From Bryobacteraceae bacterium (GTDB lineage: Bacteria > Acidobacteriota > Terriglobia > Bryobacterales > Bryobacteraceae): 64,000 nt of DNA. Below the pieces are notes generated by a model that was not told the DNA's origin, did no database searches, and was given only the letters and a program-made list of their open reading frames with translations. Where the stretch lies: assembly GCA_023384675.1 (NCBI GenBank), contig JAHDVK010000002.1:248001-312000 (forward strand), in the 5' to 3' direction. This document shows positions 1-64,000 of this stretch, one piece after another (within the stretch, counting starts at the first letter, position 1; every line of letters begins with the position of its first letter). The position numbers were made by a program, and so were the translations under genes.

Positions 1-142
1 AGATTGATTCCTCTACCGGTTGCGCGGCTTGGGAATCATCTTCCTGGACTTCTTCCGGATGAAAAAACTGGTTATCCTCATCAAACGGCAGCCCAAGCGG
101 GCTGTGCGAATCGGACATGAACTGATCTTCAAAGTGGTCCAC
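1..142 (-). CDS. Partial hypothetical protein, acidic N-terminus
   Basis: An open frame on the minus strand runs off the left edge. The visible 47 codons encode a very acidic stretch rich in Asp, Glu and Gln (for example DEDNQFF and QEDDSQ). I chose the GTG at 140-142 because a GGGAGG Shine-Dalgarno-like sequence lies 10 bases upstream; an ATG at 116-118 in the same frame is the alternative. It lies downstream of nrdR on the same strand after about 330 bases. No domain can be recognised from this fragment, so no function is assigned. Confidence 0.5.
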   Translation of the reverse strand, partial: MDHFEDQFMSDSHSPLGLPFDEDNQFFHPEEVQEDDSQAAQPVEESI

Positions 143-474
143 TGGTGGCACACCTCCCAGGTTCGGGCTGAAAGCACAAAACTCCCTGAAAGGGAGCACT
201 CCTGGCTTTTTGCCTTTTCGTTAATTCTTCTGTTTTGTTCAAGCTGCCGAAACGGAGTCTACACCGGGCGTTGCTTTCAGCTTCCGCACATGACCCCGCG
301 ATAGGGGGTGGCAAGTCATCGATCGACGCGGAAAACGCACCTAGGCCGACAAGACGCTCCGAGTTAGCATACCATGAATCGATGGCGCAGACAAAGCGCA
401 AAATCACCTACATCTTAGGATGCTCACCGGGACAAATAGTTACACGGATAGTTGCGCCAGTGTTACGCCCCGTT
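143..474. other. Intergenic leader region, no gene
   Basis: About 330 bases between nrdR and the partial gene at the left edge. No convincing coding frame is seen. The stretch holds two small inverted repeats: CTCCCT/AGGGAG (182-196, 3-base loop) and AAGCTG/CAGCTT (241-246 with 278-283). As the leader of the left-edge gene it could form RNA structure. I looked for NrdR boxes and for a cobalamin-riboswitch B12 box and saw neither. Confidence 0.5.
366..395 (-). promoter_or_regulatory. Candidate sigma-70 promoter for the left-edge gene
   Basis: On the minus strand TTTGTC (390-395) and TATGCT (366-371) are separated by 18 bases, a plausible -35/-10 pair about 220 bases upstream of the partial left-edge gene. 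The -35 match is weak, so this is only a candidate. Confidence 0.25.
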
Positions 475-942
475 TCACCCCTGCCGCCGGTTGTGCTTGA
501 TTAGGTGCTTCAGTTCGTTCAGGAACGCTTCGACATCCTGAAAATCGCGATACACCGAAGCGAAGCGGACGTAAGCGATCTTGTCAAGGCCCTTCAAGTG
601 CTGCATGAGTAGTTCTCCGATCTCGGAGGCGGGCATCTCCCGCTCCGGTTTGTCGGCTAGAACGCCCTCCACCTGGTCGACAATCTCGGCGAGCTTCGCC
701 ATGCTGACCGGACGCTTCTCGCAGGCTTTCAGCAATCCAGACAACACTTTCTGACGATCAAACTTCTCCCGGCGGCCGTCTTTTTTGACGACCAGGTAGG
801 GGATTTCATCAATTCTTTCGTATGTAGTAAAACGACGCAGGCACTGGAGGCATTCCCGCCTCCGCCGGATCACGTCGCCTTCCTTGCTTTCGCGCGAATC
901 GATGACCCGGTCCTCGGCGAAACCACAAAACGGACAGATCAT
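475..942 (-). CDS. nrdR: Transcriptional repressor NrdR
   Basis: NrdR is the ATP/dATP-sensing repressor of ribonucleotide reductase genes. The 155-residue product has the family length and both expected parts: an N-terminal zinc ribbon with C3-x2-C6 and C31-x2-C34, and an ATP-cone domain over about residues 48-140. The segment RRECLQCLRRFTTYER is highly characteristic. Its ATG (940-942) overlaps the TGA of the upstream membrane-protein gene (ATGA), and a GAGGAGG Shine-Dalgarno sits inside that gene's last codons, so the two are probably translationally coupled. No ribonucleotide reductase gene is visible in the window. Confidence 0.96.
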   Translation of the reverse strand: MICPFCGFAEDRVIDSRESKEGDVIRRRRECLQCLRRFTTYERIDEIPYLVVKKDGRREKFDRQKVLSGLLKACEKRPVSMAKLAEIVDQVEGVLADKPEREMPASEIGELLMQHLKGLDKIAYVRFASVYRDFQDVEAFLNELKHLIKHNRRQG

Positions 943-1991
943 GTCCGGCCGACCTCCTCGTCTAAATCCCTCATTCTCATAAAGTTCACACCGTCTTGGA
1001 GAGCCAGGAGCAAGCCGGCTGGAACAATTCCTACAAAAGCAGTTACCCAGATTGCGACGGCGATGCCAGCCGCCTCCTCGATGCGCAAACCAAACAACTC
1101 CACCAGGACCACGGCGGCAGCCACTTGCATCCCCCCACCGACCCCGGGTATCTGGATGATGCTGCCGAAAGAGACAAATCCGATGAAGATCAGCACTTCG
1201 CCGAGCCGCATCTCAGCCGTGCTGGAGAAGGCCCGGAACACGGCAAAGTATCCGGAAACGACGATGGCCCATTCCAAGATACTCCAACCGAGCAGGCGGG
1301 CGACAGCGCTGCTGCTGCGAGTGGAGCCGAAGCCCTCTTCAAGCGAGGCCAGCATGCCGTCGGCCCGCTTTCGGGGGCCTTCGCTCAACAGATCGAGGAA
1401 CGGACGGAGCCGCCCGCCCAAATCGTGCGACCAGCGGCTCAGGCCGGCGAACACGGCCAGGCACACCAAGCCGAGGCCCGCGGCCGCCCAGCCGCCGGCG
1501 CGCAGGGCCCATTCCAGTACCGGACCGGTGCGCCTTTCGGGGCCGCCTGTGACCAGCGCAAGGGCAAGGCCGAACAGCACCAGCACCAGCAGCAGATCGC
1601 AAATCCGTTCGATCAGCCAGGCGGCCATCTGGGAACTGAAGGGCACCTGTTCGCGGGACGCGATCAGGTAAGGCCGCACCAGTTCGCCGGGCCGGCCGAG
1701 CAGGATGATGGCGGTGTAGCCTATGGCCGTGGCTTTGAAAAGGCCCCAGAGCGAGGGACGCGGCCGCAGCGGCTCCAGCAGCACGGCCCAGCGCAGTGCG
1801 CGGCCGTAGTAAGAGCCCAGCATGATCATGAGCGAGGCCAGGAGCCAGCGCACGTCGGCCTTTCGCCACACTTCGAGCAGTTCGCTGACATCGAATCCGT
1901 CCTCGCCGCGCCAGCGGATGCCGAGCCACACCGCGAGCGCCAGCGCGGCCAGGGCGGCCCATCCGGTCCACCAGTATCTCTTCCGGCTCAG
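939..1991 (-). CDS. Flippase-like/LPG-synthase TM-domain membrane protein (UPF0104/YbhN type)
   Basis: Polytopic inner-membrane protein of the lysylphosphatidylglycerol synthase transmembrane-region family. The GRPGELVRPYLIA motif and the pattern of about eight hydrophobic helices fit the family; members are linked to lipid or polyprenol-lipid translocation. The first ATG/GTG/TTG start is the GTG at 1929-1931, which would cut the first helix. An in-frame CTG at 1989-1991 lies 7 bases after a perfect AGGAGG and adds MSRKRYWW plus an Ala/Leu-rich helix, giving 350 residues; an in-frame TGA lies just upstream. I therefore prefer the CTG start, by inference. The C-terminus overlaps nrdR by 4 bases. 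Confidence 0.8.
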   Translation of the reverse strand: MSRKRYWWTGWAALAALALAVWLGIRWRGEDGFDVSELLEVWRKADVRWLLASLMIMLGSYYGRALRWAVLLEPLRPRPSLWGLFKATAIGYTAIILLGRPGELVRPYLIASREQVPFSSQMAAWLIERICDLLLVLVLFGLALALVTGGPERRTGPVLEWALRAGGWAAAGLGLVCLAVFAGLSRWSHDLGGRLRPFLDLLSEGPRKRADGMLASLEEGFGSTRSSSAVARLLGWSILEWAIVVSGYFAVFRAFSSTAEMRLGEVLIFIGFVSFGSIIQIPGVGGGMQVAAAVVLVELFGLRIEEAAGIAVAIWVTAFVGIVPAGLLLALQDGVNFMRMRDLDEEVGRT

Positions 1992-2212
1992 AGAAGCTCC
2001 TCCTGCCGCCGTTCATCCGGGTTTTCGCGGCATTCATCCTGGAATCGGGGCGCTTCAGGGCGCGGGATCGAATAAAATAGGGATGCCACGGATCAGTTCC
2101 AGCACTTTGAACGAACTTCCCATGATAATTCCTCGTCTCCTGGAGTGGAAGGAAAGAAATCGGGCGCCGCTCAGCGGAATGTCCTTCCTTCCCCAAGAGA
2201 TCGGGAATTGTC

Positions 2213-2869
2213 ATGGTCACCGCCACTCAAACCTTACAGCCCGCCCCGCTCGCCAGCGCGACAGGCTGGAACTCCGGCTGGAGCCGGACGGCCGTGACTG
2301 AACGGGACGCCGATTTCGAACTCGTGCAACGCTGCCTCTCGGGGGACGAACACGCCTGGGAGGACCTGGTGAAGATCCATACCCGGCGTGTGTATGGGAT
2401 CTGTTACCGCTTCACCGGCCGCGATACGGAAGCGCAGGACCTCACGCAGGAGGTCTTCCTTCGCGTCTTCCGTTCCGTGGGGAGTTTTCGCGCCGGTGAA
2501 GGGTCCTTTACCGTCTGGCTTTCGCGGGTCACGAGAAACCTGCTGATCGACCACTATCGCCGGACCCGCATGGACCGCGCGACGGATTCGATCGAGGACC
2601 AGTTGCCGATGCTCGAGCAGCGGGGCGCAATCGAAGGGCGGACCGACGCCATGCTTGCCGGCCGCGAAGCCGGCGAACTGCTCCAGGGCGCGCTTGCGCG
2701 CCTCAGCCCCGAGTTGCGGGAAACCGTGATTCTGCGCGACATTGAGGAACTCGAATACCGGGAGATTGCCCAGGTGCTGAACGTGCCGGAAGGCACCGTG
2801 AAATCCCGGCTCAACCGCGGACGGGCCGAATTGGCCCGCATCCTGCGCCGGCACAAGGTGGCGTTATGA
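2213..2869 (+). CDS. ECF-family RNA polymerase sigma factor
   Basis: A 218-residue group-4 (ECF) sigma-70 factor. Region 2 is at about residues 43-112, including the DTEAQDLTQEVFLRVFRSV segment, and region 4 at about 158-212, ending with the helix-turn-helix REIAQVLNVPEGTVKSRLNRG. About 25 extra N-terminal residues precede the conserved part; a GTG at 2294 is an alternative start. Its TGA overlaps the ATG of the zinc-finger anti-sigma gene, so it heads a co-translated operon that runs to about 5986 and probably controls its own operon. Confidence 0.93.
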   Translation: MVTATQTLQPAPLASATGWNSGWSRTAVTERDADFELVQRCLSGDEHAWEDLVKIHTRRVYGICYRFTGRDTEAQDLTQEVFLRVFRSVGSFRAGEGSFTVWLSRVTRNLLIDHYRRTRMDRATDSIEDQLPMLEQRGAIEGRTDAMLAGREAGELLQGALARLSPELRETVILRDIEELEYREIAQVLNVPEGTVKSRLNRGRAELARILRRHKVAL

Positions 2870-3504
2870 AGTGCGTCGATCTCGAAGCCCTGCTTTGCGA
2901 CTATGTCGACGGCACGCTTACGCCCGCGGAGCGCGCCACGGTCGAGTTGCACCTCGGCCAGTGCCCCGCCTGCCGCCAGTTGGCCGCCGACGCCGCCGAA
3001 GCCGTTCAGTTTATCGAGCGCGCCGCCGTGGTGGAGCCCCCGCCCGCGCTGGTGAACAGGATTCTGTTTGAGGCCCGGCAGATGAGTGCGTCAGCCCGGC
3101 CGCGCGGCGCGCGCCGCGGCTTCCTCCGGTTCTTCGAGCCGTTTCTGCAACCCCGGTTCGCCATGGGCATGGCGATGACCATCCTGTCGTTCTCCATGCT
3201 CGGACGCTTCTCCGGGATTCAGGTCCGGCAGCTGCGTGCCGCCGATCTCGAACCCGCCAAGGTGTGGGCGACGCTCGAAGATAAAGCCCACCGCGCGTGG
3301 CAACGCACCAAGAAATACTACGAAAGCCTCCGCGTGGTCTACGAGATCCAGCAGACTTTGAATGACTGGAACCAGACCGCGGAGGAGGCCGCCCCAGCCA
3401 ATGGCGAAGGAAGCGCCAGCGGGGCTCTCGAAGGGCCGATTCCTGCCCGGCCTCGGGGGGAGACACCCAATCCGACTGACGAAATCGAGAGGATAGCGCC
3501 ATGA
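2866..3504 (+). CDS. Zinc-finger anti-sigma factor (membrane-anchored)
   Basis: The 212-residue product begins with a zf-HC2 anti-sigma zinc finger, H29-x3-C33-x2-C36, within LHLGQCPACRQL. A single transmembrane stretch follows at about residues 98-118, then an extracytoplasmic tail of about 90 residues. Position directly after and overlapping the ECF sigma gene (ATGA) supports pairing: it would hold the sigma factor at the membrane until an envelope signal arrives. It also overlaps the next gene by 4 bases. Confidence 0.9.
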   Translation: MKCVDLEALLCDYVDGTLTPAERATVELHLGQCPACRQLAADAAEAVQFIERAAVVEPPPALVNRILFEARQMSASARPRGARRGFLRFFEPFLQPRFAMGMAMTILSFSMLGRFSGIQVRQLRAADLEPAKVWATLEDKAHRAWQRTKKYYESLRVVYEIQQTLNDWNQTAEEAAPANGEGSASGALEGPIPARPRGETPNPTDEIERIAP

Positions 3505-4175
3505 CTACGGCCAGCGACAACCCCAAACCCGTCACCGCGTACTGCCGCGCGTGCGGCAAGCCGCTTACAGAAGACACGGCCCATGTCGCCGAAGGAACCA
3601 TCTATTGCGAAGAGCATGCGCCCGCCGCGGCGCCTCCCCCGGCGGCCGAACAGGCCTCGCCCTATAGCGCGCCGGCAGGCGCCGCGCCGCTGGCCAATCC
3701 CGCCGCCAGTCCCGGACTCGCCTTTGTGCTCGGCCTGCTGCCCGGCGTCGGAGCCATCTACAACGGCCAGTACGCCAAAGGCGTCGTGCATGTGTTGATT
3801 CTCGGGCTGCTCATCAGCATCAGCAGCTCTGGAGCCGCCGGCGGCCTGGAGCCGCTGTTCGGCATGCTCATCGCCGTCTTCTGGTTCTATATGGCGTTCG
3901 AGGCCTACCACACGGCGCGCAAACGGCAACTCGGCGAACCGATTGAGGAGTTCTCCTCGCTCATCAATGTCGATCCCCGCCGCGGCGGATCGCCCGTGCT
4001 GCCCGCCGGCTTGATTGTTCTCGGCGTCATTTTCCTGCTGAACAACCTTGGCGTCTTTTACATAGGCCAGATCCTGCGCTGGTGGCCGGTGCTGCTGATT
4101 GTCGCGGGCGCCTGGATGTTGTATCTGCGTATGCGGCCGGGTGCGCCTGCGCCGCCGAGGGAGGAGGAGCCATGA
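3501..4175 (+). CDS. B-box zinc-ribbon and LiaF/DUF5668-like membrane protein
   Basis: A 224-residue protein. Residues 15-39 hold a C15-x2-C18...C36-x2-H39 zinc site like B-box fingers. A Pro/Ala linker follows, then two hydrophobic helices with a TM2-like look (GLLPGVGAIYNGQYAKG), and a C-terminal two-helix module at about 165-212 with the order LIVLGVIFLLNN...WWPVLLIVAGAWML. That module recurs in the next three proteins of the operon. ATG overlaps the anti-sigma stop and the TGA overlaps the next ATG. Probably part of an envelope-sensing set; its exact role is unknown. Confidence 0.8.
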   Translation: MTTASDNPKPVTAYCRACGKPLTEDTAHVAEGTIYCEEHAPAAAPPPAAEQASPYSAPAGAAPLANPAASPGLAFVLGLLPGVGAIYNGQYAKGVVHVLILGLLISISSSGAAGGLEPLFGMLIAVFWFYMAFEAYHTARKRQLGEPIEEFSSLINVDPRRGGSPVLPAGLIVLGVIFLLNNLGVFYIGQILRWWPVLLIVAGAWMLYLRMRPGAPAPPREEEP

Positions 4176-4369
4176 CCCCGCTGGCTGCCCTGATCCGCGC
4201 GCTGCGCGGCCCCTTGATGCTAATCGCGCTCGGGGTGCTGATGGTTGTGCATCGCTCCCAGGACGTCTCCTTCAGCAAAACCTGGCCCGTGCTGCTGATC
4301 CTCTTCGGGCTGATGAAGCTCTTTGAACGCGTCGCGCAGCGTGCATCATTCGAGGAGCAGCGCCCATGA
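4172..4369 (+). CDS. Small two-helix membrane protein (DUF5668-like)
   Basis: A 65-residue protein consisting almost only of the two-helix module (LMLIALGVLMVV ... WPVLLILFGLMKLFERV). The ATG at 4172 is supported by GGAGGAG four bases upstream and a 4-base overlap with the preceding stop; a longer frame exists upstream but lies inside the previous gene. It overlaps the next gene by 4 bases. Likely a tandem duplicate of the module in its neighbours. Confidence 0.75.
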   Translation: MTPLAALIRALRGPLMLIALGVLMVVHRSQDVSFSKTWPVLLILFGLMKLFERVAQRASFEEQRP

Positions 4370-4548
4370 AACGAGAATCCATCGCCGGCCCGCTCGTGTT
4401 GATCGCCATCGGCGCCTTCTTCCTGTTGAAGAAATGGGTGCCGGACTTCCATCTCTTCGAAATGGTTCGGGAATGGTGGCCCGCCCTACTGATTGTCATC
4501 GGGGCGATCATGCTGGCGCAGCGTCTCGCGGGCGGCCGCGCCCGCTAG
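4366..4548 (+). CDS. Small two-helix membrane protein (DUF5668-like)
   Basis: A 60-residue protein with helix 1 LVLIAIGAFFLLKK and helix 2 WWPALLIVIGAIMLAQRL, the same module as in the genes on either side. The start is fixed by ATGA overlap with the upstream gene. The ending is basic (GGRAR). Membrane location is clear; function is unknown. Confidence 0.78.
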   Translation: MKRESIAGPLVLIAIGAFFLLKKWVPDFHLFEMVREWWPALLIVIGAIMLAQRLAGGRAR

Positions 4549-4576
4549 GAGTTTTTTCGAGAAAGGAGCGCCCAGG

Positions 4577-5986
4577 ATGAAACGCGGATCTATCATCACC
4601 CCGCTGCTGCTGATCCTGATCGGCGTGGTGTTTCTGCTCAAGAATATTAAGCCGGAGCTGCCCGTCTTCCAGATCGTCTTCGACTGGTGGCCGTTCCTGC
4701 TGATCGGCTGGGGCGGACTGCGGCTGATCGAAATCCTCGTCAGCTATTTTCGCGGCTCCGCGCTGCCCGTTGCCGGCGTGTCCGGCGGGGAGTGGGCCTT
4801 GGTTGTCATCCTTACGCTGGTGGGCTCCTCCGTCTGGGGCATCCAGCGCTTCAGCCGCGGCGACCACGGCTGGCTGCGCATCGGCGACATGGAATTCTTC
4901 CACCAGACCTTCGATTACCCGATGGACCCGGCCGCGCAGCCCGCGGGCGCCGCGCCCCGCATCGTCATCGAAAACTTGCGCGGCTCGATTCGCGTCATCG
5001 GCGCGGACACGAACGAGGTCCGGCTCACGGGACGCAAGTCCATCCGCGCCAACAACAGCCGCGACGCGGACGCGGCCAATGAGAAGACGCGCCTCGAGTT
5101 CACTTCCACCGGCGACATCGTCACCTTGCGTACGGGACAGGAACAGAGTTCGCAGGCGAGAATCCGCTCCAACCTCGAGATCACCGTGCCGCGCGGCGCT
5201 TCCGTGGAAGCCCGCGGCCGCGACCTCGACGTGGATATCGCCGATCTGCAGGGCAACGTCGACATCGTCTCCGATAAGGCCGGCGTGCGGCTGCAGAACA
5301 TCGGCGGCAAAGTCCGCGCCGACCTGCGCGGCAGCGATATCATCCGCGGCTTCGATATCCGCGGCGATGTCGAACTCAAGGGCCGCGGCCGTGACATCGA
5401 ACTCGAAAACGTTGCGGGCGAGGTCACCATCAATGGCTCCTATTCAGGCGAAACCACGCTCCGCCGCATCGCCAAACCCGTGCGCTTCGAAAGCTCCGTC
5501 ACCAACGTCCGCTTTGAAGGCTTGCCAGGCGAAATGCGCCTCACGCTCAACCGGCTCGCCACGGAGAATGCCACCGGACCGGTCGAGATCCGCACCAGGT
5601 CCAAGGATGTCGAACTGGCGGAAACCAATGGCGCGATCAAAGTGAACACCACGCGCGGCGATGTCGCCATCCGCCAGTCCACCGCTCCCAAGTCGCCCAT
5701 CGATGTCGAGATCTCCTCCGGGAACATCGATCTCGCCCTGCCGGCGGCCGCGACGTTCAAGCTGAATGCCGAGACCGAACGCGGCGCCATCGTCAACGAT
5801 TTCAGCCTCGTGTTCAAGGAGACCACGACCGAGCGCGGTTCCAAACTCGAAGGGACCCTCGGCGCCGGCCCCGAGATTCGCCTGAAGACCAACCGCGGCG
5901 AAGTCTCTCTGCGCAAGGTCGCGCCGATTGAAACGGCGCCCCCGGGCAAGGCGCCCAAGGCCGAGCCGAAGGTGGAGACCTTTTAG
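4577..5986 (+). CDS. DUF5668-like membrane module fused to DUF4097 beta-repeat domain
   Basis: The 469-residue product starts with the two-helix module (PLLLILIGVVFLLKN ... WWPFLLIGWGGLRLIEIL), has a third helix at about residues 72-92, and then a long repetitive beta-strand region of the DUF4097 putative-adhesin kind (about 120-460), with alternating phrases such as GRDLDVDIADLQGNVDIVSD. I chose the ATG at 4577 because AGGAG lies 9 bases upstream. It ends the sigma operon and its stop overlaps galK convergently by 4 bases. Probably displayed outside the membrane; a sensory or adhesive role is inference. Confidence 0.85.
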   Translation: MKRGSIITPLLLILIGVVFLLKNIKPELPVFQIVFDWWPFLLIGWGGLRLIEILVSYFRGSALPVAGVSGGEWALVVILTLVGSSVWGIQRFSRGDHGWLRIGDMEFFHQTFDYPMDPAAQPAGAAPRIVIENLRGSIRVIGADTNEVRLTGRKSIRANNSRDADAANEKTRLEFTSTGDIVTLRTGQEQSSQARIRSNLEITVPRGASVEARGRDLDVDIADLQGNVDIVSDKAGVRLQNIGGKVRADLRGSDIIRGFDIRGDVELKGRGRDIELENVAGEVTINGSYSGETTLRRIAKPVRFESSVTNVRFEGLPGEMRLTLNRLATENATGPVEIRTRSKDVELAETNGAIKVNTTRGDVAIRQSTAPKSPIDVEISSGNIDLALPAAATFKLNAETERGAIVNDFSLVFKETTTERGSKLEGTLGAGPEIRLKTNRGEVSLRKVAPIETAPPGKAPKAEPKVETF

Positions 5987-7080
5987 CCGGCGGCCTTCCG
6001 GATTGCGTGCGCGCCCGCCGCGGGCGTCGTGACGATCACCGCCGGATCGAGTTGATAGCGGGCCTGGTAACGGGCCCGCATTTCTTTGGCGAAAGCCTCT
6101 TCGGAGCCGCGGTCCACCAGGTTCACCGTGCAGCCGCCGAACCCCCCGCCTGTCATCCGCGCGCCATGCACGCCCGGCAGCGTCAGCGCGGTGGCCACCA
6201 GGAAATCCAGCTCTTCGCAGGAGACTTCATAATCGTCCCGCAGACTCCGGTGCGATTCCACGAACAACTGACCCATGCGCGCCAGATCGCCCGCCGCCGC
6301 GGCGGCGTGAAACTGCCGCACGCGCCAGTTCTCAAGCACGTTATGCCGCGCCCGCGCCAACGGGATCTCGGGGATCGAGGAAGCGGCGCGCTCCAGTTCG
6401 CCCAGGGTCACATCGCGCAAGGCTTGCTTGCCGGGGAAGTGGGACAAGGCCTCCTGGCACTGCGCCACCCGCTCGCGGTAGGCCGACGAACCCAACTCGT
6501 GCTTCACCATCGAGTTCACCACCACGATCGAGACGCCCTCGGGCAGCGGCACGCGTTCGTGCGTCTGGGCCCGGCAATCCAGCAGCATCGCCGCGCCCGC
6601 TTCGCCGAACACCGACGCGTACTGGTCCATGATGCCGCAGGGCATCCCCACGAAATTGCGTTCCGCCCGCTGGCACAGCCGCGCCAACTCGATCTTATCG
6701 AGGGGACGCCCGTCCAGCAGCGCCAGCGCCGAAGCCACCTCGAGCGCCGCCGACGAAGACAGCCCAGAGCCTGTTGGCACCGTCGCATCGATTTCGAGCG
6801 CCATTCCCTTCAACTTCAAGCCCAATGCCAGCAGTTCGCGCGCCACGCCCAGCGGGTAGTCGGACCAGTGCCTGGCCGGCTTCAGCGCCGCCAGTTCATC
6901 GAGCCGCACCGTCCGCGTATCCGAGTACTGCCGCGAGGACAGCCGCAATTCCGGCGCTTTGACCGCTGAGGCCCGCACCGTGCAGCCCAACTCGATCGCA
7001 ATCGGCAGCACGAAGCCGTCGTTGTAGTCCGTGTGTTCGCCGATCAAATTCACCCGGCCCGGCGCATGGTACGCCTTCAT
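5983..7080 (-). CDS. galK: Galactokinase
   Basis: Phosphorylates alpha-D-galactose at C1 with ATP, the first committed Leloir step. The 365-residue GHMP kinase has the galactokinase signature GRVNLIGEHTDYNDGFVLP near the N-terminus, the ATP-binding motif PTGSGLSSSAALE at about 106-118, and the C-terminal GFGGCTVNLV. It is the last gene of a three-gene operon behind a sodium/sugar symporter; its ATG overlaps the stop of the 61-aa membrane protein by 4 bases. Confidence 0.96.
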   Translation of the reverse strand: MKAYHAPGRVNLIGEHTDYNDGFVLPIAIELGCTVRASAVKAPELRLSSRQYSDTRTVRLDELAALKPARHWSDYPLGVARELLALGLKLKGMALEIDATVPTGSGLSSSAALEVASALALLDGRPLDKIELARLCQRAERNFVGMPCGIMDQYASVFGEAGAAMLLDCRAQTHERVPLPEGVSIVVVNSMVKHELGSSAYRERVAQCQEALSHFPGKQALRDVTLGELERAASSIPEIPLARARHNVLENWRVRQFHAAAAAGDLARMGQLFVESHRSLRDDYEVSCEELDFLVATALTLPGVHGARMTGGGFGGCTVNLVDRGSEEAFAKEMRARYQARYQLDPAVIVTTPAAGAHAIRKAAG

Positions 7081-7262
7081 GACCGCGCCTGCCGCGCCAA
7101 AACGAGGAAAATCGCGCCAAAAACGACCGAAAACACGCCAAATTGCAGGTTCAGGTTCGTTTCCAGCAGCGGCGCGCGGAAATCCGCCGCCAGTCCCGTG
7201 ATCAGCATCACCAATCCCAGCAGCAGGAAGAAATAACCGGCCGGTTTGCGAAGATCAAGCAT
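7077..7262 (-). CDS. Small membrane protein between symporter and galK
   Basis: A 61-residue protein with two hydrophobic helices (YFFLLLGLVMLITGLAA and QFGVFSVVFGAIFLVLA). The start is the ATG at 7260-7262, 8 bases after the symporter stop, and its TGA overlaps the galK ATG. The tight fit argues for a real, co-translated gene rather than chance. Function unknown; an accessory to sugar uptake is a guess from position. Confidence 0.75.
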   Translation of the reverse strand: MLDLRKPAGYFFLLLGLVMLITGLAADFRAPLLETNLNLQFGVFSVVFGAIFLVLARQARS

Positions 7263-7270
7263 AAAAAGCC

Positions 7271-8917
7271 TCAGAAGAAGATGATATTCAACGCCACACA
7301 GATGCCCGCCGCCAGCGTCGCCAGCACCGAGGGCCGCTTGTACCACACCGCCGGCTCGGCCGCGTGCGGCGTCACGCCGTAAACCAGGCCCACGAGTTCT
7401 TTCTCGGGCCGCGCCTTCCCAGCCAGGCTCACCACCACCGTGATCACAAAGCACACCACAAACGCATTGATCGCCACCCAGAAGTTCTGCGCCATCGACG
7501 ACGGAAACTCGTACAGCACGCTCAGCCACCCGCCCTTGCCCTCGGCGCGCGTCAACCCGTAAGTGAACGCCGCCGCGGCCGTACCCGACACCAGCCCCGA
7601 AAACGCGCCGTTCGCCGTCGCCCGCTTCCAGAACATGCCCAGCAGGAACGTCGCAAACAGCGGGGCGTTCACGAAGCCGAAGATGAGCTGCAGGAAGTCC
7701 ATCATGTTGTTGAACGACCGCGCCATGTAGGCCGCGCCGATCGACAGCGTCGTGCCGAAAATCGTCGCCATGCGTCCCATCCACAGGTAATGCGAATCGG
7801 GCGCGTTCTTCCGCACGTAGCTCTGGTAAATGTCGTAGGTCCACACCGTGTTGAACGCCGTCACGTTGCCCGCCATGCCCGACATGAACGACGCGATCAG
7901 CGCCGTCAGCCCCACGCCCAGCATCCCCGATGGATAGAACTGCTGCATCAGCGAGATCAGCACCAGGTCGTAGTCCGGTCCGCCGTTTTTCTCCGGAATC
8001 GAGTAGCCCGCGCCCATCTGCGCCAGCGCCACCGCCGCGATGCCCGGCACGATCACGATAAACGGAATGAACATCTTCGGAAACGCGCCCACGATGGGGG
8101 TGTTACGCGCGTCCGTCATGTTGCGCGCCGCCATCGCGCGCTGCACCACCAGGTAGTTCGTACACCAGTAGCCGAACGAAAGCACAAAGCCCAACCCCAT
8201 GAACAGCCCGAACACCTCGACGCCCATCGGGTTATCGGCGGGCGAACCCATGTGCCGCCAGCTTTCCGTCATCGCCGGTTCCAGCCGCTGCGAGATGCCG
8301 CTCCAGCCGCCGGCTTTGTTCACCGCCAGAATCGCCAGCGGCGAGAAGCCTACGACGATCAGGAAGAACTGCAGCACCTCGTTATAAATCGCCGACGAAA
8401 GCCCGCCCAGGTAGGTATAGACCAGCACGATACCCGCCGACACCAGCACCGACACAGTGAAACTCCACCCGAAGATCGCCTGCAGCAGGATCCCCAGCGC
8501 ATACATCGAAATGCCCGAGGAGAAGATGGTCATCACCGCGAATGTGATGGCGTTGAACCCGCGCGTCTTCTCGTCGAACCGCAGCTTCAGGTATTCGGGC
8601 ACCGAGCGCGCCTTCGAGCCGTAATAAAACGGCATCATGAACACGCCCACGAACAGCATTGCCGGAATCGCGCCCACCCAGTAGAAGTGCGACGTCATCA
8701 TGCCGTACTTCGCCCCCGAGCCGCACATGCCGATCATCTCGAGCGCGCCCATGTTGGCCGCGAGAAACGCGAGAGACGTGATCCACAAAGGCAGCGAATG
8801 GCTCGCCGTCAGGAAGTCCGAACTCGAAGCCACACTCTTGCGCAGGAACCAGCCGATGCCAAGAACGAATCCGAAGTACAGGACAAGAATTGAGTAGTCA
8901 ACCAGGTGGAGCGACAT
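7271..8917 (-). CDS. Sodium:solute (sugar) symporter, SSS family
   Basis: A 548-residue integral membrane protein with about 13-14 predicted helices and typical SSS features: an N-terminal YFGFVLGIGWFLRK helix, the SSSDFLTASHSLPLWITSLAFLAANMG segment that lines the sodium site in this family, and the ALGILLQAIFGW and YLGGLSSAIYNEVLQFF segments of SglT-like transporters. Co-location with galK supports galactose or a galactoside as the substrate (inference). First gene of the galactose operon. Confidence 0.92.
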   Translation of the reverse strand: MSLHLVDYSILVLYFGFVLGIGWFLRKSVASSSDFLTASHSLPLWITSLAFLAANMGALEMIGMCGSGAKYGMMTSHFYWVGAIPAMLFVGVFMMPFYYGSKARSVPEYLKLRFDEKTRGFNAITFAVMTIFSSGISMYALGILLQAIFGWSFTVSVLVSAGIVLVYTYLGGLSSAIYNEVLQFFLIVVGFSPLAILAVNKAGGWSGISQRLEPAMTESWRHMGSPADNPMGVEVFGLFMGLGFVLSFGYWCTNYLVVQRAMAARNMTDARNTPIVGAFPKMFIPFIVIVPGIAAVALAQMGAGYSIPEKNGGPDYDLVLISLMQQFYPSGMLGVGLTALIASFMSGMAGNVTAFNTVWTYDIYQSYVRKNAPDSHYLWMGRMATIFGTTLSIGAAYMARSFNNMMDFLQLIFGFVNAPLFATFLLGMFWKRATANGAFSGLVSGTAAAAFTYGLTRAEGKGGWLSVLYEFPSSMAQNFWVAINAFVVCFVITVVVSLAGKARPEKELVGLVYGVTPHAAEPAVWYKRPSVLATLAAGICVALNIIFF

Positions 8918-9038
8918 AAGGGTAGAGGTTTAGTCAGAAAGCGAAACCGAACCCAACATCATATACCCAGGCAGGCTCCGCATCGTCAGGCTCGCGGTGC
9001 CCCTCCTCCAAGAGCAGCTTCGGTTGGATAATGCAGTT

Positions 9039-9266
9039 ATGCACCCCGTCCGCGAAGTTGGTCACCTATCCGTCGTCGCCCTCCTCGAAGATCTCCCAGG
9101 CCAGGGCCTCGTTCGCGGCCAGGTCGGCACGATCGTCGAACAATGGGCCCCCGATGTCTTCGAGGTCGAGTTCTCCGATGACCACGGCCGCACCTACGCC
9201 ATGGCCTCCCTCCGCTCCAGCCAATTGCTGAGGCTTCACAACGAACCCGTCCCCCAGGTCGCCTGA
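9039..9266 (+). CDS. DUF4926 domain protein
   Basis: A 75-residue protein whose core SVVALLEDLP...GLVRGQVGTIVEQW...FEVEFSDDHGRTYAMASL matches the small beta-barrel-like DUF4926 family. A GTG at 8997 in the same frame is an alternative start that adds 14 residues; neither has a clear Shine-Dalgarno. Its stop is one base from the stop of the convergent 1044-aa gene. DUF4926 genes often sit in toxin-antitoxin or accessory contexts, but no partner is visible here and its role is unknown. Confidence 0.75.
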   Translation: MHPVREVGHLSVVALLEDLPGQGLVRGQVGTIVEQWAPDVFEVEFSDDHGRTYAMASLRSSQLLRLHNEPVPQVA

Positions 9267-9267
9267 T

Positions 9268-12200
9268 CTACGGCCGCACCAGCACCGGCACCGAAGTGAA
9301 CGTCGCCGACGGACTGAACCTCAGCCCCAGCGCTATCACCCCCGCGCCCTGATTCGTGCGCATCTCCAGCACGCCGCGCCGTCCGCTAAGCAGCGGATAT
9401 TGCACCGGTACCGCGAACGATGTATGCCCGCGGCCCAGCAGCGTCCAAGTATCGCGCGCGATCTCCGCGCCGTTGTCGTCGCGCTGGATCACCGTCACCG
9501 AAGCGTCGTTTGACGACAGGTTCACCACCGCCACGCCCGTGATGAAGCCGCCCGTATTGTCGTACGGCACCAGCACGTCCTGCTGCGCCCGCGCATCCAC
9601 GGGCGAGGTGCCTTCGGACACGCGCCCGTCCGCGCCGCGCTGCCGGAAGATGGCGAAGCCCGAAACCGGCGCCGCGCTGCGCACATCGGCCCAGCCCACC
9701 ACCGTCTCCCCATCCTCGGCGATCGTTTCGATCAGCAGGCTCGCGTTCGGCCCCAGCGTCGTCTCCACCTCGCTGAGCACCTGCGTCACCGCCGAGCCGC
9801 CCTTCGTCACGGTCACCGGCAAAGGCAGCGGTTCGCCCATCTGCCCGGTGAATCGCACACGCACCTGCGCGCCGGTCAGGCCTGGATTGATCAGGCTCAA
9901 GGCCGTATTCCAGCCGCCGCCCGCCGCCAGTTGCGACACCACGCCCGCGCGCGGCAGCGTCACCTCGGAGCTGACTTCGATGCTGAATGTCGCCAGCCGG
10001 AACAGGCCGCCCGTGTCGCTCACGCGCAGCACGAAGGCGCCCACGCTCGCCACCACCGGCGTACCCGAAATCACGCCCGCCGGCGACAATGACAAGCCCT
10101 GTGGCAACGCGCCCGAGAACAGCGCCCAGCTAAAGGTCCCGCTGCCGCCCGAGGCCGCCAGCGCCTGCTGATAGGGCATACCCAGCGCGCCCGCGGGCAG
10201 TTGCGCCGGTGTAGAAACCGTGATGCCCGCGCTGACCACGAGCGTGAACTGCCGCTGGGCCGTCGCGCCCGCCGCGTCGCGCACCTGTAGCGTGAAGACC
10301 GACGTCGCCGCAGCCGCGGGCGTCCCGCTCAGCAGACCGTTCGGCGACAACATCAGTCCCGCGGGGAGCGTGCCGCCTGCCAGCGACCACGTGTAGGGCG
10401 GCTGCCCGCCTGTCGCTCCCAACGCCTGCAAATAGCTGATGTTCTCCGCGCCATTGGGCAGGTTGACCGGCGTCGTAATCGCCAGCGCCGTAATACTCAT
10501 CACTTCCAGCGTGAAGTTCCTCGTCGCGGCCACGCTGCCCGCGTCGGCTACGCGCACCGTGAACCCGTAGCTGCCCGGCGCCGCGGGCACGCCCGAAAGC
10601 ACACCGCTCGCGGTCAGTGTCATGCCCGGTGGCAGAGTCCCTCCGAAAATCAGCCAGGTATAGGGCGGCGTGCCGCCCGTGGCGGCCAGCACCTGCGCAT
10701 AGGCGGTCTGCATCGTCGCGTTTGGCAATGATGCGGTTGTGATCGTGGGGGTGGGGCCGGGCGTTCCGCCGCCGCCTCCCCCACCTCCGCCGCTGCCTCC
10801 GCCCACCACGACTGTGAGCGTCAGAGTCTGCGAAGCGACGATGCCGCCCGCGTCCCGCGCTTCCACCGTGAAGGGAAACTCGCCGGTCTGCGTCGGCGTG
10901 CCTGACAACACGCCCGTGGCCGACAGGCCAAGCCCCGGTGGCAAGGGCCGGGCGACGAACGTGCCCGGATTGTGCGACCAGACATAGGGCGGCGCGCCGC
11001 CCGTCGCCAGCAGTTGGTGCGTGTATGCCACGCCCGGCGCCGCCGGGGGCAGGGAAGTGGTGGTGATGATGACACCGCTGCCCACCGCCACCGCCAGTGC
11101 CCGCGTGGCCGAACCGCCCGCGCCGTCGGTTACCCGCACCGTGATGTTATAGGCGCCCGTCGCCGCGGGTGTGCCCGAGATCACCCCATTCGGAGAAAGC
11201 GCGAGACCCGGCGGAAGCGCGCCCGCGGCGAGCGTCCAATTATAGGGGGGCGTCCCGCCCGATACCCCCAGCGACCGGCTGTAGAACGTGCCGACCGCCC
11301 CGTTCGGCAGGCTCGATGTCGTGATCGTGAGTTGCGTCGCGGTCACGCCCTGGATGATGACGGTGAACGTCACCTGGCTTGTGCCCGCCGTCACCCGCAC
11401 CTGATACGTCCCTTGCGTCTGGCCGAGTTGGACAAAGGCCGACACCAGCCCCGCCGCGTCGGTCGTGGTCACGGCATTAGAGAGCGTCACCGACCCCGGC
11501 GACAACACCGTCCACTGCACCGCCGTCCCTGCCTGCGGCTGCCCCGATGTATTGACGACTCGCGCCACCAGCGGTGAAGGCAAAGTCTGCCCGGACACGC
11601 CGCTTTGATTATTGCCCTGCACCATGATGATCGCGGACGATGTGCCGGGCAGCACGCTCAGTTGCGCCGTCTGCGACAGCATGTCGCCCACATTGAGGGT
11701 GAGCTGCGTGTTGCCCACCGTGCCCGAGATCAGCAGGTTGCAGGAGGCGATGCCGTCCGCGCCGGTCAGCGGCGTGCGGCCCTCGCACTGCGCCACCGGC
11801 CCCGCCGCCGGATCCTGATTCGCAGATGTGACCGTGAGACCGACACCTGGAATCGGCAGCCCCGGCGAAACGCCCGGCCCGCCCGTGGTCACCACCGCCA
11901 CGCGCACCACGTCCACCAGCCGGTCGCCGACACGCCCTTCAATCGGCGGCGCGCCCTGCCCCGGCTTGATGAATTGCACCGAAGGCTGCGGGTTGAACGA
12001 GCCGGTCTGGAACGGATACGCCACCGCCGAAAAGCTGACGCTGCCCACGTCGGCCGTCGCCGTGATCGTGTAGCTGATATAAGCCTGCCCCAGACTGAAA
12101 TTGCCGCCTGGAATCCACTGCAGCAGCGCGAAGCCGCTCGCGTCCGTCGTCGTCACCTTGTCGCTGGCATAGCTGATGCCGCCGATGTCGCTCCAGGTCA

Positions 12201-12402
12201 CCTGCCGCCCGGCCAGCGGTTGCCCCGCGCCATCCACCACGCGCACCACCAGCGGCTGCGTAAACGACCACAGGTACTGCACCAGTTGACCGTCGCCCGA
12301 CACCCGCTCGATTCTTGGCTGACCCGCCGACTGCCCGTACAGAGCGCCGCTCACCACCAGCAACGCCCCTAGAAAACAAATCCACCCTCGATTGTTTTTC
12401 AC
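9268..12402 (-). CDS. Large secreted protein with Big-type and five He_PIG Ig-like repeats
   Basis: A 1044-residue exported protein with a signal peptide (WICFLGALLVVSGALYG). About residues 35-350 hold two or three bacterial Ig-like (Big_1/invasin-like) domains. Five He_PIG-type repeats of about 85-90 residues follow, each with the pattern LPxGxxGxxYxxxLxAxGGxPPYxWxxxxGxLPPGLxLSxxGxxSGTP. A Gly-rich linker (GGGSGGGGGGGGG) separates repeats 2 and 3. The last 200 residues form a distinct beta-rich tail without PEP-CTERM or LPXTG signals. Likely a cell-surface or secreted adhesin-like scaffold; ligand unknown. Confidence 0.85.
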   Translation of the reverse strand: MKNNRGWICFLGALLVVSGALYGQSAGQPRIERVSGDGQLVQYLWSFTQPLVVRVVDGAGQPLAGRQVTWSDIGGISYASDKVTTTDASGFALLQWIPGGNFSLGQAYISYTITATADVGSVSFSAVAYPFQTGSFNPQPSVQFIKPGQGAPPIEGRVGDRLVDVVRVAVVTTGGPGVSPGLPIPGVGLTVTSANQDPAAGPVAQCEGRTPLTGADGIASCNLLISGTVGNTQLTLNVGDMLSQTAQLSVLPGTSSAIIMVQGNNQSGVSGQTLPSPLVARVVNTSGQPQAGTAVQWTVLSPGSVTLSNAVTTTDAAGLVSAFVQLGQTQGTYQVRVTAGTSQVTFTVIIQGVTATQLTITTSSLPNGAVGTFYSRSLGVSGGTPPYNWTLAAGALPPGLALSPNGVISGTPAATGAYNITVRVTDGAGGSATRALAVAVGSGVIITTTSLPPAAPGVAYTHQLLATGGAPPYVWSHNPGTFVARPLPPGLGLSATGVLSGTPTQTGEFPFTVEARDAGGIVASQTLTLTVVVGGGSGGGGGGGGGTPGPTPTITTASLPNATMQTAYAQVLAATGGTPPYTWLIFGGTLPPGMTLTASGVLSGVPAAPGSYGFTVRVADAGSVAATRNFTLEVMSITALAITTPVNLPNGAENISYLQALGATGGQPPYTWSLAGGTLPAGLMLSPNGLLSGTPAAAATSVFTLQVRDAAGATAQRQFTLVVSAGITVSTPAQLPAGALGMPYQQALAASGGSGTFSWALFSGALPQGLSLSPAGVISGTPVVASVGAFVLRVSDTGGLFRLATFSIEVSSEVTLPRAGVVSQLAAGGGWNTALSLINPGLTGAQVRVRFTGQMGEPLPLPVTVTKGGSAVTQVLSEVETTLGPNASLLIETIAEDGETVVGWADVRSAAPVSGFAIFRQRGADGRVSEGTSPVDARAQQDVLVPYDNTGGFITGVAVVNLSSNDASVTVIQRDDNGAEIARDTWTLLGRGHTSFAVPVQYPLLSGRRGVLEMRTNQGAGVIALGLRFSPSATFTSVPVLVRP

Positions 12403-12535
12403 ACCATTATTTTAAGCGAGAATCCGCCCGGCTTGACCGGCAATCTCGCTCCTACGACGATTTGCGGGCGCAATCCCGGTTGAAACACTGCCGCTCACCC
12501 TCCCGATTCCGCCTGTCTCCTGCGACAATACGGAC

Positions 12536-12865
12536 ATGGCGCACCTGGACCAAGTGGAAAAACTCCTCCCATCCCTCTGAAGGGGAGAGAAGGCGCTCCT
12601 TCTCAAGTGAGTTGGCCAGGAACTTGGGGAGAACTTCCCTGGAATCGACACCCTGCCGGGTGTCTGCGGACAGGAGCCTTGCCTGGTCCGGACAAGGATT
12701 CCGGTCTGGCTGCTTGAACAGGCCCGGCGGCTTGGCGCGAGCGAACAGGAGTTGCTGGCGGCATACCCCACCCTGCGGGCTGAGGACTTGGCCAATGCCT
12801 GGGCTTATGTCCGCGCGCACCCTGGCGAGATTGAGACCCAGATCGCCGCCAACGAGGCCGCGTGA
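12536..12865 (+). pseudogene. DUF433-family antitoxin, broken by two in-frame TGA codons
   Basis: From ATG 12536 one frame gives MAHLDQVEKLLPSL, TGA, RGEKALLLK, TGA, VGQELGENFPGIDTLPG, and then the unmistakable DUF433 part (VCGQEPCLVRTRIPVWLLEQ ... YPTLRAEDLANAWAYV) to a normal stop at 12865. Both TGA codons are in the same frame and fall where intact homologues carry sense codons (a Trp fits the second). No start codon lies between the second TGA and the conserved part. TGA is the normal stop for many genes here, so recoding is unlikely. The toxin-like partner follows 3 bases downstream and is also damaged. Confidence 0.8.
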
Positions 12866-12868
12866 GGC

Positions 12869-13218
12869 ATGGCGCGCTTTTACTCCAACGAATACATCCC
12901 GATTCAGGTGGTTGAAGAACTCCGAAGCCTTGGCCATGACGTAGTGCCCTCGATGCGGGCAATGCCAATCGCGGCGTTGCGGACGAAGAGGTACTTGTCT
13001 TCTCAGCGGGCGAGAATCGAATCCTCCTCACGATGAACCGGCTCCATTTCCTGCGGCTCCACCAGTCCGGGCGAATGGCTCACGCCGGCATCACTGTGCT
13101 TACTTTTGACCTGGACTTCCGTGGGCAGGCGCTCCGGATTCATGAAGCCATCACCCGCGCGGGATCATCCCAGGGTCAACTTGTCCGCATCAACCGTCCT
13201 GCCAAGTCCAAGGATTGA
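12869..13218 (+). pseudogene. DUF5615 PIN-like toxin, frameshifted
   Basis: The start MARFYSNEYIPIQVVEELRS-LGHDVV is the usual N-terminus of DUF5615 PIN-like nucleases partnered with DUF433 antitoxins. Near 12950 the frame is lost: the continuation (DAGNANRGVADEEVLVFSAG, then ENRILLTMNRLHFLRLHQ) is in another frame and runs to the stop at 13218. The offset equals a one-base deletion (or a loss of 3n+1 bases). The conserved DEEVL and LLTMNR/HF elements are otherwise retained. The frame from 13033 alone covers only the C-terminal half. Confidence 0.8.
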
Positions 13219-13229
13219 GGTAAAGTAGG

Positions 13230-13263
13230 GCGGGTTTCAACCCGCGCGGGGCTTCGGCCCCGC
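13230..13263. repeat. Tandem hairpins, REP-like palindrome or terminator
   Basis: Two perfect hairpins lie side by side: GCGGGTT/AACCCGC with a 2-base loop (13230-13245) and GCGGGGC/GCCCCGC closed by a TTCG tetraloop (13246-13263). They sit between the convergent ends of the broken toxin gene and the TonB receptor gene. No T-run follows on either side, so a repetitive extragenic palindrome or a bidirectional transcription barrier is more likely than a classical terminator. Confidence 0.6.
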
Positions 13264-13324
13264 CCGTGCAACCACCTGAAAACGGAGGGCGTTCCGGACG
13301 AGACCGTGTACGCCTCATGCCACC

Positions 13325-15703
13325 CTAAAACGAAAACCGAACCCCGATATTCAACTGCCGGAACATCCCCGGTTGAATTCCCTGCGGAGCCCGCGAAGCG
13401 ATATACCGGCGGTCGGTCAGGTTCTTCACTGTGAAATACGGGCGGACCTCAAAGCCTTCGCGCGCCACAACGTAATCCGCATTCACGTTCCACACCGTGT
13501 AGCCCGGAATCTGTCCGATCGTGCCGTCGTTCGAAGGCGCCACCGTCATCCGGTTATCGGCGAACTGCGACGCCACATAGGAAGCGTCCAACTGTGTGCC
13601 GAAGCCCCGCCGCTGCCGCGCGCCTACCAGGAAGGCGAACGTCTGCCGGGGCGCGTACGGCAGGCGGTTGTTCATAAACAGCGCGTCGCGCGTGAACTTC
13701 GCCGTTGTCAGGTGCATGTGCCGTACGTCGGTGTAGAACTGCCACGACCACTTGAACAGCTGGCTCCACTCCACGCGCAGGCTGCTCTCCACGCCCTGAT
13801 GCAGCGTTTGGCCCGCGTTCACCAGCGTCGTCACCGCGCCGCCCGACTGCGCGCCCGGAATAATCTGGTTGTCGAAGTCCAGCCGGAAGAAGGTGAACTC
13901 GCCGCGCACCGCCCGGTTCGCCATCAGCCGCACGCCCGCTTCATAGTTCCAGCTCAGCTCGGCATCGAGTTGCAGATCCACGCCGGCGGTGGTGACCGCA
14001 TCCTTCACCCGCGGCGGCGCAAAGCCGCGGTGCACGCCGCCGAACAACGCCAGCGCCTGGTTCACCTGATACGAAGCGCCCAGCCCCGGAATCACCTTCG
14101 TCACCGTGTTGCCCGCGCGCCGGTCCACATTTGTGGGCACGCCGCCCACGCGGGTGCGCAGAATGTGCCGCTCGAAATCATAGTGCTCCAGCCGCACACC
14201 GGGGGTCAGGATCAGCTTTGGAGTCAGAAAAATGCGGTCCTGGATAAACGCTGAGAAGGCGCGTCCGTAACGGTCCTCGTCGTCGCGCAGCGCCCCGGTG
14301 CGCGCGTCCACTGCGCTGCCCTCCACCTGCTGATCGTCCATCCGCTCGGCCACATAGCGGACCCCCGCGTCGATCGCATGGCGCATGCCGCCCCAGGATT
14401 TCTGCGTCGACACGCCCGTCTGCGCGCCATAGACCCCAAACTGCCGGTTGCGGTTCAGACTGTCATTCCGCAGGAAGATCGCTCCGCCCGGAATCGCCGG
14501 ATCGCCAAACACCCCCAGATAGTTGCGTCCCCCGTCCGCACGGTCGAAGTTGGCCCGTGCCCAGTCGCGCACTGTCGTGTAGCCAAATAGCGAACTGCTC
14601 CAGATCGTGTCTGCATTCAGCGCCACGGTATGCGAGAGCGAACCGTTGAACCGGCGCACTTTCAGGAAGTCCGTCGCCACCGGGTTCTGGTTCGGATCGG
14701 CCAGGAACATCGGCGTGGTCAGGCCCAGGTAGGTCGAGTTCGAACTCTCGTCGTAGTAGCCCGCCTTGATCGTGAAGGTGTGTGCGTCCGAGGGCTTCAT
14801 GATGAACTTCGTATTGAGATCGTCGATGTTGAAAAAGAAATCCCGCCAGCCGTCGCCGCGCTTGTGCAGGTAGTTCATCAGCCAGCCGACCTTCTGGTCT
14901 TCACTGCTGCTGCCGATCGAACCGAATCCTGAGAAGAACCCGCGCTGCCCGCCCTGGATGTCGAAATCGCCATGCAGGCGGGCCGGCGGGTCCGGCGTCA
15001 CGAAGTTGATCACGCCGCCCACCGTCTGCGGCCCGTACAATATCTGCCCGCTGCCCTTCACCACCTCGATGTGGCTCATCCGGTCGATCTGCGGCGAGTA
15101 ATACATCTCCGGCTCGCCATAGGGCGCGATCGACACCGGCAGCCCGTCCTCGAGCATCAGCACCGAGCGGCTCCGGTCCGGATTCAGACCGCGAATCCCG
15201 ATGTTCAGACGCATCCCCACCGGGCCAGACTGCTCGTTCACAACCACGCCCGGAATCCTCCGCAGCACTTCATTTGCATCCATGGCGTGTGAATCCCGCA
15301 CTTCCCGCCGGTCCAGCAAAAACACCGATCCCGGCGTCTCCAAAAGCGCTTCGGCCGATTCCCCCACCACTTCCATAGAGGTCATCGCGGCGCGGATGTT
15401 GCGGAACTGCAGCTCGATTTCAATTTCACCGGTACCCGGAACCACCGCCAGCGCCTGCACCGGCTCGAAGTGCTGCGAGATCGCTCGAATCGTGCGCCGC
15501 CCGGGCTGTGCGCCTGCGAAGACAAACTCGCCATCCTGGTTTGTGAAAGCTACTTGCAGAGAATCCAATAACTGCACCTGCGCGCCTGGCAGCGCCGCCC
15601 CGTCCGGGTCCGTTACCTTGCCGCGAATCGTCTGGGCGCTGGCCGCGGGTACGAGAAAAATCGCTGATAAAAGGACATTAGTAAGAAGGGCTGTTGGTCT
15701 CAT
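13325..15703 (-). CDS. TonB-dependent outer-membrane receptor
   Basis: A 792-residue receptor: signal peptide ending AASAQ, a carboxypeptidase-regulatory-like beta-sandwich (about residues 25-105: IRGKVTDPDGAALPGAQVQLLD), a plug domain (about 115-235, with EVLRRIPGVVVNEQSGPVGM) and a 22-strand-type barrel ending in the aromatic FSF. I chose ATG 15703 because AGAGAGG lies 7 bases upstream; a longer frame to 15793 lacks a signal at its start. The layout resembles FecA-like receptors for iron chelates or other metals, but the ligand cannot be read from sequence. A strong palindrome lies 55-75 bases upstream. Confidence 0.92.
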   Translation of the reverse strand: MRPTALLTNVLLSAIFLVPAASAQTIRGKVTDPDGAALPGAQVQLLDSLQVAFTNQDGEFVFAGAQPGRRTIRAISQHFEPVQALAVVPGTGEIEIELQFRNIRAAMTSMEVVGESAEALLETPGSVFLLDRREVRDSHAMDANEVLRRIPGVVVNEQSGPVGMRLNIGIRGLNPDRSRSVLMLEDGLPVSIAPYGEPEMYYSPQIDRMSHIEVVKGSGQILYGPQTVGGVINFVTPDPPARLHGDFDIQGGQRGFFSGFGSIGSSSEDQKVGWLMNYLHKRGDGWRDFFFNIDDLNTKFIMKPSDAHTFTIKAGYYDESSNSTYLGLTTPMFLADPNQNPVATDFLKVRRFNGSLSHTVALNADTIWSSSLFGYTTVRDWARANFDRADGGRNYLGVFGDPAIPGGAIFLRNDSLNRNRQFGVYGAQTGVSTQKSWGGMRHAIDAGVRYVAERMDDQQVEGSAVDARTGALRDDEDRYGRAFSAFIQDRIFLTPKLILTPGVRLEHYDFERHILRTRVGGVPTNVDRRAGNTVTKVIPGLGASYQVNQALALFGGVHRGFAPPRVKDAVTTAGVDLQLDAELSWNYEAGVRLMANRAVRGEFTFFRLDFDNQIIPGAQSGGAVTTLVNAGQTLHQGVESSLRVEWSQLFKWSWQFYTDVRHMHLTTAKFTRDALFMNNRLPYAPRQTFAFLVGARQRRGFGTQLDASYVASQFADNRMTVAPSNDGTIGQIPGYTVWNVNADYVVAREGFEVRPYFTVKNLTDRRYIASRAPQGIQPGMFRQLNIGVRFSF

Positions 15704-15757
15704 CACCATTCCTCTCTGTCTGAACCACGATGCTGGACAGCACGATATGAATTCAAC

Positions 15758-15778
15758 AGTTGCAAGTCTATTGCAACT
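15758..15778. promoter_or_regulatory. Palindromic operator candidate upstream of TonB receptor
   Basis: AGTTGCAA and TTGCAACT form perfect 8-base arms around a 5-base spacer, 55 bases upstream of the receptor start. The AT-rich region to 15890 also has a single TGCAAG copy at 15846. The geometry fits a dimeric repressor. Metal-responsive Fur-family control would suit a TonB receptor, but the regulator is not identified. Confidence 0.5.
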
Positions 15779-15948
15779 TACGCGAGATGTCAATGATCTA
15801 GGACCAAATCAATCGCAGATTTTTTACAGAGTGGGTAAATTAGTGTGCAAGTGTATTATTATCAATATGATGAATCAAAACTTATGTAGTTGTTTCTGGC
15901 TTGGCGGAGGCCGAAGCGCCTCTACCGCGGCGCTTGCTCTGTCAGCCT

Positions 15949-15962
15949 CTTGCAAATGCAAG
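15949..15962. repeat. Second TTGCA palindrome, CTTGCA/TGCAAG
   Basis: A perfect 6-base inverted repeat, CTTGCA-AA-TGCAAG, lies just past the stop codon of the M14 gene. It shares the TTGCA core of the palindrome at 15758-15778, and may be a second binding site for the same regulator or chance. Confidence 0.35.
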
Positions 15963-15964
15963 GA

Positions 15965-17140
15965 CTAGAAGAGAGAGGAAACACCCCGAACCAGGGCCTC
16001 GCCAAACGCGAGCCGGTCCTCCGTGTGCGGCGGGCGGCCGAGCTTGGGGTTCGTATCGACCATTAGTTCAAGCAGAAATGAGGGGGCGCTGGTCTGCTTG
16101 AAGACCCACTGGTCTATGGTGTAGCGGCCGGGGGCGGGCGGCTCGGCGGGATAGTCGCGGACGCCCGCATCCGCATGAAAATGGGCCGTTTCCACCAGAA
16201 ACCGGTTGAGCCGTTCGCCGAGTGTGCGGACGCGCGCGCCGCCCGCGGTGAGCGGTCCTTGCAGGAAGTCGGCCGATTCGGTGTTGTGGAGGGTCAGAAA
16301 GAGGTCGATTTTTGCGTTCTTTGGGCCAAAAAAGGGCTTCAGCGACGCGATTTCGGGCATATTTTGCGCATCGTTCACGTCCCAGTTCCGGTTCAGATCG
16401 TAGCCGTGGCGGTTGAAGCGGACACCCCCGTGACAGAGACCGTCGGGGTCCATCGTGGGCACGATCGAAAACACGAATCCGGCCCGAATCCGCCGCGCTT
16501 GCCCGTTTTCGGCCAGCAGGAACCGGACCGCGCCTTCGAGCGCCCAGGAAACGCCGGCCTCCCAGGCGTGCTGCCGCGACACGATCCACACCTGCTTTTT
16601 CTTCGCGGACGGAACGCCAGCGTCGGTGATTGTCACAAGATGCAGCGGGCGCTTCTCGACGGAGCGGCCGATTTCGCGGACCTCCGCATGCGGGTGAGGC
16701 CGGACGAAATCAAGCAGCCGCTCCACGTGCTTCAGCGTGTAGGGCGGGATGCGCGCGATCCAGACTGTGTCCTCGCGGGCGGTGAAGCGCAGGCGCAGGC
16801 GAGCCGGTTTTTCGAGCCACTCGGCGGACTCGAAATGCTCCCATTGCAGGTTGTCGTAGCTGAAGGCGGGCCGGGTGTTGCGGTGGCCGCGGCCGTCGTG
16901 GGGGCGGTAGTTGTATTCGCCTTCAAAGCCGGCGATGTCCACGATGAGCGTGCGGCCCTTGACGCCGCTGAGCGAGAAGTAGAACCAACTAGGCTGGTGG
17001 TTGCGGCCGTCCTGGTCGGACTGTCCGGGGATAGTTGCCACGAGGTGGTCCGGCGCGAGCCACTCGTGCCGGCGGAGCGCGCCGCCCTCGAAGGCGGCGT
17101 TGACGGTGATCGCGGCGAATAGCAGGCACAGCATGTCCAC
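15965..17140 (-). CDS. M14-family zinc carboxypeptidase, secreted
   Basis: A 391-residue metallocarboxypeptidase with a short signal peptide (MLCLLFAAITVNA). An N-terminal beta-sandwich (about residues 20-130, with FEGEYNYRPH and YDNLQWEHF) resembles that of cytosolic-carboxypeptidase-like M14 members. Zinc ligands are HxxE in RQHAWEAG (near residue 190) and the His of LTLHNTE; the DLNRNWD substrate-binding segment and the catalytic Glu in FLLELMVD are present. Predicted to remove C-terminal residues from peptides outside the cytoplasm. It runs on the same strand as the sulfatase, about 85 bases downstream. Confidence 0.85.
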   Translation of the reverse strand: MDMLCLLFAAITVNAAFEGGALRRHEWLAPDHLVATIPGQSDQDGRNHQPSWFYFSLSGVKGRTLIVDIAGFEGEYNYRPHDGRGHRNTRPAFSYDNLQWEHFESAEWLEKPARLRLRFTAREDTVWIARIPPYTLKHVERLLDFVRPHPHAEVREIGRSVEKRPLHLVTITDAGVPSAKKKQVWIVSRQHAWEAGVSWALEGAVRFLLAENGQARRIRAGFVFSIVPTMDPDGLCHGGVRFNRHGYDLNRNWDVNDAQNMPEIASLKPFFGPKNAKIDLFLTLHNTESADFLQGPLTAGGARVRTLGERLNRFLVETAHFHADAGVRDYPAEPPAPGRYTIDQWVFKQTSAPSFLLELMVDTNPKLGRPPHTEDRLAFGEALVRGVSSLF

Positions 17141-17225
17141 ATGGTATCTCCTGGCTGTGGGCGTAGCCTGCCGCCATGCGACTGTGGACGCCTGGATGCG
17201 GCGGGGATTGATCCCCGGGGTGGTT

Positions 17226-18680
17226 TCACAGTCCCGGGCGGGAGCCGCTTCGATTGCGGAACTGAACGAGCATTGCCTGGAGGCGCTTCACCTCCGCGGG
17301 GCGCTGCTGCCAGAGGTTGCGCTCCTCCTTGGGGTCCTCGCGGAGGTTGTAGAGTTGACCCGTGGGGCCGCCGGGCTCGGGTTTGATTGTGGCGGGCTGC
17401 GTGAAGCCGCCGGAGCCGAGGCCTTCGATCAGTTTCCAGTCGCCGTGGCGGATCGAATAATAGGCGCGCGAGGAGTGATAAATCGTGGATTCGCGCACCG
17501 GTTTTTCGCGCTTTTCCCCCAAGAGAGCGGGCAGGATGTTGAAGCTGTCCTCGCCCATGGCGTCCGTCAAGGGGATGTCGAACAGCGCGGCCATGGAGGC
17601 GAAGATATCCGTGTGACAGATGGTTTCGTCCTCCACACGGCCCGCGCGGATGCGGCCGGGCCAGCGGGCCACGAACGGGACGCGGTGGCCGCCTTCATAG
17701 GCATCGCCTTTCTGGCCGCGCCAGGGCGCGTTAGCCCAATGGCCGTTGGCGTTGCGGGCGTCGAGTTCGGCCCAGGGCGCGCCGTTGTCGCTGGTGAGGA
17801 TGACGAGCGTGTTGTTCGCGACGCCGGAATCGTCCAATTGCCGCAGAATCCGGCCTACGTTGTGATCCACTTCCTGCATGAAATCGCCGTAGAGGCCCGA
17901 GGAGGAGCGGTCAATGAATTCCTTGTTGGGCACCCACGGGGTGTGCGGAGAGGCGAACGGAATGTAAGTGAAAAACGGGCGCCGGCCGGCGTGGCGCGCG
18001 ATAAATTCGCACGTTTTGTCCGTGCATTTCGGCAGGACGTCCTCCATTTTGAATGAAGGCGCGATGGGTCCGCCGCGCCAGAAGGCGCCGCGCGGCGGCG
18101 CGCCGCTGTCGCCGATGGTGGAGGTGGGCAGGTCGATGGCGCGGCGGTTGTGGAAGAACAGATACGGCGGCATATCGAGCGAGGCGGGGATGCCGAAGTA
18201 TTCGTCGAAGCCGTGGTCGTTCGGCGAGGGGCGCTGCTCGATCCCGTAGTCGGTCTTGTCGGCTGTGCCCAGGCCCAGGTGCCACTTGCCGAAACCGCCG
18301 GTGGTGTAATTGCGCCGTTTGGCGAGCGTCGCCAGGGTTTCGCGGCCCTCCTCGATAAGGTTGGGCGACCAGCCGTTCAGCACGCCCTGCTTCATGCGGG
18401 AACGCCAGCAGTAGCGGCCGGTCATCAGGCCATAGCGCGTGGGTGTGCAGACGGCCGAGGGCGAATGGGCGTCGGTGAAGCGGACGCCTTCGCGCGCGAT
18501 GCGGTCGATGTGGGGGGTGCGGAATTTGGCGTCGCGGTTGTAGCAGCCGGCATCGCCGTAGCCGAGGTCGTCGGCCATGATGAGAACGATGTTGGGCAAT
18601 GCGTTTTGGGCACGGAGCAGGGAGGCTGCGCCCAATCCGCTCAGGGCCAGGGAACTAAAGGCACGGCGCGAAAGGTTCAT
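17226..18680 (-). CDS. Tat-exported arylsulfatase-type sulfatase
   Basis: A 484-residue sulfatase that hydrolyses sulfate esters. The C78-T-P-T-R motif holds the Cys converted to formylglycine; the metal site IVLIMADDLGYGDAG is present near residues 31-45. The N-terminus MNLSRRAFSSLALSGLGAAS is a twin-arginine signal, which fixes ATG 18680 as start; the frame extends upstream without support. The size and the YFGIPASLDMPPYLF region fit the arylsulfatase A-like S1 group. Substrate unknown. It is divergent from the 3-hydroxyacyl-CoA dehydrogenase gene with 66 bases between. Confidence 0.92.
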   Translation of the reverse strand: MNLSRRAFSSLALSGLGAASLLRAQNALPNIVLIMADDLGYGDAGCYNRDAKFRTPHIDRIAREGVRFTDAHSPSAVCTPTRYGLMTGRYCWRSRMKQGVLNGWSPNLIEEGRETLATLAKRRNYTTGGFGKWHLGLGTADKTDYGIEQRPSPNDHGFDEYFGIPASLDMPPYLFFHNRRAIDLPTSTIGDSGAPPRGAFWRGGPIAPSFKMEDVLPKCTDKTCEFIARHAGRRPFFTYIPFASPHTPWVPNKEFIDRSSSGLYGDFMQEVDHNVGRILRQLDDSGVANNTLVILTSDNGAPWAELDARNANGHWANAPWRGQKGDAYEGGHRVPFVARWPGRIRAGRVEDETICHTDIFASMAALFDIPLTDAMGEDSFNILPALLGEKREKPVRESTIYHSSRAYYSIRHGDWKLIEGLGSGGFTQPATIKPEPGGPTGQLYNLREDPKEERNLWQQRPAEVKRLQAMLVQFRNRSGSRPGL

Positions 18681-18746
18681 GCTACAGGGTTGTATCACAT
18701 TGGGCCGTCGGTGTTCCGCACCGGCTGCGATATCATAACGGGTCTG

Positions 18747-19715
18747 ATGAACGAACCGAATCAAGCGCACGCCGCCGTGCTCGGCACCGGCATGATGGGG
18801 CCCGGCATCGCGGTTACACTCGCCCTGGGCGGTCTGGACGTAACGATCGTCAGCCGCACGGCGGATTCCGCCGCCCGGGGGCTCGCCACCGCGCGCTCTC
18901 AATTGGATACGCTGCTCGCCAACGGGCTTGTGACCGAACAAGCGGCGGGTGCCGCGCTGCCCCGGCTGGCCGCTTCGTGCGATCTGAAAGCGGCGGTGGC
19001 CCGGGCGGCCTTTGTGGCGGAGTCCGTGCCCGAGGAGATGGAACTGAAGCGGGAGCTATTCGCGCAGCTCGACGAACTGGCGCCGCCCGAGGCGATCCTC
19101 GCCTCGAACACCTCCGGTCTCAGCATCACCCAGATCGCCGCCCGCTGCCGGCGGCCCGAGCGCGTGCTGACGGCGCACTTCTGGAATCCGCCGCATTTGA
19201 TGCCGCTGGTGGAGGTTGTGCCCGGGGAGAAAACCGCGCCGGAAGTGGCGCAGCGCACGCGCGACCTGCTGCGGCGCTGCGGCAAAGCCGCAGTGATGGT
19301 GAACCGGGACCGGCCGGGACAATTAGGGAACCGCCTCCAGATGGCCCTGTTCCGTGAGGCCGTCAATATTGTTCAGGAGGGCATCGCCGATGCGGAAGCG
19401 GTGGACACCGCGGCACGGCTCGGCTTCGGAATCCGATTGCCCGTGTACGGCATTCTCGAGCACATCGACATGGTGGGCCTGCCGCTGGCGCGCGCGGTCT
19501 GCGATTACGTGTCGCGCGACCTCAACAACCAGCCAGGCGCGCCGGAATTGTTCGACCGCAAGATTGCCGCGGGCGAGACCGGCGCGGCGGCTGGTCGGGG
19601 ATTCTATGATTGGAGCCGGAAGGACGCGTCGGCGGTCCGTGAGCGCCGCGACCGGTTTCTAATGGATTGTTTGCGGAAAGGAGTCCACCGGCTGGAAGGC
19701 GATGGCGGCGAATGA
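18747..19715 (+). CDS. 3-hydroxyacyl-CoA dehydrogenase family protein
   Basis: A 322-residue NAD-dependent dehydrogenase. The Rossmann motif GTGMMGPGIA is at residues 12-21; SNTSGLSITQIA and the catalytic-region HFWNPPHLMPLVEVV (His with a following acidic contact in this family) are clear, and the C-terminal helical domain includes LGNRLQMALFREAV and GRGFYDW. Length and motifs fit 3-hydroxybutyryl-CoA dehydrogenase-like enzymes; the SNTSG and WNPPH variants also occur in L-gulonate/lambda-crystallin-type members, so the substrate is open. The last 14 bases overlap the wHTH gene. Confidence 0.88.
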   Translation: MNEPNQAHAAVLGTGMMGPGIAVTLALGGLDVTIVSRTADSAARGLATARSQLDTLLANGLVTEQAAGAALPRLAASCDLKAAVARAAFVAESVPEEMELKRELFAQLDELAPPEAILASNTSGLSITQIAARCRRPERVLTAHFWNPPHLMPLVEVVPGEKTAPEVAQRTRDLLRRCGKAAVMVNRDRPGQLGNRLQMALFREAVNIVQEGIADAEAVDTAARLGFGIRLPVYGILEHIDMVGLPLARAVCDYVSRDLNNQPGAPELFDRKIAAGETGAAAGRGFYDWSRKDASAVRERRDRFLMDCLRKGVHRLEGDGGE

Positions 19716-20202
19716 TCCACTCTTGCGCGACGCGATGGAGCAGGTGGAGCGCATCGCCGCTACCCCCCGGTTTCAGCAAGCGGAATCGCTGAGCCGGCTG
19801 CTGCGGTATCTGATGCGCGCAGCGTCGGCGAACCCTGGTTGCGCGTTGCGCGAGGTTCAAATCGCAGTGGACGTGTTTGGCAAGGGTCCGCACTTCGACT
19901 CCAGGTCGGACTCCACGGTCCGCGTGCAGATGTCGCGGCTCCGCTCGCGCCTGGCCGAATACTACGAGGCGCGGGGCGCCAGTGACGATCTGATCATCGA
20001 ACTGCCGCGCGGGCACTACGATCTGCGCATCCGGCGGCGCAGCGAACCGGAGGCGGCGGTGCCGCCCGCGCCCGTTGAGCCGGCCCCGCCACCCGCACCA
20101 TCGTGCCCGTGGTGGCGGCTTGCGCTGGCCGTCCTCGCGGGTGTGGTTCTTGGCGGAGGGCTCATGTTCGTGCTGTTCCCCGCGCTGGCATCATTGCGAT
20201 AG
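19702..20202 (+). CDS. Winged-helix regulator-like protein with C-terminal membrane anchor
   Basis: The 166-residue product carries the winged helix-turn-helix domain common in Acidobacteriota (residues 10-115: SLSRLLRYLM ... EVQIAVDVFGKGPHFDSRSD ... VRVQMSRLRSRLAEYYE ... IIELPRGHYDLRI). A Pro-rich linker follows and one transmembrane helix ends the protein (LALAVLAGVVLGGGLMFVLF). Related proteins usually continue into a large sensory part; this one stops right after the helix, so it is a minimal CadC-like architecture. It overlaps the dehydrogenase gene and precedes the oxidoreductase gene by 10 bases. Confidence 0.82.
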   Translation: MAANDPLLRDAMEQVERIAATPRFQQAESLSRLLRYLMRAASANPGCALREVQIAVDVFGKGPHFDSRSDSTVRVQMSRLRSRLAEYYEARGASDDLIIELPRGHYDLRIRRRSEPEAAVPPAPVEPAPPPAPSCPWWRLALAVLAGVVLGGGLMFVLFPALASLR

Positions 20203-20212
20203 ACTCAACCGG

Positions 20213-21553
20213 ATGATCCCCAGACGCGGCTTCGTAGGCGCGGCGGCGCTGTCCGCGCTGAATGCTTCACGCTCCCATGGCGCGAATGAGCGCCTGCGGC
20301 TCGCCCTCGCCGGCTGCGGCACGCGCGGCAACTACGTGGCCGGGTCCATGAACCAGATGCCCGATGTCGAATTCGCTGGATTCGCCGATCCCTACCTGCC
20401 CAACGCCGAGGCGGCGCGCGCCATGCTGAACCCGCGCGGCGAAGCGGTCCAGGACTTCCGGCGGCTGCTCGACAACAAGGAGATCGACGCCATAGTGGTG
20501 GCCACGCCCGACCACTGGCATGCGATTATCGCGGTGCTAGCGGCGCGCGCGGGCAAGGAGGTCTTCATCGAAAAACCTCTCTCGCACAACATCCGCGAGG
20601 GGCAGGCCATGGTGAAGGCCGCGCGCGAGTCGGGCCGCATTCTGATGGCGGGCTTGCAACACCGCAGCGCGCCGCACTTCGCCGAGTGCGCGCGCATGGT
20701 CGCGGATGGCATGCTCGGCGAGGTGCGCTACGTCCGCATCTGGAATACGGTGAATTGCACGCCCGAGGGCATCGGCCACGACGTCGACTGCGCTCCGCCG
20801 CCGGGCCTGGATTGGGATCTCTATGTGGGGCCCGCGCCTCGCGTGCCTTACAACTGCAAGCGCTTTCTCGCCACTTTCCGCTGGTTTTTCGACTATTCCG
20901 GCGGCTATATCACCGATTTCGGCACCCACCGCTTCGATACGGTGCACCAGATCATGCGCGCCACCGGACCGCTGACCGTGAACGCCACGGGCGGGCGTTA
21001 TTCGGTGAACGACGCGGGCGACGTGCCCGACGTGCTCCAGGTGACGTATGAGTATCCCGGTTTCACGCTGAGCTACGAGGGCCTGATGATGAACGGGTTC
21101 GGGATTCCTTCCAACAGCAGCCGCAGGTTCTACAATACCCGCGGCGAATCGGACCGCCCGAATGGGATTGCGTTTTACGGGACCAATGGAACGCTGTTCG
21201 CCGACCGGGTTGGCTTCGAGTTCTATCCCGAAATCGACGACGGGGGCATGTGGCCGCTCGCCGTGCCCGCGCCGCGGCGGTATCGCGGCCAGAATCGGGT
21301 GAGGCAGAGCGGAGACGCCACGCGCATCCACGCGCAGCGGTTCGTCCACATCCTGCGGACACGCGAGTTGCCGGAAGACGTCAGCGTGCTGACCGGCCAC
21401 CGCGCCACGGTGGCGCCGCTTTTGGGCAATATCAGCTACAAAACAGGCGAAAAACTGCGCTGGGACCCCGAAAAAGAGCAATTTCAAGGCGCATCCAAGG
21501 CCGCGCAGGCGCTGCTGGGCCGCGAACTGCGCAAGCCGTACGACCTGATCTGA
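20213..21553 (+). CDS. Gfo/Idh/MocA-family oxidoreductase, Tat-exported
   Basis: A 446-residue NAD(P)-dependent oxidoreductase. A twin-arginine signal (IPRRGFVGAAALSAL) sets the ATG at 20213. The Rossmann segment LRLALAGCGTRGNY, the VATPDHWHAI stretch and the family motif EKPLSHN (catalytic Lys) are present. The C-terminal part has DWDLYVGPAPRVPYN and the GGYITDFGTHRFD segment typical of exported family members in Planctomycetota and Acidobacteriota. Likely acts on a sugar or sugar derivative outside the cytoplasm; substrate unknown. Confidence 0.9.
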   Translation: MIPRRGFVGAAALSALNASRSHGANERLRLALAGCGTRGNYVAGSMNQMPDVEFAGFADPYLPNAEAARAMLNPRGEAVQDFRRLLDNKEIDAIVVATPDHWHAIIAVLAARAGKEVFIEKPLSHNIREGQAMVKAARESGRILMAGLQHRSAPHFAECARMVADGMLGEVRYVRIWNTVNCTPEGIGHDVDCAPPPGLDWDLYVGPAPRVPYNCKRFLATFRWFFDYSGGYITDFGTHRFDTVHQIMRATGPLTVNATGGRYSVNDAGDVPDVLQVTYEYPGFTLSYEGLMMNGFGIPSNSSRRFYNTRGESDRPNGIAFYGTNGTLFADRVGFEFYPEIDDGGMWPLAVPAPRRYRGQNRVRQSGDATRIHAQRFVHILRTRELPEDVSVLTGHRATVAPLLGNISYKTGEKLRWDPEKEQFQGASKAAQALLGRELRKPYDLI

Positions 21554-21574
21554 GAACCGGCTGGCCCGGGCTGA

Positions 21575-21685
21575 TTACGCGGCCGTCTCCAGGCGTGAGA
21601 AAGAGACTTTCACCCTGTAGCCGAGGCCCAGAGCTTCGGCGAGCGCTTCAGGGTTTTTTGCAACGACGGGCTTGGTCCTATTCAT
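21575..21685 (-). pseudogene. HigA/XRE-type antitoxin remnant with internal deletion
   Basis: A 36-residue frame begins MNRTKPVVAKNPEALAEALGL, the usual N-terminus of XRE-type antitoxins of this group, and then jumps directly to GYRVKVSFSRLETAA, which resembles their C-terminal end. About 60 residues, including the helix-turn-helix, are missing in frame, with the junction at a LGL/LGY-like match. The ATG overlaps the end of a toxin-like remnant (GATGAATAG), the higBA arrangement. Homology is by recall of the family and needs alignment. Confidence 0.5.
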
Positions 21686-21798
21686 CTAGCATCTCCTTGA
21701 GCCGCCGGGCTAGCATGCCTTGTGTGATGGAGGTGAAATAGTAAGGTCCGGATCTCCTCGGCACTCTTGCCAACCGCAGCCCTTTGACCCGTCCTGCT
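21678..21798 (-). pseudogene. Possible HigB/RelE-type toxin remnant (3' end)
   Basis: A frame of about 40 codons with no convincing start ends in MLARRLKEMLDE and a TAG that overlaps the ATG of the HigA-like remnant. A basic Arg/Lys-rich C-terminus in this position is what a higB-type toxin gene would leave. The upstream two thirds of a toxin are absent; the frame closes at a TAA at 21799. Assignment rests mainly on gene order. Confidence 0.3.
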
Positions 21799-21808
21799 TA
21801 ACGCTTGG

Positions 21809-22030
21809 CTACAATACTTCGCGGAATGCTTCCGGCGTCAAGCCTGCTGAACGCAGGATGGAACGGAGCGTCCCGCGATCCAGGGCGCGATGGTCCCGCA
21901 CCACGACCTGGCAGAACGGATTGTCCCGTCGCAGAACGATGTGGCTCCCAACCTGGCGAACAATGCGGAAACCCGACCGCTCCAAGGCCCGGATACAGTC
22001 CCTGCCGGAGATTGCGGGAAGGCGGGTCAC
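21809..22030 (-). CDS. hicA: HicA-type mRNA interferase toxin
   Basis: A 73-residue toxin with the double-stranded-RNA-binding-like HicA fold. SGRDCIRALERSGFRIVRQ leads to the catalytic-His motif GSHIVLRR, and GTLRSILRSAGLTPEAF is a typical family C-terminus. Length and motifs look intact. The ATG overlaps the stop of hicB by 4 bases, so antitoxin is translated first here (hicB then hicA). Confidence 0.92.
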   Translation of the reverse strand: MTRLPAISGRDCIRALERSGFRIVRQVGSHIVLRRDNPFCQVVVRDHRALDRGTLRSILRSAGLTPEAFREVL

Positions 22031-22242
22031 ACGGTCACGAGGCGGGCGTCGAAATGCTCTTCAGGAACGGGCAGGTTGTCGGCTTCCAGGGCGCCAATGT
22101 ACGCCAGAACCGCTTCCTTGATGTTGGCGAGCGCGGCATCCTGAGTCTCGCCCTGACTGACGCAACCCGGCAGACTCGGGCACTCGGCGATCCAGAAGCC
22201 ATCCTCCCCGCGATAGATGAGAGCCTGTCGCATATATCCCAT
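22027..22242 (-). CDS. hicB: HicB-type antitoxin
   Basis: About 71 residues. The partial RNase H-like HicB fold is clear: RQALIYRGEDGFWIAECPSLPGCVSQGET...ALANIKEAVLAYI. I chose the ATG at 22240-22242, 9 bases after GGGAG; an ATG at 22231-22233 also fits, and a TTG at 22249-22251 is less likely. There is no separate DNA-binding domain at the C-terminus, as in the short HicB class. Pairs with the overlapping hicA. Confidence 0.9.
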   Translation of the reverse strand: MGYMRQALIYRGEDGFWIAECPSLPGCVSQGETQDAALANIKEAVLAYIGALEADNLPVPEEHFDARLVTV

Positions 22243-22345
22243 TATGTCCAACTCCCGGGGGCGACCACCTGGACTTCGCCATCCTGGCCGTCGCCTCGCC
22301 GGAACCTGGCTCGGATCTGACGGCGCTGACCCAGGCCTGAACGGT

Positions 22346-22681
22346 TCACGAGACTTTCCTGAGCCCAGTCCGAATGGCCCGCTTCAGAACGGTCTGGTAT
22401 CCGATGCCTTCCTCGGCCGCGATCTGCTGCGCGCGTTCAAGGTCGGCCACCGGCAGCCGGATCGAAATGGCCTTGGTCGCCTTGGCCTTGGCTTTCTCTA
22501 CCAGTTCCGCGAGTACCTTCGCGTCTGTCTGTGGAATCGGCGAGCCAGGCGAGCGCAACAGGGTCCCCCGCTTCAACGCGCGCTCGAACTCCCGCTGCGT
22601 CTGCCGCCGCCCCTCCGGCGTCGAGTACCACGCGGCTTCGGTAAGCTTGGGCTCCGTCTCAGCCTTCGATTTGCGGGGCAT
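22346..22681 (-). CDS. CopG/BrnA-type antitoxin
   Basis: A 111-residue protein. The C-terminal ribbon-helix-helix-like segment AISIRLPVADLERAQQIAAEEGIGYQTVLKRAIRTGL is typical of the CopG antitoxin family (PF12441-like). The start has a strong AGGAGG 4 bases ahead of ATG 22681 and overlaps the 3' end of a broken BrnT-like toxin gene, the normal gene order for such pairs. The antitoxin itself appears intact even though its toxin is not. Confidence 0.85.
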   Translation of the reverse strand: MPRKSKAETEPKLTEAAWYSTPEGRRQTQREFERALKRGTLLRSPGSPIPQTDAKVLAELVEKAKAKATKAISIRLPVADLERAQQIAAEEGIGYQTVLKRAIRTGLRKVS

Positions 22682-22893
22682 AGATCCTCCTTTCCGCCTG
22701 ATTCATCGTGTTCGCCGTCACGGTGCGGACATGCCGAACTACTTCCAGCGCTTCTTGCCCGCCTTGGCCGCCGCTGGAATGATGACATGGCGTCCTTGGA
22801 ACGCTTCCTCGACATCTTGCGGCATGACCTCGTGCGCTGCGACGTGCCCGGTGTTGTGCACGTCCCAGTCAAAGCCGGAAGGCCGTCGAGCAC
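22659..22893 (-). pseudogene. BrnT-like toxin, disrupted
   Basis: The frame FDWDVHNTGHVAAHEV-MPQDVEEAFQGRHV...KKRWK is a BrnT-like toxin N-terminal half that stops at TAG (22739-22741). A few bases later another frame reads VRTVTANTMNQAERRIYAPQ and ends at TGA 22659-22661, matching the usual toxin C-terminus overlapping the antitoxin start. The middle (roughly 20 codons) is missing and a stop sits where Leu is usual. The N-terminus may also be shifted: GTG 22893 begins a plausible start in another frame. Confidence 0.7.
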
Positions 22894-22900
22894 AAGCCGA

Positions 22901-22923
22901 GTATATACACACCTCGTATATAC
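22901..22923. promoter_or_regulatory. Twin GTATATAC operator of the BrnT/CopG-type locus
   Basis: Two identical self-palindromic 8-mers, GTATATAC, start 15 bases apart (22901-22908 and 22916-22923), directly upstream of the decayed toxin gene. Spacing of about one and a half helical turns and dyad symmetry suggest binding by the ribbon-helix-helix antitoxin for autoregulation (inference). Confidence 0.55.
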
Positions 22924-23105
22924 AAACAAGCCAGCTCGAATGCGTGATGCTCTCTGAGCCCTTTCTCCTCTTCGAGCCGCGCGGGGGACCGGGAAACTGG
23001 GAAAACTGTGGCAGACCACCGCCCGAAAGCCCGAGAGCCAAAAGCGAGGTCGTAATGACAAGGGAATTGGGTGCCGGTCACCTGATTCGCCAAACGCACT
23101 GGATG

Positions 23106-23192
23106 GCGTCTGCCCCCACCTGACGGTGGGGGCTCAGATAATGTTGAACATAAACGAGTTACTAGTCTTTGCTGTCAGGTGGAGGTAGACGC
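23106..23192. repeat. Inverted-repeat element with nested hairpin
   Basis: A 19-base sequence at 23106-23124 (GCGTCTGCCCCCACCTGAC) recurs inverted at 23174-23192 with 17 of 19 positions matching and one of the two differences still able to pair as G-U. The left copy also forms its own perfect 9-base hairpin with 23125-23133. A TTTTT run follows the right copy on the plus strand. It could be a small mobile-element remnant, a non-coding RNA, or a terminator. The rest of the 22957-23248 gap shows no gene. Confidence 0.45.
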
Positions 23193-23248
23193 TTTTTCAC
23201 ACACCCGTTCGCCGGCAGGCAAGCCCGAATAGCGCCCTTTGGACCGCC

Positions 23249-24604
23249 TCAGGCCTTGGTTTCGAGAATGAACGCCGGCGCCATGCCGGTCAGCGTGCTG
23301 TAGCCGCCCGCGGAGGTGATGCGCGCCGAGCAGCCCTGGATTTTGCCGAGGAAGGCGTGGGGGTGCACCTCGACGTTCAACGGTTTGTAAACGATCTCGC
23401 CGTAGAGGTCCACGGGGAAGCTGACCGGGTGTTCGGGCACGCGCTGCTGCGCTACGTAGGAAGCGCGCACGGCCGTGCGGACGGCGCGGTCCCAGGCCTG
23501 TTCACTGGTGGCGGCGCCGTCCCAGGAGGGCAGTTCATCGTTGGTGGCGTCGTTGGGGCGCAGCACAAGTTGTTCGCGGTGTTCCATGAGGTACTTGGGC
23601 AGATCGACCGTCTTGCCGTCGGGCGCGGTGGCGCGGCCGAGGGTGACGACTCGCGTCCAGGGGATCGCGGCGGCGATGGCGTGGCGCTCGGCCGCGGGGA
23701 AGCCTTTGTTGACCTCAGGATCGGTGAGCAAGGCGAGCAGAGCGCGCTTGCGGGTGAGTTCGGTACGGAAGCTGTTCACCACGCAGACGCGGCGCTCGCG
23801 GTAAGCGCGCACCAGCGGATGGTGCAGGTCAAAGCGCATCAGGAATTCATGGGCGCGGAGGTTCCGGTAGATCACGTCGATACTGGCGCCGCCCGCGTAG
23901 AGCGTTCCGTCGCGGTAATCGAGATCGTCGGGCGCCACGATTTCGGTCCGATAGCCGTGCTTGCGGAAAAGCTCCACAAGCAGCATCGACTCGTGCGATT
24001 CAGCGGTTTCAAACGCCTGCTTGAACTCGAGCACGCCAATCACCGGCTCGCGCGAGCCGCCAAACTGCTTCCAGGCCTTGAGCAGCGCCTGGACCAGCGG
24101 GCGCGAGCCGCCGGTCTTGGAGAGCTTGAAGCGCTTCCGGATGTCCTTCACCGGCAGCGCGTCATAGAAGATGCTGGAAAGAGCTTCGTTGTAGAGTACG
24201 CCCGCGGGCAGGTCGGCCTGGCTCCCGGTCATGTGCAGGCTGCCGTTGTTGACCTGGGTGTCGAGCAGCGCGGCGACGGGGGCGGCGTAGCCCGGATCCA
24301 CCTGCGCAAGCATCTTCTCGGCTGGCAGCATCTCCATGCGGGCCATGAGCGCGGGGTTTTCGAGCGCCATGGTACGGACACGCTCAATGGCGGTGTTGAT
24401 CAGCTCCGCCGTCTTCATCAAATTGGTATACTGGCGGCGGCTGATGAAATGAGGGCGCAGAACCGGTGACACCGGCCGGCCGTTCACGATCAGGCGGTTC
24501 TCCGCCATCTCCGCGCGGATCTTCTCCAGCCAACCGGAGTTCCGGACGGTTTCGTTTTCCAGGAGCCGGTGATACCTGGCTACGGCTTCGTCCAATTGCG
24601 TCAT
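23249..24604 (-). CDS. Putative circularly permuted ATP-grasp-type protein
   Basis: A 451-residue cytoplasmic protein without signal peptide or membrane helices. The C-terminal stretch LPKYLMEHREQLVLRPNDATND and the later VDLYGEIVYKPLNVEVHPHAFLGKIQGCSARI resemble ATP-binding and metal-binding parts of circularly permuted type-2 ATP-grasp proteins; HESMLLVELFRKHGY and DVIYRNLRAHEFL also fit. Such enzymes ligate carboxylates to amines, but the substrate is unknown and the family call is from pattern only. A palindromic operator candidate lies 15 bases upstream of the ATG. Confidence 0.55.
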   Translation of the reverse strand: MTQLDEAVARYHRLLENETVRNSGWLEKIRAEMAENRLIVNGRPVSPVLRPHFISRRQYTNLMKTAELINTAIERVRTMALENPALMARMEMLPAEKMLAQVDPGYAAPVAALLDTQVNNGSLHMTGSQADLPAGVLYNEALSSIFYDALPVKDIRKRFKLSKTGGSRPLVQALLKAWKQFGGSREPVIGVLEFKQAFETAESHESMLLVELFRKHGYRTEIVAPDDLDYRDGTLYAGGASIDVIYRNLRAHEFLMRFDLHHPLVRAYRERRVCVVNSFRTELTRKRALLALLTDPEVNKGFPAAERHAIAAAIPWTRVVTLGRATAPDGKTVDLPKYLMEHREQLVLRPNDATNDELPSWDGAATSEQAWDRAVRTAVRASYVAQQRVPEHPVSFPVDLYGEIVYKPLNVEVHPHAFLGKIQGCSARITSAGGYSTLTGMAPAFILETKA

Positions 24605-24618
24605 AGTGCTCGCTGAAA

Positions 24619-24636
24619 TGAAAGTTTGAACTTTCA
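24619..24636. promoter_or_regulatory. Perfect palindrome TGAAAGTTTGAACTTTCA
   Basis: TGAAAGTT and AACTTTCA form perfect 8-base arms with a 2-base centre. It lies in the 123-base AT-rich divergent region between the ATP-grasp-like gene and the S46 peptidase gene, 15 bases from the former's start codon. The position suits an operator for a dimeric repressor. Confidence 0.5.
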
Positions 24637-24697
24637 GTATCGCATAGCGGGTCTACAAAAGGGAATAGCACTACAACGATAGAAGCTTTTAAGTCAA

Positions 24698-24703
24698 TAT
24701 AAT
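24698..24703 (+). promoter_or_regulatory. Candidate -10 box for the S46 peptidase gene
   Basis: A perfect TATAAT lies at 24698-24703 in an AT-rich stretch. No good -35 is seen. The implied start of transcription near 24710 falls after ATG 24707, which is why ATG 24728 is preferred for the peptidase. Confidence 0.4.
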
Positions 24704-24727
24704 AAAATGAGTTACAGTTCAAGTACC

Positions 24728-26791
24728 ATGCGCCGCCACCTGCTTGTGGCGGCTATGATTTTCGGAAGTTTGGCGGGCGTAGGGGCACGTGCCGATGAAG
24801 GCATGTGGCTTTTGAACCGATTCCCGGTAGACGAAGTGGCCAAGCGGCACCGCTTCAAAGCCACGCCTGAGTTCCTGAAGAGCCTGCAACTGAGCGCTGC
24901 GCGGTTCAACAACGGCGGGACCGCCTCATTCGTGAGCGCGAACGGGCTTCTGCTCACAAATCACCATGTTGGGGCAGACTGCATTCAAAAGGTCAGCTCA
25001 AGCGAAGCCGACTACATGAAGCATGGTTTCCTGGCGACCTCACGGACCGACGAAAAACGCTGCCCCGACCTTGAAGTGAATGTTTTGTTGGAGATCGAAG
25101 ATGTTACCGCTAAGGTTACGGAGGGAATTTCCGGCGATACGCCTGATGCGGAGGCGAACCGGTTGCGCAAGGCAAAGATGTCGGAGATTGAGAAGTCCTG
25201 CGCGGACTCCACCGGGCGGCGTTGCGACGTGGTGACGCTATTCAGCGGCGCTCAGTTCCATCTCTATCAATACAAAAGATATACCGACGTGCGGCTGGTG
25301 TTTGCGCCCGAGTTTGACGCTGCGTTCTTCGGCGGGGATCCGGAGAACTTCACTTATCCCCGGCATTGTCTGGACGCAGCGTTCTTCCGCGCCTACGAGG
25401 ACGGTGTCCCGGCGAAGGTCGAGCATTGGTTCAAATGGTCGAAGACGGGTGTGCGCGATGGGGAACTGGTGTTCGTGCCGGGTAACCCGGGCGCCACCGG
25501 CCGGCTGATGACTGTTGCCGAACTGGAGTTTACGGGGGAGATCGCGTATCCGTTGGTGTTGCGGCGGTTGAAGTCGATGATCGATGCGCTGGAAACCTAT
25601 ATCAGCCAGGGCGAAGAGCAGCGGCGCGTAGGCAGCGAGAATCTGTTTGGGCAGCAGAACAGCTTCAAGGCCATCAGCGGGTTTCAGCGAGGCCTCCAGA
25701 GCAAGTCGCTGATGGACCAGAAGCGCAAGGAAGAGAATCAGTTACGCCGTTCGATCGCGCGCGACCGCCAGCTTCGCGCCCGCACGGAGAAGCTCTGGGA
25801 TGAACTCGCGAGCGCCTACGGGAATCTGCGCGAATTCTACCCGCGGTACTACATGTTTGAATCCGGCGCGACTCGCGGCTCGGCGCTGATGGGACTCGCG
25901 CGCGGGATCGTTCGCTATGCCGGGGAGACGACGAAGCCGAACGAGGAACGGCTGCGCGAGTACGTGGAGACGGCGTTGCCCGCCCGGGAGCAGGCGATGT
26001 ATTCGCCCGCGCCCATGACGCCATCGATGGAGATGGCGGTTCTGGCCGATTATTTCACGTTTCTGGGCCGCGAACTGGGCTATTCCGACCCCGTGGTCGC
26101 CGCCCTGTTGAATGGCCGCACGCCGCTGGCCGCCGCCCGCCATGCCGTTGAAAACACGAAGATCATCAACGTGGAGGAGCGGCGGCGGCTGGCGAACGAT
26201 CCGGCGGCGGTGGCGTCCTCCAGCGACGGGATGATCCGGCTGGCACGGGCGTTGGACGGCCCGGCGCGCGAACTGCGCAAACGGTATGAGGACGAACTGG
26301 AGAGCGTGGAGGCTCGCGCCAAGACGGAGATCGCGCAAGCCCGGTTCGCGGTTTCGGGCGGCAGCGCCTATCCGGATGCGACTTTCACGCTGCGGGTGGC
26401 ATTTGGACCCGTGAAGGGTTACCGGAACGCGCAAGGGAGGCGGATTCCATGGGCGACGGACTTGGGCGGCAAGTTCCAGAAAGGGCGTGCCGAGGAGCCG
26501 TACCGGATTCCCGAGAGCTGGCTGAAAGCCAAGGATCAACTCCGGCTGTCAACGCCCTACAATTTCGTCAGCACCGCCGATACGCACGGAGGCAATTCGG
26601 GCAGCGCGACGGTCAACACGCAGGGTGAGGTGGTGGGGATTCTGTTCGACGGCAACATCGAAGGGCTGCCGAACCGGTTCGTTTACGCAGATCGCATGGC
26701 CCGGAGCGTCCATGTGGCGTCGCAGGCGATCATCGAGACGCTGCGGAAGGTTTACAAAGCTGAGCAGTTATTGACCGAACTCGGATTTTGA
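24728..26791 (+). CDS. S46-family dipeptidyl peptidase (DPP7/DPP11 type)
   Basis: A 687-residue exported serine peptidase that removes dipeptides from N-termini. The chymotrypsin-like triad parts are visible: His in GLLLTNHHVGADC, Asp in GGDPENFTYPRHCLD (family-conserved), and Ser in the GGNSGS motif of THGGNSGSATVNTQGEVVG near the C-terminus. A large helical insertion of about 250 residues separates the barrels, as in the family. The N-terminus RRHLLVAAMIFGSLAGVGARA is a signal peptide. ATG 24707 is an alternative start. Likely acts in the periplasm on peptides. Confidence 0.93.
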   Translation: MRRHLLVAAMIFGSLAGVGARADEGMWLLNRFPVDEVAKRHRFKATPEFLKSLQLSAARFNNGGTASFVSANGLLLTNHHVGADCIQKVSSSEADYMKHGFLATSRTDEKRCPDLEVNVLLEIEDVTAKVTEGISGDTPDAEANRLRKAKMSEIEKSCADSTGRRCDVVTLFSGAQFHLYQYKRYTDVRLVFAPEFDAAFFGGDPENFTYPRHCLDAAFFRAYEDGVPAKVEHWFKWSKTGVRDGELVFVPGNPGATGRLMTVAELEFTGEIAYPLVLRRLKSMIDALETYISQGEEQRRVGSENLFGQQNSFKAISGFQRGLQSKSLMDQKRKEENQLRRSIARDRQLRARTEKLWDELASAYGNLREFYPRYYMFESGATRGSALMGLARGIVRYAGETTKPNEERLREYVETALPAREQAMYSPAPMTPSMEMAVLADYFTFLGRELGYSDPVVAALLNGRTPLAAARHAVENTKIINVEERRRLANDPAAVASSSDGMIRLARALDGPARELRKRYEDELESVEARAKTEIAQARFAVSGGSAYPDATFTLRVAFGPVKGYRNAQGRRIPWATDLGGKFQKGRAEEPYRIPESWLKAKDQLRLSTPYNFVSTADTHGGNSGSATVNTQGEVVGILFDGNIEGLPNRFVYADRMARSVHVASQAIIETLRKVYKAEQLLTELGF

Positions 26792-26839
26792 GAATCCTAG
26801 CTCCGGTTTCTGTAACCTGAGCGCCAGCTACTTCATCTG

Positions 26840-27040
26840 CGAGAGTAGTGGAGGGGGAATCCTCCTCCGATCCTCCTCCGCGCGTACTGAGGTACGCTCC
26901 AAGCCACCAGGCGCGGCCCACCCCCGCGCCTCGCGCTTGGACCTGCGGATCCTCAGTCGAAGGCGTGGCACGCCGGTGGGTCGCGTCGTCCCCCCGACCC
27001 CTACCCGTCCCGCCGGTGCGCCCGCCGGGGAAGCTAACTT
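26840..27040. ncRNA. Structured intergenic region, possible RNA element
   Basis: The 252-base gap between two convergent genes is packed with hairpins: GCGTAC/GTACGC (26882-26897, 4-base loop); a two-part stem CCAAGC/GCTTGG (26899-26904 with 26935-26940) enclosing AGGCGCGG/CCGCGCCT (26909-26916 with 26924-26931); and, further right, GGGTCG/CGACCC. Frames on both strands are low-complexity and look non-coding. It could be a dispersed repeat or a structured RNA; orientation is unknown. Confidence 0.35.
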
Positions 27041-27043
27041 GAG

Positions 27044-28714
27044 CTACTCCAGCGCCCAATTCTTGCGTTCAATAAAGGTTTTCGGCTCGTAGGTGATGCC
27101 TTTGGCGAGTTTACGTTCTTCGTGGCGGGTGAGCCAGAGCATCATGGGCCCGAAGAGCCAGGAGGCGGTGAACGAGCCCATGCCGCCGCATTCGCGGCGG
27201 ACCTCGAGGCGCAGTTCGCGCACCTTGTCGGCCACCGTGTCGTTGGACAGCCGGAGGTGCTTCTCCATGGCCCAAAGCAGGGCCGAGTATTGGGTCCGCA
27301 AGTTCTTCATTTCACGTTCGAAACGGGCGCGGACGCGCGGTTCGGCGTGGGTGCGGTAGCGGCGGATGCCTTCGAGCGTAGTGCGGCAAATGCGGTACAA
27401 ACTGGGCCCATTTCGCTCAAAATCACGCCAAAAAGCGCGATCCAGGAACGTTTTTGACTCATCCCGGCTGATGAAGGGGTGCTTCCAGTTGAACTTGAAC
27501 TGTCCGTGGACGTCGGCGAGTTCCTCGTCGTCGAGCATCCGCCCCTGCTGCTTCATCTCGGCGTAGAGCGGTGTGCCGGGCAGCGGGGTATAGAGCATGA
27601 ACTGGTGGAAATCGGTCTCGTGGCCGCAGGCGTATTCGATTTCGCCGGCAATGTTCTCGGGCGTCTGGTGTTCCATGCCGACGATGGAGGAGCCGAGGAC
27701 GCGGATGCCATTGGCGCGGAGGTTGCGCGTGAGTTCGAGCGTGTCGGTTCCGCTCAGTTTGGCATAGCCCGAGCGAGGCGATTCCAGGCCCATCCAAACC
27801 CAGGAGATGCCGAGTTCGACGAGTTCCTCCATGGTGTATTGGCGGAGCGCGTTGGCGGAGCTGAAGACGTACAGTTCCCAACTCTTGTTGGCCTCGCGCA
27901 TGCAATCGAGCAGTTCCATGGCGCGCCTGCGGTGGAGCAGGAAGTTCTCGTCCATCATGAAAAAGGCGCGCAAGTGCATCGCCTTTTCGGCGGCTTCCAT
28001 GGCTTCGAAGACTTCGCGCCCGGTTTCGAGGAAGTTGATGTACTTGCCCTTGCCGCCATAGAAAGCCGAGGTGGTACAGAAGTTGCAGCCCAGCGGGCAG
28101 CCGACCGAGGGGATGATGGTGGCGGCGGTGGAGCCGATGTCGCCGGGCAGCTTGAGGCCCATGATGCGGTGGCCGAAGCCGGAGGCGATGGGGGGATGGG
28201 CGATGCGCGCGGCGGGGTCCTGATCGAGGAACCGGCGCATCCAACTGACGCCTTCGCCCTTGACGATATGGTCGGCGTCGATCATGGTGTCGAGGCCGGG
28301 GATGGCGGCGACATGTCCGCCAACGAGGACGCGCGCTTTGGGTGCGTGTTCGCGAACCAGGCGGCACATTTCGCGGACTTTGCCCACGTTGACGATGATC
28401 GAGCTGATGCCGACGACATCGTAGTGATTCCGCTTCAGTTCTTTGATGAAGCGCTCGCGGGTGGGGAAATCGAGGACGGTGGAGGGATTTTCAAGATTGG
28501 ACTGAAGGAACATGATGCCCCAGGAGCGGTGGAAGATCCGGAGAGAAAACGGACCCTGGGCGCGCGTCACCTGGTTGTGATATAGCTCCATGGGGTTGAT
28601 TTTGCGGCTGCCGAACTCATCGTCCTGGGCGTAGGGGCCGAAAACGGAGCTGAGCAGGACCCGGGCATGGCGGCCTGCGGGGTGCGTGGGCGTGAAACTT
28701 GGAAATACAGACAT
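27044..28714 (-). CDS. B12-binding-domain radical SAM protein
   Basis: A 556-residue iron-sulfur enzyme. A cobalamin-binding-type Rossmann domain precedes the barrel (about residues 85-195: YDVVGISSIIVNVGKV ... VLVGGHVAAIPG ... VKGEGVSWMRRFL) but lacks the DxHxxG base-off motif. The radical SAM cluster motif is C206-x3-C210-x2-C213 in GCPLGCNFC, followed by FFMMDENFLLHRRRAMEL and GMEHQTPENI. The C-terminal 180 residues are specific and basic. Substrate unknown; this class often modifies lipids, pigments or natural products. No clear partner gene adjoins. Confidence 0.88.
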   Translation of the reverse strand: MSVFPSFTPTHPAGRHARVLLSSVFGPYAQDDEFGSRKINPMELYHNQVTRAQGPFSLRIFHRSWGIMFLQSNLENPSTVLDFPTRERFIKELKRNHYDVVGISSIIVNVGKVREMCRLVREHAPKARVLVGGHVAAIPGLDTMIDADHIVKGEGVSWMRRFLDQDPAARIAHPPIASGFGHRIMGLKLPGDIGSTAATIIPSVGCPLGCNFCTTSAFYGGKGKYINFLETGREVFEAMEAAEKAMHLRAFFMMDENFLLHRRRAMELLDCMREANKSWELYVFSSANALRQYTMEELVELGISWVWMGLESPRSGYAKLSGTDTLELTRNLRANGIRVLGSSIVGMEHQTPENIAGEIEYACGHETDFHQFMLYTPLPGTPLYAEMKQQGRMLDDEELADVHGQFKFNWKHPFISRDESKTFLDRAFWRDFERNGPSLYRICRTTLEGIRRYRTHAEPRVRARFEREMKNLRTQYSALLWAMEKHLRLSNDTVADKVRELRLEVRRECGGMGSFTASWLFGPMMLWLTRHEERKLAKGITYEPKTFIERKNWALE

Positions 28715-28766
28715 TACGAACGCTTACTCCGATTGTAGCAGGTGGCGGCCCTTCGAACGCGGCAGG

Positions 28767-29681
28767 CTATCCCCGGCTTTTCTCGTTCAGCCGCGCCAGC
28801 GTTATGCCGCCCGGGTCGACGCGCCCGTCCGACTTCCCAAACTGCTTCGTCTGGAAGTGAGCGATCGCGGCAATCAGGCCGTTGTCGCCCATGCCGGGCA
28901 TGATCGGCCCAACCGGCTGCTTCGTGCCTCCCTCCGACTCGGGCACGCTATGCAGCAGATTCATAATGACGTGCTGATCGTTGGGCAGGTTCATGGCCGG
29001 CGAAGCGCCCACCGCCTGCACGATCGTCTTGGCCTGCTTCGCGGTTTTGCCGCCGGGTGTTGGGATCGCGGGCGGTTTCGTGCCGCCGTTGGTCTTCTGA
29101 TTCAACAGGGTGAGCGTCTTGCCGCCGGGGTCGACGCGGCCGTCGGCCTTGCCGAAATTGAAGTTTTGAAACCGGGTGATGGCGTCGATCAGCGGTCCAA
29201 GCGAATTGTGCAGGACGATCGCGGCTTCCAGTTCGCCCATCTCTGTTGTCGGACCGCCCTGGTTGGTTGGAACCGAGCGCAGGAGCTTGACCACCTTGAA
29301 CAGGTCGTTGGCCTGATTGGCGGCGGGCTGCTTGCCCACTGAACCGGAGATCGACACTCCCGCGGGTTTCTGTTTCCCGGGCTTCTTCGGCAGCGGCGGT
29401 TTCGTGCCCGAGTTGGTCTTGGCATTCAGGTGCTGCAGGGTTCTGCCGCCGGGGTCCACACGGCCGTCCGCCGTGCCGAAATTGAAGTTCTGGAAAAATA
29501 TGATCGCATCAGTCACGTCGCTGATGGATCCGCCCATACCGGGGATGAAGAAGTCGAGTGAACCGTGCGCTCCGCCCTGCGAATCCGGAATGGCATTCAG
29601 CAGGCCGATGATCTTATTCACATCGGTGACTTGATTCGGTGCGGGCTTGCTGCCGACGGCGGCAGAGATGGTAACAGCCAT
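28767..29681 (-). CDS. Three-repeat peptidoglycan-binding-like protein
   Basis: A 304-residue protein made of three copies of a roughly 85-residue unit joined by Pro/Lys-rich linkers. Each unit begins SxAVGxxPAxN, has a helix with LLxxVPxxxGG, then IxAIxxFQ, and ends FGxxDGRVDPGGxTLxxLN. The DGRVDPGGxTLxxLN ending is shared with peptidoglycan-binding-like domains found in lysozyme- and secretion-associated proteins. No signal peptide or catalytic domain is present. ATG 29681 is chosen because GGGA lies 6 bases upstream. Role unknown. Confidence 0.7.
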   Translation of the reverse strand: MAVTISAAVGSKPAPNQVTDVNKIIGLLNAIPDSQGGAHGSLDFFIPGMGGSISDVTDAIIFFQNFNFGTADGRVDPGGRTLQHLNAKTNSGTKPPLPKKPGKQKPAGVSISGSVGKQPAANQANDLFKVVKLLRSVPTNQGGPTTEMGELEAAIVLHNSLGPLIDAITRFQNFNFGKADGRVDPGGKTLTLLNQKTNGGTKPPAIPTPGGKTAKQAKTIVQAVGASPAMNLPNDQHVIMNLLHSVPESEGGTKQPVGPIMPGMGDNGLIAAIAHFQTKQFGKSDGRVDPGGITLARLNEKSRG

Positions 29682-29804
29682 GGCAATTCCCAATCCCTCA
29701 GACGTTTGGGCGAGTATAGCAGCTGCCGTGCGCGAGGACCAGCCATCGGAATATCGCTTATCAATGTGCCTTGGCGAAATCCGCCGGAATCGTGTTGCCG
29801 CTGG

Positions 29805-30782
29805 TCACAGCTTGACGAATTCGACACGGCGGTTCTGGGCGCGGCCGCGGGGGGTGTCGTTCGGTTCGAGGGGTTGGGTTTGGCCGAGGCCACGGGTTTC
29901 GAGCCGTTCCGGTCCGATGCGGTGGCGCTCGACGAGCGCGCGCTTCACGGATTCGGCGCGGCGGGCGGAGAGGTCGAGGTTGCGGGCGGGGTCGCCGGTG
30001 GAATCGGTGTGGCCTTCGATGCGGAGGCGCAGAGCGCCGCTCGCTTCGAGGGCCCGGGCGACGGACTCGATGACGGGGTAGGACTCCTGGCGCAGACGGT
30101 CGCTATTGACGTCGAAGTGAATGCCGTGGGAGACGTAGCGGCCGGTGGCGAGAAGGGTTTCGCTGAAATCGGGGCTGGATTCGGCGATGCGGGCGCGGAG
30201 CAGAGTGAAGGCTCCGCCTTCGGTGGGGTCCAACTCGAGCATGGCGAACTTGGGCGGCGCCAGCGTCACCTGGTTGACGTCGATGAGGCGCGCGCCGTTG
30301 AGGTAAATGCGCACGCGGCCTTCCTGGGTCCAGATCTGGAGGGAGTTGGGAGCGCCTTCGAGCCATTTACCCTGCGCGTCGCCCAGTTTCTCGTCTCCGG
30401 CCTTCAACTCAACCGCGGCGGCGTGATCATCGGGAAAGAAGACGATTTGCAGGACCAATTCGGGGTCGCCCGGGGAGGGGCCAAATTCCCAGCGGAGATC
30501 GCCCTGGTCCACCTTTTCGACCAGGAATTCCTGTTCGACAGTGAAGTTGGGGGGCCACTGGGTGATGTTGGGGGTGAGGCGGACGGTCTCGCTGGCGCGC
30601 AGGCGGCCGGGCACATCCAGCGCGACACCGGCGCCGCGGACCTTCCAGTGGGGCGGCGCGGCCCCCTTGCGCACATCGGTGAAATCGTCGTAGAGCAGTA
30701 GCCGGGCGCCGGGAACGAAGTCCCAGTCCTGGGCGGCGGCCCCCGCCAGAAGCATGAGCGGCAGCACGGTCCAAACACGCAT
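29805..30782 (-). CDS. OmpA-family outer-membrane/peptidoglycan-associated protein
   Basis: A 325-residue exported protein: signal peptide (VWTVLPLMLLAGAAAQ), a beta-sandwich-like region (about 20-200) with YDDFTDVRKGAAPPHW and FTVEQEF resembling concanavalin-type jelly rolls, and a C-terminal OmpA peptidoglycan-binding domain (about 215-325: IHFDVNSDRLRQES ... IEGHTDSTGDPARNLDLSARRAESVKRAL ... GRAQNRRVEF). The start is set by AAGGAGA 6 bases before ATG 30782. Anchors envelope to cell wall. Confidence 0.9.
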   Translation of the reverse strand: MRVWTVLPLMLLAGAAAQDWDFVPGARLLLYDDFTDVRKGAAPPHWKVRGAGVALDVPGRLRASETVRLTPNITQWPPNFTVEQEFLVEKVDQGDLRWEFGPSPGDPELVLQIVFFPDDHAAAVELKAGDEKLGDAQGKWLEGAPNSLQIWTQEGRVRIYLNGARLIDVNQVTLAPPKFAMLELDPTEGGAFTLLRARIAESSPDFSETLLATGRYVSHGIHFDVNSDRLRQESYPVIESVARALEASGALRLRIEGHTDSTGDPARNLDLSARRAESVKRALVERHRIGPERLETRGLGQTQPLEPNDTPRGRAQNRRVEFVKL

Positions 30783-30940
30783 AACCGGTCTCCTTATCTG
30801 AAATAAGGACCGGTTTGCGGACAATGTCAAGGGAGGAGCGGGGAAGCGGGAGAGGACGGACCTAAGAAAAAATCCCTAAAGATCTGAGTCAGTTTCGCGA
30901 GAAGAATTGTAGGGTGATTGCACTTCTATTACAGGAAGGG

Positions 30941-31360
30941 GTGTCCGTGGTTGTACTGTATCACCCCAATGGCCGGTCGCTGGAACTGGATCAGGAGTTG
31001 TGGCGGAAGGCGCTGGAGTGTGCGCGGGGGCAGGGCTGGCGTGCCACGGGCACGCTTGCGCCGCCGCAGACCTTGGGCGAGCGGGGCGTGGAGCGCTGGG
31101 ATGGGGGGTACGAGCAGCCGCTGGGACAGGAGGTAGTCCGGGAGGATGCGCGGCGGTTCGGGATGGCGCTTGGTTTGGCGGACCGGCGCGAGTTCGACCG
31201 GTTGCGGGAGTTCAGCCTGGAGGCTGGATTTATCGTCTGCGACGTGAATCCGACTCGCGCACCAGGGGCTGGTCTGGCGCAGTTGGGCCGGTATGTGGGA
31301 TGGCGGCGAGAGGCGGGGAAAGGCGCGACGGCGAAGCGCCGTCCGGGTTCCGAAGAGTAG
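30941..31360 (+). CDS. Hypothetical protein
   Basis: A 139-residue soluble protein that I do not recognise. It starts SVVVLYHPNGRSLELDQELWRKALECARGQGW and includes FGMALGLADRREFDRLREF and FIVCDVNPTRAPGAGLAQL; the tail is basic and low complexity. GTG 30941 has AGGAAGGG just upstream; GTG 30947 and a start at 30914 are possible. It sits between the OmpA-family gene (divergent) and the TonB-like gene, 37 bases from the latter, so may share its transcript. Confidence 0.55.
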   Translation: MSVVVLYHPNGRSLELDQELWRKALECARGQGWRATGTLAPPQTLGERGVERWDGGYEQPLGQEVVREDARRFGMALGLADRREFDRLREFSLEAGFIVCDVNPTRAPGAGLAQLGRYVGWRREAGKGATAKRRPGSEE

Positions 31361-31396
31361 AAACCCGCAGGCGGGGCGGCGCGCTATACTGCGAAG

Positions 31397-32746
31397 TTGC
31401 CTCGCATACAAAGCCAGTCAGGGCTTCCTCGCGAAGCGCTGCTTTTTGATGCTTTGGACCGAAGCTCGCATCGTCCGCGGCCTCTTCCTGTGGCGGGCTC
31501 GTTGGCGCTGCATGTCCTTGGGATCGTGCTGGCAGTGGCGACACCCGCAAGCCGGTCTGATGAGTTCATTCGTGGTGAGGACTACCGGATTCTACCCGCG
31601 CCGGAGCGAAAGCTGATCTGGCACAAGCTGGATAGCCGTTTGCCCGACCTTTCTGTCGGGAGCAAGACGGCGCTGAACCCTCCGCGTCCGAAGCGATTGT
31701 CGAAAAAGATGTCGCTGCAGGCGGCGATGGTGGAGGCGCCGCCTGCGGACCAGTTGATCTGGCAGCCGGCAACGCCGCAGATGACGAAGGAATCCGTGGA
31801 CTTGCCCAACCTGGCGGCCTTTCAGCCGCCTCCACCGCCCGAGGCAAAGCCGGAACCCGAGCCGCCCAAGCCGGAGCCGCCCGCGCCCGAGCCGCCGCCG
31901 GTGGTGCTGGCGAAAAAGCCGCCGCCCAGGAAGTTCCGGCCGCCTCCGGAGACACCACGCCCCAAGATGACCCGGATCGAGGTGACGGAGCCGCCCCCGG
32001 GCGCGGCGGTCAGCGAACCGGCGGCGCTGGGACAGATCTCGGCGGTGGTGGCGGGGATTCAGCCGTCGATGAAGGACCTGCCGGAGATTCCGGAGGCGAA
32101 CCGCCCGGCTTCGGTGTCGGTGGGGCCCGATGCGAGCCGGCGCGGGGGTGACGGCGGGGTGCCGGAGGTTTCGGCGGTGGAGGGATTGGAACTGATCACA
32201 CGCGGCGGGGGCGCGGCGGCGCCGGCGGCGCGCTCGACGTTCTCGGCGGAGACGGTGATGTTCTCGAGGGAATCGATCGAACAGAGGCGCGGCGCGGTGG
32301 CCGTGCCGGTAAGGCTGGCGATGCTGCCGCCCGCGGCGAAGGAGTTTTTCGGGGGGAGGTCAGTTTACCTGGTGTTTCTGGAGCGGATGAACGAAAAACA
32401 CTACAGCGGGGAGACGCTGATGTGGTTTGCGGCGAAGGAGCAGAGCGCGACCGGCGGGCGGGCGATGCACGCGCCGGTGCCATTCCGGCAAAAGGACCCG
32501 TTCTCGCCGCGTTCGAAGATTCAATTTCCGTTAAAGGGGCTGATCCGTCTGGCGGTGGTGGTGGGAGTGGATGGATTTGTTAGCGGGGTCCGGGTGCTGG
32601 GAGGGCCTGACGACCGGGTGAACCAGTCGATGGCCGCGGCGGTGGCGGGCTGGACGTTTCTGCCGGCGTTGAGAGGCGGGGAAAAGATCGCGGTGGATGT
32701 ACTGCTGGATATTCCGCTGGCGCTCGCCGCGGACAGTGGTAATTAG
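31397..32746 (+). CDS. TonB-like energy-transducer protein
   Basis: A 449-residue protein with a short cytoplasmic N-terminus, one transmembrane helix at about residues 33-50 (GSLALHVLGIVLAVA), a Pro/Lys/Glu-rich periplasmic spacer (about 145-190: PEAKPEPEPPKPEPPAPEPP) and a C-terminal TonB-type domain (LIRLAVVVGVDGFVSGVRVL ... AAAVAGWTFLPALRGGE). The start is a TTG with no clear Shine-Dalgarno, and a TATACT box six bases upstream would make it leaderless, so the true start is uncertain. No exbB/exbD is in the window. Confidence 0.8.
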   Translation: MPRIQSQSGLPREALLFDALDRSSHRPRPLPVAGSLALHVLGIVLAVATPASRSDEFIRGEDYRILPAPERKLIWHKLDSRLPDLSVGSKTALNPPRPKRLSKKMSLQAAMVEAPPADQLIWQPATPQMTKESVDLPNLAAFQPPPPPEAKPEPEPPKPEPPAPEPPPVVLAKKPPPRKFRPPPETPRPKMTRIEVTEPPPGAAVSEPAALGQISAVVAGIQPSMKDLPEIPEANRPASVSVGPDASRRGGDGGVPEVSAVEGLELITRGGGAAAPAARSTFSAETVMFSRESIEQRRGAVAVPVRLAMLPPAAKEFFGGRSVYLVFLERMNEKHYSGETLMWFAAKEQSATGGRAMHAPVPFRQKDPFSPRSKIQFPLKGLIRLAVVVGVDGFVSGVRVLGGPDDRVNQSMAAAVAGWTFLPALRGGEKIAVDVLLDIPLALAADSGN

Positions 32747-32777
32747 GCCGCGCAGTGCGTTGTCGAGCGGCTCCCGG

Positions 32778-32933
32778 CTACTCGCTCTTGTTGTTCCCCA
32801 GCGCAGGGGCCTGGTGGCGCCGGGAAGCGACATAATCCGACCAGAGGTCCGGGAGGAGTTCGAAGACGACGAACCAGAGAAGGACGAGCGCCAGGAGGCT
32901 GAAGGTAAGCGCCGTAGCGCCGGGTTCGCTCAC
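32778..32933 (-). CDS. Tiny single-helix membrane protein
   Basis: A 51-residue protein with one strong helix (LTFSLLALVLLWFVVFELL) and a polar C-terminus. The start is a GTG that overlaps the TGA of the upstream gene (GTGA), which supports a real co-translated gene. It ends the operon that begins with the TPR lipoprotein. Function unknown. Confidence 0.65.
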   Translation of the reverse strand: MSEPGATALTFSLLALVLLWFVVFELLPDLWSDYVASRRHQAPALGNNKSE

Positions 32934-33241
32934 TGGTTCTCCCTGGCGGCGAATTGCGCTTCGAGTTCGGCGAGGCGGGCGCTGGAACGCTGCGTCTCCG
33001 CGCGACGGAGTGCGCGCTGGGCGAGGCCATACGCGACGCCGGCCAGTCCAAACACGATGGCGGACATGCGTGTGACCTTTGCCTGGCTCATCCAGACGAT
33101 CCAGACCTCGAAAAACGACTCCTTGCCGAGAGCGGTGGAGGCGATGAGGCGGACCTGATAAAGCGCCGCGAGCAGGAAGATCCAAGGCAGCACTTTGCGG
33201 ATAAGCAGGTGGAAGAGTTGTCTGGGGGAGGGGGTGGTCAT
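32930..33241 (-). CDS. Small two-helix membrane protein with C-terminal coiled coil
   Basis: A 103-residue protein with hydrophobic stretches at about 14-30 (VLPWIFLLAALYQV) and 60-75 (MSAIVFGLAGVAYGLA) and an Ala/Glu/Arg-rich coiled-coil tail. The ATG at 33239-33241 overlaps the TGA of the TonB-like gene. Function unknown; membership of the TPR/TonB-like operon suggests an envelope role. Confidence 0.75.
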   Translation of the reverse strand: MTTPSPRQLFHLLIRKVLPWIFLLAALYQVRLIASTALGKESFFEVWIVWMSQAKVTRMSAIVFGLAGVAYGLAQRALRRAETQRSSARLAELEAQFAARENQ

Positions 33242-34239
33242 CACCGGGGAACTCCATAGCGCAGCCGGAGCAGGGCTCGGACTCTCGGTTCGGGGTAGCC
33301 CGCGGGCAGCGGTTGGAAGGCGGGGGTCAAGGCGACGGCTTCGCGGGCCTGCCGGTCCAGTGCGGGGTTGCCGGAGGACTGGACAACTTCGACCGCTCGA
33401 ATGCGGCCGCCCTTTTCGAACGAGAGCGCCAGGACGGTTTCGCCGGAAGCGCCCAGAGCGAGTTTCTCCGGAAATGCCTCGAAACAGGCGCGCCGGAAGC
33501 GGGTCAGAAAAAGCCGGAGGTATTCCTCGAGGATGCGGGCGGCATGGGCCTGGACAAGCACCTCGATGCTGGAGCCGATCCGGGCCGGGGACTCGGGGAG
33601 TCTGAGCCCTTCGCCGGTTCCGCCGCCGAGCCGGGATGAATCCCCGACTACCAGGCGATCGTGCGGCCGATCCCCCGGCCGCCGCTCGCGGCTATTGCTG
33701 GGCGGCACCAAGTCGAAGGGGATCGAAGGTCCACTGCCGCTCTCATTCAGGAGTCCGCCAGAGGGGAGCGCGCCGCCGCCGCCGAAGGCGGGCAGCGGCA
33801 GGTTGGAGGGGCTCTGCTGGGAAGCGTGCTGCTTTGGGCCAGCGCTGGAACGTTCCGTCTCCGCGGGATCGAGGGGGCGCAAATTCAGTCTGCGCAGGTC
33901 GGGCGCGATTAAGGGCCGGTTCGGGACGAGGGCGGAGAGCGGGATTTCACCCTGTTTCCCGCGAATCCCGTCCCGGTCGCCCAACTCGAAGAGGGGCGAG
34001 GTCAGCATCACCGCCTGTCCAAACTGATAGCCAGGCCTGGAACGCTGGCTGAAGAGGGTGGCGTCCAGCCCATGGCGGAGAAAGAAGGCGAGAAAGAGGA
34101 GGTGCAGGAGGCTGGAGAGAGCCTGAGTCGAGTACCAGAGCCTACCGGGCCGTTGCTGGAGCTGTTCGAGCGGAACGATCCGGGGCAGCGCAGGCTCAGC
34201 GGGCGGTGGCAATTCCGGAATGAGCTCAATCGGGGGCAT
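33241..34239 (-). CDS. TonB-family protein
   Basis: A 332-residue protein: a Pro-rich cytoplasmic start (PPIELIPELPPPAEP), one transmembrane segment at about 40-56 (LSSLLHLLFLAFFLRHG), a long low-complexity periplasmic region, and a TonB C-terminal domain (GETVLALSFEKGGRIRAVEVVQSSGNPALDRQAREAV). The ending PRVRALLRLRYGVPR is a final beta strand typical of the fold. It follows the TPR lipoprotein by 3 bases and overlaps the next small membrane gene. Confidence 0.82.
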   Translation of the reverse strand: MPPIELIPELPPPAEPALPRIVPLEQLQQRPGRLWYSTQALSSLLHLLFLAFFLRHGLDATLFSQRSRPGYQFGQAVMLTSPLFELGDRDGIRGKQGEIPLSALVPNRPLIAPDLRRLNLRPLDPAETERSSAGPKQHASQQSPSNLPLPAFGGGGALPSGGLLNESGSGPSIPFDLVPPSNSRERRPGDRPHDRLVVGDSSRLGGGTGEGLRLPESPARIGSSIEVLVQAHAARILEEYLRLFLTRFRRACFEAFPEKLALGASGETVLALSFEKGGRIRAVEVVQSSGNPALDRQAREAVALTPAFQPLPAGYPEPRVRALLRLRYGVPR

Positions 34240-34242
34240 GAT

Positions 34243-36549
34243 CTAGCTGAGTTGGGCCAGAAGTGCGCGGATTTTTTTCTCCATTTCCGGCGGGGGCTGC
34301 CTCTCCAGGGCGGCCTGGAGTTCGGCGCGGGCGCTGTTGCGGTCGCCCTGCTGGAGCAGACCGGCGCCGAGATGATACCGGAAGGCGGCTTCATCAGGGT
34401 ATTTTCTGACGAGCCCGTTGAAGATCTGGAGGGCTGAGGATACGTCGTTCTTCTTCAGAAAGACCCATCCGACGGTATCGGCGATGTATCTTTGCTGCGG
34501 CACCTGCTGGAGCGCGGTTTGGGCAAGCTTTAGAGCCTCATCCAGATCGCCGCCGTGCTCCGCCAGCAGGTAGGCGAGGTTGTTCATGGCGATGGGCGTA
34601 TTGGGATTCAGGGCGAGAGCCTGGCGGTAGGCCGCGATCGCCTCCTTGGGCTGGCCGGAGACCTCAAAGGCATAGGCGAGGCGGAGCATCGCCTCCAGGC
34701 TGTCCGGGGTGATCTGAGAAGCGCGACGGAAGGCGAGGATGGCTCGCGGCAGATCGCCATTCAGCTGATGGGCCATGCCGAGTTGGAGGTAGAGATAGTC
34801 CCAATTTTGGTCGCGCTCGGCAAGCCGGATGAATTCATTTACGGCCAGCGGGTAGTCTTTCACGCGCATGGCAGTGCGGGCGAGCAGGAGCCGGATGCGC
34901 GGGTCGGCGGGCAGGCGGGTGAGTTCGTCCTGGGCGAGCTTCAGGGCCTGGGTGTTGAATTCCTGGGCCAGGTGGACTTCGACGATTCCCGTGAGGGCGC
35001 GCACGTCGCCCGATTCTTTGTAGATATTACGCAGCCGTGCCTCCGCGGCGGAGTAGCTGCGTTCCGCCAAGTCGAGAAAGGCCATCTGGAGGTGAGCTTC
35101 CCGGAATTGGGGATAATCTTTCAACAGTTGCAGGAGGATTTTGCGAGCCTCGGTGAGATTGCCGAGGCCCGTCAGGGCGGCGCTGCGGTAGTAGCGGCCC
35201 TGGGGGTGTGAGGGGTTAATGCTCAGGATCTCGCTGGAGTACTGTTGGACTTCGCGGTAGCGGTCCGTGTCGAGAAGCATCTGGGCGAGGGCGAGCCGTG
35301 GTTCAAGGAAGTTCCGCTGCATCTGGCTGGCGCGGAGGAAGGAGGTGCGCGCCGGTTCGGATTGGCGGTTGGCGAGCTGGGCAAGACCGAGGTTGTATTG
35401 CAGGAGCGGGTTGTTGGGGCTTTCCTTGACGAGGGCTTCGAACTGCTTGAGCGAATCCGCGGCGTCCTTTTCCATATTGAGCAGGGCTCTGCGGGCGCGG
35501 CTTTCGGGGTCATTGGGGGATCCCTCGAGGATGCCGGCGTAGGCCTTTTCTGCTTCCTCCCGTTTGCCCTCGATCAGGAGCAGGTGAGCGAGGCGTTTCT
35601 GGTACTCGGTGGTGAGTTCCGCGCTGGCGGCCGACCGGGAGAGTCCGTCCTCATAGTAGCGGCGGGCTTCGGGGATCTTGCCGATGCCGCGGTAGAAGTC
35701 GCCGGCCGCCAGGTGGCCGCCAGGGTAGGCGGCGGCGTCCTCACTGAGGGGCGCGAGTGCCTGCTGCATCTCGTTCGTCTGACGTTGCCGGAAGTGGTGA
35801 AATGCGAGCGCGGTTCTGGCTGACGGCTGAGTGGGCAGGGCTTCGATCCGCTTTCGGAGAATTGCCTCGGCGCCGGTTGTGCGGCCGGCCTGCATATAAA
35901 GCGAGTAGAGCGCGTCGTAGGCGGGATGGAATTCGGGGTTCAGTGCAATCGCCTTTTGCAGCAATTCTTCCGCTTTGGCGGTCTCGTTTGCGCGCTGGTA
36001 CACCGTTCCCATGCCCGCGAGCGCTTCCGGCGATTCGGGGTTCAAGGCGAGGGCTTTCTCGAAGTAGGTTGCGGCCTCCGGGTTCTGGTTTTCGATGAGG
36101 GCGACCTGGCCGCGCAGCATGAGACCTGGATAGGAGTTGGGATTCTGTTGCAGCAGGCTTTGCGCGATGCCGCGGGCCATTTGAAGCGGGTACTCCTCGA
36201 CGGCGCCCTGATAGACATAGGCGAAGAGGTAGATCTCGGCGAGGCGTTTCTTGACGTCCTCATTCTCGGGCATCAGCGTCATGGCTTCACGCAACGCGAC
36301 GAGGGCGCGGGATATGTCGCCGCCCCGCTCGAGGTCAGTCAGCGCGAGCTGGTAGTAGGCTTCGCCGAGGCGCGGGTTCTTTTGGATTGCTTTGCGGAAA
36401 GCGAGGGCGGCGTTATCGTAGTCCTTGGCTTCAAGGCGCCTTTTCCCTTCGGCGACATAGCGGTCGGCGGAAGCTTGCTTGAACGAACTGCAGGAGGAAA
36501 GCAGCAGAGCCGTCGCGAGAATCGAACACAAGTTTACGTGGAGAGTCAT
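34243..36549 (-). CDS. Large TPR-repeat lipoprotein (PrsT-like)
   Basis: A 768-residue lipoprotein: lipobox LLLSSC gives a lipidated Cys near residue 20, and about 17-20 tetratricopeptide repeats fill the rest (for example DYDNAALAFRKAIQKNPRLGEAYYQLALTDL). This length and build match the TPR lipoproteins that accompany exosortase/PEP-CTERM exopolysaccharide loci, where they are thought to help polymer assembly or export. The locus and exosortase lie 11 kb apart on the same strand. First gene of the operon 36549-32778. Confidence 0.85.
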   Translation of the reverse strand: MTLHVNLCSILATALLLSSCSSFKQASADRYVAEGKRRLEAKDYDNAALAFRKAIQKNPRLGEAYYQLALTDLERGGDISRALVALREAMTLMPENEDVKKRLAEIYLFAYVYQGAVEEYPLQMARGIAQSLLQQNPNSYPGLMLRGQVALIENQNPEAATYFEKALALNPESPEALAGMGTVYQRANETAKAEELLQKAIALNPEFHPAYDALYSLYMQAGRTTGAEAILRKRIEALPTQPSARTALAFHHFRQRQTNEMQQALAPLSEDAAAYPGGHLAAGDFYRGIGKIPEARRYYEDGLSRSAASAELTTEYQKRLAHLLLIEGKREEAEKAYAGILEGSPNDPESRARRALLNMEKDAADSLKQFEALVKESPNNPLLQYNLGLAQLANRQSEPARTSFLRASQMQRNFLEPRLALAQMLLDTDRYREVQQYSSEILSINPSHPQGRYYRSAALTGLGNLTEARKILLQLLKDYPQFREAHLQMAFLDLAERSYSAAEARLRNIYKESGDVRALTGIVEVHLAQEFNTQALKLAQDELTRLPADPRIRLLLARTAMRVKDYPLAVNEFIRLAERDQNWDYLYLQLGMAHQLNGDLPRAILAFRRASQITPDSLEAMLRLAYAFEVSGQPKEAIAAYRQALALNPNTPIAMNNLAYLLAEHGGDLDEALKLAQTALQQVPQQRYIADTVGWVFLKKNDVSSALQIFNGLVRKYPDEAAFRYHLGAGLLQQGDRNSARAELQAALERQPPPEMEKKIRALLAQLS

Positions 36550-36573
36550 GATTCTTGGATGGGAGAAAGAGAA

Positions 36574-36602
36574 AAGGTGAACGGCGGAGGCCCGTTCACC
36601 TT
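36574..36602 (-). terminator. Rho-independent terminator of the PEP-CTERM gene
   Basis: Perfect 10-base arms AAGGTGAACG and CGTTCACCTT around a 9-base loop; read on the minus strand the stem is followed by TTTTCTCTTTC. It lies about 45 bases downstream of the PEP-CTERM gene stop and just ahead of the TPR gene, so it separates the two units. Confidence 0.75.
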
Positions 36603-36646
36603 GTTCGACAGCGGGAATGACGGTTGTCAGTGATTGGCGGACGCCG

Positions 36647-37399
36647 CTAGACGGCTTGCGAGCGGCGGCGGCGCCGGTTCAAGAGAAAGAGCGCCCCACC
36701 GATGGTGCCCATGAGCAGATACGCGCCGGGTTCGGGAACGCCAGTGGCCAGTCCCTTGGACCAGGCGACTTGCAGGCCGGTCGGGTTCGGTGCATCCGCA
36801 TCGTTAAAAACATCAAAACGGATCGTGTACGTGCCGGGATTCAGGCCGGTGAGAGTTCCGAAACTAAAAAAGCCCTGATAGTTGGGCTGGAACGCCAGGC
36901 CGTAGCCTTGCGAGGTGCGGGCTGGCGCCGGCACGGTCGCGGTGTACACCTCACTATTCGGGCCGATAAGATAGACCGTGTTGTTGAGGATTTCGTTGTC
37001 GGCCCAGAGGCGGCCGTCGAGTTCCAATATCCACTTGGGGGCGCCAGAGAGAGTGAACGTGGTGGAGACTTGAGCTGTGGTCTGTCCGGGGCCCAGGTTA
37101 TTCGCCTGCGGGGAGATCCACTTGTAGTCATTCGGCGTGTTTGTTCCCAGGCTGTTCGGGTTCCAAGGAGGGATGGGCAGGGAACTGGTGACAACCGCGG
37201 GGCTGCTGACGCTGCCGACTGTCCAAGTGTAGTTGGAATCCTGTTGCCCGCCCGGCGCCGTGCCCGGGGAGAAACTGGAATTAAAGCCCGTGTTCCAAAG
37301 CTGCCGGTTGTTGACATCCAGCAAATCGATGGTGATGGCGAGCATGGGAGATCCACTCAGCACGATTGCACCGAGCAGAGTCAAGACTAATTTGCTCAT
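36647..37399 (-). CDS. PEP-CTERM sorting-signal protein
   Basis: A 250-residue secreted protein with an N-terminal signal (VLTLLGAIVLSGSPMLA) and a C-terminal exosortase sorting tag: VPEP at about 221-224, a hydrophobic helix (YLLMGTIGGALFLL) and a basic tail (NRRRRR). The middle is beta-rich (ITIDLLDVNNRQLWN ... STTFTLSGAPKWILEL) and contains no known enzyme motif. Expected to be cut and anchored by the exosortase encoded at 47715-48551. It has its own promoter candidate and terminator, so is a single-gene unit. Confidence 0.9.
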   Translation of the reverse strand: MSKLVLTLLGAIVLSGSPMLAITIDLLDVNNRQLWNTGFNSSFSPGTAPGGQQDSNYTWTVGSVSSPAVVTSSLPIPPWNPNSLGTNTPNDYKWISPQANNLGPGQTTAQVSTTFTLSGAPKWILELDGRLWADNEILNNTVYLIGPNSEVYTATVPAPARTSQGYGLAFQPNYQGFFSFGTLTGLNPGTYTIRFDVFNDADAPNPTGLQVAWSKGLATGVPEPGAYLLMGTIGGALFLLNRRRRRSQAV

Positions 37400-37458
37400 T
37401 TCGTCCTACCTCCGCCTAAATTTCTTGGACACTTCCTGCGACATTCCGCCACTAAAAC

Positions 37459-37488
37459 AGAATACTCCAGATCCGGCAAGCGTTGCAA
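37459..37488 (-). promoter_or_regulatory. Sigma-70-type promoter candidate for the PEP-CTERM gene
   Basis: TTGCAA (37483-37488) and TATTCT (37459-37464) on the minus strand are 18 bases apart and about 60 bases upstream of the ATG. I checked for a sigma-54 -24/-12 pattern, described for PEP-CTERM genes elsewhere, and did not find the required GG-N10-GC spacing. Confidence 0.4.
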
Positions 37489-37543
37489 GTCCTTTTTTTA
37501 CCTAGATATTCAGCGCTTCAAGGATGAAACGCAGGGTTAACCC

Positions 37544-38833
37544 TTAGGCGAATCGAGTACCGGAGCGGTCCGCATCGCGTGGCTGGTTGGCCCTTCCGCC
37601 GGGAGTGTGGAAAGCGAGCGGCACGAAGGCGAGCAACAGGCCAATGGCCGGCATCATGTACCTGGCCAGCGAGTGAAATACCGTGCAGGCAGCCCAGAAA
37701 TAGAGGATGACAACCACCAGGAGCAACCCCGGCGCGCGATCCGCTCCTGCAATCTGAAAATACCGAAAAACTCCCAGCGCCGCGGGAAGCAGCAGGAAAA
37801 TCGCCAGAACCTGGTTCACCCTCTCCGGAAGCGGCTTTTGGGAATCAGTGCCATACCACGAGCGCGCGGCCTTGAAAGTATACGTCTGAAGGACGGCTCC
37901 CGGGCGTTCGAGCGCCAGCTTTTTCATGAGCGAAAGGACGCGGGAAATCGAGTCCAGATCCGGATACTTACTCCATACGGCGCGGCTTACCCATTCCACC
38001 CCGGCCGGGAGCGCGATTCTGTCCCGCATCGCTTTTTGATTGAAGGTGAAGCCGTCGCGCATCGAGGCCGCGGCGGCGCTGGAGATCGGGATGAAGCGGC
38101 CCGTATTCCGCCACAAGAAGGCTTGCCAGGGCGCTACCGTGAGCAAGGCCGCGGCGAGAAGGATGGCGGAGGCCCGGAGGCGTGCGGACACCGGCCTGAT
38201 TCCGTGGAGCCAGACGCCGAGGGCCAGGAGGAGTGGGATCAGCAGTCCCGTGGGCCGGGTCAGTGCTGCGAGGCCGCTCAAGACCCCAGCCAGGAGGCAG
38301 AAGAGCGCGGGTCTCAGGGTGCGGCCGCTCGACGCCCAAAGGGAGCAGAAAATGGACGCAAGCAGAAAGAGGGTAAACGGCGTTTCGCTCAATGGAAGCA
38401 AGGCGCCGTACAGCACATGAGGGTGGACAGCAAAGAGCAATCCGGCGGCAAATGCGCCTGGAACAGGCAGAACCATGCCCACGATCGCATGGAGGAACAG
38501 GCAGGCCAGGATGGTGCACAAGGCAGCGAAGACGAACAGAATCGTAATTTCGGGCAGGCCGGAGGCGCGGGCGGCGAGGCGGATCGAGGCAAGCATTGCC
38601 GGATAAGCGGGCGGATAGCGGTGCAGGGTTTCGCCGCTGGGGGAGGTGAAGCCATGGCCGGCCAGCAGGTTCCTCACCTGCGGCTCGTAATCGGGCGCTA
38701 TCGCACGTTTTGCGCTGGCAGGGGCAAAGAGAAAGGACGCCAGGCATACGGCGAGACTGATCAGGGCCAGCCTGGCTTTGGGCTTGGGTAGCGCGTCCAG
38801 GAACGCGAGCAGTTGAACGATTCGATTCGCCAT
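37544..38833 (-). CDS. GT-C/ArnT-like membrane glycosyltransferase
   Basis: A 429-residue integral membrane protein with about ten helices. The first extracytoplasmic loop has an Asp-Tyr-Glu (PDYEPQVRNLLAGHGF) followed by HRYPPAYPAML, as in polyprenol-phosphate-sugar-dependent GT39/GT83 enzymes. Predicted to transfer a sugar from a lipid donor outside the membrane. ATG 38833 is chosen, with GGTGA upstream; a GTG at 38851 is also in frame. It is the last gene of a run beginning at the CapK/PaaK-like ligase. Confidence 0.82.
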   Translation of the reverse strand: MANRIVQLLAFLDALPKPKARLALISLAVCLASFLFAPASAKRAIAPDYEPQVRNLLAGHGFTSPSGETLHRYPPAYPAMLASIRLAARASGLPEITILFVFAALCTILACLFLHAIVGMVLPVPGAFAAGLLFAVHPHVLYGALLPLSETPFTLFLLASIFCSLWASSGRTLRPALFCLLAGVLSGLAALTRPTGLLIPLLLALGVWLHGIRPVSARLRASAILLAAALLTVAPWQAFLWRNTGRFIPISSAAAASMRDGFTFNQKAMRDRIALPAGVEWVSRAVWSKYPDLDSISRVLSLMKKLALERPGAVLQTYTFKAARSWYGTDSQKPLPERVNQVLAIFLLLPAALGVFRYFQIAGADRAPGLLLVVVILYFWAACTVFHSLARYMMPAIGLLLAFVPLAFHTPGGRANQPRDADRSGTRFA

Positions 38834-38854
38834 GACCGGCTTCACCGGCACCCG

Positions 38855-39784
38855 TCAGATCAGCGACAGCACCGGCGTGGGATTCCAGCCCAGCGTGGTA
38901 CGTGCGCGCCGGTCGTCAAAGGTGAGGGTGCTTGTCATTTTTTCGAACCGGCTGGTGTTTAGCGGCACGCGATCTCCGCCGAGCATCTGCAGGGCATCAC
39001 CCGCGCGAGCACACAGCCGCGCCAAGCCTTGGGGGAGCGCGTGCGGCGGCCGAACGCCATGACTCCGGGCGAAGGCCAACTCAAGCTCCCGGAAGCTGGG
39101 GTGGGCGCCATCGGTGAGATGAAAGACGCCCCCAAGTTCGGCGGCACGGGGCACAATCGCCGCCACGTCGCTGGCAGAGACGACGCTGCGCCGGGCCTTG
39201 CCCGGCCGGATTCCGGCGTAGCGGCCTCGCCGGATGGCCTCCGACATCGCGCCCAGGTTGCCGGGCGGGTTTTCGCCGAAGACAAGCGGCAGGCGAAGAA
39301 TGCAGACGCGGACACCGGCGTTTTCCGCCCAATCCAGAACGAGCCGCTCCGCCGCCAGCTTGCTGGACCCATAGGGATCGCTGGCTTGCAGGGGTGTTAT
39401 TTCATCGAGAAGTTCACCGCCGGTTCTTCCGTAAACCGCTACCGTGCTGATGAGGACGAAACGCTTGGGCCGCGCCGGCTGCCGGGAGAGGGCATCGAGC
39501 AGGTTCCGGAGGCCTTGCGTATTAACCAGATGGAACAGCCGCTGTTCGGCTGTCGTGCGAGGCGTGAAATGGGCCAACCCGGCCGCGTGAACCACTAATT
39601 CGTAGCGGGCGTCCTCCAGCGCATTTGCCTCGAGGCTGGTGAGGCTGGCTTCGACCCAGGATCCGCAATCCGGACGGCGGCGGCACAGCCCCGTGACGGC
39701 GTAGCCGGCGGACGCAAGTCCGGAGTTCAAATAGCGGCCGAGGAATCCGGAAGCGCCTGTGAGCAGGCAAGCTGGCTGATTCAT
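38855..39784 (-). CDS. NAD-dependent sugar epimerase/dehydratase (SDR)
   Basis: A 309-residue extended short-chain dehydrogenase. GASGFLG at residues 10-16 binds NAD; the catalytic YGSSK is near 140, preceded by ISTVAVYG. Size and motifs fit UDP-glucose 4-epimerase-like enzymes acting on nucleotide sugars. It overlaps the upstream glycosyltransferase gene by 4 bases, so likely supplies or modifies a sugar for the glycan. Confidence 0.88.
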   Translation of the reverse strand: MNQPACLLTGASGFLGRYLNSGLASAGYAVTGLCRRRPDCGSWVEASLTSLEANALEDARYELVVHAAGLAHFTPRTTAEQRLFHLVNTQGLRNLLDALSRQPARPKRFVLISTVAVYGRTGGELLDEITPLQASDPYGSSKLAAERLVLDWAENAGVRVCILRLPLVFGENPPGNLGAMSEAIRRGRYAGIRPGKARRSVVSASDVAAIVPRAAELGGVFHLTDGAHPSFRELELAFARSHGVRPPHALPQGLARLCARAGDALQMLGGDRVPLNTSRFEKMTSTLTFDDRRARTTLGWNPTPVLSLI

Positions 39785-40986
39785 CCCCGGGCCGCGTCGT
39801 GAAGGATTTGGCGCATCCTGCCTGCGAGCAAGTCCCGGTCGAAGAGTTCGCGGCCAACCCGGCTGGCGTTGGCGGCCAGGCGTTCGCAGCGTTCAGGGTC
39901 GCGGGCCAGGGCCAAAATCGCCTCGGCCATGGCTCGAGTGTCGCCGCGTGGCACGGTAATGCCGCACTGTTCGCGGTCAAGCAGATCCATCATCCATCCC
40001 TGTGTATCTTGAATCACCGGGCGTCCAACGGCGAAGGCGTCGAAGAGCTTATTGGGGGAGCTCATGTCCAGGAAAGGATTGGAATTGACCACCGACAACG
40101 CGCAGAGCGAATGCGAGAGCCACACGAATACCTCCTCGCGGGGGAGCGGCCCCAATAACCGCAGGCGGCTGAGGCCGCGCTCGCGGGCGTCACGAGCGAG
40201 TGTTTCGAAGTCGGGGCCGGTGCCGATAACGGCCAACTCGACGGGACAATCGTCCGCAGCCTGGAGGTGCGCGGCGATCTCCAGCAGTTGAGTGCATGAA
40301 TGGGTTGGGCCCATCCCCCCCGCATAAACAGCGAAGAGCTGTTCTCGGGCCCACCCGGGGCGCTGGAACGGTGCATGGGCTGCCCAATCAGCGAGTTCAT
40401 TGTCGGAGGCATTCGGAACCACTTCGAGGCGGCTCATCTTGTGGTTGTCCGCGATCCAATCGCGCGCGCCTTGCGACAAGGGGACTGTCACGGCGGACGA
40501 GCGATAGCAGAAGCGTTCAAACCAGCGCAAGATTCGGATCAGGAGACCGTTCCTAAGCAGCCCTAGCCGGATGGCTCCCTCGGGCCAAAGATCGCGTACC
40601 TCGAGGACGAATGGCTTGCGCCGCAGATATCGAGCCATCAATGCGGGCAGCGCGACCGTGATTGGACCGGATGAGGCAAGCACCACATCGGCCGGCAGAG
40701 TGAACGCAAACCAGCACGAAACGGCGGCATACTGCAGGAACGTCCAGGATTGCCGGAATGGGCTTTGCTTGTTCGAGATTGGGACATTGATCACGCGGAC
40801 ATCAATTCCGCCGATGGTTTGCCGGGTGACGAAGCCGCCGGGCTGGAGGTCGGACTTGTAATAGACCGATGTCACGATGGTGACCTCATCGCCGGCCTTC
40901 ACCCAACGGCGGGCGAATTCATAGGCGCGGGTGCTCCAGGCTCCTTTGGGCGTAGTGAAGTACTGATAGAAGTACAGGATCTTCAT
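39781..40986 (-). CDS. GT4-family glycosyltransferase (WcaI/WbuB-like)
   Basis: A 401-residue GT-B enzyme starting MKILYFYQYFTTPKGAWS, with EVRDLWPEGAI in the N-terminal half, a retained donor-site region FAVYAGGMGPTHSCTQLLEIA, and an E-x7-E-like stretch near SSPNKLFDAFAVGRPVI. These fit WcaI/WbuB-type transferases of exopolysaccharide loci. It overlaps the ligase upstream and the epimerase downstream, each by 4 bases. Confidence 0.9.
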   Translation of the reverse strand: MKILYFYQYFTTPKGAWSTRAYEFARRWVKAGDEVTIVTSVYYKSDLQPGGFVTRQTIGGIDVRVINVPISNKQSPFRQSWTFLQYAAVSCWFAFTLPADVVLASSGPITVALPALMARYLRRKPFVLEVRDLWPEGAIRLGLLRNGLLIRILRWFERFCYRSSAVTVPLSQGARDWIADNHKMSRLEVVPNASDNELADWAAHAPFQRPGWAREQLFAVYAGGMGPTHSCTQLLEIAAHLQAADDCPVELAVIGTGPDFETLARDARERGLSRLRLLGPLPREEVFVWLSHSLCALSVVNSNPFLDMSSPNKLFDAFAVGRPVIQDTQGWMMDLLDREQCGITVPRGDTRAMAEAILALARDPERCERLAANASRVGRELFDRDLLAGRMRQILHDAARG

Positions 40987-42374
40987 ACACGCGCGGCTGG
41001 ACAGGCTGGGATGCGGCTGAGTACGGCCCGGAATTTGCCGTTCGCTCCGCGGGGGATCCCGGCGACCTCGTGGATCTCAATTCGCATCTGCTGGCCGAGC
41101 CGGGCCACGAGGCGGCTCCGCAGATCGCGTGAGCTTTCTGGCGAGAAGCCGGCTCCTGGAACCACAAGCACCTCGACGCGGTCCGGTTCGTGTTGAACGA
41201 TTTGAGCTTCCCGGATCCGCAGATCGGCCTTGAATACCGGGTCGAGGCGGCCAATGCGGCGCCCGTCCGGTGTGATCAGCACATCGTCGATACGGCCCTC
41301 GATGGCGGCCAGCATTGGCAGGCTCCGGCCGCAGGGGCAGAGGTGGGCGGCAGGGGCGAGGCGGCCGCGGTCGCCTATCCGGTAACGAATCAAGGGCATG
41401 TCCTGATTGAGCAGGCCAGTGACGAGAAGATCGCCGGTTCCATTCTGGTCTGGTTCATCGATCTCCAGCACACCGGCATCGGGCCACAAATGCAGGCCGC
41501 CATGCTCGCACTCGGAGGCCGCGGCGGCCATTTCACTCATGCCGTACGTTTCGCGCACCGGGCACTGGAAGGCCTCCTGGATTGTCTCGCGCTGATGTTC
41601 GTAGAGCGGCTCGGCGTTGCTGAGGACGGCTTGAAAGCGGAGCCCGGGGAGGCGTTGGCGCAGGTACTCCTGGGCGAGCGTGTGGAGAGAAGAGCTGTAG
41701 CCCCAGAGGTATTTCGGCTGAAACTCCCGCAGCGCCCTGGCATAGTGGGGGATTAAATCCGGGGCGAGATGAAAGGCGGACAGGTAAATCTGGCGGAGTG
41801 CCCGGTTATGAACCCAGAACGGGGGGGTGCGCTGGCTTGCCGGTGTGACGAGTTGTCCCCCAAGAATGGCCCAGCGGTCATGACGCGTCAGGCCGTACCA
41901 GCCGCGCCAGCGCGCCTCGAACAGCGCGTACCACGCGCGCAGGGCCGCCCGGCTTTGCCAGAGTTGCAGTGGCGTGCCCGTGCTTCCGCTGGTCTGCGAA
42001 CGAAACATGTGTGAAGGCTTGCAGTCCTCGGCGAGAAAGGATGCGGGGTTCTGGCGCAGCGCCTCTTTTTCCAGGATGGGCCAGTGAGCGAGGATTTCCC
42101 ATGAGCGTGCATCGCCATGCCGGCGCCGGGACTGCCAGAGGTGGCGGTAGAAAGGAACCAGAGTGGCCGCACGGTGCAGCAAGCGGGCGAGTTGGTCCTC
42201 CTGCCAGGACTGCCACTTGTCAGCAGGCCAGACTTCGCGCTCTCTGGCTTCGGCGGCAAGGCGATCCGTTTCCGGGCCGTAGCGCCAGCGGCGCAGGGAG
42301 TAACCGCGCAGCGTGGCGGCCGCGGAGCGAAGCGCAGGCGGAAGCCTGTGATACACAGAGAGATAGCTCGCCAT
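40983..42374 (-). CDS. Phenylacetate-CoA ligase/CapK-like adenylate-forming enzyme
   Basis: A 463-residue adenylate-forming enzyme. SQTSGSTGTPLQLW is the phosphate-binding loop (about residue 128), ETYGMSEMA the aromatic/adenine motif, and DLLVTGLLNQDMPLIRYRIGDRG the hinge region. In polysaccharide loci such CapK/PaaK relatives are presumed to activate an acid that is attached to the sugar polymer. It overlaps the GT4 gene downstream and follows a PEP-CTERM gene by 32 bases. Confidence 0.88.
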   Translation of the reverse strand: MASYLSVYHRLPPALRSAAATLRGYSLRRWRYGPETDRLAAEAREREVWPADKWQSWQEDQLARLLHRAATLVPFYRHLWQSRRRHGDARSWEILAHWPILEKEALRQNPASFLAEDCKPSHMFRSQTSGSTGTPLQLWQSRAALRAWYALFEARWRGWYGLTRHDRWAILGGQLVTPASQRTPPFWVHNRALRQIYLSAFHLAPDLIPHYARALREFQPKYLWGYSSSLHTLAQEYLRQRLPGLRFQAVLSNAEPLYEHQRETIQEAFQCPVRETYGMSEMAAAASECEHGGLHLWPDAGVLEIDEPDQNGTGDLLVTGLLNQDMPLIRYRIGDRGRLAPAAHLCPCGRSLPMLAAIEGRIDDVLITPDGRRIGRLDPVFKADLRIREAQIVQHEPDRVEVLVVPGAGFSPESSRDLRSRLVARLGQQMRIEIHEVAGIPRGANGKFRAVLSRIPACPAARV

Positions 42375-42406
42375 GGGGCGGAAGCGAAGACGAGTTGGAA
42401 GTCCGG

Positions 42407-43102
42407 TCAGCGGCGGCGGATGAAGTACAACGCGGCGAGGCCGCCGAACAGAAGGAGGGCGGTGCCGGGTTCGGGAATCGCGCTAGTCAAGGAGACATTA
42501 TCCAGGCCCGTGATATCCGGGCCGAAATCGCCAAGCGGATGGCCGGCATAGCGGGAGACCCAGTCAGCGAGAATGCCGATTTGTACGACGTCGCCCAGTA
42601 CCTGCGAAAGCAGCAGATTGTCGGGCACGGCGTTGGCCAGACCGGGGCCCACCCTCCAATTCGGGCTTTGGCCCAAGGTGAGTTGATTCAGAGTCCAGTC
42701 CCCACCGGCGCCGGGAAGATTGAGGTAATAGAGGGCGGTACCGTTCGCGCCGAGGATTCGAACCGTCGGCTGAGATCCCTGATCGGTGAAGAGATTCGGG
42801 CTTTGGTTTCGAAGGTAGAAGGAGAATAGCCCCCCTTGAAGGTTCCCGGACCAGGAGGCAGGCGCGATGAAGTAGAGAAAACCGTTGGCCGTGTCCTCGG
42901 CGTGGATGTAGCCGCTGTTGCCAACTCCGCCTACGAGTTGCGCGACTGGTCCGGATCCGCCCACATAGTTCTGAATCGGAGTGTAGATCGTCCAGCCTTC
43001 AGTGTTGCCTCCCTCAAAGTTGCTGGAGAAGCTGAAGACTCCACCCCAAGCGCTGGCAGTGAACACCAGGCTAAGTATCGGTATCGCGAAGCGTAATAAC
43101 AT
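42407..43102 (-). CDS. PEP-CTERM sorting-signal protein with beta-sandwich domain
   Basis: A 231-residue protein: signal peptide (FAIPILSLVFTASAWGG), a beta-sandwich (SNFEGGNTEGWTIY ... LFSFYLRNQ) resembling laminin-B-like/carbohydrate-binding folds, and a C-terminal tag IPEP + TALLLFGGLAALYF + IRRR. GGAGGAGAGG five bases before ATG 43102 fixes the start. The leader also has AGGGG/CCCCT, a short hairpin ahead of the Shine-Dalgarno. Likely a substrate of the nearby exosortase. Confidence 0.9.
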   Translation of the reverse strand: MLLRFAIPILSLVFTASAWGGVFSFSSNFEGGNTEGWTIYTPIQNYVGGSGPVAQLVGGVGNSGYIHAEDTANGFLYFIAPASWSGNLQGGLFSFYLRNQSPNLFTDQGSQPTVRILGANGTALYYLNLPGAGGDWTLNQLTLGQSPNWRVGPGLANAVPDNLLLSQVLGDVVQIGILADWVSRYAGHPLGDFGPDITGLDNVSLTSAIPEPGTALLLFGGLAALYFIRRR

Positions 43103-43231
43103 CGATACCTCTCCTCCTCCAGGGGGATACCCCTTCACTCATTCTACGCCGTAAGTACTACGATATAAACAAAAGGAGCTAGAAAATTTTGCCGCCACGT
43201 ACCAGGAGGGCCATGGCTCAACCAAGGAGCG

Positions 43232-45448
43232 TTACTTCAGATTGAGTGTGATCGGCTGCGATGCGCCCAAGCGATTTGAAACAACCGCTCTTACCGACCG
43301 CAACTCCTCAAGCAACTTATTGAAATCATTGGCCGATCCGATAACGCGGAAGGGCACCGTGGCAGTGAAAAGACCGCCAAATCCCTGGGAGCCGCCGCTG
43401 TTGAACCAGATCGCTGAACTGGCGGAGACATCAAACGTAAAAGTGGCGTCGTCGTGCCGGTCACGCTGGATGACGAGTTCGATCGTGGTCAGGTTCCGCG
43501 GCGTGGAGTAGCCGGTGATAACGAACTGGAGGGTGCTGGAACCGGTTTCCAGCCGGATATCAACGAGATCTGGGGTTCGTTCCGGCACATTTAGGCTTAG
43601 GATCACGGGCGATTCGGGAGTCCGGTTGATGCCGGCATCGGTCTGGAACGAGGGCGCGATCAGAATGGTGCCCGCTGCGGAGCCTGTCTGTATGCGGATC
43701 GAGGTGTTGTTGTTGGAAAAAATGGCCCGCGTCGAGTTAGCCGGGATGGTGAAACTGACTGTGCGCCCGCCCGTGGAGAATTGGACCGAGGGGTCTATGC
43801 CAAACACGGACGAATCGGTGCTGATGGTCAACACGCCTCGGAGCAGAACCGGGTAGGGTTGGTCCAGCGTGAGTGCGATGGCTGGCTGCTGCAACGGTTC
43901 GATGTTCCCGGAGGGCCCCTCAAACCTGTAGGAAGGCAGTGGAGGCAAGGCAGCGGCGGAGCCGGTGAGGTTGAAGAACGCGGTACCAACTGTCAGGATG
44001 TCGGTCGCGGGTCCGGGCTGAGCCGGTTTGAAGATGATGCGGAAAGTGGTTTTCTGATCCGGCTCCAAAATCAGTGGCAACTCGGGCAGGTCCGCGAGGC
44101 TATAAATGGTGGAGCCGCCGCTAAGCGCGAGCGATGGGATGGTGGCCGCCTGGTTGCCCGTATTTTCGATGTTGAACAGAGCCATCGTGGTTTGGCCGAC
44201 GGCTGTGGCGGGCAGAACAACCAATCCGCCAGGATTGACTGGGACACTGCCATTGGCTGCGGAGAAGGAATATTGCAGTTGCGCGCCCAGAGCCGTCGCA
44301 GCGAGGTTGAAGAAATCGGCGCCGATGCGCAGCCGGCCCGTGATGCGGCCTGCCTGCTGAGGGAAGAACACGATGGCAAAGGTGAGACTTCGATTCGGTT
44401 TGACCAGCAGGGGCGTGAAGGGCGGATCCAGCAGGGAGAAGCCCTGCCCCAGTAAGCCGATTCCTGCGATTTCTCCTTCGAAATTACCCGCGTTAGTGAC
44501 CCGGATCCATGCGGTGGTGCGGCGGCCGAGCGGCGTGTCGGGCAGCGTGACGACGGTATCGGGCTCGAAGAAGGACGACTCCTGGGCGTCCGATTCGGGG
44601 ATCAGTTCGTAGATCCAAGTGGGGCCTTGGGACGTGCCGGTGACGCCGATCGTCGAGGTGACGCCGTCGGCTGTGACAGTGAGCGTGGCTGAGTGCGAGC
44701 CGAGATCCCGAGGCCAGTAGCGGATCTGGAAGCGGAGACTCGAATTCGCGTTCAAGTCGGCAGGGAGAAACGGCAGTTCCAGCAGTTGGAACGAGCTGTC
44801 TCCGTCCAGCCGGATACTCTCGACATTCGAGAACGCGGAACCTTGATTGAAGACAAAAATACTCGAGAACGCCTGGGTGTTCAGAGTGGTGGGTTCAAAC
44901 GTCACAGCGCCCCCGCTGGCGACCGGGAGGATATTGGAGTTGGTCCTCAAGGCGTAGGCGAATCGAACATCGGGAGCCGTCCCAGCGAGGCCCAGAAAGA
45001 GCAGTCCGAAATTTCCCGGAGGCAGATCGGATCCAGCGGGAGGTAACTCGCGGGCGGTTACCGCCAACTGCGCCAGGCTGCTCCTGGCGGATGTGGGTGT
45101 GAATTCGACCGAGAAGGTGATCCGCTGGCCGGGCTGGATGCTCGCCGGCACCGGGGGCGCCGTAACGAAGCGGAAATCGGGCGAACCGACGAGGTTGGCG
45201 AGGCCGAAATCGCCGGAGGTGGGGCCGTTGTAGGCGATGTCAATCGTGATCAGGGTGGGGCGTCCGATCAGCGACCGGAATTGAAGCAACTGGCCGCTCG
45301 AGGCAAGACGCGAACTGCCGCCCTCGGTCACGGTGATGAGGAAGTTGCCCGTGCTTTGGGCGGATGCGGGCCGGCTGCCGGCAAAGGCCAGAAGAAGGCA
45401 GGCGGCGGGAAGGATGAATCTGCTGCGGATCAATTCGCTATTCTCCAA
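43232..45448 (-). CDS. Secreted choice-of-anchor/ASH-domain protein
   Basis: A 738-residue exported protein with signal FILPAACLLLAFAGSRPASA. At least four ASH/choice-of-anchor-D-like beta domains of 110-120 residues follow; each has a V-x-F-x-P or ITVEFTPT-like strand and an LPLILEPDQKTTFRIIFKP-like strand. The last 180 residues are a different beta region, and no PEP-CTERM tag is seen at the end (ITLNLK). It overlaps the beta-propeller gene by 11 bases, last of a run of three secreted proteins after epsI. Confidence 0.82.
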   Translation of the reverse strand: MENSELIRSRFILPAACLLLAFAGSRPASAQSTGNFLITVTEGGSSRLASSGQLLQFRSLIGRPTLITIDIAYNGPTSGDFGLANLVGSPDFRFVTAPPVPASIQPGQRITFSVEFTPTSARSSLAQLAVTARELPPAGSDLPPGNFGLLFLGLAGTAPDVRFAYALRTNSNILPVASGGAVTFEPTTLNTQAFSSIFVFNQGSAFSNVESIRLDGDSSFQLLELPFLPADLNANSSLRFQIRYWPRDLGSHSATLTVTADGVTSTIGVTGTSQGPTWIYELIPESDAQESSFFEPDTVVTLPDTPLGRRTTAWIRVTNAGNFEGEIAGIGLLGQGFSLLDPPFTPLLVKPNRSLTFAIVFFPQQAGRITGRLRIGADFFNLAATALGAQLQYSFSAANGSVPVNPGGLVVLPATAVGQTTMALFNIENTGNQAATIPSLALSGGSTIYSLADLPELPLILEPDQKTTFRIIFKPAQPGPATDILTVGTAFFNLTGSAAALPPLPSYRFEGPSGNIEPLQQPAIALTLDQPYPVLLRGVLTISTDSSVFGIDPSVQFSTGGRTVSFTIPANSTRAIFSNNNTSIRIQTGSAAGTILIAPSFQTDAGINRTPESPVILSLNVPERTPDLVDIRLETGSSTLQFVITGYSTPRNLTTIELVIQRDRHDDATFTFDVSASSAIWFNSGGSQGFGGLFTATVPFRVIGSANDFNKLLEELRSVRAVVSNRLGASQPITLNLK

Positions 45449-46403
45449 CGGGAACGAAAAAGGCGCGGAATCCGGCCGGTCCCTCGGTGAGGATCACCAA
45501 CGGTTCGCCAGCCTGGGTCTTCGGGCTGAGAAGCAGGTGTGGGCCGCCCGCCAAGTGGGTGATGCCCTCAGGTTTGGAATCCAGTTCGATGGCCTCGCCG
45601 AAATCGCCGGCGACGAGATCGAAGACATCGATGCGAGGCTGTTTACTGCCGCGTGCGACGAGCAGGCGCTGGCCATCTCTGGACACGCGGAGCGCGGCGG
45701 CCGGTTCGGGAGCCCCGGCGGACAAAACCAGCAGTGTGGCCGGCGAATCCTGGGCATAGTTCCTGAACTCGTGGATGTGACCGGTGTTCATCCCGACCGT
45801 AAAGAGGCGGTCTGCTTTCGGCGAGAGCGCGAGCGCGCAGGGTTCGGAGACCGGCATGAGCAGAGTCCACGCTTCACCGGACGTTCCGCGGTAGATACCG
45901 CCACCGTTCTCCTCATCAGCCGCGCAGGCATAGAGAGCGCCAGCACCGTCCTCGACCGCCAACGAAGTGATCGGGGCAGGGAGGTCCTCGACCGCTAATT
46001 GAGCCTGGGTTGCATCGTGCGGGTAGAGGATCAGGATCTGGCGGGCGCCGTTATCGAGAAGAGCCGCCGCCTTGCCGGTAGAGGACCAGGCAATGACATC
46101 AAAATCGGACGAAGCGGTTTCGATCCTGGTCCAGATGGGGTCTTCTGTCTTCAGGCCGTTCACCAGATACCAGGACTCGCCGCCGCGAACAACAGCCATG
46201 CGCCCGTCCGGCGCGAGACCGGCCCGGCTGATCCCGGAAAGGACCGCGGGCCCCAGGTAAGAGGCTCCGGGAACTCCATGGATGAGGCGGATCGCTTGAC
46301 TGGGAGCGTGGAAAACGAGTCCGCTCGTGGGTCCTTGCAGCCCCGGCTCCTGGGCATGGCCGGCGGACAGGGGGAGCAGGAGAAAGGGGATGAATCTCCT
46401 CAT
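45438..46403 (-). CDS. Secreted beta-propeller-like protein
   Basis: A 321-residue protein with signal RRFIPFLLLPLSAGHA and six or seven repeats of the kind SLAVEDGAGALYACAAD, ALALSPKADRLFTVGMN and LRVSRDGQRLLVARGS, as in WD40/YVTN-like propellers. No catalytic motif is seen. The ATG overlaps the upstream gene by 4 bases. Probably a binding scaffold in the envelope. Confidence 0.78.
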   Translation of the reverse strand: MRRFIPFLLLPLSAGHAQEPGLQGPTSGLVFHAPSQAIRLIHGVPGASYLGPAVLSGISRAGLAPDGRMAVVRGGESWYLVNGLKTEDPIWTRIETASSDFDVIAWSSTGKAAALLDNGARQILILYPHDATQAQLAVEDLPAPITSLAVEDGAGALYACAADEENGGGIYRGTSGEAWTLLMPVSEPCALALSPKADRLFTVGMNTGHIHEFRNYAQDSPATLLVLSAGAPEPAAALRVSRDGQRLLVARGSKQPRIDVFDLVAGDFGEAIELDSKPEGITHLAGGPHLLLSPKTQAGEPLVILTEGPAGFRAFFVPVGE

Positions 46404-47014
46404 CGTGGGCCTCCGATGACGACCGTCCCAGGCTGGAGGACCGCGCCGGACCTTCCGCTCCTGGTGACGAGGAAGTAGGTGAGTCCGGCGCTCCCGCCGA
46501 TGCTGGCGCCGATCAGCCACCAGCGGTTTCTGCGCCAAAAGGACGGTTTCTCCTGGGCCGGGCCGAAAGCGGAGAATTCGCGGCTGCTGTTGACTTGGCG
46601 GACTACTGCCATACCCTTCCTCTCCTCGAGTTCGGCGGTGACTTTGATGCTGAATGGGCCTTCCATGTCATTGGGCGTCATGGCGGCGGCCGCCGCCTGG
46701 CCACGACTACCGGTGACACTCGAGAATTGCAGTCTGCCGCCTTCGAAGGCTGCCCCTGGACCACTGGCGGGCAATTCGAAGGTGACGGTTGCGCCTGCGA
46801 CCGGGAAATCGTTGGCGTCACGAACCTCCACCACCGGCGGGGTAGCCTGGCGAGTGGCCGTGTTGTTGATTGCGTTGTCGCCCTGCAAGAGGTAGATGCG
46901 AAGAGGTCCGCCAGCCGGCGGCATACCGGTCTGTTGAGCCTGCAGGCAGGGTAGGACGGGAGTGATAGCGAGAAGGGTGAAACTCAGGGCGGACTTGACG
47001 CGGAACTTGGTCAT
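46400..47014 (-). CDS. Secreted Ig-like protein with C-terminal membrane segment
   Basis: A 204-residue protein with signal ALSFTLLAITPVLPCLQA, a Big_1/invasin-like domain (about 30-130: VVEVRDANDFPVAGATVTFEL) and one transmembrane helix near 165-185 (RNRWWLIGASIGGSAGLTYFLV). ATG 47014 is chosen; a TTG 18 bases upstream is possible. Such proteins are common in Acidobacteriota; role unknown. It is 38 bases downstream of epsI, heading the three-protein run. Confidence 0.75.
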   Translation of the reverse strand: MTKFRVKSALSFTLLAITPVLPCLQAQQTGMPPAGGPLRIYLLQGDNAINNTATRQATPPVVEVRDANDFPVAGATVTFELPASGPGAAFEGGRLQFSSVTGSRGQAAAAAMTPNDMEGPFSIKVTAELEERKGMAVVRQVNSSREFSAFGPAQEKPSFWRRNRWWLIGASIGGSAGLTYFLVTRSGRSGAVLQPGTVVIGGPR

Positions 47015-47052
47015 AGGTCTAAGGGCTGACAATAATCGGTTTTTCGGATTGC

Positions 47053-47718
47053 CTAGAATGCAGGAAAATGATCAGAGAGCGCGACATAAACACGGCCGGC
47101 CAGATCCTCCGCGGCCTGTTCGGCGGCCCCAGAGTTTCCGCCTTCAAATGGTACGATGACTCGCACCAGGGCGGTATCGCTTCTTTGGTGGCGGATGGCG
47201 TCGGCGATGAGATGCAGTTTGGCCATGTACTCGTTTCCGACGGCCCGGCTGGCCGTCTGGTACCAATAGATCACGATGCTGCGCATGCGGCCTTTGGATA
47301 TCACGTAGTGATTGACGTGGATCGGCGCCCGCCCGGGAACTGGCACCGCGCGAATGCCCTGGCTGGCCGGAGTCCAGCCATTGCCGGGCAGGCAGTTTCG
47401 CGGCGTGTGGGGGGCGTGGCCCGTGCGCTGCGTCTTGAAGTAGGCGACAAACAGGCTGGCGGCCGCGCCGGTCTGGGTGTTTGCGTAGATGCGGTAGAGG
47501 TAATCGTCGGGGTGCAGGATCTCGGCGGTCGCGGAGTCGAGGCGATCCTGCGAGGCGAGGGTCCAGCCGCCTAACTGCGATTGGATGAATTGAAGCGGGA
47601 GCGTGTTGGGTTCGCGCTCGTTCTGGGCAAAGGCATAGAAGCACACCGCCTGCGCAAGCAGGATCCCAGTCGCGAGGGCGACGCTCTTCGAGCGCAGAAA
47701 GAGGCCAAACTCGTTCAT
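47053..47718 (-). CDS. epsI: EpsI family exosortase-associated protein
   Basis: A 221-residue protein with one N-terminal helix (SVALATGILLAQAVCFYAFA) and an EpsI domain: LPLQFIQSQLGGWT, DDYLYRIY, SLFVAYFKTQRTGHAPHTPRN-CLPGNGW and YVISKGRMRSIVIYWYQ are its characteristic strands. EpsI is often fused to exosortase or adjacent to it; here it is separate and its ATG overlaps the exosortase stop by 4 bases. Exact role in exosortase systems is not settled. Confidence 0.92.
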   Translation of the reverse strand: MNEFGLFLRSKSVALATGILLAQAVCFYAFAQNEREPNTLPLQFIQSQLGGWTLASQDRLDSATAEILHPDDYLYRIYANTQTGAAASLFVAYFKTQRTGHAPHTPRNCLPGNGWTPASQGIRAVPVPGRAPIHVNHYVISKGRMRSIVIYWYQTASRAVGNEYMAKLHLIADAIRHQRSDTALVRVIVPFEGGNSGAAEQAAEDLAGRVYVALSDHFPAF

Positions 47719-48551
47719 GAGGAGGCCTCCCGCGAGCCGAAGCGGCGCAGCACTCTCTCGGTAAGCGCGAGCATGAGGATGGCGATCACGAACACAGCCC
47801 AACCAGACATGCCGTGAAAAAAGCCTTCCGCCAGTCGCGGGTCATACTCGCCGAGAATCCCCGTCAGAACAATCCGGCTGGAGTTAGCAAGGACCGCGAT
47901 CGGGAAGGCGGCGGCCAGCAAAGCCCATCGCATCCAGACCTGCGGGTGAAACAAGTAGGCGTACGCGAGGCTGAAGAAAGCGAGCGACAGCAAGGCGCGG
48001 ACGCCGCTGCAGGCTTCGATCACGGAGATCTGCCAGCCGGCCATTTCGATGATGTTGCCTTCTCGCAGCACTATGTGCCCCAGTAGCTCGAGGCCCTGTT
48101 CGGCGATTCGGCTCGCGAGAATCTGCAGGGGAAAGGTGATCTGCTTGTATAACAGCCCGGGCAACGGGAGCATGAAACACAGAAGGGTTAAAGGGAAGGC
48201 CAGCCGCCGCAGAAGTGCGCCTCCGCCAAGGTACCAGACCAGGCCGCCGATCGTAACCATTAGAGCGACACGTTGGGTGAATATCTCAGCGGCAAGCGCA
48301 CCAAGGCAAGCCAAGATTCCGCCGACTATCAGGAAAGCCAGACCCCATCCACTCCGCTTAATGTCTACGCTGAATAATTCACTCCTGCGCTCCCAGACGA
48401 TGTAGCCCACAATCAGCGGCACGAAGAACCCATGGCTCATGTCGTCATTGCTGACCCATTGCCAGGTAATATTGCCAATAACTGGAAAATAGCAAATGGC
48501 GATAAGCAGAGAAAACCAGACAAGATATTTTTGGAGAGGCGTCAGCTTCAT
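47715..48551 (-). CDS. Exosortase (PEP-CTERM protein-sorting transpeptidase)
   Basis: A 278-residue membrane protease/transpeptidase with about eight helices. The catalytic set is visible: Cys181 in EACSGVRALLSL, Arg226 in ANSSRIVLTGIL, and His246 in FFHGMSGW. NDDMSHGFFVPLI near residue 36 is the usual N-terminal motif. It should cleave after PEP in the two PEP-CTERM proteins of this window and join them to an unknown acceptor. It is the first gene of the exosortase-epsI pair. Confidence 0.95.
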   Translation of the reverse strand: MKLTPLQKYLVWFSLLIAICYFPVIGNITWQWVSNDDMSHGFFVPLIVGYIVWERRSELFSVDIKRSGWGLAFLIVGGILACLGALAAEIFTQRVALMVTIGGLVWYLGGGALLRRLAFPLTLLCFMLPLPGLLYKQITFPLQILASRIAEQGLELLGHIVLREGNIIEMAGWQISVIEACSGVRALLSLAFFSLAYAYLFHPQVWMRWALLAAAFPIAVLANSSRIVLTGILGEYDPRLAEGFFHGMSGWAVFVIAILMLALTERVLRRFGSREASS

Positions 48552-48587
48552 GGGATTAGTGAGGCGGCTTGCGTGGCAGATGAGGTG

Positions 48588-50780
48588 TTATTCCACGGCA
48601 ATCGTCACGGTGTTGCTGGCGAAATGGCCAATCGTTACGCGCAGGGGGAGCGGTCCGCGATCAGGGATCGCCGGAGGGATTCGGATGCGGATCAGGTCTA
48701 GCCCCGGGTAGGCCTCGTCCGCGGCGATAGAAACCAATTCAGCCGGCCGGGAATAGAGGAAGGCGCTCGCCGCCATTCCGGGCTGGTATCTCCGGAAGGC
48801 GGTGCCGAATAGCGTCAATATGGGGCCTTGATCCGTTCCGCCGGCGGGAACGGGCACGGTGTAGCACTTCGCGCCATCACAGGCCGACAGCGCCCGCGGA
48901 TGCTCATCCTGGCCAGAGTGGGCATAGCCAACGGCGGGTCCTTTATCGAGACCATCCATCGTGAACAGAGCGGGTGCGACTTCCTGCAGAAAGACGCTGC
49001 CGCCATCCAGGGGGCCTTCATTGGTTTGTACGGTGATGGTCATCGGCCCGATCGCGAAGTCGCCGGGCGCTACAAAAGCCAACGAATCGGGGCTGGTGGA
49101 GAGGAGCCTGGCCCAAGCTTCTTGCCCGGAGCAATCGCGCAGGTGAACAGAGATTCCGGCGAGTGTGGTTTCGCCGTCAACGCTGCCGGCGACCGCGGAC
49201 TCAGCGCCGAGGCCAGGGATTTCCGCCAGCAGAATGGATCCAGGGGCGCCTTCCCTCACGAGAAAGGCGGCGCCGCTTCGCGCCGTGGCGGGTTTGACCC
49301 GTTCCAGAGTGAGAATGAACACTCCGAATTCGGGGAAGGTGGCTGGTTGCACCGGGAGTTCTTCGCCGATTGGGCTCGCCGCCGTCCATTTTTTCATTGG
49401 AACGCGGATCGGTTTGCCCTCGTAAGTACCGCTCATTTCTTCAACAAAGAGATTCTGGACGTTTCTTAGGGTCCAGCGGTCGCCGTTGGCGGGCGCCATG
49501 GCCGGGATATCGATCTCCACCTCGTCCTGTTGAGTCCAGTTGTAGATGACGACATGTGCCCGGTCTGGCTCGTAATGGTTGCGGCGGACAAACACCTTCG
49601 GCTCCTGTGGGCGCCCGCCGGGCAGGACAAGGATGCCGCCCCCAAGATCGAAGTTTAAGTCCGACCGCCAACGGGTCAACGGATACTGAACCGTCTGTTT
49701 GCTCTGATCCTCCGCCACGACGACCACCGAGGCGATGGCCTGATTCATATCGCGCACCAGGTATTGGTTCCTCTCAACGATGGAATTCGTGAGGGAAGCG
49801 GGCGCATGGAACTCGATTCTGACGGCGGAGGCGGCATTTTCGGGCCGGAATACAGTATTGTCGCGCCATTCGATGCGGTCCCATCCAAGAATAGAGACCG
49901 CCACGGGCAGGTAGTTGAGGCGAGCGAAGAGATTTTCGTTGCTGCGATTAATGTAGCCAAATTCCGCAGTGTTTCCGTAGAACATATTCTCTTCGAAGCG
50001 AATATGTTTCATAGGGCCCGCTCCGCCCGTCAGCCAGCGGCCGTTGAAATTAACATTGCCCTGAATGAGATAATTGTCGAGAAAGGTCTGGCTGGAGCCG
50101 TACAACTGCATGTTGTGACGCATCGAGTTGAAGAAAACATTGTCGCGAATCGATTTCCATCCATCTTTGTTCTGCGTATAAATCGAAGGGCCATGAGGCC
50201 GGTCGGGTGCGCGCCAGCCGGTATTGAAGAGGATGGTCCCGTATATCTCGCCATCGGGAGCGTCGCGAAAGAAGGTGATGCCCGTGCCTGTGTCGTGGAT
50301 GACACTATTAATCACCTTGACGTTGGCCGCTTTCACCGCGAGGCCGGTTCCCCGGGTTCCGGCCGTGTCCGGGCCGGGCAGACTGGTGCTTCTCACCGGG
50401 TTGGAATTCATGATTTCCAGCCCCCAGATCCAGGTCCAGGCGCCATTCACGGTGAGAACGGTGTCTCTTGAGTTCTCGGCGCCATCGAGTACGGCCCGTT
50501 CCCTCGGGTAGGCCCGAAGAATCACCGGGGCATTCGGCGCGCCCTTCAGCCTGCTTTGGAAGTTCCCCCGGTAAAGCCCCTTTCGCAGCCACACCGTATC
50601 CATCGGCCGGATGGCCGGATGCGGCCGCAGGGCGGTGGCCAAGTCCCAGGGACGCTCCGCCGTGCCGTCGCCCTGCGGCGTGCCGTCCGGCGCCACGAAA
50701 TGCCCGGCGGCGAAACCAACGCCGCAGAGCGCCGCGGTGCAGACGCACCAGAAAGCCAGTCTAAGCCAAAGCTTGCTCAT
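48588..50780 (-). CDS. Parallel beta-helix protein with Solibacter-type C-terminal domain
   Basis: A 730-residue secreted protein with signal (LRLAFWCVCTAALCGVGFA). Residues about 25-370 form a right-handed parallel beta-helix of the pectate-lyase/alginate-lyase-like kind (GHFVAPDGTPQGDGTAERPW, LKGAPNAPVILRAYPRERAVLDG). The last 210 residues (VAPALFTMDGLDKG ... GTAFRRYQPG ... SNTVTIAVE) match the C-terminal domain known as TIGR03437 from Solibacter. ATG 50780 overlaps the end of the upstream glycosyltransferase. Possible polysaccharide lyase, epimerase or binding protein for the nearby glycan. Confidence 0.85.
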   Translation of the reverse strand: MSKLWLRLAFWCVCTAALCGVGFAAGHFVAPDGTPQGDGTAERPWDLATALRPHPAIRPMDTVWLRKGLYRGNFQSRLKGAPNAPVILRAYPRERAVLDGAENSRDTVLTVNGAWTWIWGLEIMNSNPVRSTSLPGPDTAGTRGTGLAVKAANVKVINSVIHDTGTGITFFRDAPDGEIYGTILFNTGWRAPDRPHGPSIYTQNKDGWKSIRDNVFFNSMRHNMQLYGSSQTFLDNYLIQGNVNFNGRWLTGGAGPMKHIRFEENMFYGNTAEFGYINRSNENLFARLNYLPVAVSILGWDRIEWRDNTVFRPENAASAVRIEFHAPASLTNSIVERNQYLVRDMNQAIASVVVVAEDQSKQTVQYPLTRWRSDLNFDLGGGILVLPGGRPQEPKVFVRRNHYEPDRAHVVIYNWTQQDEVEIDIPAMAPANGDRWTLRNVQNLFVEEMSGTYEGKPIRVPMKKWTAASPIGEELPVQPATFPEFGVFILTLERVKPATARSGAAFLVREGAPGSILLAEIPGLGAESAVAGSVDGETTLAGISVHLRDCSGQEAWARLLSTSPDSLAFVAPGDFAIGPMTITVQTNEGPLDGGSVFLQEVAPALFTMDGLDKGPAVGYAHSGQDEHPRALSACDGAKCYTVPVPAGGTDQGPILTLFGTAFRRYQPGMAASAFLYSRPAELVSIAADEAYPGLDLIRIRIPPAIPDRGPLPLRVTIGHFASNTVTIAVE

Positions 50781-51828
50781 ATACATGCACCGTTGCGCCA
50801 AGCGCCGATTCTTCACTGTATTCACTTTGGACGGCCGCGCGCAGCGCATCCGCGGCCCCTGTCCGCAGGCCGGAATCCCGCAACAGGCCGAGCACCGCCT
50901 CCGCCATGGCCCGGTCGTCTCCGGGGGCGGTCAGGCACCCGCCGGGCGCGGTTCGCAGCAATGACGGGCAATCGCCCACCGCCGTACAAACCGCTGCCAC
51001 CCCGGCTTCGCCGTATTCCAGCAACGCCAGCGGTAGTCCCTCACTGGCCGAACTCAGCACGCCAACCGTACATTCCTTCAGGATCGCAGTCACGTCGGAG
51101 CGAAGGCCGAGCAGGCTCACATGACGCTCCAGACCCGACTCGCGGATCAGGCTGCGGATGCTCGCCCCGCAGTCCCCACCCGCTTCGCCGATCAATAACA
51201 GGTGAGCCCGGGGTTCGGCGGCGGCGATGCGCGCCATCGCGCGGATCATCGTCGCATGGTCCTTCTGCGGCCGGATGTTGGCGACCTGGGCGATGCGGAA
51301 GCCGGCTTCGCCTGGCAAGGGTTCGCTCAGCGCCATGCTCCTCCGGATCACGAAATTCGGGATGAGCCAGACGCGTTCCGCGGGCATGCCAAGGCGCTCG
51401 ATCGCCCATGTGCGCAGCTTCTGGTTCACGACGATCATGCTCGCGATCGCACCCTTCACCACGCGGTAGGGCAAGGGGACTTGGGTATTCGATGCGCGTT
51501 CACCGCAATGGTCATGCCACACGACCGCCACCTGCGCGCCCATCGCCTTCACCGCCGCGGCCAGAAACACCGCGGTGCCGTGAGCGTGCAGAATGCGGAT
51601 CGCGTTCTGCTTCACGTATCGCCGCAAGCGCACAATGGCGCCCAGGTCGAACCGGCCGCGCCGCCGCAAGTCCAGAAACCGCACATGCGGCGCGATCTCA
51701 CTCGCCAGCGGACCTGCCCGGCGCGTGGCGCAGACGTGTGCGGAGAACCGCTCCCGCGGCAGCGAGTTCGCCAGTTGCACGCACATCCGTTCCGCGCCAC
51801 CGAGCGACAGTGTGTCCACCAAATGCAT
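50761..51828 (-). CDS. GT4-family glycosyltransferase
   Basis: A 355-residue GT-B enzyme that starts MHLVDTLSLGGAERMCVQLA, the typical acceptor-side GGAE motif of GT4 members. FRIAQVANIRPQKDHATMIRA and the donor-site VLSSASEGLPLALLEYGEAGV (E-x7-E motif) are present. The frame is open far upstream, but that part lies inside the next gene and is not plausible protein. Overlaps the beta-helix gene by 20 bases. Confidence 0.9.
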   Translation of the reverse strand: MHLVDTLSLGGAERMCVQLANSLPRERFSAHVCATRRAGPLASEIAPHVRFLDLRRRGRFDLGAIVRLRRYVKQNAIRILHAHGTAVFLAAAVKAMGAQVAVVWHDHCGERASNTQVPLPYRVVKGAIASMIVVNQKLRTWAIERLGMPAERVWLIPNFVIRRSMALSEPLPGEAGFRIAQVANIRPQKDHATMIRAMARIAAAEPRAHLLLIGEAGGDCGASIRSLIRESGLERHVSLLGLRSDVTAILKECTVGVLSSASEGLPLALLEYGEAGVAAVCTAVGDCPSLLRTAPGGCLTAPGDDRAMAEAVLGLLRDSGLRTGAADALRAAVQSEYSEESALGATVHVYEQALA

Positions 51829-51842
51829 CACGCCGGCTCTGT

Positions 51843-53000
51843 TCAAAAGCTTCCCCAGGCGCTTTCCATGATCCGGCGGAGACCCTGCTCCACTTCCTCC
51901 AACGAATGCCGCTGCCCCCACGTCGCGCAGGCCTGCCGCCGCCGCTGGCGGGACACGTCCGATTCCTCGATCAGTTCCCGGACCGCCGCCGCGAAGGCGC
52001 CGGCATCGCGGTTCGGGACCGTCAATCCGCGCCCCTCGCCGAGCATCCACGCATTCAACCCGCGCCCGGTCGCCACGCAGGGCACGCCAAAAGCCATCGC
52101 CTCGGCCAACACCTTCGGCCAACCTTCGGTCTCCGATGGCAGCACCAGGACATCGGCCGATTCGTACAATCCGAGCACCTGTTCGAAAGGACACCCCCCG
52201 CGCAGACGCACCCGCCCGGCGAGCCCGCCGGACTCGATCATGCGCTCCAGCCGCTCGCGCTCCGGACCTTCGCCGGCAAGATCGAGTTCGACATTGAATC
52301 CTTCGCTGGCCAGGCGCGCACAGGCGCCGATGGCGATGTCCGCCCCCTTGGCCGCCGACAACCGGCCCACGAACAGCATGCGCCAAGCCGCGGCCGGAGC
52401 CGGAGCGCGCCCGGCGGCCCGCCGCGCCCGGTCCATGTGGTCGCGGGTCAGCGCGGAATTGAAGAAGGGAATCACGTGCGCCGGCTGGTCCGGCCACTGG
52501 CCATACACGGTCACCGGACCCCGCCACCACCGCGACGACAACAGCCACCGCTGCAGCCGGCAACTCCACGGCTCGCCCGGGTAACCGTTCCATTGACCCG
52601 CGTATTTCGCAATCATCCTCCGGCTGAAGACCGGCGCCAGCGCCACGCCAAGCAAGCCGATATTGCCGGGACAGCGGACGTGGACCGCGTCACAACCGCG
52701 CAGCGCCCGGATCAGCCGCGCGATCTGCCAGGGAAGCAGCGCCGCCTGCTTGAGCTTCGCCCACAGCGACCGGCCGCCTGCCTCGATCAACGGGTGGACG
52801 GCCATCGAGGCCCGCTCGAACCGGATGCAATCCGGAGGCGGCTCGGCATCCCTGCACGGGGCGGCGATGGTGATCCCTGTGAACATGCGGCTCCAGAGAT
52901 TGAGTTCGATGACGTAAGGGCTGTAGGCGTAGAGCGCGCCGCGATGCCGGTAGTGCACGACGTGGGTAATGACCAGCAGACGGCCTGACGATTCGCTCAC
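51843..53000 (-). CDS. GT4-family glycosyltransferase
   Basis: A 385-residue GT-B enzyme. WRMLFVGRLSAAKGADIAIGA and SADVLVLPSETEGWPKVLAEAM (E-x7-E-type donor site) are standard GT4 features; the N-terminal domain includes HVRCPGNIGLLG. A 4-base overlap with the upstream GT4 gene. Probably one step in assembling the repeat unit of the surface polymer. Confidence 0.9.
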   Translation of the reverse strand: MSESSGRLLVITHVVHYRHRGALYAYSPYVIELNLWSRMFTGITIAAPCRDAEPPPDCIRFERASMAVHPLIEAGGRSLWAKLKQAALLPWQIARLIRALRGCDAVHVRCPGNIGLLGVALAPVFSRRMIAKYAGQWNGYPGEPWSCRLQRWLLSSRWWRGPVTVYGQWPDQPAHVIPFFNSALTRDHMDRARRAAGRAPAPAAAWRMLFVGRLSAAKGADIAIGACARLASEGFNVELDLAGEGPERERLERMIESGGLAGRVRLRGGCPFEQVLGLYESADVLVLPSETEGWPKVLAEAMAFGVPCVATGRGLNAWMLGEGRGLTVPNRDAGAFAAAVRELIEESDVSRQRRRQACATWGQRHSLEEVEQGLRRIMESAWGSF

Positions 53001-54145
53001 GAAGCCTTGCCCGCGAGAACTTGCTCGTAGAATTCCAGGTTGCGGTCCACCATGCGTTCGACGGAGAAGTTGTCGAGGACTCTCCTGCGCGCAGCTTCAC
53101 CGAGACGTTTGCAGAGAGCGGCGTCGTTCAAACAGCGTGCCACCTGTTTCGCTATCGAATCCGGTTCGTGCGGGTTACACAGCAGTCCGCTGACCTGATC
53201 CTCGATCACCTCCGGACCGGGGCCAGTATTAGACCCAACAACCGCCTTGCCCATCGACATGGCTTCCAGCCAGGTCATGGGCATTGCCTCCATATGCGAA
53301 GGGAAAACGCAAACCGCTGCCCGGGCGAGTTCATGAATCAGCCGCTCGTGCCCGACCGCCCCCTCAAAAGCAATCCGCTGGCGCAGGTCCTCGGGGATCA
53401 AGGTCCGCAGATGAGCCAGGAAAGACCCCCCGACCGACTTCTCGTTCCTGTCACGTCCGAAGACAAGCAATGAAGCCGTTGGGACTGCGGAGACGATTTC
53501 CGGCATGGCCTGAACAAGCTGCCTGATGCCCTTCTTCTCGCATAGTGCCCCGACAAACACGATCCTCCCCTGCTCAATCACGGCCTCGGGTTGAGGGCAG
53601 AAGCGATCGGTGTCGACAAAATTCGGCAGGACGGTGATCTGCCGATTTCCCAAACGCAGAAGGTCTCGCGTTGTCTCCGCGACATATTGGCTGACCGCGC
53701 ATAAGACGTTCGCCCTTTCAAAAGAGCGCCTTTCCTGCCACCCCCGCCATGCGGCGGGCCGATCACCTCGAGCCGCAGCAAAGAAATGGTGACCGCCGTG
53801 CATCCGAATCACCTTTCTTGCGGGGCCACTCCACTGGTCGCTTCCAAAGGCGATTTCCTGACCCTCAATAATGTCGATGGGGGAGGACGCGTAAATGTCC
53901 CGAAGCGCTCGTTTGATCGTGAATCCGTTCAATAAGAACCTTGATCCGGGAAGCCGGGCAGCCGCTAACCGCCGCACTGCAACGCCCATATCGTCCTCGA
54001 ATTCGCCAGCCCGGTTCCGGTAGACGCCCACGACGTGTGCGTTATGCCCCTTGGCGACAGCGGCGCGACTTAGATTGCAGACGAAGGAGCCAATACCACC
54101 CCCTCCCGCGGGCGGGTATTCGTTGCAGAGGAAGCAGATGTGCAT
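52997..54145 (-). CDS. GT4-family glycosyltransferase
   Basis: A 382-residue GT-B enzyme with MHICFLCNEYPPAGGGGIGSF as its N-terminal acceptor-side loop, IRMHGGHHFFA, the linker segment RIVFVGALCEKKGIRQLVQA, and the donor-site VCVFPSHMEAMPMTWLEAM. ATG 54145 is chosen because the MHICF start matches the family; the frame is open 19 codons further. Third GT4 of the run. Confidence 0.9.
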   Translation of the reverse strand: MHICFLCNEYPPAGGGGIGSFVCNLSRAAVAKGHNAHVVGVYRNRAGEFEDDMGVAVRRLAAARLPGSRFLLNGFTIKRALRDIYASSPIDIIEGQEIAFGSDQWSGPARKVIRMHGGHHFFAAARGDRPAAWRGWQERRSFERANVLCAVSQYVAETTRDLLRLGNRQITVLPNFVDTDRFCPQPEAVIEQGRIVFVGALCEKKGIRQLVQAMPEIVSAVPTASLLVFGRDRNEKSVGGSFLAHLRTLIPEDLRQRIAFEGAVGHERLIHELARAAVCVFPSHMEAMPMTWLEAMSMGKAVVGSNTGPGPEVIEDQVSGLLCNPHEPDSIAKQVARCLNDAALCKRLGEAARRRVLDNFSVERMVDRNLEFYEQVLAGKAS

Positions 54146-54198
54146 TGCGTTTCGTACGGTCGCCTTCGAGTACCCGCCTGTTGATATGGGTTGCAGTG

Positions 54199-55164
54199 TC
54201 AAGAACCCATTGCCCTGCGAAGTGCCCGGGCGGCGACCTTACGCATGCCCCAAGGTAGGCGGGATACGAGCGGCCAAACCGGCGGCCGATAGCCATTCTG
54301 AGGCGAAACACCAGTCGCCGGAGCCGGATCCTCCCTGCGCGCCCGCTCCGGCACATTGCCCATGTGTTCAACAAACGCGGCAGTAGTCGACAGCCGCCAG
54401 AGTCCACAGCGATCCACTGGCTCATCGAGCCACCGGCGGTCAACCCGCCCGTCAAGAGCCGTGTTGCTGGCTTCCTTGGGTATCCGATTGACGACGCATT
54501 TTCTCAGCGTGAACTGCATATGAGATGCGCCCACACAGGCGATACCGCCATTTCTGACAACAACCAGTTGCCGCCGCCGCTCGCTCTCCTTAAATAATCC
54601 CGGAGTCCCCACGCTGTTCGCAAACCGATCCAGGTCGGATTCGCTGACGACACTACGCCGTTTCAATTCTCCCCGCATTGCAGCACCAAGGACCGTTGCT
54701 GACGTACAATACCACGCGATATTTGGAACAGGCAGTGCGGAAACCATTCCAGCCTCGGGGAAAGCGTAGAAGATCGCTTTAGTCGCTTCAATCCAACCCA
54801 TCTTGAAGTACACATCTGAATCGCTGACCGTGATGAATTCCTCGTAGCAGCCCCGAAGAGCGGCGACAACGGAGTCGACTTTGCCGCGATTCAGTTTGTT
54901 CCAGACGATCTGGTCCACCGAACCATCCTTAAGGCAGTCATCGAGGAATGGCCTCAGGCGTTCAGCTTCACCGTTCACAATGAGCGTGATTGCTGCTTTC
55001 GTGCCGACACTGGCAAACAAGGAAACCAGGCTGATCTGAAGCACCTCGCCGGCGCGCTCAAAGTAAGCTTCCGACGATGGGAGATAAACCGGCAGGATGA
55101 TGCGATGCTTCCCGTACGAAGGCAATACCGGTTTCTGCTTCGCCGGGTTCTGGCCTAGTCGCAT
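54199..55164 (-). CDS. GT2-like (GT-A fold) glycosyltransferase
   Basis: A 321-residue protein with a GT-A-like N-terminal half: [32 protein letters not shown], and [15 protein letters not shown], in which DSD is the metal-binding DxD-type motif. The second half has [15 protein letters not shown] and an Arg-rich C-terminus. It is more divergent than the GT4 enzymes beside it, so the family call is moderate. Base composition is slightly lower in GC than its neighbours. Overlaps the acyltransferase gene by 10 bases. Confidence 0.72.
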
Positions 55165-55868
55165 TCTTCCCGCGCCTGCCTTGGCCTGTGCACGGAATTC
55201 ATCTCACACAGAAGGCGTAAAGCATCGTCGCGATTCTGCGAAAGGTCCATTGTCAATAGACGCTGCCAATCCGCGAGCTCATCGATTGGCAACTCCCACC
55301 AGCGGCTTTTCAGGAGCGCCTGAATGATCTCGGGATCAAATCGGTAGGCTCTGATCTTGGCCGGAACACCCACGGCGATCGCGTATGCGGGTACGTCCTT
55401 GGTGACAACCGCGCCGGCCCCAACAACAGCTCCAGTCCCAACGTGCACCCCCTTCAGCAAAACCGCCCCATGTCCCACCCAAACATCGTGATCAACGTGA
55501 ATCTCTTTCCGGATAACTGACTTCCTCAACGCTCCGCTCAAGAGCTGACGATTCACGTAGGTTGAACACAGTGTTGTGGGATGCTCTGTGCCGTATATCC
55601 CCACCGAAGATCCAATTTGGCAGTATCGGCCGATAGCGATCGGACCAATAAGCGTACAATTAGCGCCGATTGTGGTCGCATAGCCAACATCAATTGATCC
55701 GGAGAAGACAGTTCCCCTAGCAACACCATTGCGTCCACCCCAATTCACGTTCCGCGTGCCTTCGACGTCTCGGCCAGCTGAAAACTTCCCGAACGAATAT
55801 GAGCGGGCGCGCAGATCCGTGATGCGGTACAGCACTTTTCGCGCAAGTTGGTAGAAGCGGGTAATCAC
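55155..55868 (-). CDS. Hexapeptide-repeat acyltransferase (CatB/LbH type)
   Basis: A 237-residue left-handed beta-helix acyltransferase. Hexapeptide turns run from about 60 to 185 ([19 protein letters not shown] ... [36 protein letters not shown]), with the catalytic-type His in GIYGTEHP, and [12 protein letters not shown] closes the helix. I chose GTG 55868, whose GTGA overlaps the ABC gene stop; ATG 55913 would give a 49-base overlap. It probably adds an acetyl group to a glycan sugar. Confidence 0.85.
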
Positions 55869-57118
55869 GACTTTGTTGCCTGCACCGCCTGGCTTTGCCT
55901 GCGCGTCGACCATTTAACGGGTGGATCGAGAACGCTACTGGCCGCGCCGGACCTAAAATCCTTGCTGCATATGTCGAAATTGTAAAATTCAGTTAAAAAT
56001 TTCGAGCTAACACCTATTCCGTTTGGAAAGAAGCGCATATGCACCGAATAGACGCCCGGGCTAAGCCAGACTGAGGGCAACTCCACGGAAACGAAGTTGA
56101 CTTCCTCGGTGTCGCAAGGTTCGAGCTTGATCTGGCTTGGAATCATCATGATTTCCTGGCCCGCACCATTGGTAACCACAAGCTTGACCATTGCAGATGT
56201 GGTGCCAAAGGGCCAGCGGACGGCGAAATTGAAGGTCTGAGTAGATCCGACATCCCACTTGAGATCAGACGGAGAGACAAGCGTTGCTTGTCCGCAGTTG
56301 AGACGTTCGACCTGCACCAGCGAGCCCGAACTTCGACCATTCTGGGCGCCTGAAGAGTAGGCTCCTACCACATCCGAGACATTGCCTTGAAGGCAGATGC
56401 TACCCCCGTCAAGATAAAGACACTCCGTGCAAATTGCGGCTATGGCCGCCATGTTATGTGAGACGAGGAGCACCGTGCGGCCATGTTGAGCCACTTCACC
56501 CATCTTTCCTAAGCACTTATCCTGAAACCGTCTATCCCCTACCGCCAAAACTTCGTCCACTAGCAGAATCTCCGGCTCCAGGTGCGCCGCCACCGCGAAC
56601 GCGAGCCTGAGATACATCCCACTCGAATAGAACTTTACCGGCGTATCGACAAATTGCTCTACTTCGGCGAACGACACGATTTCGTCGAACTTGCGCTCCA
56701 CTTCGGTGCGCTTCATCCCCAGAATGGCCCCGTTCAAGTAGATGTTTTCGCGGCCGCTGAGTTCGGGGTGGAAGCCGGTACCGACCTCCAGCAGGGAGCC
56801 GACGCGGCCGTGGATTTCGGCATACCCGGCTGTGGGTTCGGTGATGCGCGACAGCACTTTCAGCAGCGTGCTCTTGCCCGCGCCATTGCGGCCAATCACG
56901 CCGACCACCTCGCCCGCTTTGATCTCGAAGGACACATCCTTCAGCGCCCAGAACAGCGAGGTGTCCACGGGGTCCTGATGGTCCTTGTTCCTCCAGCGCC
57001 GGAAAGGCCGCAGCGCGGCGTTCGAGATACTGTCCCGCAGCGTCTTATAGCGCTGCTGCGCGCCGCCGAGGCGGTACTGCTTATGCAACCCCTCGACGCG
57101 GATGGCCACATTGCTCAT
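55865..57118 (-). CDS. Wzt-type ABC transporter ATPase for polysaccharide export
   Basis: A 417-residue ATPase: Walker [10 protein letters not shown] at residues 76-84, signature [14 protein letters not shown], Walker [14 protein letters not shown] and the H-loop [12 protein letters not shown]-terminal domain of about 165 residues ([12 protein letters not shown] ... [10 protein letters not shown]) resembles the carbohydrate-recognising Wzt C domain. It should power export of a finished glycan on a lipid carrier. No Wzm-like permease is seen in the window, so the partner must lie elsewhere. Overlaps both neighbours by 4 bases. Confidence 0.9.
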
Positions 57119-58578
57119 ACGCGCACCGCCTGTGCGTGGCGCCGGGCGATGCCGATCAGCGCCTCGGCCTGGCGCGCGGATGCTCCGCCCGGTGGATTGT
57201 CCATCTGGAGCGCAAGCAGTTGGCGGCGGCCGTCGCGGCAGACACCCGGGTCAGCCAATGCGGCATTCACGCAATCAACCAGCGACTCGGCGGAATCGGC
57301 GATCAGCGTCGCGCGCAGATCCACCACCGGTTTGAAATGTTCGTAGGAATAGAATTTCGGCCACGGCGTGCTTTGCAGGTTCGCCGGATCCTCCGACCAG
57401 TAAGCGATATTCACCACGGGTTTGTCGAAAACCGCGAAATCCATTGTCATTGTGGAAGCCATATTGACGCCGATATTGGCGTGCCGCGCCAGATTCACGA
57501 GCAGCGTGACATCTTCCTGCGTAGGCATATTATTCACCCAGTTGCTATTGGGTGCGAAGCGCCAGCGCGGACGCGCGTAGATCAACTCCGGATACCGCTC
57601 GCGCACCCAGTCAAACCGGCTGCCTTCGTCGGCGGGCGAGGGCCGGAACAGGATTTGGGGATTGCCTTCGAATCGCCCGCGGCGCGCGAGTTCCAGGAAC
57701 AGGGCCAGTTGGTTTGGTTCGTTCGGGCACGTGGTGCGATCGCCGCCCGAGTAGCAGATGAGCGGCCTCGCCGGGTCGGCGCCTACCCGCCGGCAGAACT
57801 CCTCGCGGCTGACATACAGGGAAGTGTCCGCGTAGGCGTCGAACTGGGGGGTGCCCGTGATCACGACCTGGTTGTCGCGCACGTCCGGGTAGTAGCGCAG
57901 CAGCTCGCTCTTCATCAGCGTGCTCCAGACGAAGTAGTAATCGAAAGGCGCCGGGATGCGGCCCTGGCCACTCAGATTGTCCCAACTGTAAATGAATGTC
58001 ACCGTGGGAATGCCGAGCGAGTGCGCCGCGAGCACAATTGGCACTACCGAAACAGGCCGCTGGTGAGTGCAGAACACGACCAGGGGATTCAGCCGCCGTA
58101 GCAATTGCTGGTATTCCCGGAATTCCCGACGGCGGGTGTTCTCAGCTTCGAGCAATCGCGCCAGCCATTTGATTCCGGCCGCGTGCCCGCAGGCCCGCCC
58201 CACGCGCTTCGCCACGCGGTGCAGCAGCCGCACCTTAAACGGCCCAGCGACGGGTCTGGCCAGGTTGGAAAGCATTGCGTACGACCCCCACCGGTATTGG
58301 TGCGCGTAGGCGAGAGCGTAACGCAGCAACGCGACCACGGGGCCTTCGCGAAAGGGCAGGAAAGGCAGGGGGGACCAACGCCGGGCCTCTTCGGGGAGGA
58401 GTTCGGGGCGAAAGCCTGCCAGTACAACTGGGTCGAGAACCTGCCCAACAAACTGCGCAAACGGATCGAGCAGGAAATTCCTCACGCCGACGCCGTCGGG
58501 TACGAGGAAAAGCGTTTTCGTCAACGGCTGGCCGCCCCAGCGGCTAAGCCCGGCGTCCGATGTGGAACTTTGGCTCAT
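57115..58578 (-). CDS. Putative GT-B-fold surface-glycan transferase
   Basis: A 487-residue protein. The C-terminal half has GT-B-like features: VVITGTPQFDAYAD, RPLICYSGGDRTTCPNEPNQ, LFRPSPADEG and a donor-site-like ARHANIGVNMASTMTMDFAVFDKPVVN. These resemble CDP-glycerol or KDO-type transferases and sialic-acid-type glycan enzymes, but the N-terminal half is not familiar. ATG 58578 is chosen; the frame is open upstream. It overlaps the Wzt gene by 4 bases, placing it in the export operon. Confidence 0.6.
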   Translation of the reverse strand: MSQSSTSDAGLSRWGGQPLTKTLFLVPDGVGVRNFLLDPFAQFVGQVLDPVVLAGFRPELLPEEARRWSPLPFLPFREGPVVALLRYALAYAHQYRWGSYAMLSNLARPVAGPFKVRLLHRVAKRVGRACGHAAGIKWLARLLEAENTRRREFREYQQLLRRLNPLVVFCTHQRPVSVVPIVLAAHSLGIPTVTFIYSWDNLSGQGRIPAPFDYYFVWSTLMKSELLRYYPDVRDNQVVITGTPQFDAYADTSLYVSREEFCRRVGADPARPLICYSGGDRTTCPNEPNQLALFLELARRGRFEGNPQILFRPSPADEGSRFDWVRERYPELIYARPRWRFAPNSNWVNNMPTQEDVTLLVNLARHANIGVNMASTMTMDFAVFDKPVVNIAYWSEDPANLQSTPWPKFYSYEHFKPVVDLRATLIADSAESLVDCVNAALADPGVCRDGRRQLLALQMDNPPGGASARQAEALIGIARRHAQAVRV

Positions 58579-58604
58579 GACCGTGCTGGAATCCTGTTCA
58601 CGTT

Positions 58605-60314
58605 CTATCGCTGCTGAGTGGCCAGCATCCCGGCGCTGATCCACTGCCAGACGTAATAGCTATTATCGCTGCCGCCGGCCAGGAACCTCCGCCAGTGGTC
58701 TTCCACCGCGGCGGCGCCGAACCAGGGCAATGCGCAGGCGGCCTGGATCCTTTCTCCGGCCCACTCGCGCAGTGGTCCCCTGAGCCATTCGCGCTGGGGC
58801 GTCTGCACGGGGCGCTTCGGCGCTTCCACGACTTCGGTTGGCGCCAGGCGCGCGGCGATGCGGCGCAACAGGAGCTTGCGTGTTCCATTCGCGATCTTTC
58901 GCGAAGCCGGCTGGCGGAAAGCGGTTTCAAAAAGCCGGTGGTCGAGGAACGGCTCACGAAGCTCGGTGGAGGCGCGCATCGAGATGCGATCGTTGTAACG
59001 CAGCGCCCGTGGAATCTTGGTGTGGAAGGCATCCCGGTACTGGAGATTGCGCAGCGGGTCCGGGTAGGGCTTGGGAAAATTGAGGGGAGGCGCGAGCGCG
59101 GCGAATTCCGGCATGAGGCACTCCGGACGCGTGGCCCGGCTTTTCGTCCCCTGAACAAAGCCCGCCGCCTCGGGGTCGGCGTAGTAATCGTAGCCCGCCC
59201 ATTGTTCATCCATGCCTTGGCCATCGAGCAGCACCGTCACTCCTTCGTTCCGCGCCGTCTCAAACAGCTTCGCGTAGGCCAGCGTCGGCAGGCCGCCGAA
59301 CGGCTCATCCTGGAAGCGGGCGACTGAGTCCGCCAGCGCGGCGGTCTCTTCCGGGGTGATCCGGCATTCGAACAGCGGATACCGCGTCTGTTTCAGCATG
59401 CCCCGCACCCACGGCAACTCGTCGTAATCCGGATCGCCCGAGGTGAACGAAAACACCTTGACTTCCGCATCCGCGCCCCGTATTGACTGCACCAGCGCCA
59501 GCAGCAGCGAGGAATCCAGGCCGCCGCTCAGATTGATGCCGACGGGCACATCCGCCCGGAACCGGAGCCGGACGCTCTCCTCGATCAACGACCGGTACTC
59601 TTCCTCGACCTCAGCTGCGGGGCGGGGGTCCAGTTCGCCGGAAGGGAAATGATACCAGCGCCGGACCGAGATCCGTCCATCCCGCACCGTCAGGCAATGG
59701 CCGGCAGGCAACGTCCGCGCCCCCGCCCAGAATGTGTCCGCGGAGTGATCGCTGACGCCATGAGCGAGCCAGGAAGCCCACGCGCTTTCGGCGGGCGAAC
59801 GCGGCAGCCCCGCCGCGTGCAGCGCCTTGATCTCCGAGGCGAAGCACACCTGGCCGCCTCGCAGTTCCGAGTAGTAGAGCGGCTTTACGCCGAAGCGGTC
59901 GCGGGCGGCGAACAGCCGGCGCTCCCGCCGGTCGTAAAGCAGAAAGGCGAACATGCCGACGAACCGCTGGAGACAATCCTCCCCCCACTGCTCGTAAGCG
60001 GCCAGAATCACCTCGGTGTCGGACCGCGAGCGGTAAGGGTAACCGGAAAGCTGCGCGCGCAATTCGAGGTAGTTGTAAATCTCGCCGTTAAAAACCACGC
60101 AGAAGTTCCCCGTGTGATCCCACATCGGCTGATGGCCGCTGGCGGACAGATCCAGGATGCTGAGCCGAGTCTGGGCAAGCCCCGCTGCGCCGTCCGGTGA
60201 AATCCAAACTCCTTCGTCGTCCGGACCGCGATGCCGCTGAAGCTGGGTCATGGCCTGCAAGCGAGGACCTAGGTCTGCCTTTGGCGCACCGAAAATGCCG
60301 GCGATACCGCACAT
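58605..60314 (-). CDS. asnB: Asparagine synthase (glutamine-hydrolysing) family amidotransferase
   Basis: A 569-residue two-domain enzyme. Cys2 of MCGIAGIFG is the glutaminase nucleophile; RHRGPDDEGVW, CVVFNGEIYNYLELR and RDRFGVKPLYYSE are class II amidotransferase motifs. The C-terminal synthetase domain has the ATP-pyrophosphatase loop SGGLDSS near residue 262 and LLDGQGMDEQWAGYDYY. In exosortase/EPS loci such AsnB paralogues probably amidate a sugar acid or peptide rather than aspartate; that role is inference. Confidence 0.93.
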   Translation of the reverse strand: MCGIAGIFGAPKADLGPRLQAMTQLQRHRGPDDEGVWISPDGAAGLAQTRLSILDLSASGHQPMWDHTGNFCVVFNGEIYNYLELRAQLSGYPYRSRSDTEVILAAYEQWGEDCLQRFVGMFAFLLYDRRERRLFAARDRFGVKPLYYSELRGGQVCFASEIKALHAAGLPRSPAESAWASWLAHGVSDHSADTFWAGARTLPAGHCLTVRDGRISVRRWYHFPSGELDPRPAAEVEEEYRSLIEESVRLRFRADVPVGINLSGGLDSSLLLALVQSIRGADAEVKVFSFTSGDPDYDELPWVRGMLKQTRYPLFECRITPEETAALADSVARFQDEPFGGLPTLAYAKLFETARNEGVTVLLDGQGMDEQWAGYDYYADPEAAGFVQGTKSRATRPECLMPEFAALAPPLNFPKPYPDPLRNLQYRDAFHTKIPRALRYNDRISMRASTELREPFLDHRLFETAFRQPASRKIANGTRKLLLRRIAARLAPTEVVEAPKRPVQTPQREWLRGPLREWAGERIQAACALPWFGAAAVEDHWRRFLAGGSDNSYYVWQWISAGMLATQQR

Positions 60315-60428
60315 GGTGAGAGGTCTCAGTCTAGAGCAGCGCCGCAGGAGGCCAACCGCCGCACGAGCGCATTCTTGCGTGTGGCCGGGCCGGGATCATC
60401 ATGGGCCGCCGCGTCAGGACTTAGGATT

Positions 60429-61382
60429 TCAGGCTCGTTGTCGCTCATGGACGTGTTTGAGGAGAAGGTTAGCGAGAAGCGAGTCCGTCTTCTCGCGTGA
60501 CTCGACGGTCAGCCCGCCGATGTGGGGCGTCAGCAGCAGGTTGTCATGCTCGCAGGCGTAACTGAACAGGGGGTCTCCCGCGGGGCGCGGTTCGTGTTCA
60601 AGCGCGATCACATCGAGCGCGGCGCCCGCGATTTGCCGCTGCTCCAGGGCGCGAAGCAAGGCTGGCTCGTCCACGAGTTCGCCGCGCGCGGTGTTGACAA
60701 GCACCGGGCACTGGGCCATCGCCCGAAAAGCTCTTTGATCCAGAAGCCCGTGGCTCTCTTCGTTCAGCGACGCGTGGACACTGATGATCTCGGAGGTTTC
60801 CAGCAACTCGGTCCAGGCTATGAGTGGAGCGCGCTGGTCCTTGACATAGGGGTCGAAGGCCTGCACGCTGGCGCCGAAGGCCTCGAAGTATCCGGCCGTG
60901 ATTCGGCCAAGGCGGCCATAGCCAATCAAACCCACGCGTTTGCCGAAGATCTCGCGGCCTTGAAACGGAGCACGGTTCCAGCGGCCGTGCTTGATCGAGT
61001 CGAACGCGGGGGCGATGCGCCGCAGGAGTGCGAGCAACAGGCCAATGGTGTGCTCTGCGGTAGCGCGGACATCAGCGAGCGCACCGGTTCGGCCGCGGAA
61101 TGAGAGAATTTCGATGCCGCGCCGCGCGGCCTCCTGTTGGTCGACGTGGGTCAGCCCGGTTGTGGGTGTGGCCAGGATTCGCAGGTTGGGGGCCGTGTCG
61201 AAAACCTCTTTGCCAACGAAGCGTGCCAGCCCGGTCCATAGCACTTGCGCCGCAGAGAGCAACTCGGAATCCAGAGCGCGGCCGTCCGCATCCAGCAGCC
61301 TGACATCGAACCCCTGCCCCAAACGCGCCAGTACGGCATGGTGCACGTTCACGCCCCGGTCAATCACCAATAGCGGTTTCAT
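60429..61382 (-). CDS. D-2-hydroxyacid dehydrogenase family protein
   Basis: A 317-residue NAD-dependent dehydrogenase of the phosphoglycerate/lactate group. GYGRLGRI binds NAD; the catalytic triad positions are seen as Arg in VNTARGELVDEPAL, Glu in ALEHEPRP, and His in LLTPHIGGLTV. Being embedded between a CMP-sugar synthetase and an amidotransferase, it probably acts on a building block of the surface glycan. Its ATG lies inside the 3' end of the upstream CMP-sugar gene (23-base overlap). Confidence 0.88.
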   Translation of the reverse strand: MKPLLVIDRGVNVHHAVLARLGQGFDVRLLDADGRALDSELLSAAQVLWTGLARFVGKEVFDTAPNLRILATPTTGLTHVDQQEAARRGIEILSFRGRTGALADVRATAEHTIGLLLALLRRIAPAFDSIKHGRWNRAPFQGREIFGKRVGLIGYGRLGRITAGYFEAFGASVQAFDPYVKDQRAPLIAWTELLETSEIISVHASLNEESHGLLDQRAFRAMAQCPVLVNTARGELVDEPALLRALEQRQIAGAALDVIALEHEPRPAGDPLFSYACEHDNLLLTPHIGGLTVESREKTDSLLANLLLKHVHERQRA

Positions 61383-62082
61383 GCGAACTCAATCGCCGGT
61401 TGAGAAGCAGTTCGGCGAGCGCAAAATCCAGCTCCGTATCCAGGTTGACGGCCCGCTCAGCCGGGATGAGCCACGCGCGGCAGTCACTGCCCTTGAAAGA
61501 ACGCTGCTGAACAACTACGTCCCTTCGCGTCAGATAGATCGAGCCTTCGCGTAGATAGTACTTCGGCAACAGCTGCCTGGGCATACCCTCCACAGCTTCG
61601 GCAAACAGCGGATCGATGACTCGCATCTCTCCATCGATTTGCTTCATCCGCGCGGGGTGCTTGTCGCCTGCATCGACGAACGAGATGACGGAATCGGCGC
61701 CCGTCCGCTCGAGTAAAGCCACGGCTCCGGTGATATCGATGGCGGTCCGCATCGGGTTGGTGGGCTGAAGCGTGAAGACGGCGTCGAACTTGCTGCCTTC
61801 CCTTTCGCAGAAACCGACAGCGTGTCTGATGACATCAATGGCCAGCGCCTCATCCGTCGCCAGTTCCGCCGGCCGGAGAAAGGGCACTTCCAGTCCCAAT
61901 TGACGGCCCAGTTCCGCGATCTCCTCGTCGTCGGTACTCAAAATCACCTTGTCGAGGCACGGGGAGGCCAGCGCCACCTCGGCCGTCCAGGCGAGCAGCG
62001 GCTTCCCGCACAGCATCCGCAGATTCTTGCGCGGCACGCCCTTCGATCCGCCCCGGGCCGGAATCACGCCCAGCACCTTCAT
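61360..62082 (-). CDS. Acylneuraminate (nonulosonic acid) cytidylyltransferase
   Basis: A 240-residue enzyme that activates a nonulosonic acid with CTP to the CMP-sugar. The N-terminal nucleotide loop VIPARGGSKGVPRKNLR and ILSTDDEEIAELG, FTLQPTNPMRTAIDI and RAVNLDTELDFALAE are the family motifs. It could be neuA, legF or pseF type; sequence alone does not separate them. ATG 62082 overlaps the 2-epimerase stop by 4 bases. Confidence 0.92.
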   Translation of the reverse strand: MKVLGVIPARGGSKGVPRKNLRMLCGKPLLAWTAEVALASPCLDKVILSTDDEEIAELGRQLGLEVPFLRPAELATDEALAIDVIRHAVGFCEREGSKFDAVFTLQPTNPMRTAIDITGAVALLERTGADSVISFVDAGDKHPARMKQIDGEMRVIDPLFAEAVEGMPRQLLPKYYLREGSIYLTRRDVVVQQRSFKGSDCRAWLIPAERAVNLDTELDFALAELLLNRRLSSHETAIGD

Positions 62083-63284
62083 CGGTTCTCTCCGGTCAGC
62101 GCCACCGCCACGGGCCGCTCTTCGTATATGTAGTGCAGCCGCTTCTGCGTGTAGGGCGCCAGATCCGCCAGGGCGTTGGCGATCCGCTCCGCGACGAAGC
62201 CATCGCCGTAGAGCGTGGATGGCTCGTAGCGGCCGTGTGCGAGTTGCGCGCGCAGGGTCTGCTCGATGGCGTCCGTCTCCGGAGGGCATGGCTTGACGTG
62301 TTCGCCGGTCTCGCGCCCATCCTGGCGCGCGCCCACCAGCACCACCGGCGTACCGAAATAGCCGGCGTCGCGGACAAAACTGCTCGAATTGCCCACGGCG
62401 CAGGCCGCGTTCGCCAGCACTTTCAGGTAGGATTCGGGCGGCAGGTTGGTCATCGCGCGGAGCCAGTCCGGCCGGTGTTGGTCGCGAAACACGCGGATCG
62501 CCTTGCTGATATGGTCCGAACCCGCGTCGATATTGGGCCAGAGCAGAACCGCTTGCGTTTGCACCCGGTGCAGCGCCTCGAGCATTTGTTCCATTTGCGC
62601 GCGCTCATCGCCGAATTCCGTCGTCGTGGGATGGAACAGCACAAGCAGGAAGGGCCGGTTCACATCGATGCGCGCCCCGCTGCCGTGGCTCATCAGGATC
62701 TCGTTGGTGATCCGCGCCTCCAACGCCCGCGCGATGTCGCTGCTCGGGCAGCCGACCCCCAGAATGGTAGACGGGCGCTCGCCCATGCGGACCAGATACT
62801 CCGCTGAACGCTGCGTGCTGGGAAAGTGGTAATGCGCAAATTTCGAAATGGCGTGACGGGCGCTTTCGTCGATGGAGCCCGAAACCTCTCCGCCCTGTAC
62901 GTGCACCAGACAGAGATTCATGTAGGCCGCCGCGATCGCCGCGCCCAAAGCTTCATAGCGGTCGCCAATCACCAGCACCAGATCCGGCCGCAGCCGCTGA
63001 TACTCGTTCGTGAACTCGAGCACCGCCAGCCCCACCGACTTCGCCATCGTGGAGGGCGTGGATCCTTCCAGTTCGATATACACCGCGCCGCTCACCTCGA
63101 AGCCGTCCTCGCGCACGACGTTCACCGGCTGGCCGAACCGTTCCAGAACCATCGTCCCGGCCGCGATCACCTGCAGTTCCAGCGACGGGTGGTCCGCGAT
63201 CGCCTTCATCACGGGCTTCAACCGCCCATAATTCGCGCGGTCCACCAGGACCACCGCCACCTTGCGCCTCGCCTGCTTATGCAA
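62079..63284 (-). CDS. neuC: UDP-N-acetylglucosamine 2-epimerase (hydrolysing)
   Basis: A 401-residue GT-B-fold enzyme that makes ManNAc-type precursors of nonulosonic acids. RKVAVVLVDRANYGRLKPVM is the N-terminal strand; PDLVLVIGDRYEALGAAIAA and VHVQGGEVSGSIDESARHAISK-FAHYHF are characteristic, with SSFVRDAGYFGTPVV near the UDP site. The start is a TTG at 63282-63284 that follows GGGAGG with a 6-base spacer and overlaps the TAA of the synthase gene; longer starts lie within that gene. Could be neuC or legG type. Confidence 0.93.
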   Translation of the reverse strand: MHKQARRKVAVVLVDRANYGRLKPVMKAIADHPSLELQVIAAGTMVLERFGQPVNVVREDGFEVSGAVYIELEGSTPSTMAKSVGLAVLEFTNEYQRLRPDLVLVIGDRYEALGAAIAAAYMNLCLVHVQGGEVSGSIDESARHAISKFAHYHFPSTQRSAEYLVRMGERPSTILGVGCPSSDIARALEARITNEILMSHGSGARIDVNRPFLLVLFHPTTTEFGDERAQMEQMLEALHRVQTQAVLLWPNIDAGSDHISKAIRVFRDQHRPDWLRAMTNLPPESYLKVLANAACAVGNSSSFVRDAGYFGTPVVLVGARQDGRETGEHVKPCPPETDAIEQTLRAQLAHGRYEPSTLYGDGFVAERIANALADLAPYTQKRLHYIYEERPVAVALTGENR

Positions 63285-64000
63285 GATCGTCCTCCCGCAG
63301 CAGCGTGTTCGCGGACACGGGCCGGGCAAGCCTTCGCCCGCTCACCTCGGCTAAACGCGCGGCCGGAATCCCCGTGCCCGGCTTGCGGCAGGCAAGATCC
63401 CCGGCCTCCAAACGATGGCCCGCCGGCAGATCCCGCCTCGCCACCACGCTCTTGCCGAACACCTGCCGCATCTCACTGAGTTCTTCCGCCATCGCGCCCT
63501 TGTCCACCGGGTGGGCCAGCGCTTGTTCGATGAACCGCACACCCTCGACCAGAGATGTAAGTTCACTGGTCGTGATCGAGGCGGGCACATCGGGACCAAA
63601 GCAATCCCTGGAAAACGTCACATGCACTTCAACCAGACTCGCGCCCAGCGCGGCCGCGGCCAGCCCGGCGTAGATCGTTCCGGAATGATCGGACAGCCCC
63701 GTAGGGCAGCCGTAGCGCTCCCGGATCTCCTGCATGACATTCAGCCCCAGCCGCTCCGGCGGACACGGGTAGGCGGTGGTACATTGCAGCACCGCGAACG
63801 GCGTTCCTCGCCTCCGCAGCAGCTCCGTTGCGGCGTCCAGGTCGCTCCACGGCGACATCCCGCTCGAAAGAATCACCGGCTTGCCGGTCGCGGCCATCAA
63901 CTCAAGCATGGGCAGGTTCGTCACTTCGCCCGCCCCTACCTTCCAGGCCGGCGCCCCCACGCGCTCGAGAAGCTCCACGGCCTCGGGCGAGAACGGCGAG
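63277..64000 (-). CDS. neuB: N-acetylneuraminate/legionaminate synthase, 3' part
   Basis: The C-terminal 240 residues of a NeuB-family synthase, cut by the right edge. It condenses phosphoenolpyruvate with a six-carbon amino sugar. WKVGAGEVTNLPML, KPVILSSGMSPWSDL, VLQCTTAYPCPPERLGLNVM, GLSDHSGT and VEVHVTFSRDCFGPD-VPAS form the TIM-barrel end with its metal and substrate residues, and a C-terminal SAF (antifreeze-like) domain follows (FGKSVVARRDLPAGHRLEA-GDLACRKPG). Heads the visible nonulosonic-acid operon. Confidence 0.93.
   Translation of the reverse strand, partial: SPFSPEAVELLERVGAPAWKVGAGEVTNLPMLELMAATGKPVILSSGMSPWSDLDAATELLRRRGTPFAVLQCTTAYPCPPERLGLNVMQEIRERYGCPTGLSDHSGTIYAGLAAAALGASLVEVHVTFSRDCFGPDVPASITTSELTSLVEGVRFIEQALAHPVDKGAMAEELSEMRQVFGKSVVARRDLPAGHRLEAGDLACRKPGTGIPAARLAEVSGRRLARPVSANTLLREDDLA

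What the first reader, a model, noticed from the sequence alone, without database searches (positions are those of the whole stretch)
31397..36549. Two TonB-like proteins, a PrsT-like TPR lipoprotein and two tiny membrane proteins with no ExbB/ExbD
One operon encodes TPR lipoprotein, TonB-like protein, a 103-aa two-helix coiled-coil protein and a 51-aa single-helix protein, all overlapping or 3 bases apart; a second TonB-like gene converges on it with only 31 bases between. TonB proteins need a motor; here small membrane proteins take the place of ExbB/ExbD. The set could be a trans-envelope machine coupling exopolysaccharide export to the inner membrane.
Basis: inference. Interest (0 to 1): 0.5.

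Follow-up and report, generated by a model that had tools for sequence, protein, structure and literature searches.

The report
Two orphan TonB modules, no motor
Two ordinary energy-transmitting proteins of the TonB type sit beside a sugar-coat gene cluster in an acidobacterium and most likely borrow a motor encoded elsewhere in the genome; the two tiny membrane proteins next to them are not a replacement motor but look like distant cousins of a membrane pair known from a candidate antiviral defence system.

Summary
The anatomy is real: coordinates, 3-31 base gaps, two TonB-like proteins and both small genes check out. Both TonBs keep the SxxxH motor-contact motif (6 of 6 TonB1 and 7 of 7 TonB2 orthologs), and the genome carries two ExbB/ExbD-type motors elsewhere against 17 TonB_C matches. 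Motorless TonB loci are therefore normal here, and no substitute motor is needed. The 103-aa and 51-aa proteins have no detectable kinship with ExbB or ExbD. By profile they are distant relatives of the '2TM' and '1TM' proteins that PADLOC lists beside TIR genes. The 51-aa protein matches only the membrane helix of a 132-140-aa relative.

The five genes are two modules brought together. A TPR-lipoprotein/TonB1 operon is conserved in all five genomes of another Bryobacteraceae genus, mostly away from this exosortase locus. TonB2 facing the small pair lies at a separate site in those examined. Near exosortases, TonB genes are rare: 0 of 40 surveyed loci have one with the motif. A link to exopolysaccharide export is possible but not shown. 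The least expected point is the recurrent pairing of a 2TM/1TM pair with a TonB (7 of 7 close-clade loci, about three lineages).

The parts
34243..36549 (-). TPR lipoprotein, 768 aa, PrsT-like; first gene of the TPR-TonB1 operon
   Evidence: TPR families E down to 9e-54; TIGR02917 PrsT 273.5 bits, below its 312.2 cut-off; lipobox LLSSC read from the sequence; 61-62% identical orthologs directly before TonB1 in genus g44
33241..34239 (-). TonB1, 332 aa: TM helix with SxxxH (SSLLH), linker, TonB C-terminal domain
   Evidence: TonB_C E=3.2e-7 and tonB_Cterm E=2.8e-8, both above cut-off; SxxxH in 6 of 6 orthologs; profile matches solved HasB/TonB/TolA domains
32930..33241 (-). 103-aa protein, two TM helices (one found by hydropathy, the second read by eye) and a basic coiled-coil tail; close relative of the '2TM' member of 2TM/1TM membrane pairs
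   Evidence: 51-58% identity to four relatives; profile comparison with distant 2TM proteins E=3.8e-10; no match to ExbB; hydropathy
32778..32933 (-). 51-aa single-helix protein, apparently a truncated form of the 132-140-aa '1TM' partner
   Evidence: 49% identical to the N-terminal part of the 132-aa relative; C-terminal helical domain missing; no remnant visible in a three-frame reading downstream
31397..32746 (+). TonB2, 449 aa (or 418 aa from 31490): TM helix with SxxxH (SLALH), long Pro-rich linker, TonB C-terminal domain
   Evidence: AF2 C-terminal domain: the 10 best Foldseek matches are TonB or FusB C-terminal domains; TonB_C in 12 of 13 relatives; SxxxH in 7 of 7 orthologs
30941..31360 (+). 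139-148-aa protein of unknown function directly before TonB2
   Evidence: homologs directly before TonB2 in L096 and L097 and in L132
36574..36602 (-). terminator-like hairpin between the PEP-CTERM gene and the TPR gene
   Evidence: 11-bp stem and T-rich tail; fold z-score -3.7
36647..37399 (-). PEP-CTERM protein, last gene of the exosortase-linked cluster
   Evidence: TIGR02595 24.3 bits, above its 16-bit cut-off
47715..48551 (-). exosortase (8TM EpsH family), with EpsI at 47053-47718
   Evidence: TIGR02602 182 bits over cut-off; EpsI_fam 125 bits over cut-off

Best explanation
The region holds two separate envelope modules that happen to lie side by side next to an exosortase/polysaccharide locus in this genome. 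Module 1 is a two-gene operon: an outer-membrane or periplasmic TPR lipoprotein and TonB1. TonB1 sits in the inner membrane by its SxxxH helix, docks on an ExbB/ExbD- or TolQ/TolR-type motor encoded elsewhere, spans the periplasm with its linker, and pulls through its C-terminal domain on an outer-membrane partner. The TPR lipoprotein is the likeliest adaptor between TonB1 and that partner. Module 2 is TonB2, another motor-in-trans transducer, with a convergent pair of small membrane proteins. That pair belongs to the 2TM/1TM family and is not a motor; its 1TM member has lost its cytoplasmic domain here. Shown by computation: the TonB domains, the motif, the separate conservation of the modules, motors in trans, no kinship of the small proteins with ExbB/ExbD, kinship with 2TM/1TM pairs. 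Inferred: docking on the trans motors, the adaptor role of the TPR protein, the cargo or receptor.
For: TonB domains. SxxxH in 6/6 TonB1 and 7/7 TonB2 orthologs, and in only 2 of 100 proteins with an N-terminal hydrophobic segment in the window plus 19 control regions, those two being TonB1 and TonB2. Ser16 and His20 of E. coli TonB contact ExbB in cryo-EM (PMC12215075, passages), and TonB and TolA can use each other's motor (PMC12204202, passages). Motors in trans: TolQ-TolR-TolA-TolB-Pal-like set at G000:C57 and TonB-ExbB-ExbD-ExbD-TPR at G000:C29; 17 TonB_C matches in the genome. Two modules: the TPR-TonB1 operon in 5 of 5 genomes of g44 with gaps of 3-8 bases, TonB2 plus pair elsewhere in the four of them examined. 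TPR precedent: ttpD2, a TPR gene directly after tonB2, is essential for TonB2-dependent iron transport in Vibrio vulnificus (PMC6957404, abstract start and passages). Small pair: against a motor, for 2TM/1TM kinship.
Against: Docking on the trans motors was not tested; the Leu and Ser of the full SHLS motif are not kept. One motor-linked TonB of this genome (C29) lacks the His, so the motif is not a perfect predictor. The window's 1TM protein is truncated, so its 2TM/1TM kinship rests on 43 N-terminal residues of its relatives (E=2.7e-5, probability 74.5). Proximity to the exosortase locus in this genome, in G099 and in G032 leaves room for a real link to exopolysaccharide or PEP-CTERM proteins that this reading treats as secondary.
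Confidence: 0.62

Rival explanations
1. One five-gene trans-envelope machine couples exopolysaccharide export or PEP-CTERM sorting to the inner membrane, the small proteins standing in for ExbB/ExbD.
For: All five genes lie together beside an exosortase locus. G032 has a TonB2-like gene, TPR lipoprotein, PEP-CTERM gene, the small pair and an exosortase within 8 kb. [quoted passage not shown]
Against: Modules lie at separate sites in four g44 genomes; G044 and G126 have a single exosortase each, with no TonB or TPR gene near it, and still keep both modules. 0 of 40 surveyed exosortase loci have an SxxxH TonB. Small proteins in 9 of 150 family genomes against exosortase in 139 of 150. No ExbB/ExbD kinship.
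Confidence: 0.08
2. The TPR lipoprotein and TonB1 do serve the exosortase/polysaccharide locus, with the motor in trans; the small pair is irrelevant to it.
For: Same gene order, exosortase cluster - PEP-CTERM - TPR - TonB1, in G099 of another genus. PrsT-like TPR genes near the exosortase in 12 of 40 surveyed loci against 1 of 19 controls.
Against: Three of the g44 genomes keep TPR-TonB1 with no homolog of the window's exosortase in the 39-40 kb examined around it (one side stops at the contig end in G044); the TPR genes near other exosortases have no TonB.
Confidence: 0.2
3. The small 2TM/1TM pair is the membrane part of an antiviral defence system that lost or never had its TIR gene; its place next to TonB2 is accidental.
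For: Profile kinship with 2TM/1TM pairs; six distant 1TM proteins match PADLOC 1TM-TIR, E=1e-7 to 1e-3; TIR genes in one such locus, L139.
Against: TonB2-like gene within 4 kb in 7 of 7 close-clade loci (window), about three lineages; a motif search found no TIR in the window; the window proteins themselves match no PADLOC model.
Confidence: 0.1

Closest known systems
TonB/TolA force transducers with ExbB/ExbD or TolQ/TolR
   Same: Three-part build: SxxxH membrane helix, low-complexity linker, TonB C-terminal domain.
   Different: No motor gene next to them; two TonBs within 3 kb; TonB2 has a very long linker and an extra alpha/beta stretch (residues about 300-365) before the TonB domain.
Vibrio TonB2 system with the TPR protein TtpD2 (PMC6957404, abstract start and passages)
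   Same: A TPR-protein gene directly next to tonB in one operon.
   Different: The Vibrio system includes TtpC2 (abstract start); that its operon also holds exbB2 and exbD2 is recalled. TtpD2 is 425 aa and lies after tonB2, here the TPR gene is 768 aa, a lipoprotein, and lies before TonB1. Sequence kinship not tested.
PrsT (TIGR02917) of PEP-CTERM/exosortase systems
   Same: TPR lipoprotein beside a PEP-CTERM gene and an exosortase locus, with a terminator-like hairpin between the PEP-CTERM gene and the TPR gene as reported for pepA-prsT in Aquincola (PMC9850573, passages).
   Different: 273.5 bits, under the 312.2 cut-off; 768 aa against a 899-position model; coupled to a TonB gene.
PADLOC candidate defence proteins '2TM-TIR' and '1TM-TIR'
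   Same: Adjacent genes for a 2TM protein and a 1TM protein; profile kinship through distant relatives.
   Different: No TIR found by motif search, no direct PADLOC match of the window proteins, 1TM partner truncated; next to a TonB instead.

Membership tests
TonB/TolA force transducer (TonB1) | TonB C-terminal domain | tested here: met
   Pfam TonB_C 31.1 bits over cut-off 24.6; tonB_Cterm 34 over 27.1
TonB/TolA force transducer (TonB2) | TonB C-terminal domain | tested here: met
   Pfam under cut-off for the window protein, but AF2 domain matches TonB CTDs, Foldseek probability 1.00, and 12 of 13 relatives match TonB_C at E<=0.1
TonB/TolA force transducer (both) | Ser-x3-His in the N-terminal membrane helix | tested here: met
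   6 of 6 TonB1 and 7 of 7 TonB2 orthologs; background 0 of 98 other proteins
TonB/TolA force transducer (both) | Leu and Ser of the full SHLS motif | tested here: not met
   position H+7 varies and H+11 is Gly in TonB1 and Pro in TonB2 orthologs; the spacing of the two residues is recalled from E. coli TonB
TonB/TolA force transducer (both) | energised by ExbB/ExbD or TolQ/TolR | not testable with these tools
   motors present in the genome; interaction needs an experiment
ExbB/ExbD (103-aa and 51-aa proteins) | sequence kinship with MotA_ExbB or ExbD | tested here: not met
   no Pfam hit; hhalign E=0.18 and 0.56
PrsT TIGR02917 | equivalog score cut-off 312.2 bits | tested here: not met
   273.5 bits
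PrsT TIGR02917 | TPR lipoprotein in a genome with exosortase, PEP-CTERM and PrsK | tested here: met
   lipobox read; PrsK over cut-off at G000:C4
2TM/1TM membrane pair (PADLOC 2TM-TIR, 1TM-TIR) | profile kinship of both members | tested here: met
   2TM E=3.8e-10; 1TM E=2.7e-5 over 43 residues, probability 74.5
2TM/1TM membrane pair (PADLOC 2TM-TIR, 1TM-TIR) | direct PADLOC match of the window proteins | tested here: not met
   no match
2TM/1TM membrane pair (PADLOC 2TM-TIR, 1TM-TIR) | TIR gene nearby | tested here: not met
   none in the window by a motif search over ORFs of 100 aa or more; not tested with a TIR profile
Vibrio TonB2/TtpD2-type system | ExbB, ExbD and TtpC in the same operon (recalled, apart from TtpC) | tested here: not met
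   no ExbB/ExbD-type gene in the operon

The most novel reading that the evidence does not exclude
A 2TM/1TM membrane pair, known from a candidate TIR defence system, has been recruited as an accessory of a TonB: it sits in the inner membrane next to TonB2, regulates or guards it (for example against phages that exploit TonB-dependent receptors), and works without a TIR effector.
Probability: 0.15. Interest if true: 0.6.

Novelty: new variant of a known kind. Interest (0 to 1): 0.32.

Why it matters
It makes a new motor an unnecessary explanation for the missing ExbB/ExbD: this genome has many more TonB genes than motors. What remains of interest is a conserved TPR-lipoprotein/TonB operon of unknown cargo, found in all five genomes held of one genus, and the recurrent placement of a 2TM/1TM pair beside a TonB. 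If that pair turned out to act on TonB, it would link an envelope transducer to a protein family that PADLOC lists as candidate antiviral defence.

Tried and rejected
Rejected: the small proteins as a miniature ExbB/ExbD (among the aligned columns where at least 6 of 8 members of the 2TM family carry a charge, I see none inside the two hydrophobic stretches as I read them). Rejected: the small proteins as a fixed part of exosortase systems (9 of 150 against 139 of 150 family genomes; 5 of 396 phylum genomes). Rejected: the TonB2 Pfam miss as evidence that it is no TonB. Rejected as the main reading: the five genes as one operon-machine.

Led nowhere: the search for related loci with TonB1 alone (no confirmed relative); plasmid searches with the L112 pair and with TonB1 (no match); structure search with the 1TM relative (AF2 mean pLDDT 89, all helical; no PDB match at E<=0.001); literature searches for TonB with PEP-CTERM, exosortase and TPR (0 papers), SXXXH, exosortase+TonB+exopolysaccharide (6 papers, listing only; no title or abstract start spoke of such a link), exosortase in acidobacteria, acidobacterial energy transducer TonB, polysaccharide export with ExbBD, 2TM-1TM-TIR. 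The library is open-licence PMC only, so absence there is weak. No complex could be modelled: the predictor takes single chains.

Limits: the 40 surveyed exosortase loci (L149-L188) were picked by hand from the top and the lower end of the list, not at random, and 19 of them were shorter than 20 kb, mostly because contigs end. The other TonB-bearing exosortase-type loci (L041/L042, L100, L109, L110) came from TonB or 2TM searches and are biased towards TonB; L100 holds cluster genes but no exosortase gene. In the 19 control regions no TonB was found and one had TPR hits. Genes in relatives were called with a home-made codon-score script and starts are approximate.
Full report
What is there. 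The window lies in a 5.73-Mb genome assembly. Its relatives are Bryobacteraceae, Acidobacteriota: three of the four named loci found with the 103-aa family carry that name, the fourth is labelled Arcobacter although the genome search places its genome in the window's own family. On the minus strand a TPR lipoprotein (34243-36549), a TonB-like protein (33241-34239), a 103-aa protein (32930-33241) and a 51-aa protein (32778-32933) follow each other with a 3-base gap, a 1-base overlap and a 4-base overlap. A second TonB-like gene (31397-32746, +) ends 31 bases from the last of them. Upstream lies a PEP-CTERM gene, separated by a terminator-like hairpin, and then a polysaccharide/exosortase cluster with an exosortase at 47715-48551 and EpsI at 47053-47718.

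Both TonB-like proteins are TonBs. TonB1 passes the Pfam and NCBIfam cut-offs. TonB2 does not, but 12 of 13 relatives match TonB_C at E<=0.1, the two families align by profile in their last domain (E=6.7e-5), and the predicted C-terminal domain of TonB2 has solved TonB or FusB C-terminal domains as its ten best structural matches (E 0.004-0.04, Foldseek probability 0.99-1.00; the whole model has mean pLDDT 50, its C-terminal domain about 75-90). Both have a single N-terminal membrane helix with Ser-x3-His. In 100 proteins with an N-terminal hydrophobic segment, taken from the window and 19 control regions, only TonB1 and TonB2 have this motif. It is kept in 6 of 6 TonB1 and 7 of 7 TonB2 orthologs and in all 13 members of the wider TonB2 alignment. 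In the wider TonB1 alignment, paralogs included, I read it in 11 of 14 rows. In E. coli these two residues contact ExbB (PMC12215075, passages read). The remaining Leu and Ser of the published SHLS motif are not kept.

No substitute motor is needed. The genome has four MotA/ExbB-family genes. Judged by their neighbours and by recalled family features, two are flagellar-type MotA (C41, C53), one belongs to a TolQ-TolR-TolA-TolB-Pal-like set (C57) and one to a TonB-ExbB-ExbD-ExbD-TPR set (C29). Against these stand 17 TonB_C matches, two of them in one reading frame. A TonB gene without a motor next to it is thus the common state in this genome. TonB and TolA are reported to use each other's motor through the same motif (PMC12204202, passages read).

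The small proteins are not ExbB/ExbD. They match no Pfam or NCBIfam family, and profile comparison with this genome's own motor proteins gives nothing (E=0.18 and 0.56). They do belong to something: a distant set of 2TM and 1TM gene pairs in other Acidobacteriota. The 2TM profiles align over 85 columns (E=3.8e-10, probability 96.7). The 1TM profiles align over the first 43 residues (E=2.7e-5, probability 74.5). All six distant 1TM proteins match PADLOC's 1TM-TIR model with E between 1e-7 and 1e-3, one distant 2TM protein matches 2TM-TIR weakly (E=0.003), and the locus of that pair (L139) carries TIR genes. The window proteins and their close relatives match no PADLOC model, and a motif search found no TIR protein in the window. 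The 51-aa protein corresponds to the membrane helix of 132-140-aa proteins in the close relatives; the helical domain after it is missing.

The five genes are two modules. In genus g44 all 5 of 5 genomes have TonB1, and the TPR gene lies directly before it with gaps of 3-8 bases, 61-62% identical to the window's. TonB2 and the 2TM/1TM pair, convergent as in the window, lie at another place in the four of these genomes that I examined; a further gene (DUF3592) stands between them there but not in L132 or the window. Of those four, only G099 has an exosortase locus next to TPR-TonB1, in the same order as the window. G044 and G126 have one exosortase each, without TonB or TPR near it, yet keep both modules. 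For the fifth genome (G543) the contig ends just upstream. In the window's own genus, TonB1 is absent from the other three genomes held. The 2TM protein occurs in 9 of 150 family genomes and 5 of 396 phylum genomes, the window's own included. It lies within 4 kb of a TonB2-like gene in 7 of 7 close-clade loci (window, L095-L098, L110, L132) and of none in the 7 distant ones. The close-clade loci are about three independent lineages, since four are of one genus and L132 may be close to it.

Link with the exosortase. In 40 exosortase loci picked from the family, none carries an SxxxH TonB; one (L177) has a TonB2-like fragment at the edge; 12 carry a PrsT-like TPR gene. In 19 control regions there was no TonB and one region with TPR hits. 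TonB-bearing exosortase-type loci do exist (window, G099, G032, G112; G088 with cluster genes but no exosortase in the short contig), but these were found through TonB or 2TM searches. In G032 a TonB2-like gene, a TPR lipoprotein, a PEP-CTERM gene, the small pair and the exosortase lie within 8 kb (PEP-CTERM there read from the sequence). PrsT is known to be needed for floc formation in Aquincola (PMC9850573, passages read). A role of TPR-TonB1 in polysaccharide or PEP-CTERM biology is therefore open, but module conservation without this exosortase locus argues for a wider role.

Most likely working. TonB1 docks by its SxxxH helix on a motor made elsewhere, spans the periplasm and pulls on an outer-membrane partner with the TPR lipoprotein as adaptor. 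The precedent is TtpD2, a TPR protein whose gene follows tonB2 in Vibrio vulnificus and which is essential for TonB2-dependent iron transport (PMC6957404, title, abstract start and passages read). The motif, domains, operon and motors are shown; docking, adaptor role and cargo are inferred. TonB2 works the same way on a partner of its own; the 2TM/1TM pair opposite to it may be an accessory of TonB2 or an independent membrane pair.

Verdict. The kinship of the small pair with 2TM/1TM candidate defence proteins and its recurrent place beside a TonB is the one point that would surprise a specialist.

Noticed in passing
window 36574-36602 (-): Strong hairpin with T-rich tail between the PEP-CTERM gene and the TPR gene, like the stem-loop reported between pepA and prsT in Aquincola.
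   Followed up: partly
window 30941-31360 (+); L096 11951-12397; L097 12937-13377; L132 13529-13966: A small conserved protein of unknown family directly before TonB2; a NusG-like gene lies next to it in L096 and L132 but not in the window.
   Followed up: partly
L095-L097, next to the 2TM gene: One or two Flp-pilin-like genes (named by recall from sequence) lie beside the 2TM/1TM pair in three of four g44 genomes.
   Followed up: no
L139 2265-2882, 2885-5095, 13214-14221: TIR-type genes in the same locus as a 2TM/1TM pair in another acidobacterial family; fits PADLOC's 2TM/1TM/TIR grouping.
   Followed up: partly
L149-L153, L159-L163, L179: A class of exosortase loci in the family carries a 750-810-aa PrsT-like TPR gene, sometimes directly after exosortase and EpsI; the commoner class does not.
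   Followed up: partly
L133 (DYJN01000011.1): A public MAG contig titled Arcobacter sp. matches in contig length and position a genome that the genome search places in the window's family; probably mislabelled.
   Followed up: no
G000, 17 places: 17 TonB_C matches against two ExbB/TolQ-type motors in one genome.
   Followed up: partly
window 13325-15703 (-): A TonB-dependent receptor (plug, barrel and carboxypeptidase-regulatory domain) lies about 16 kb from TonB2; no receptor was recognised next to TonB1 or TonB2.
   Followed up: no
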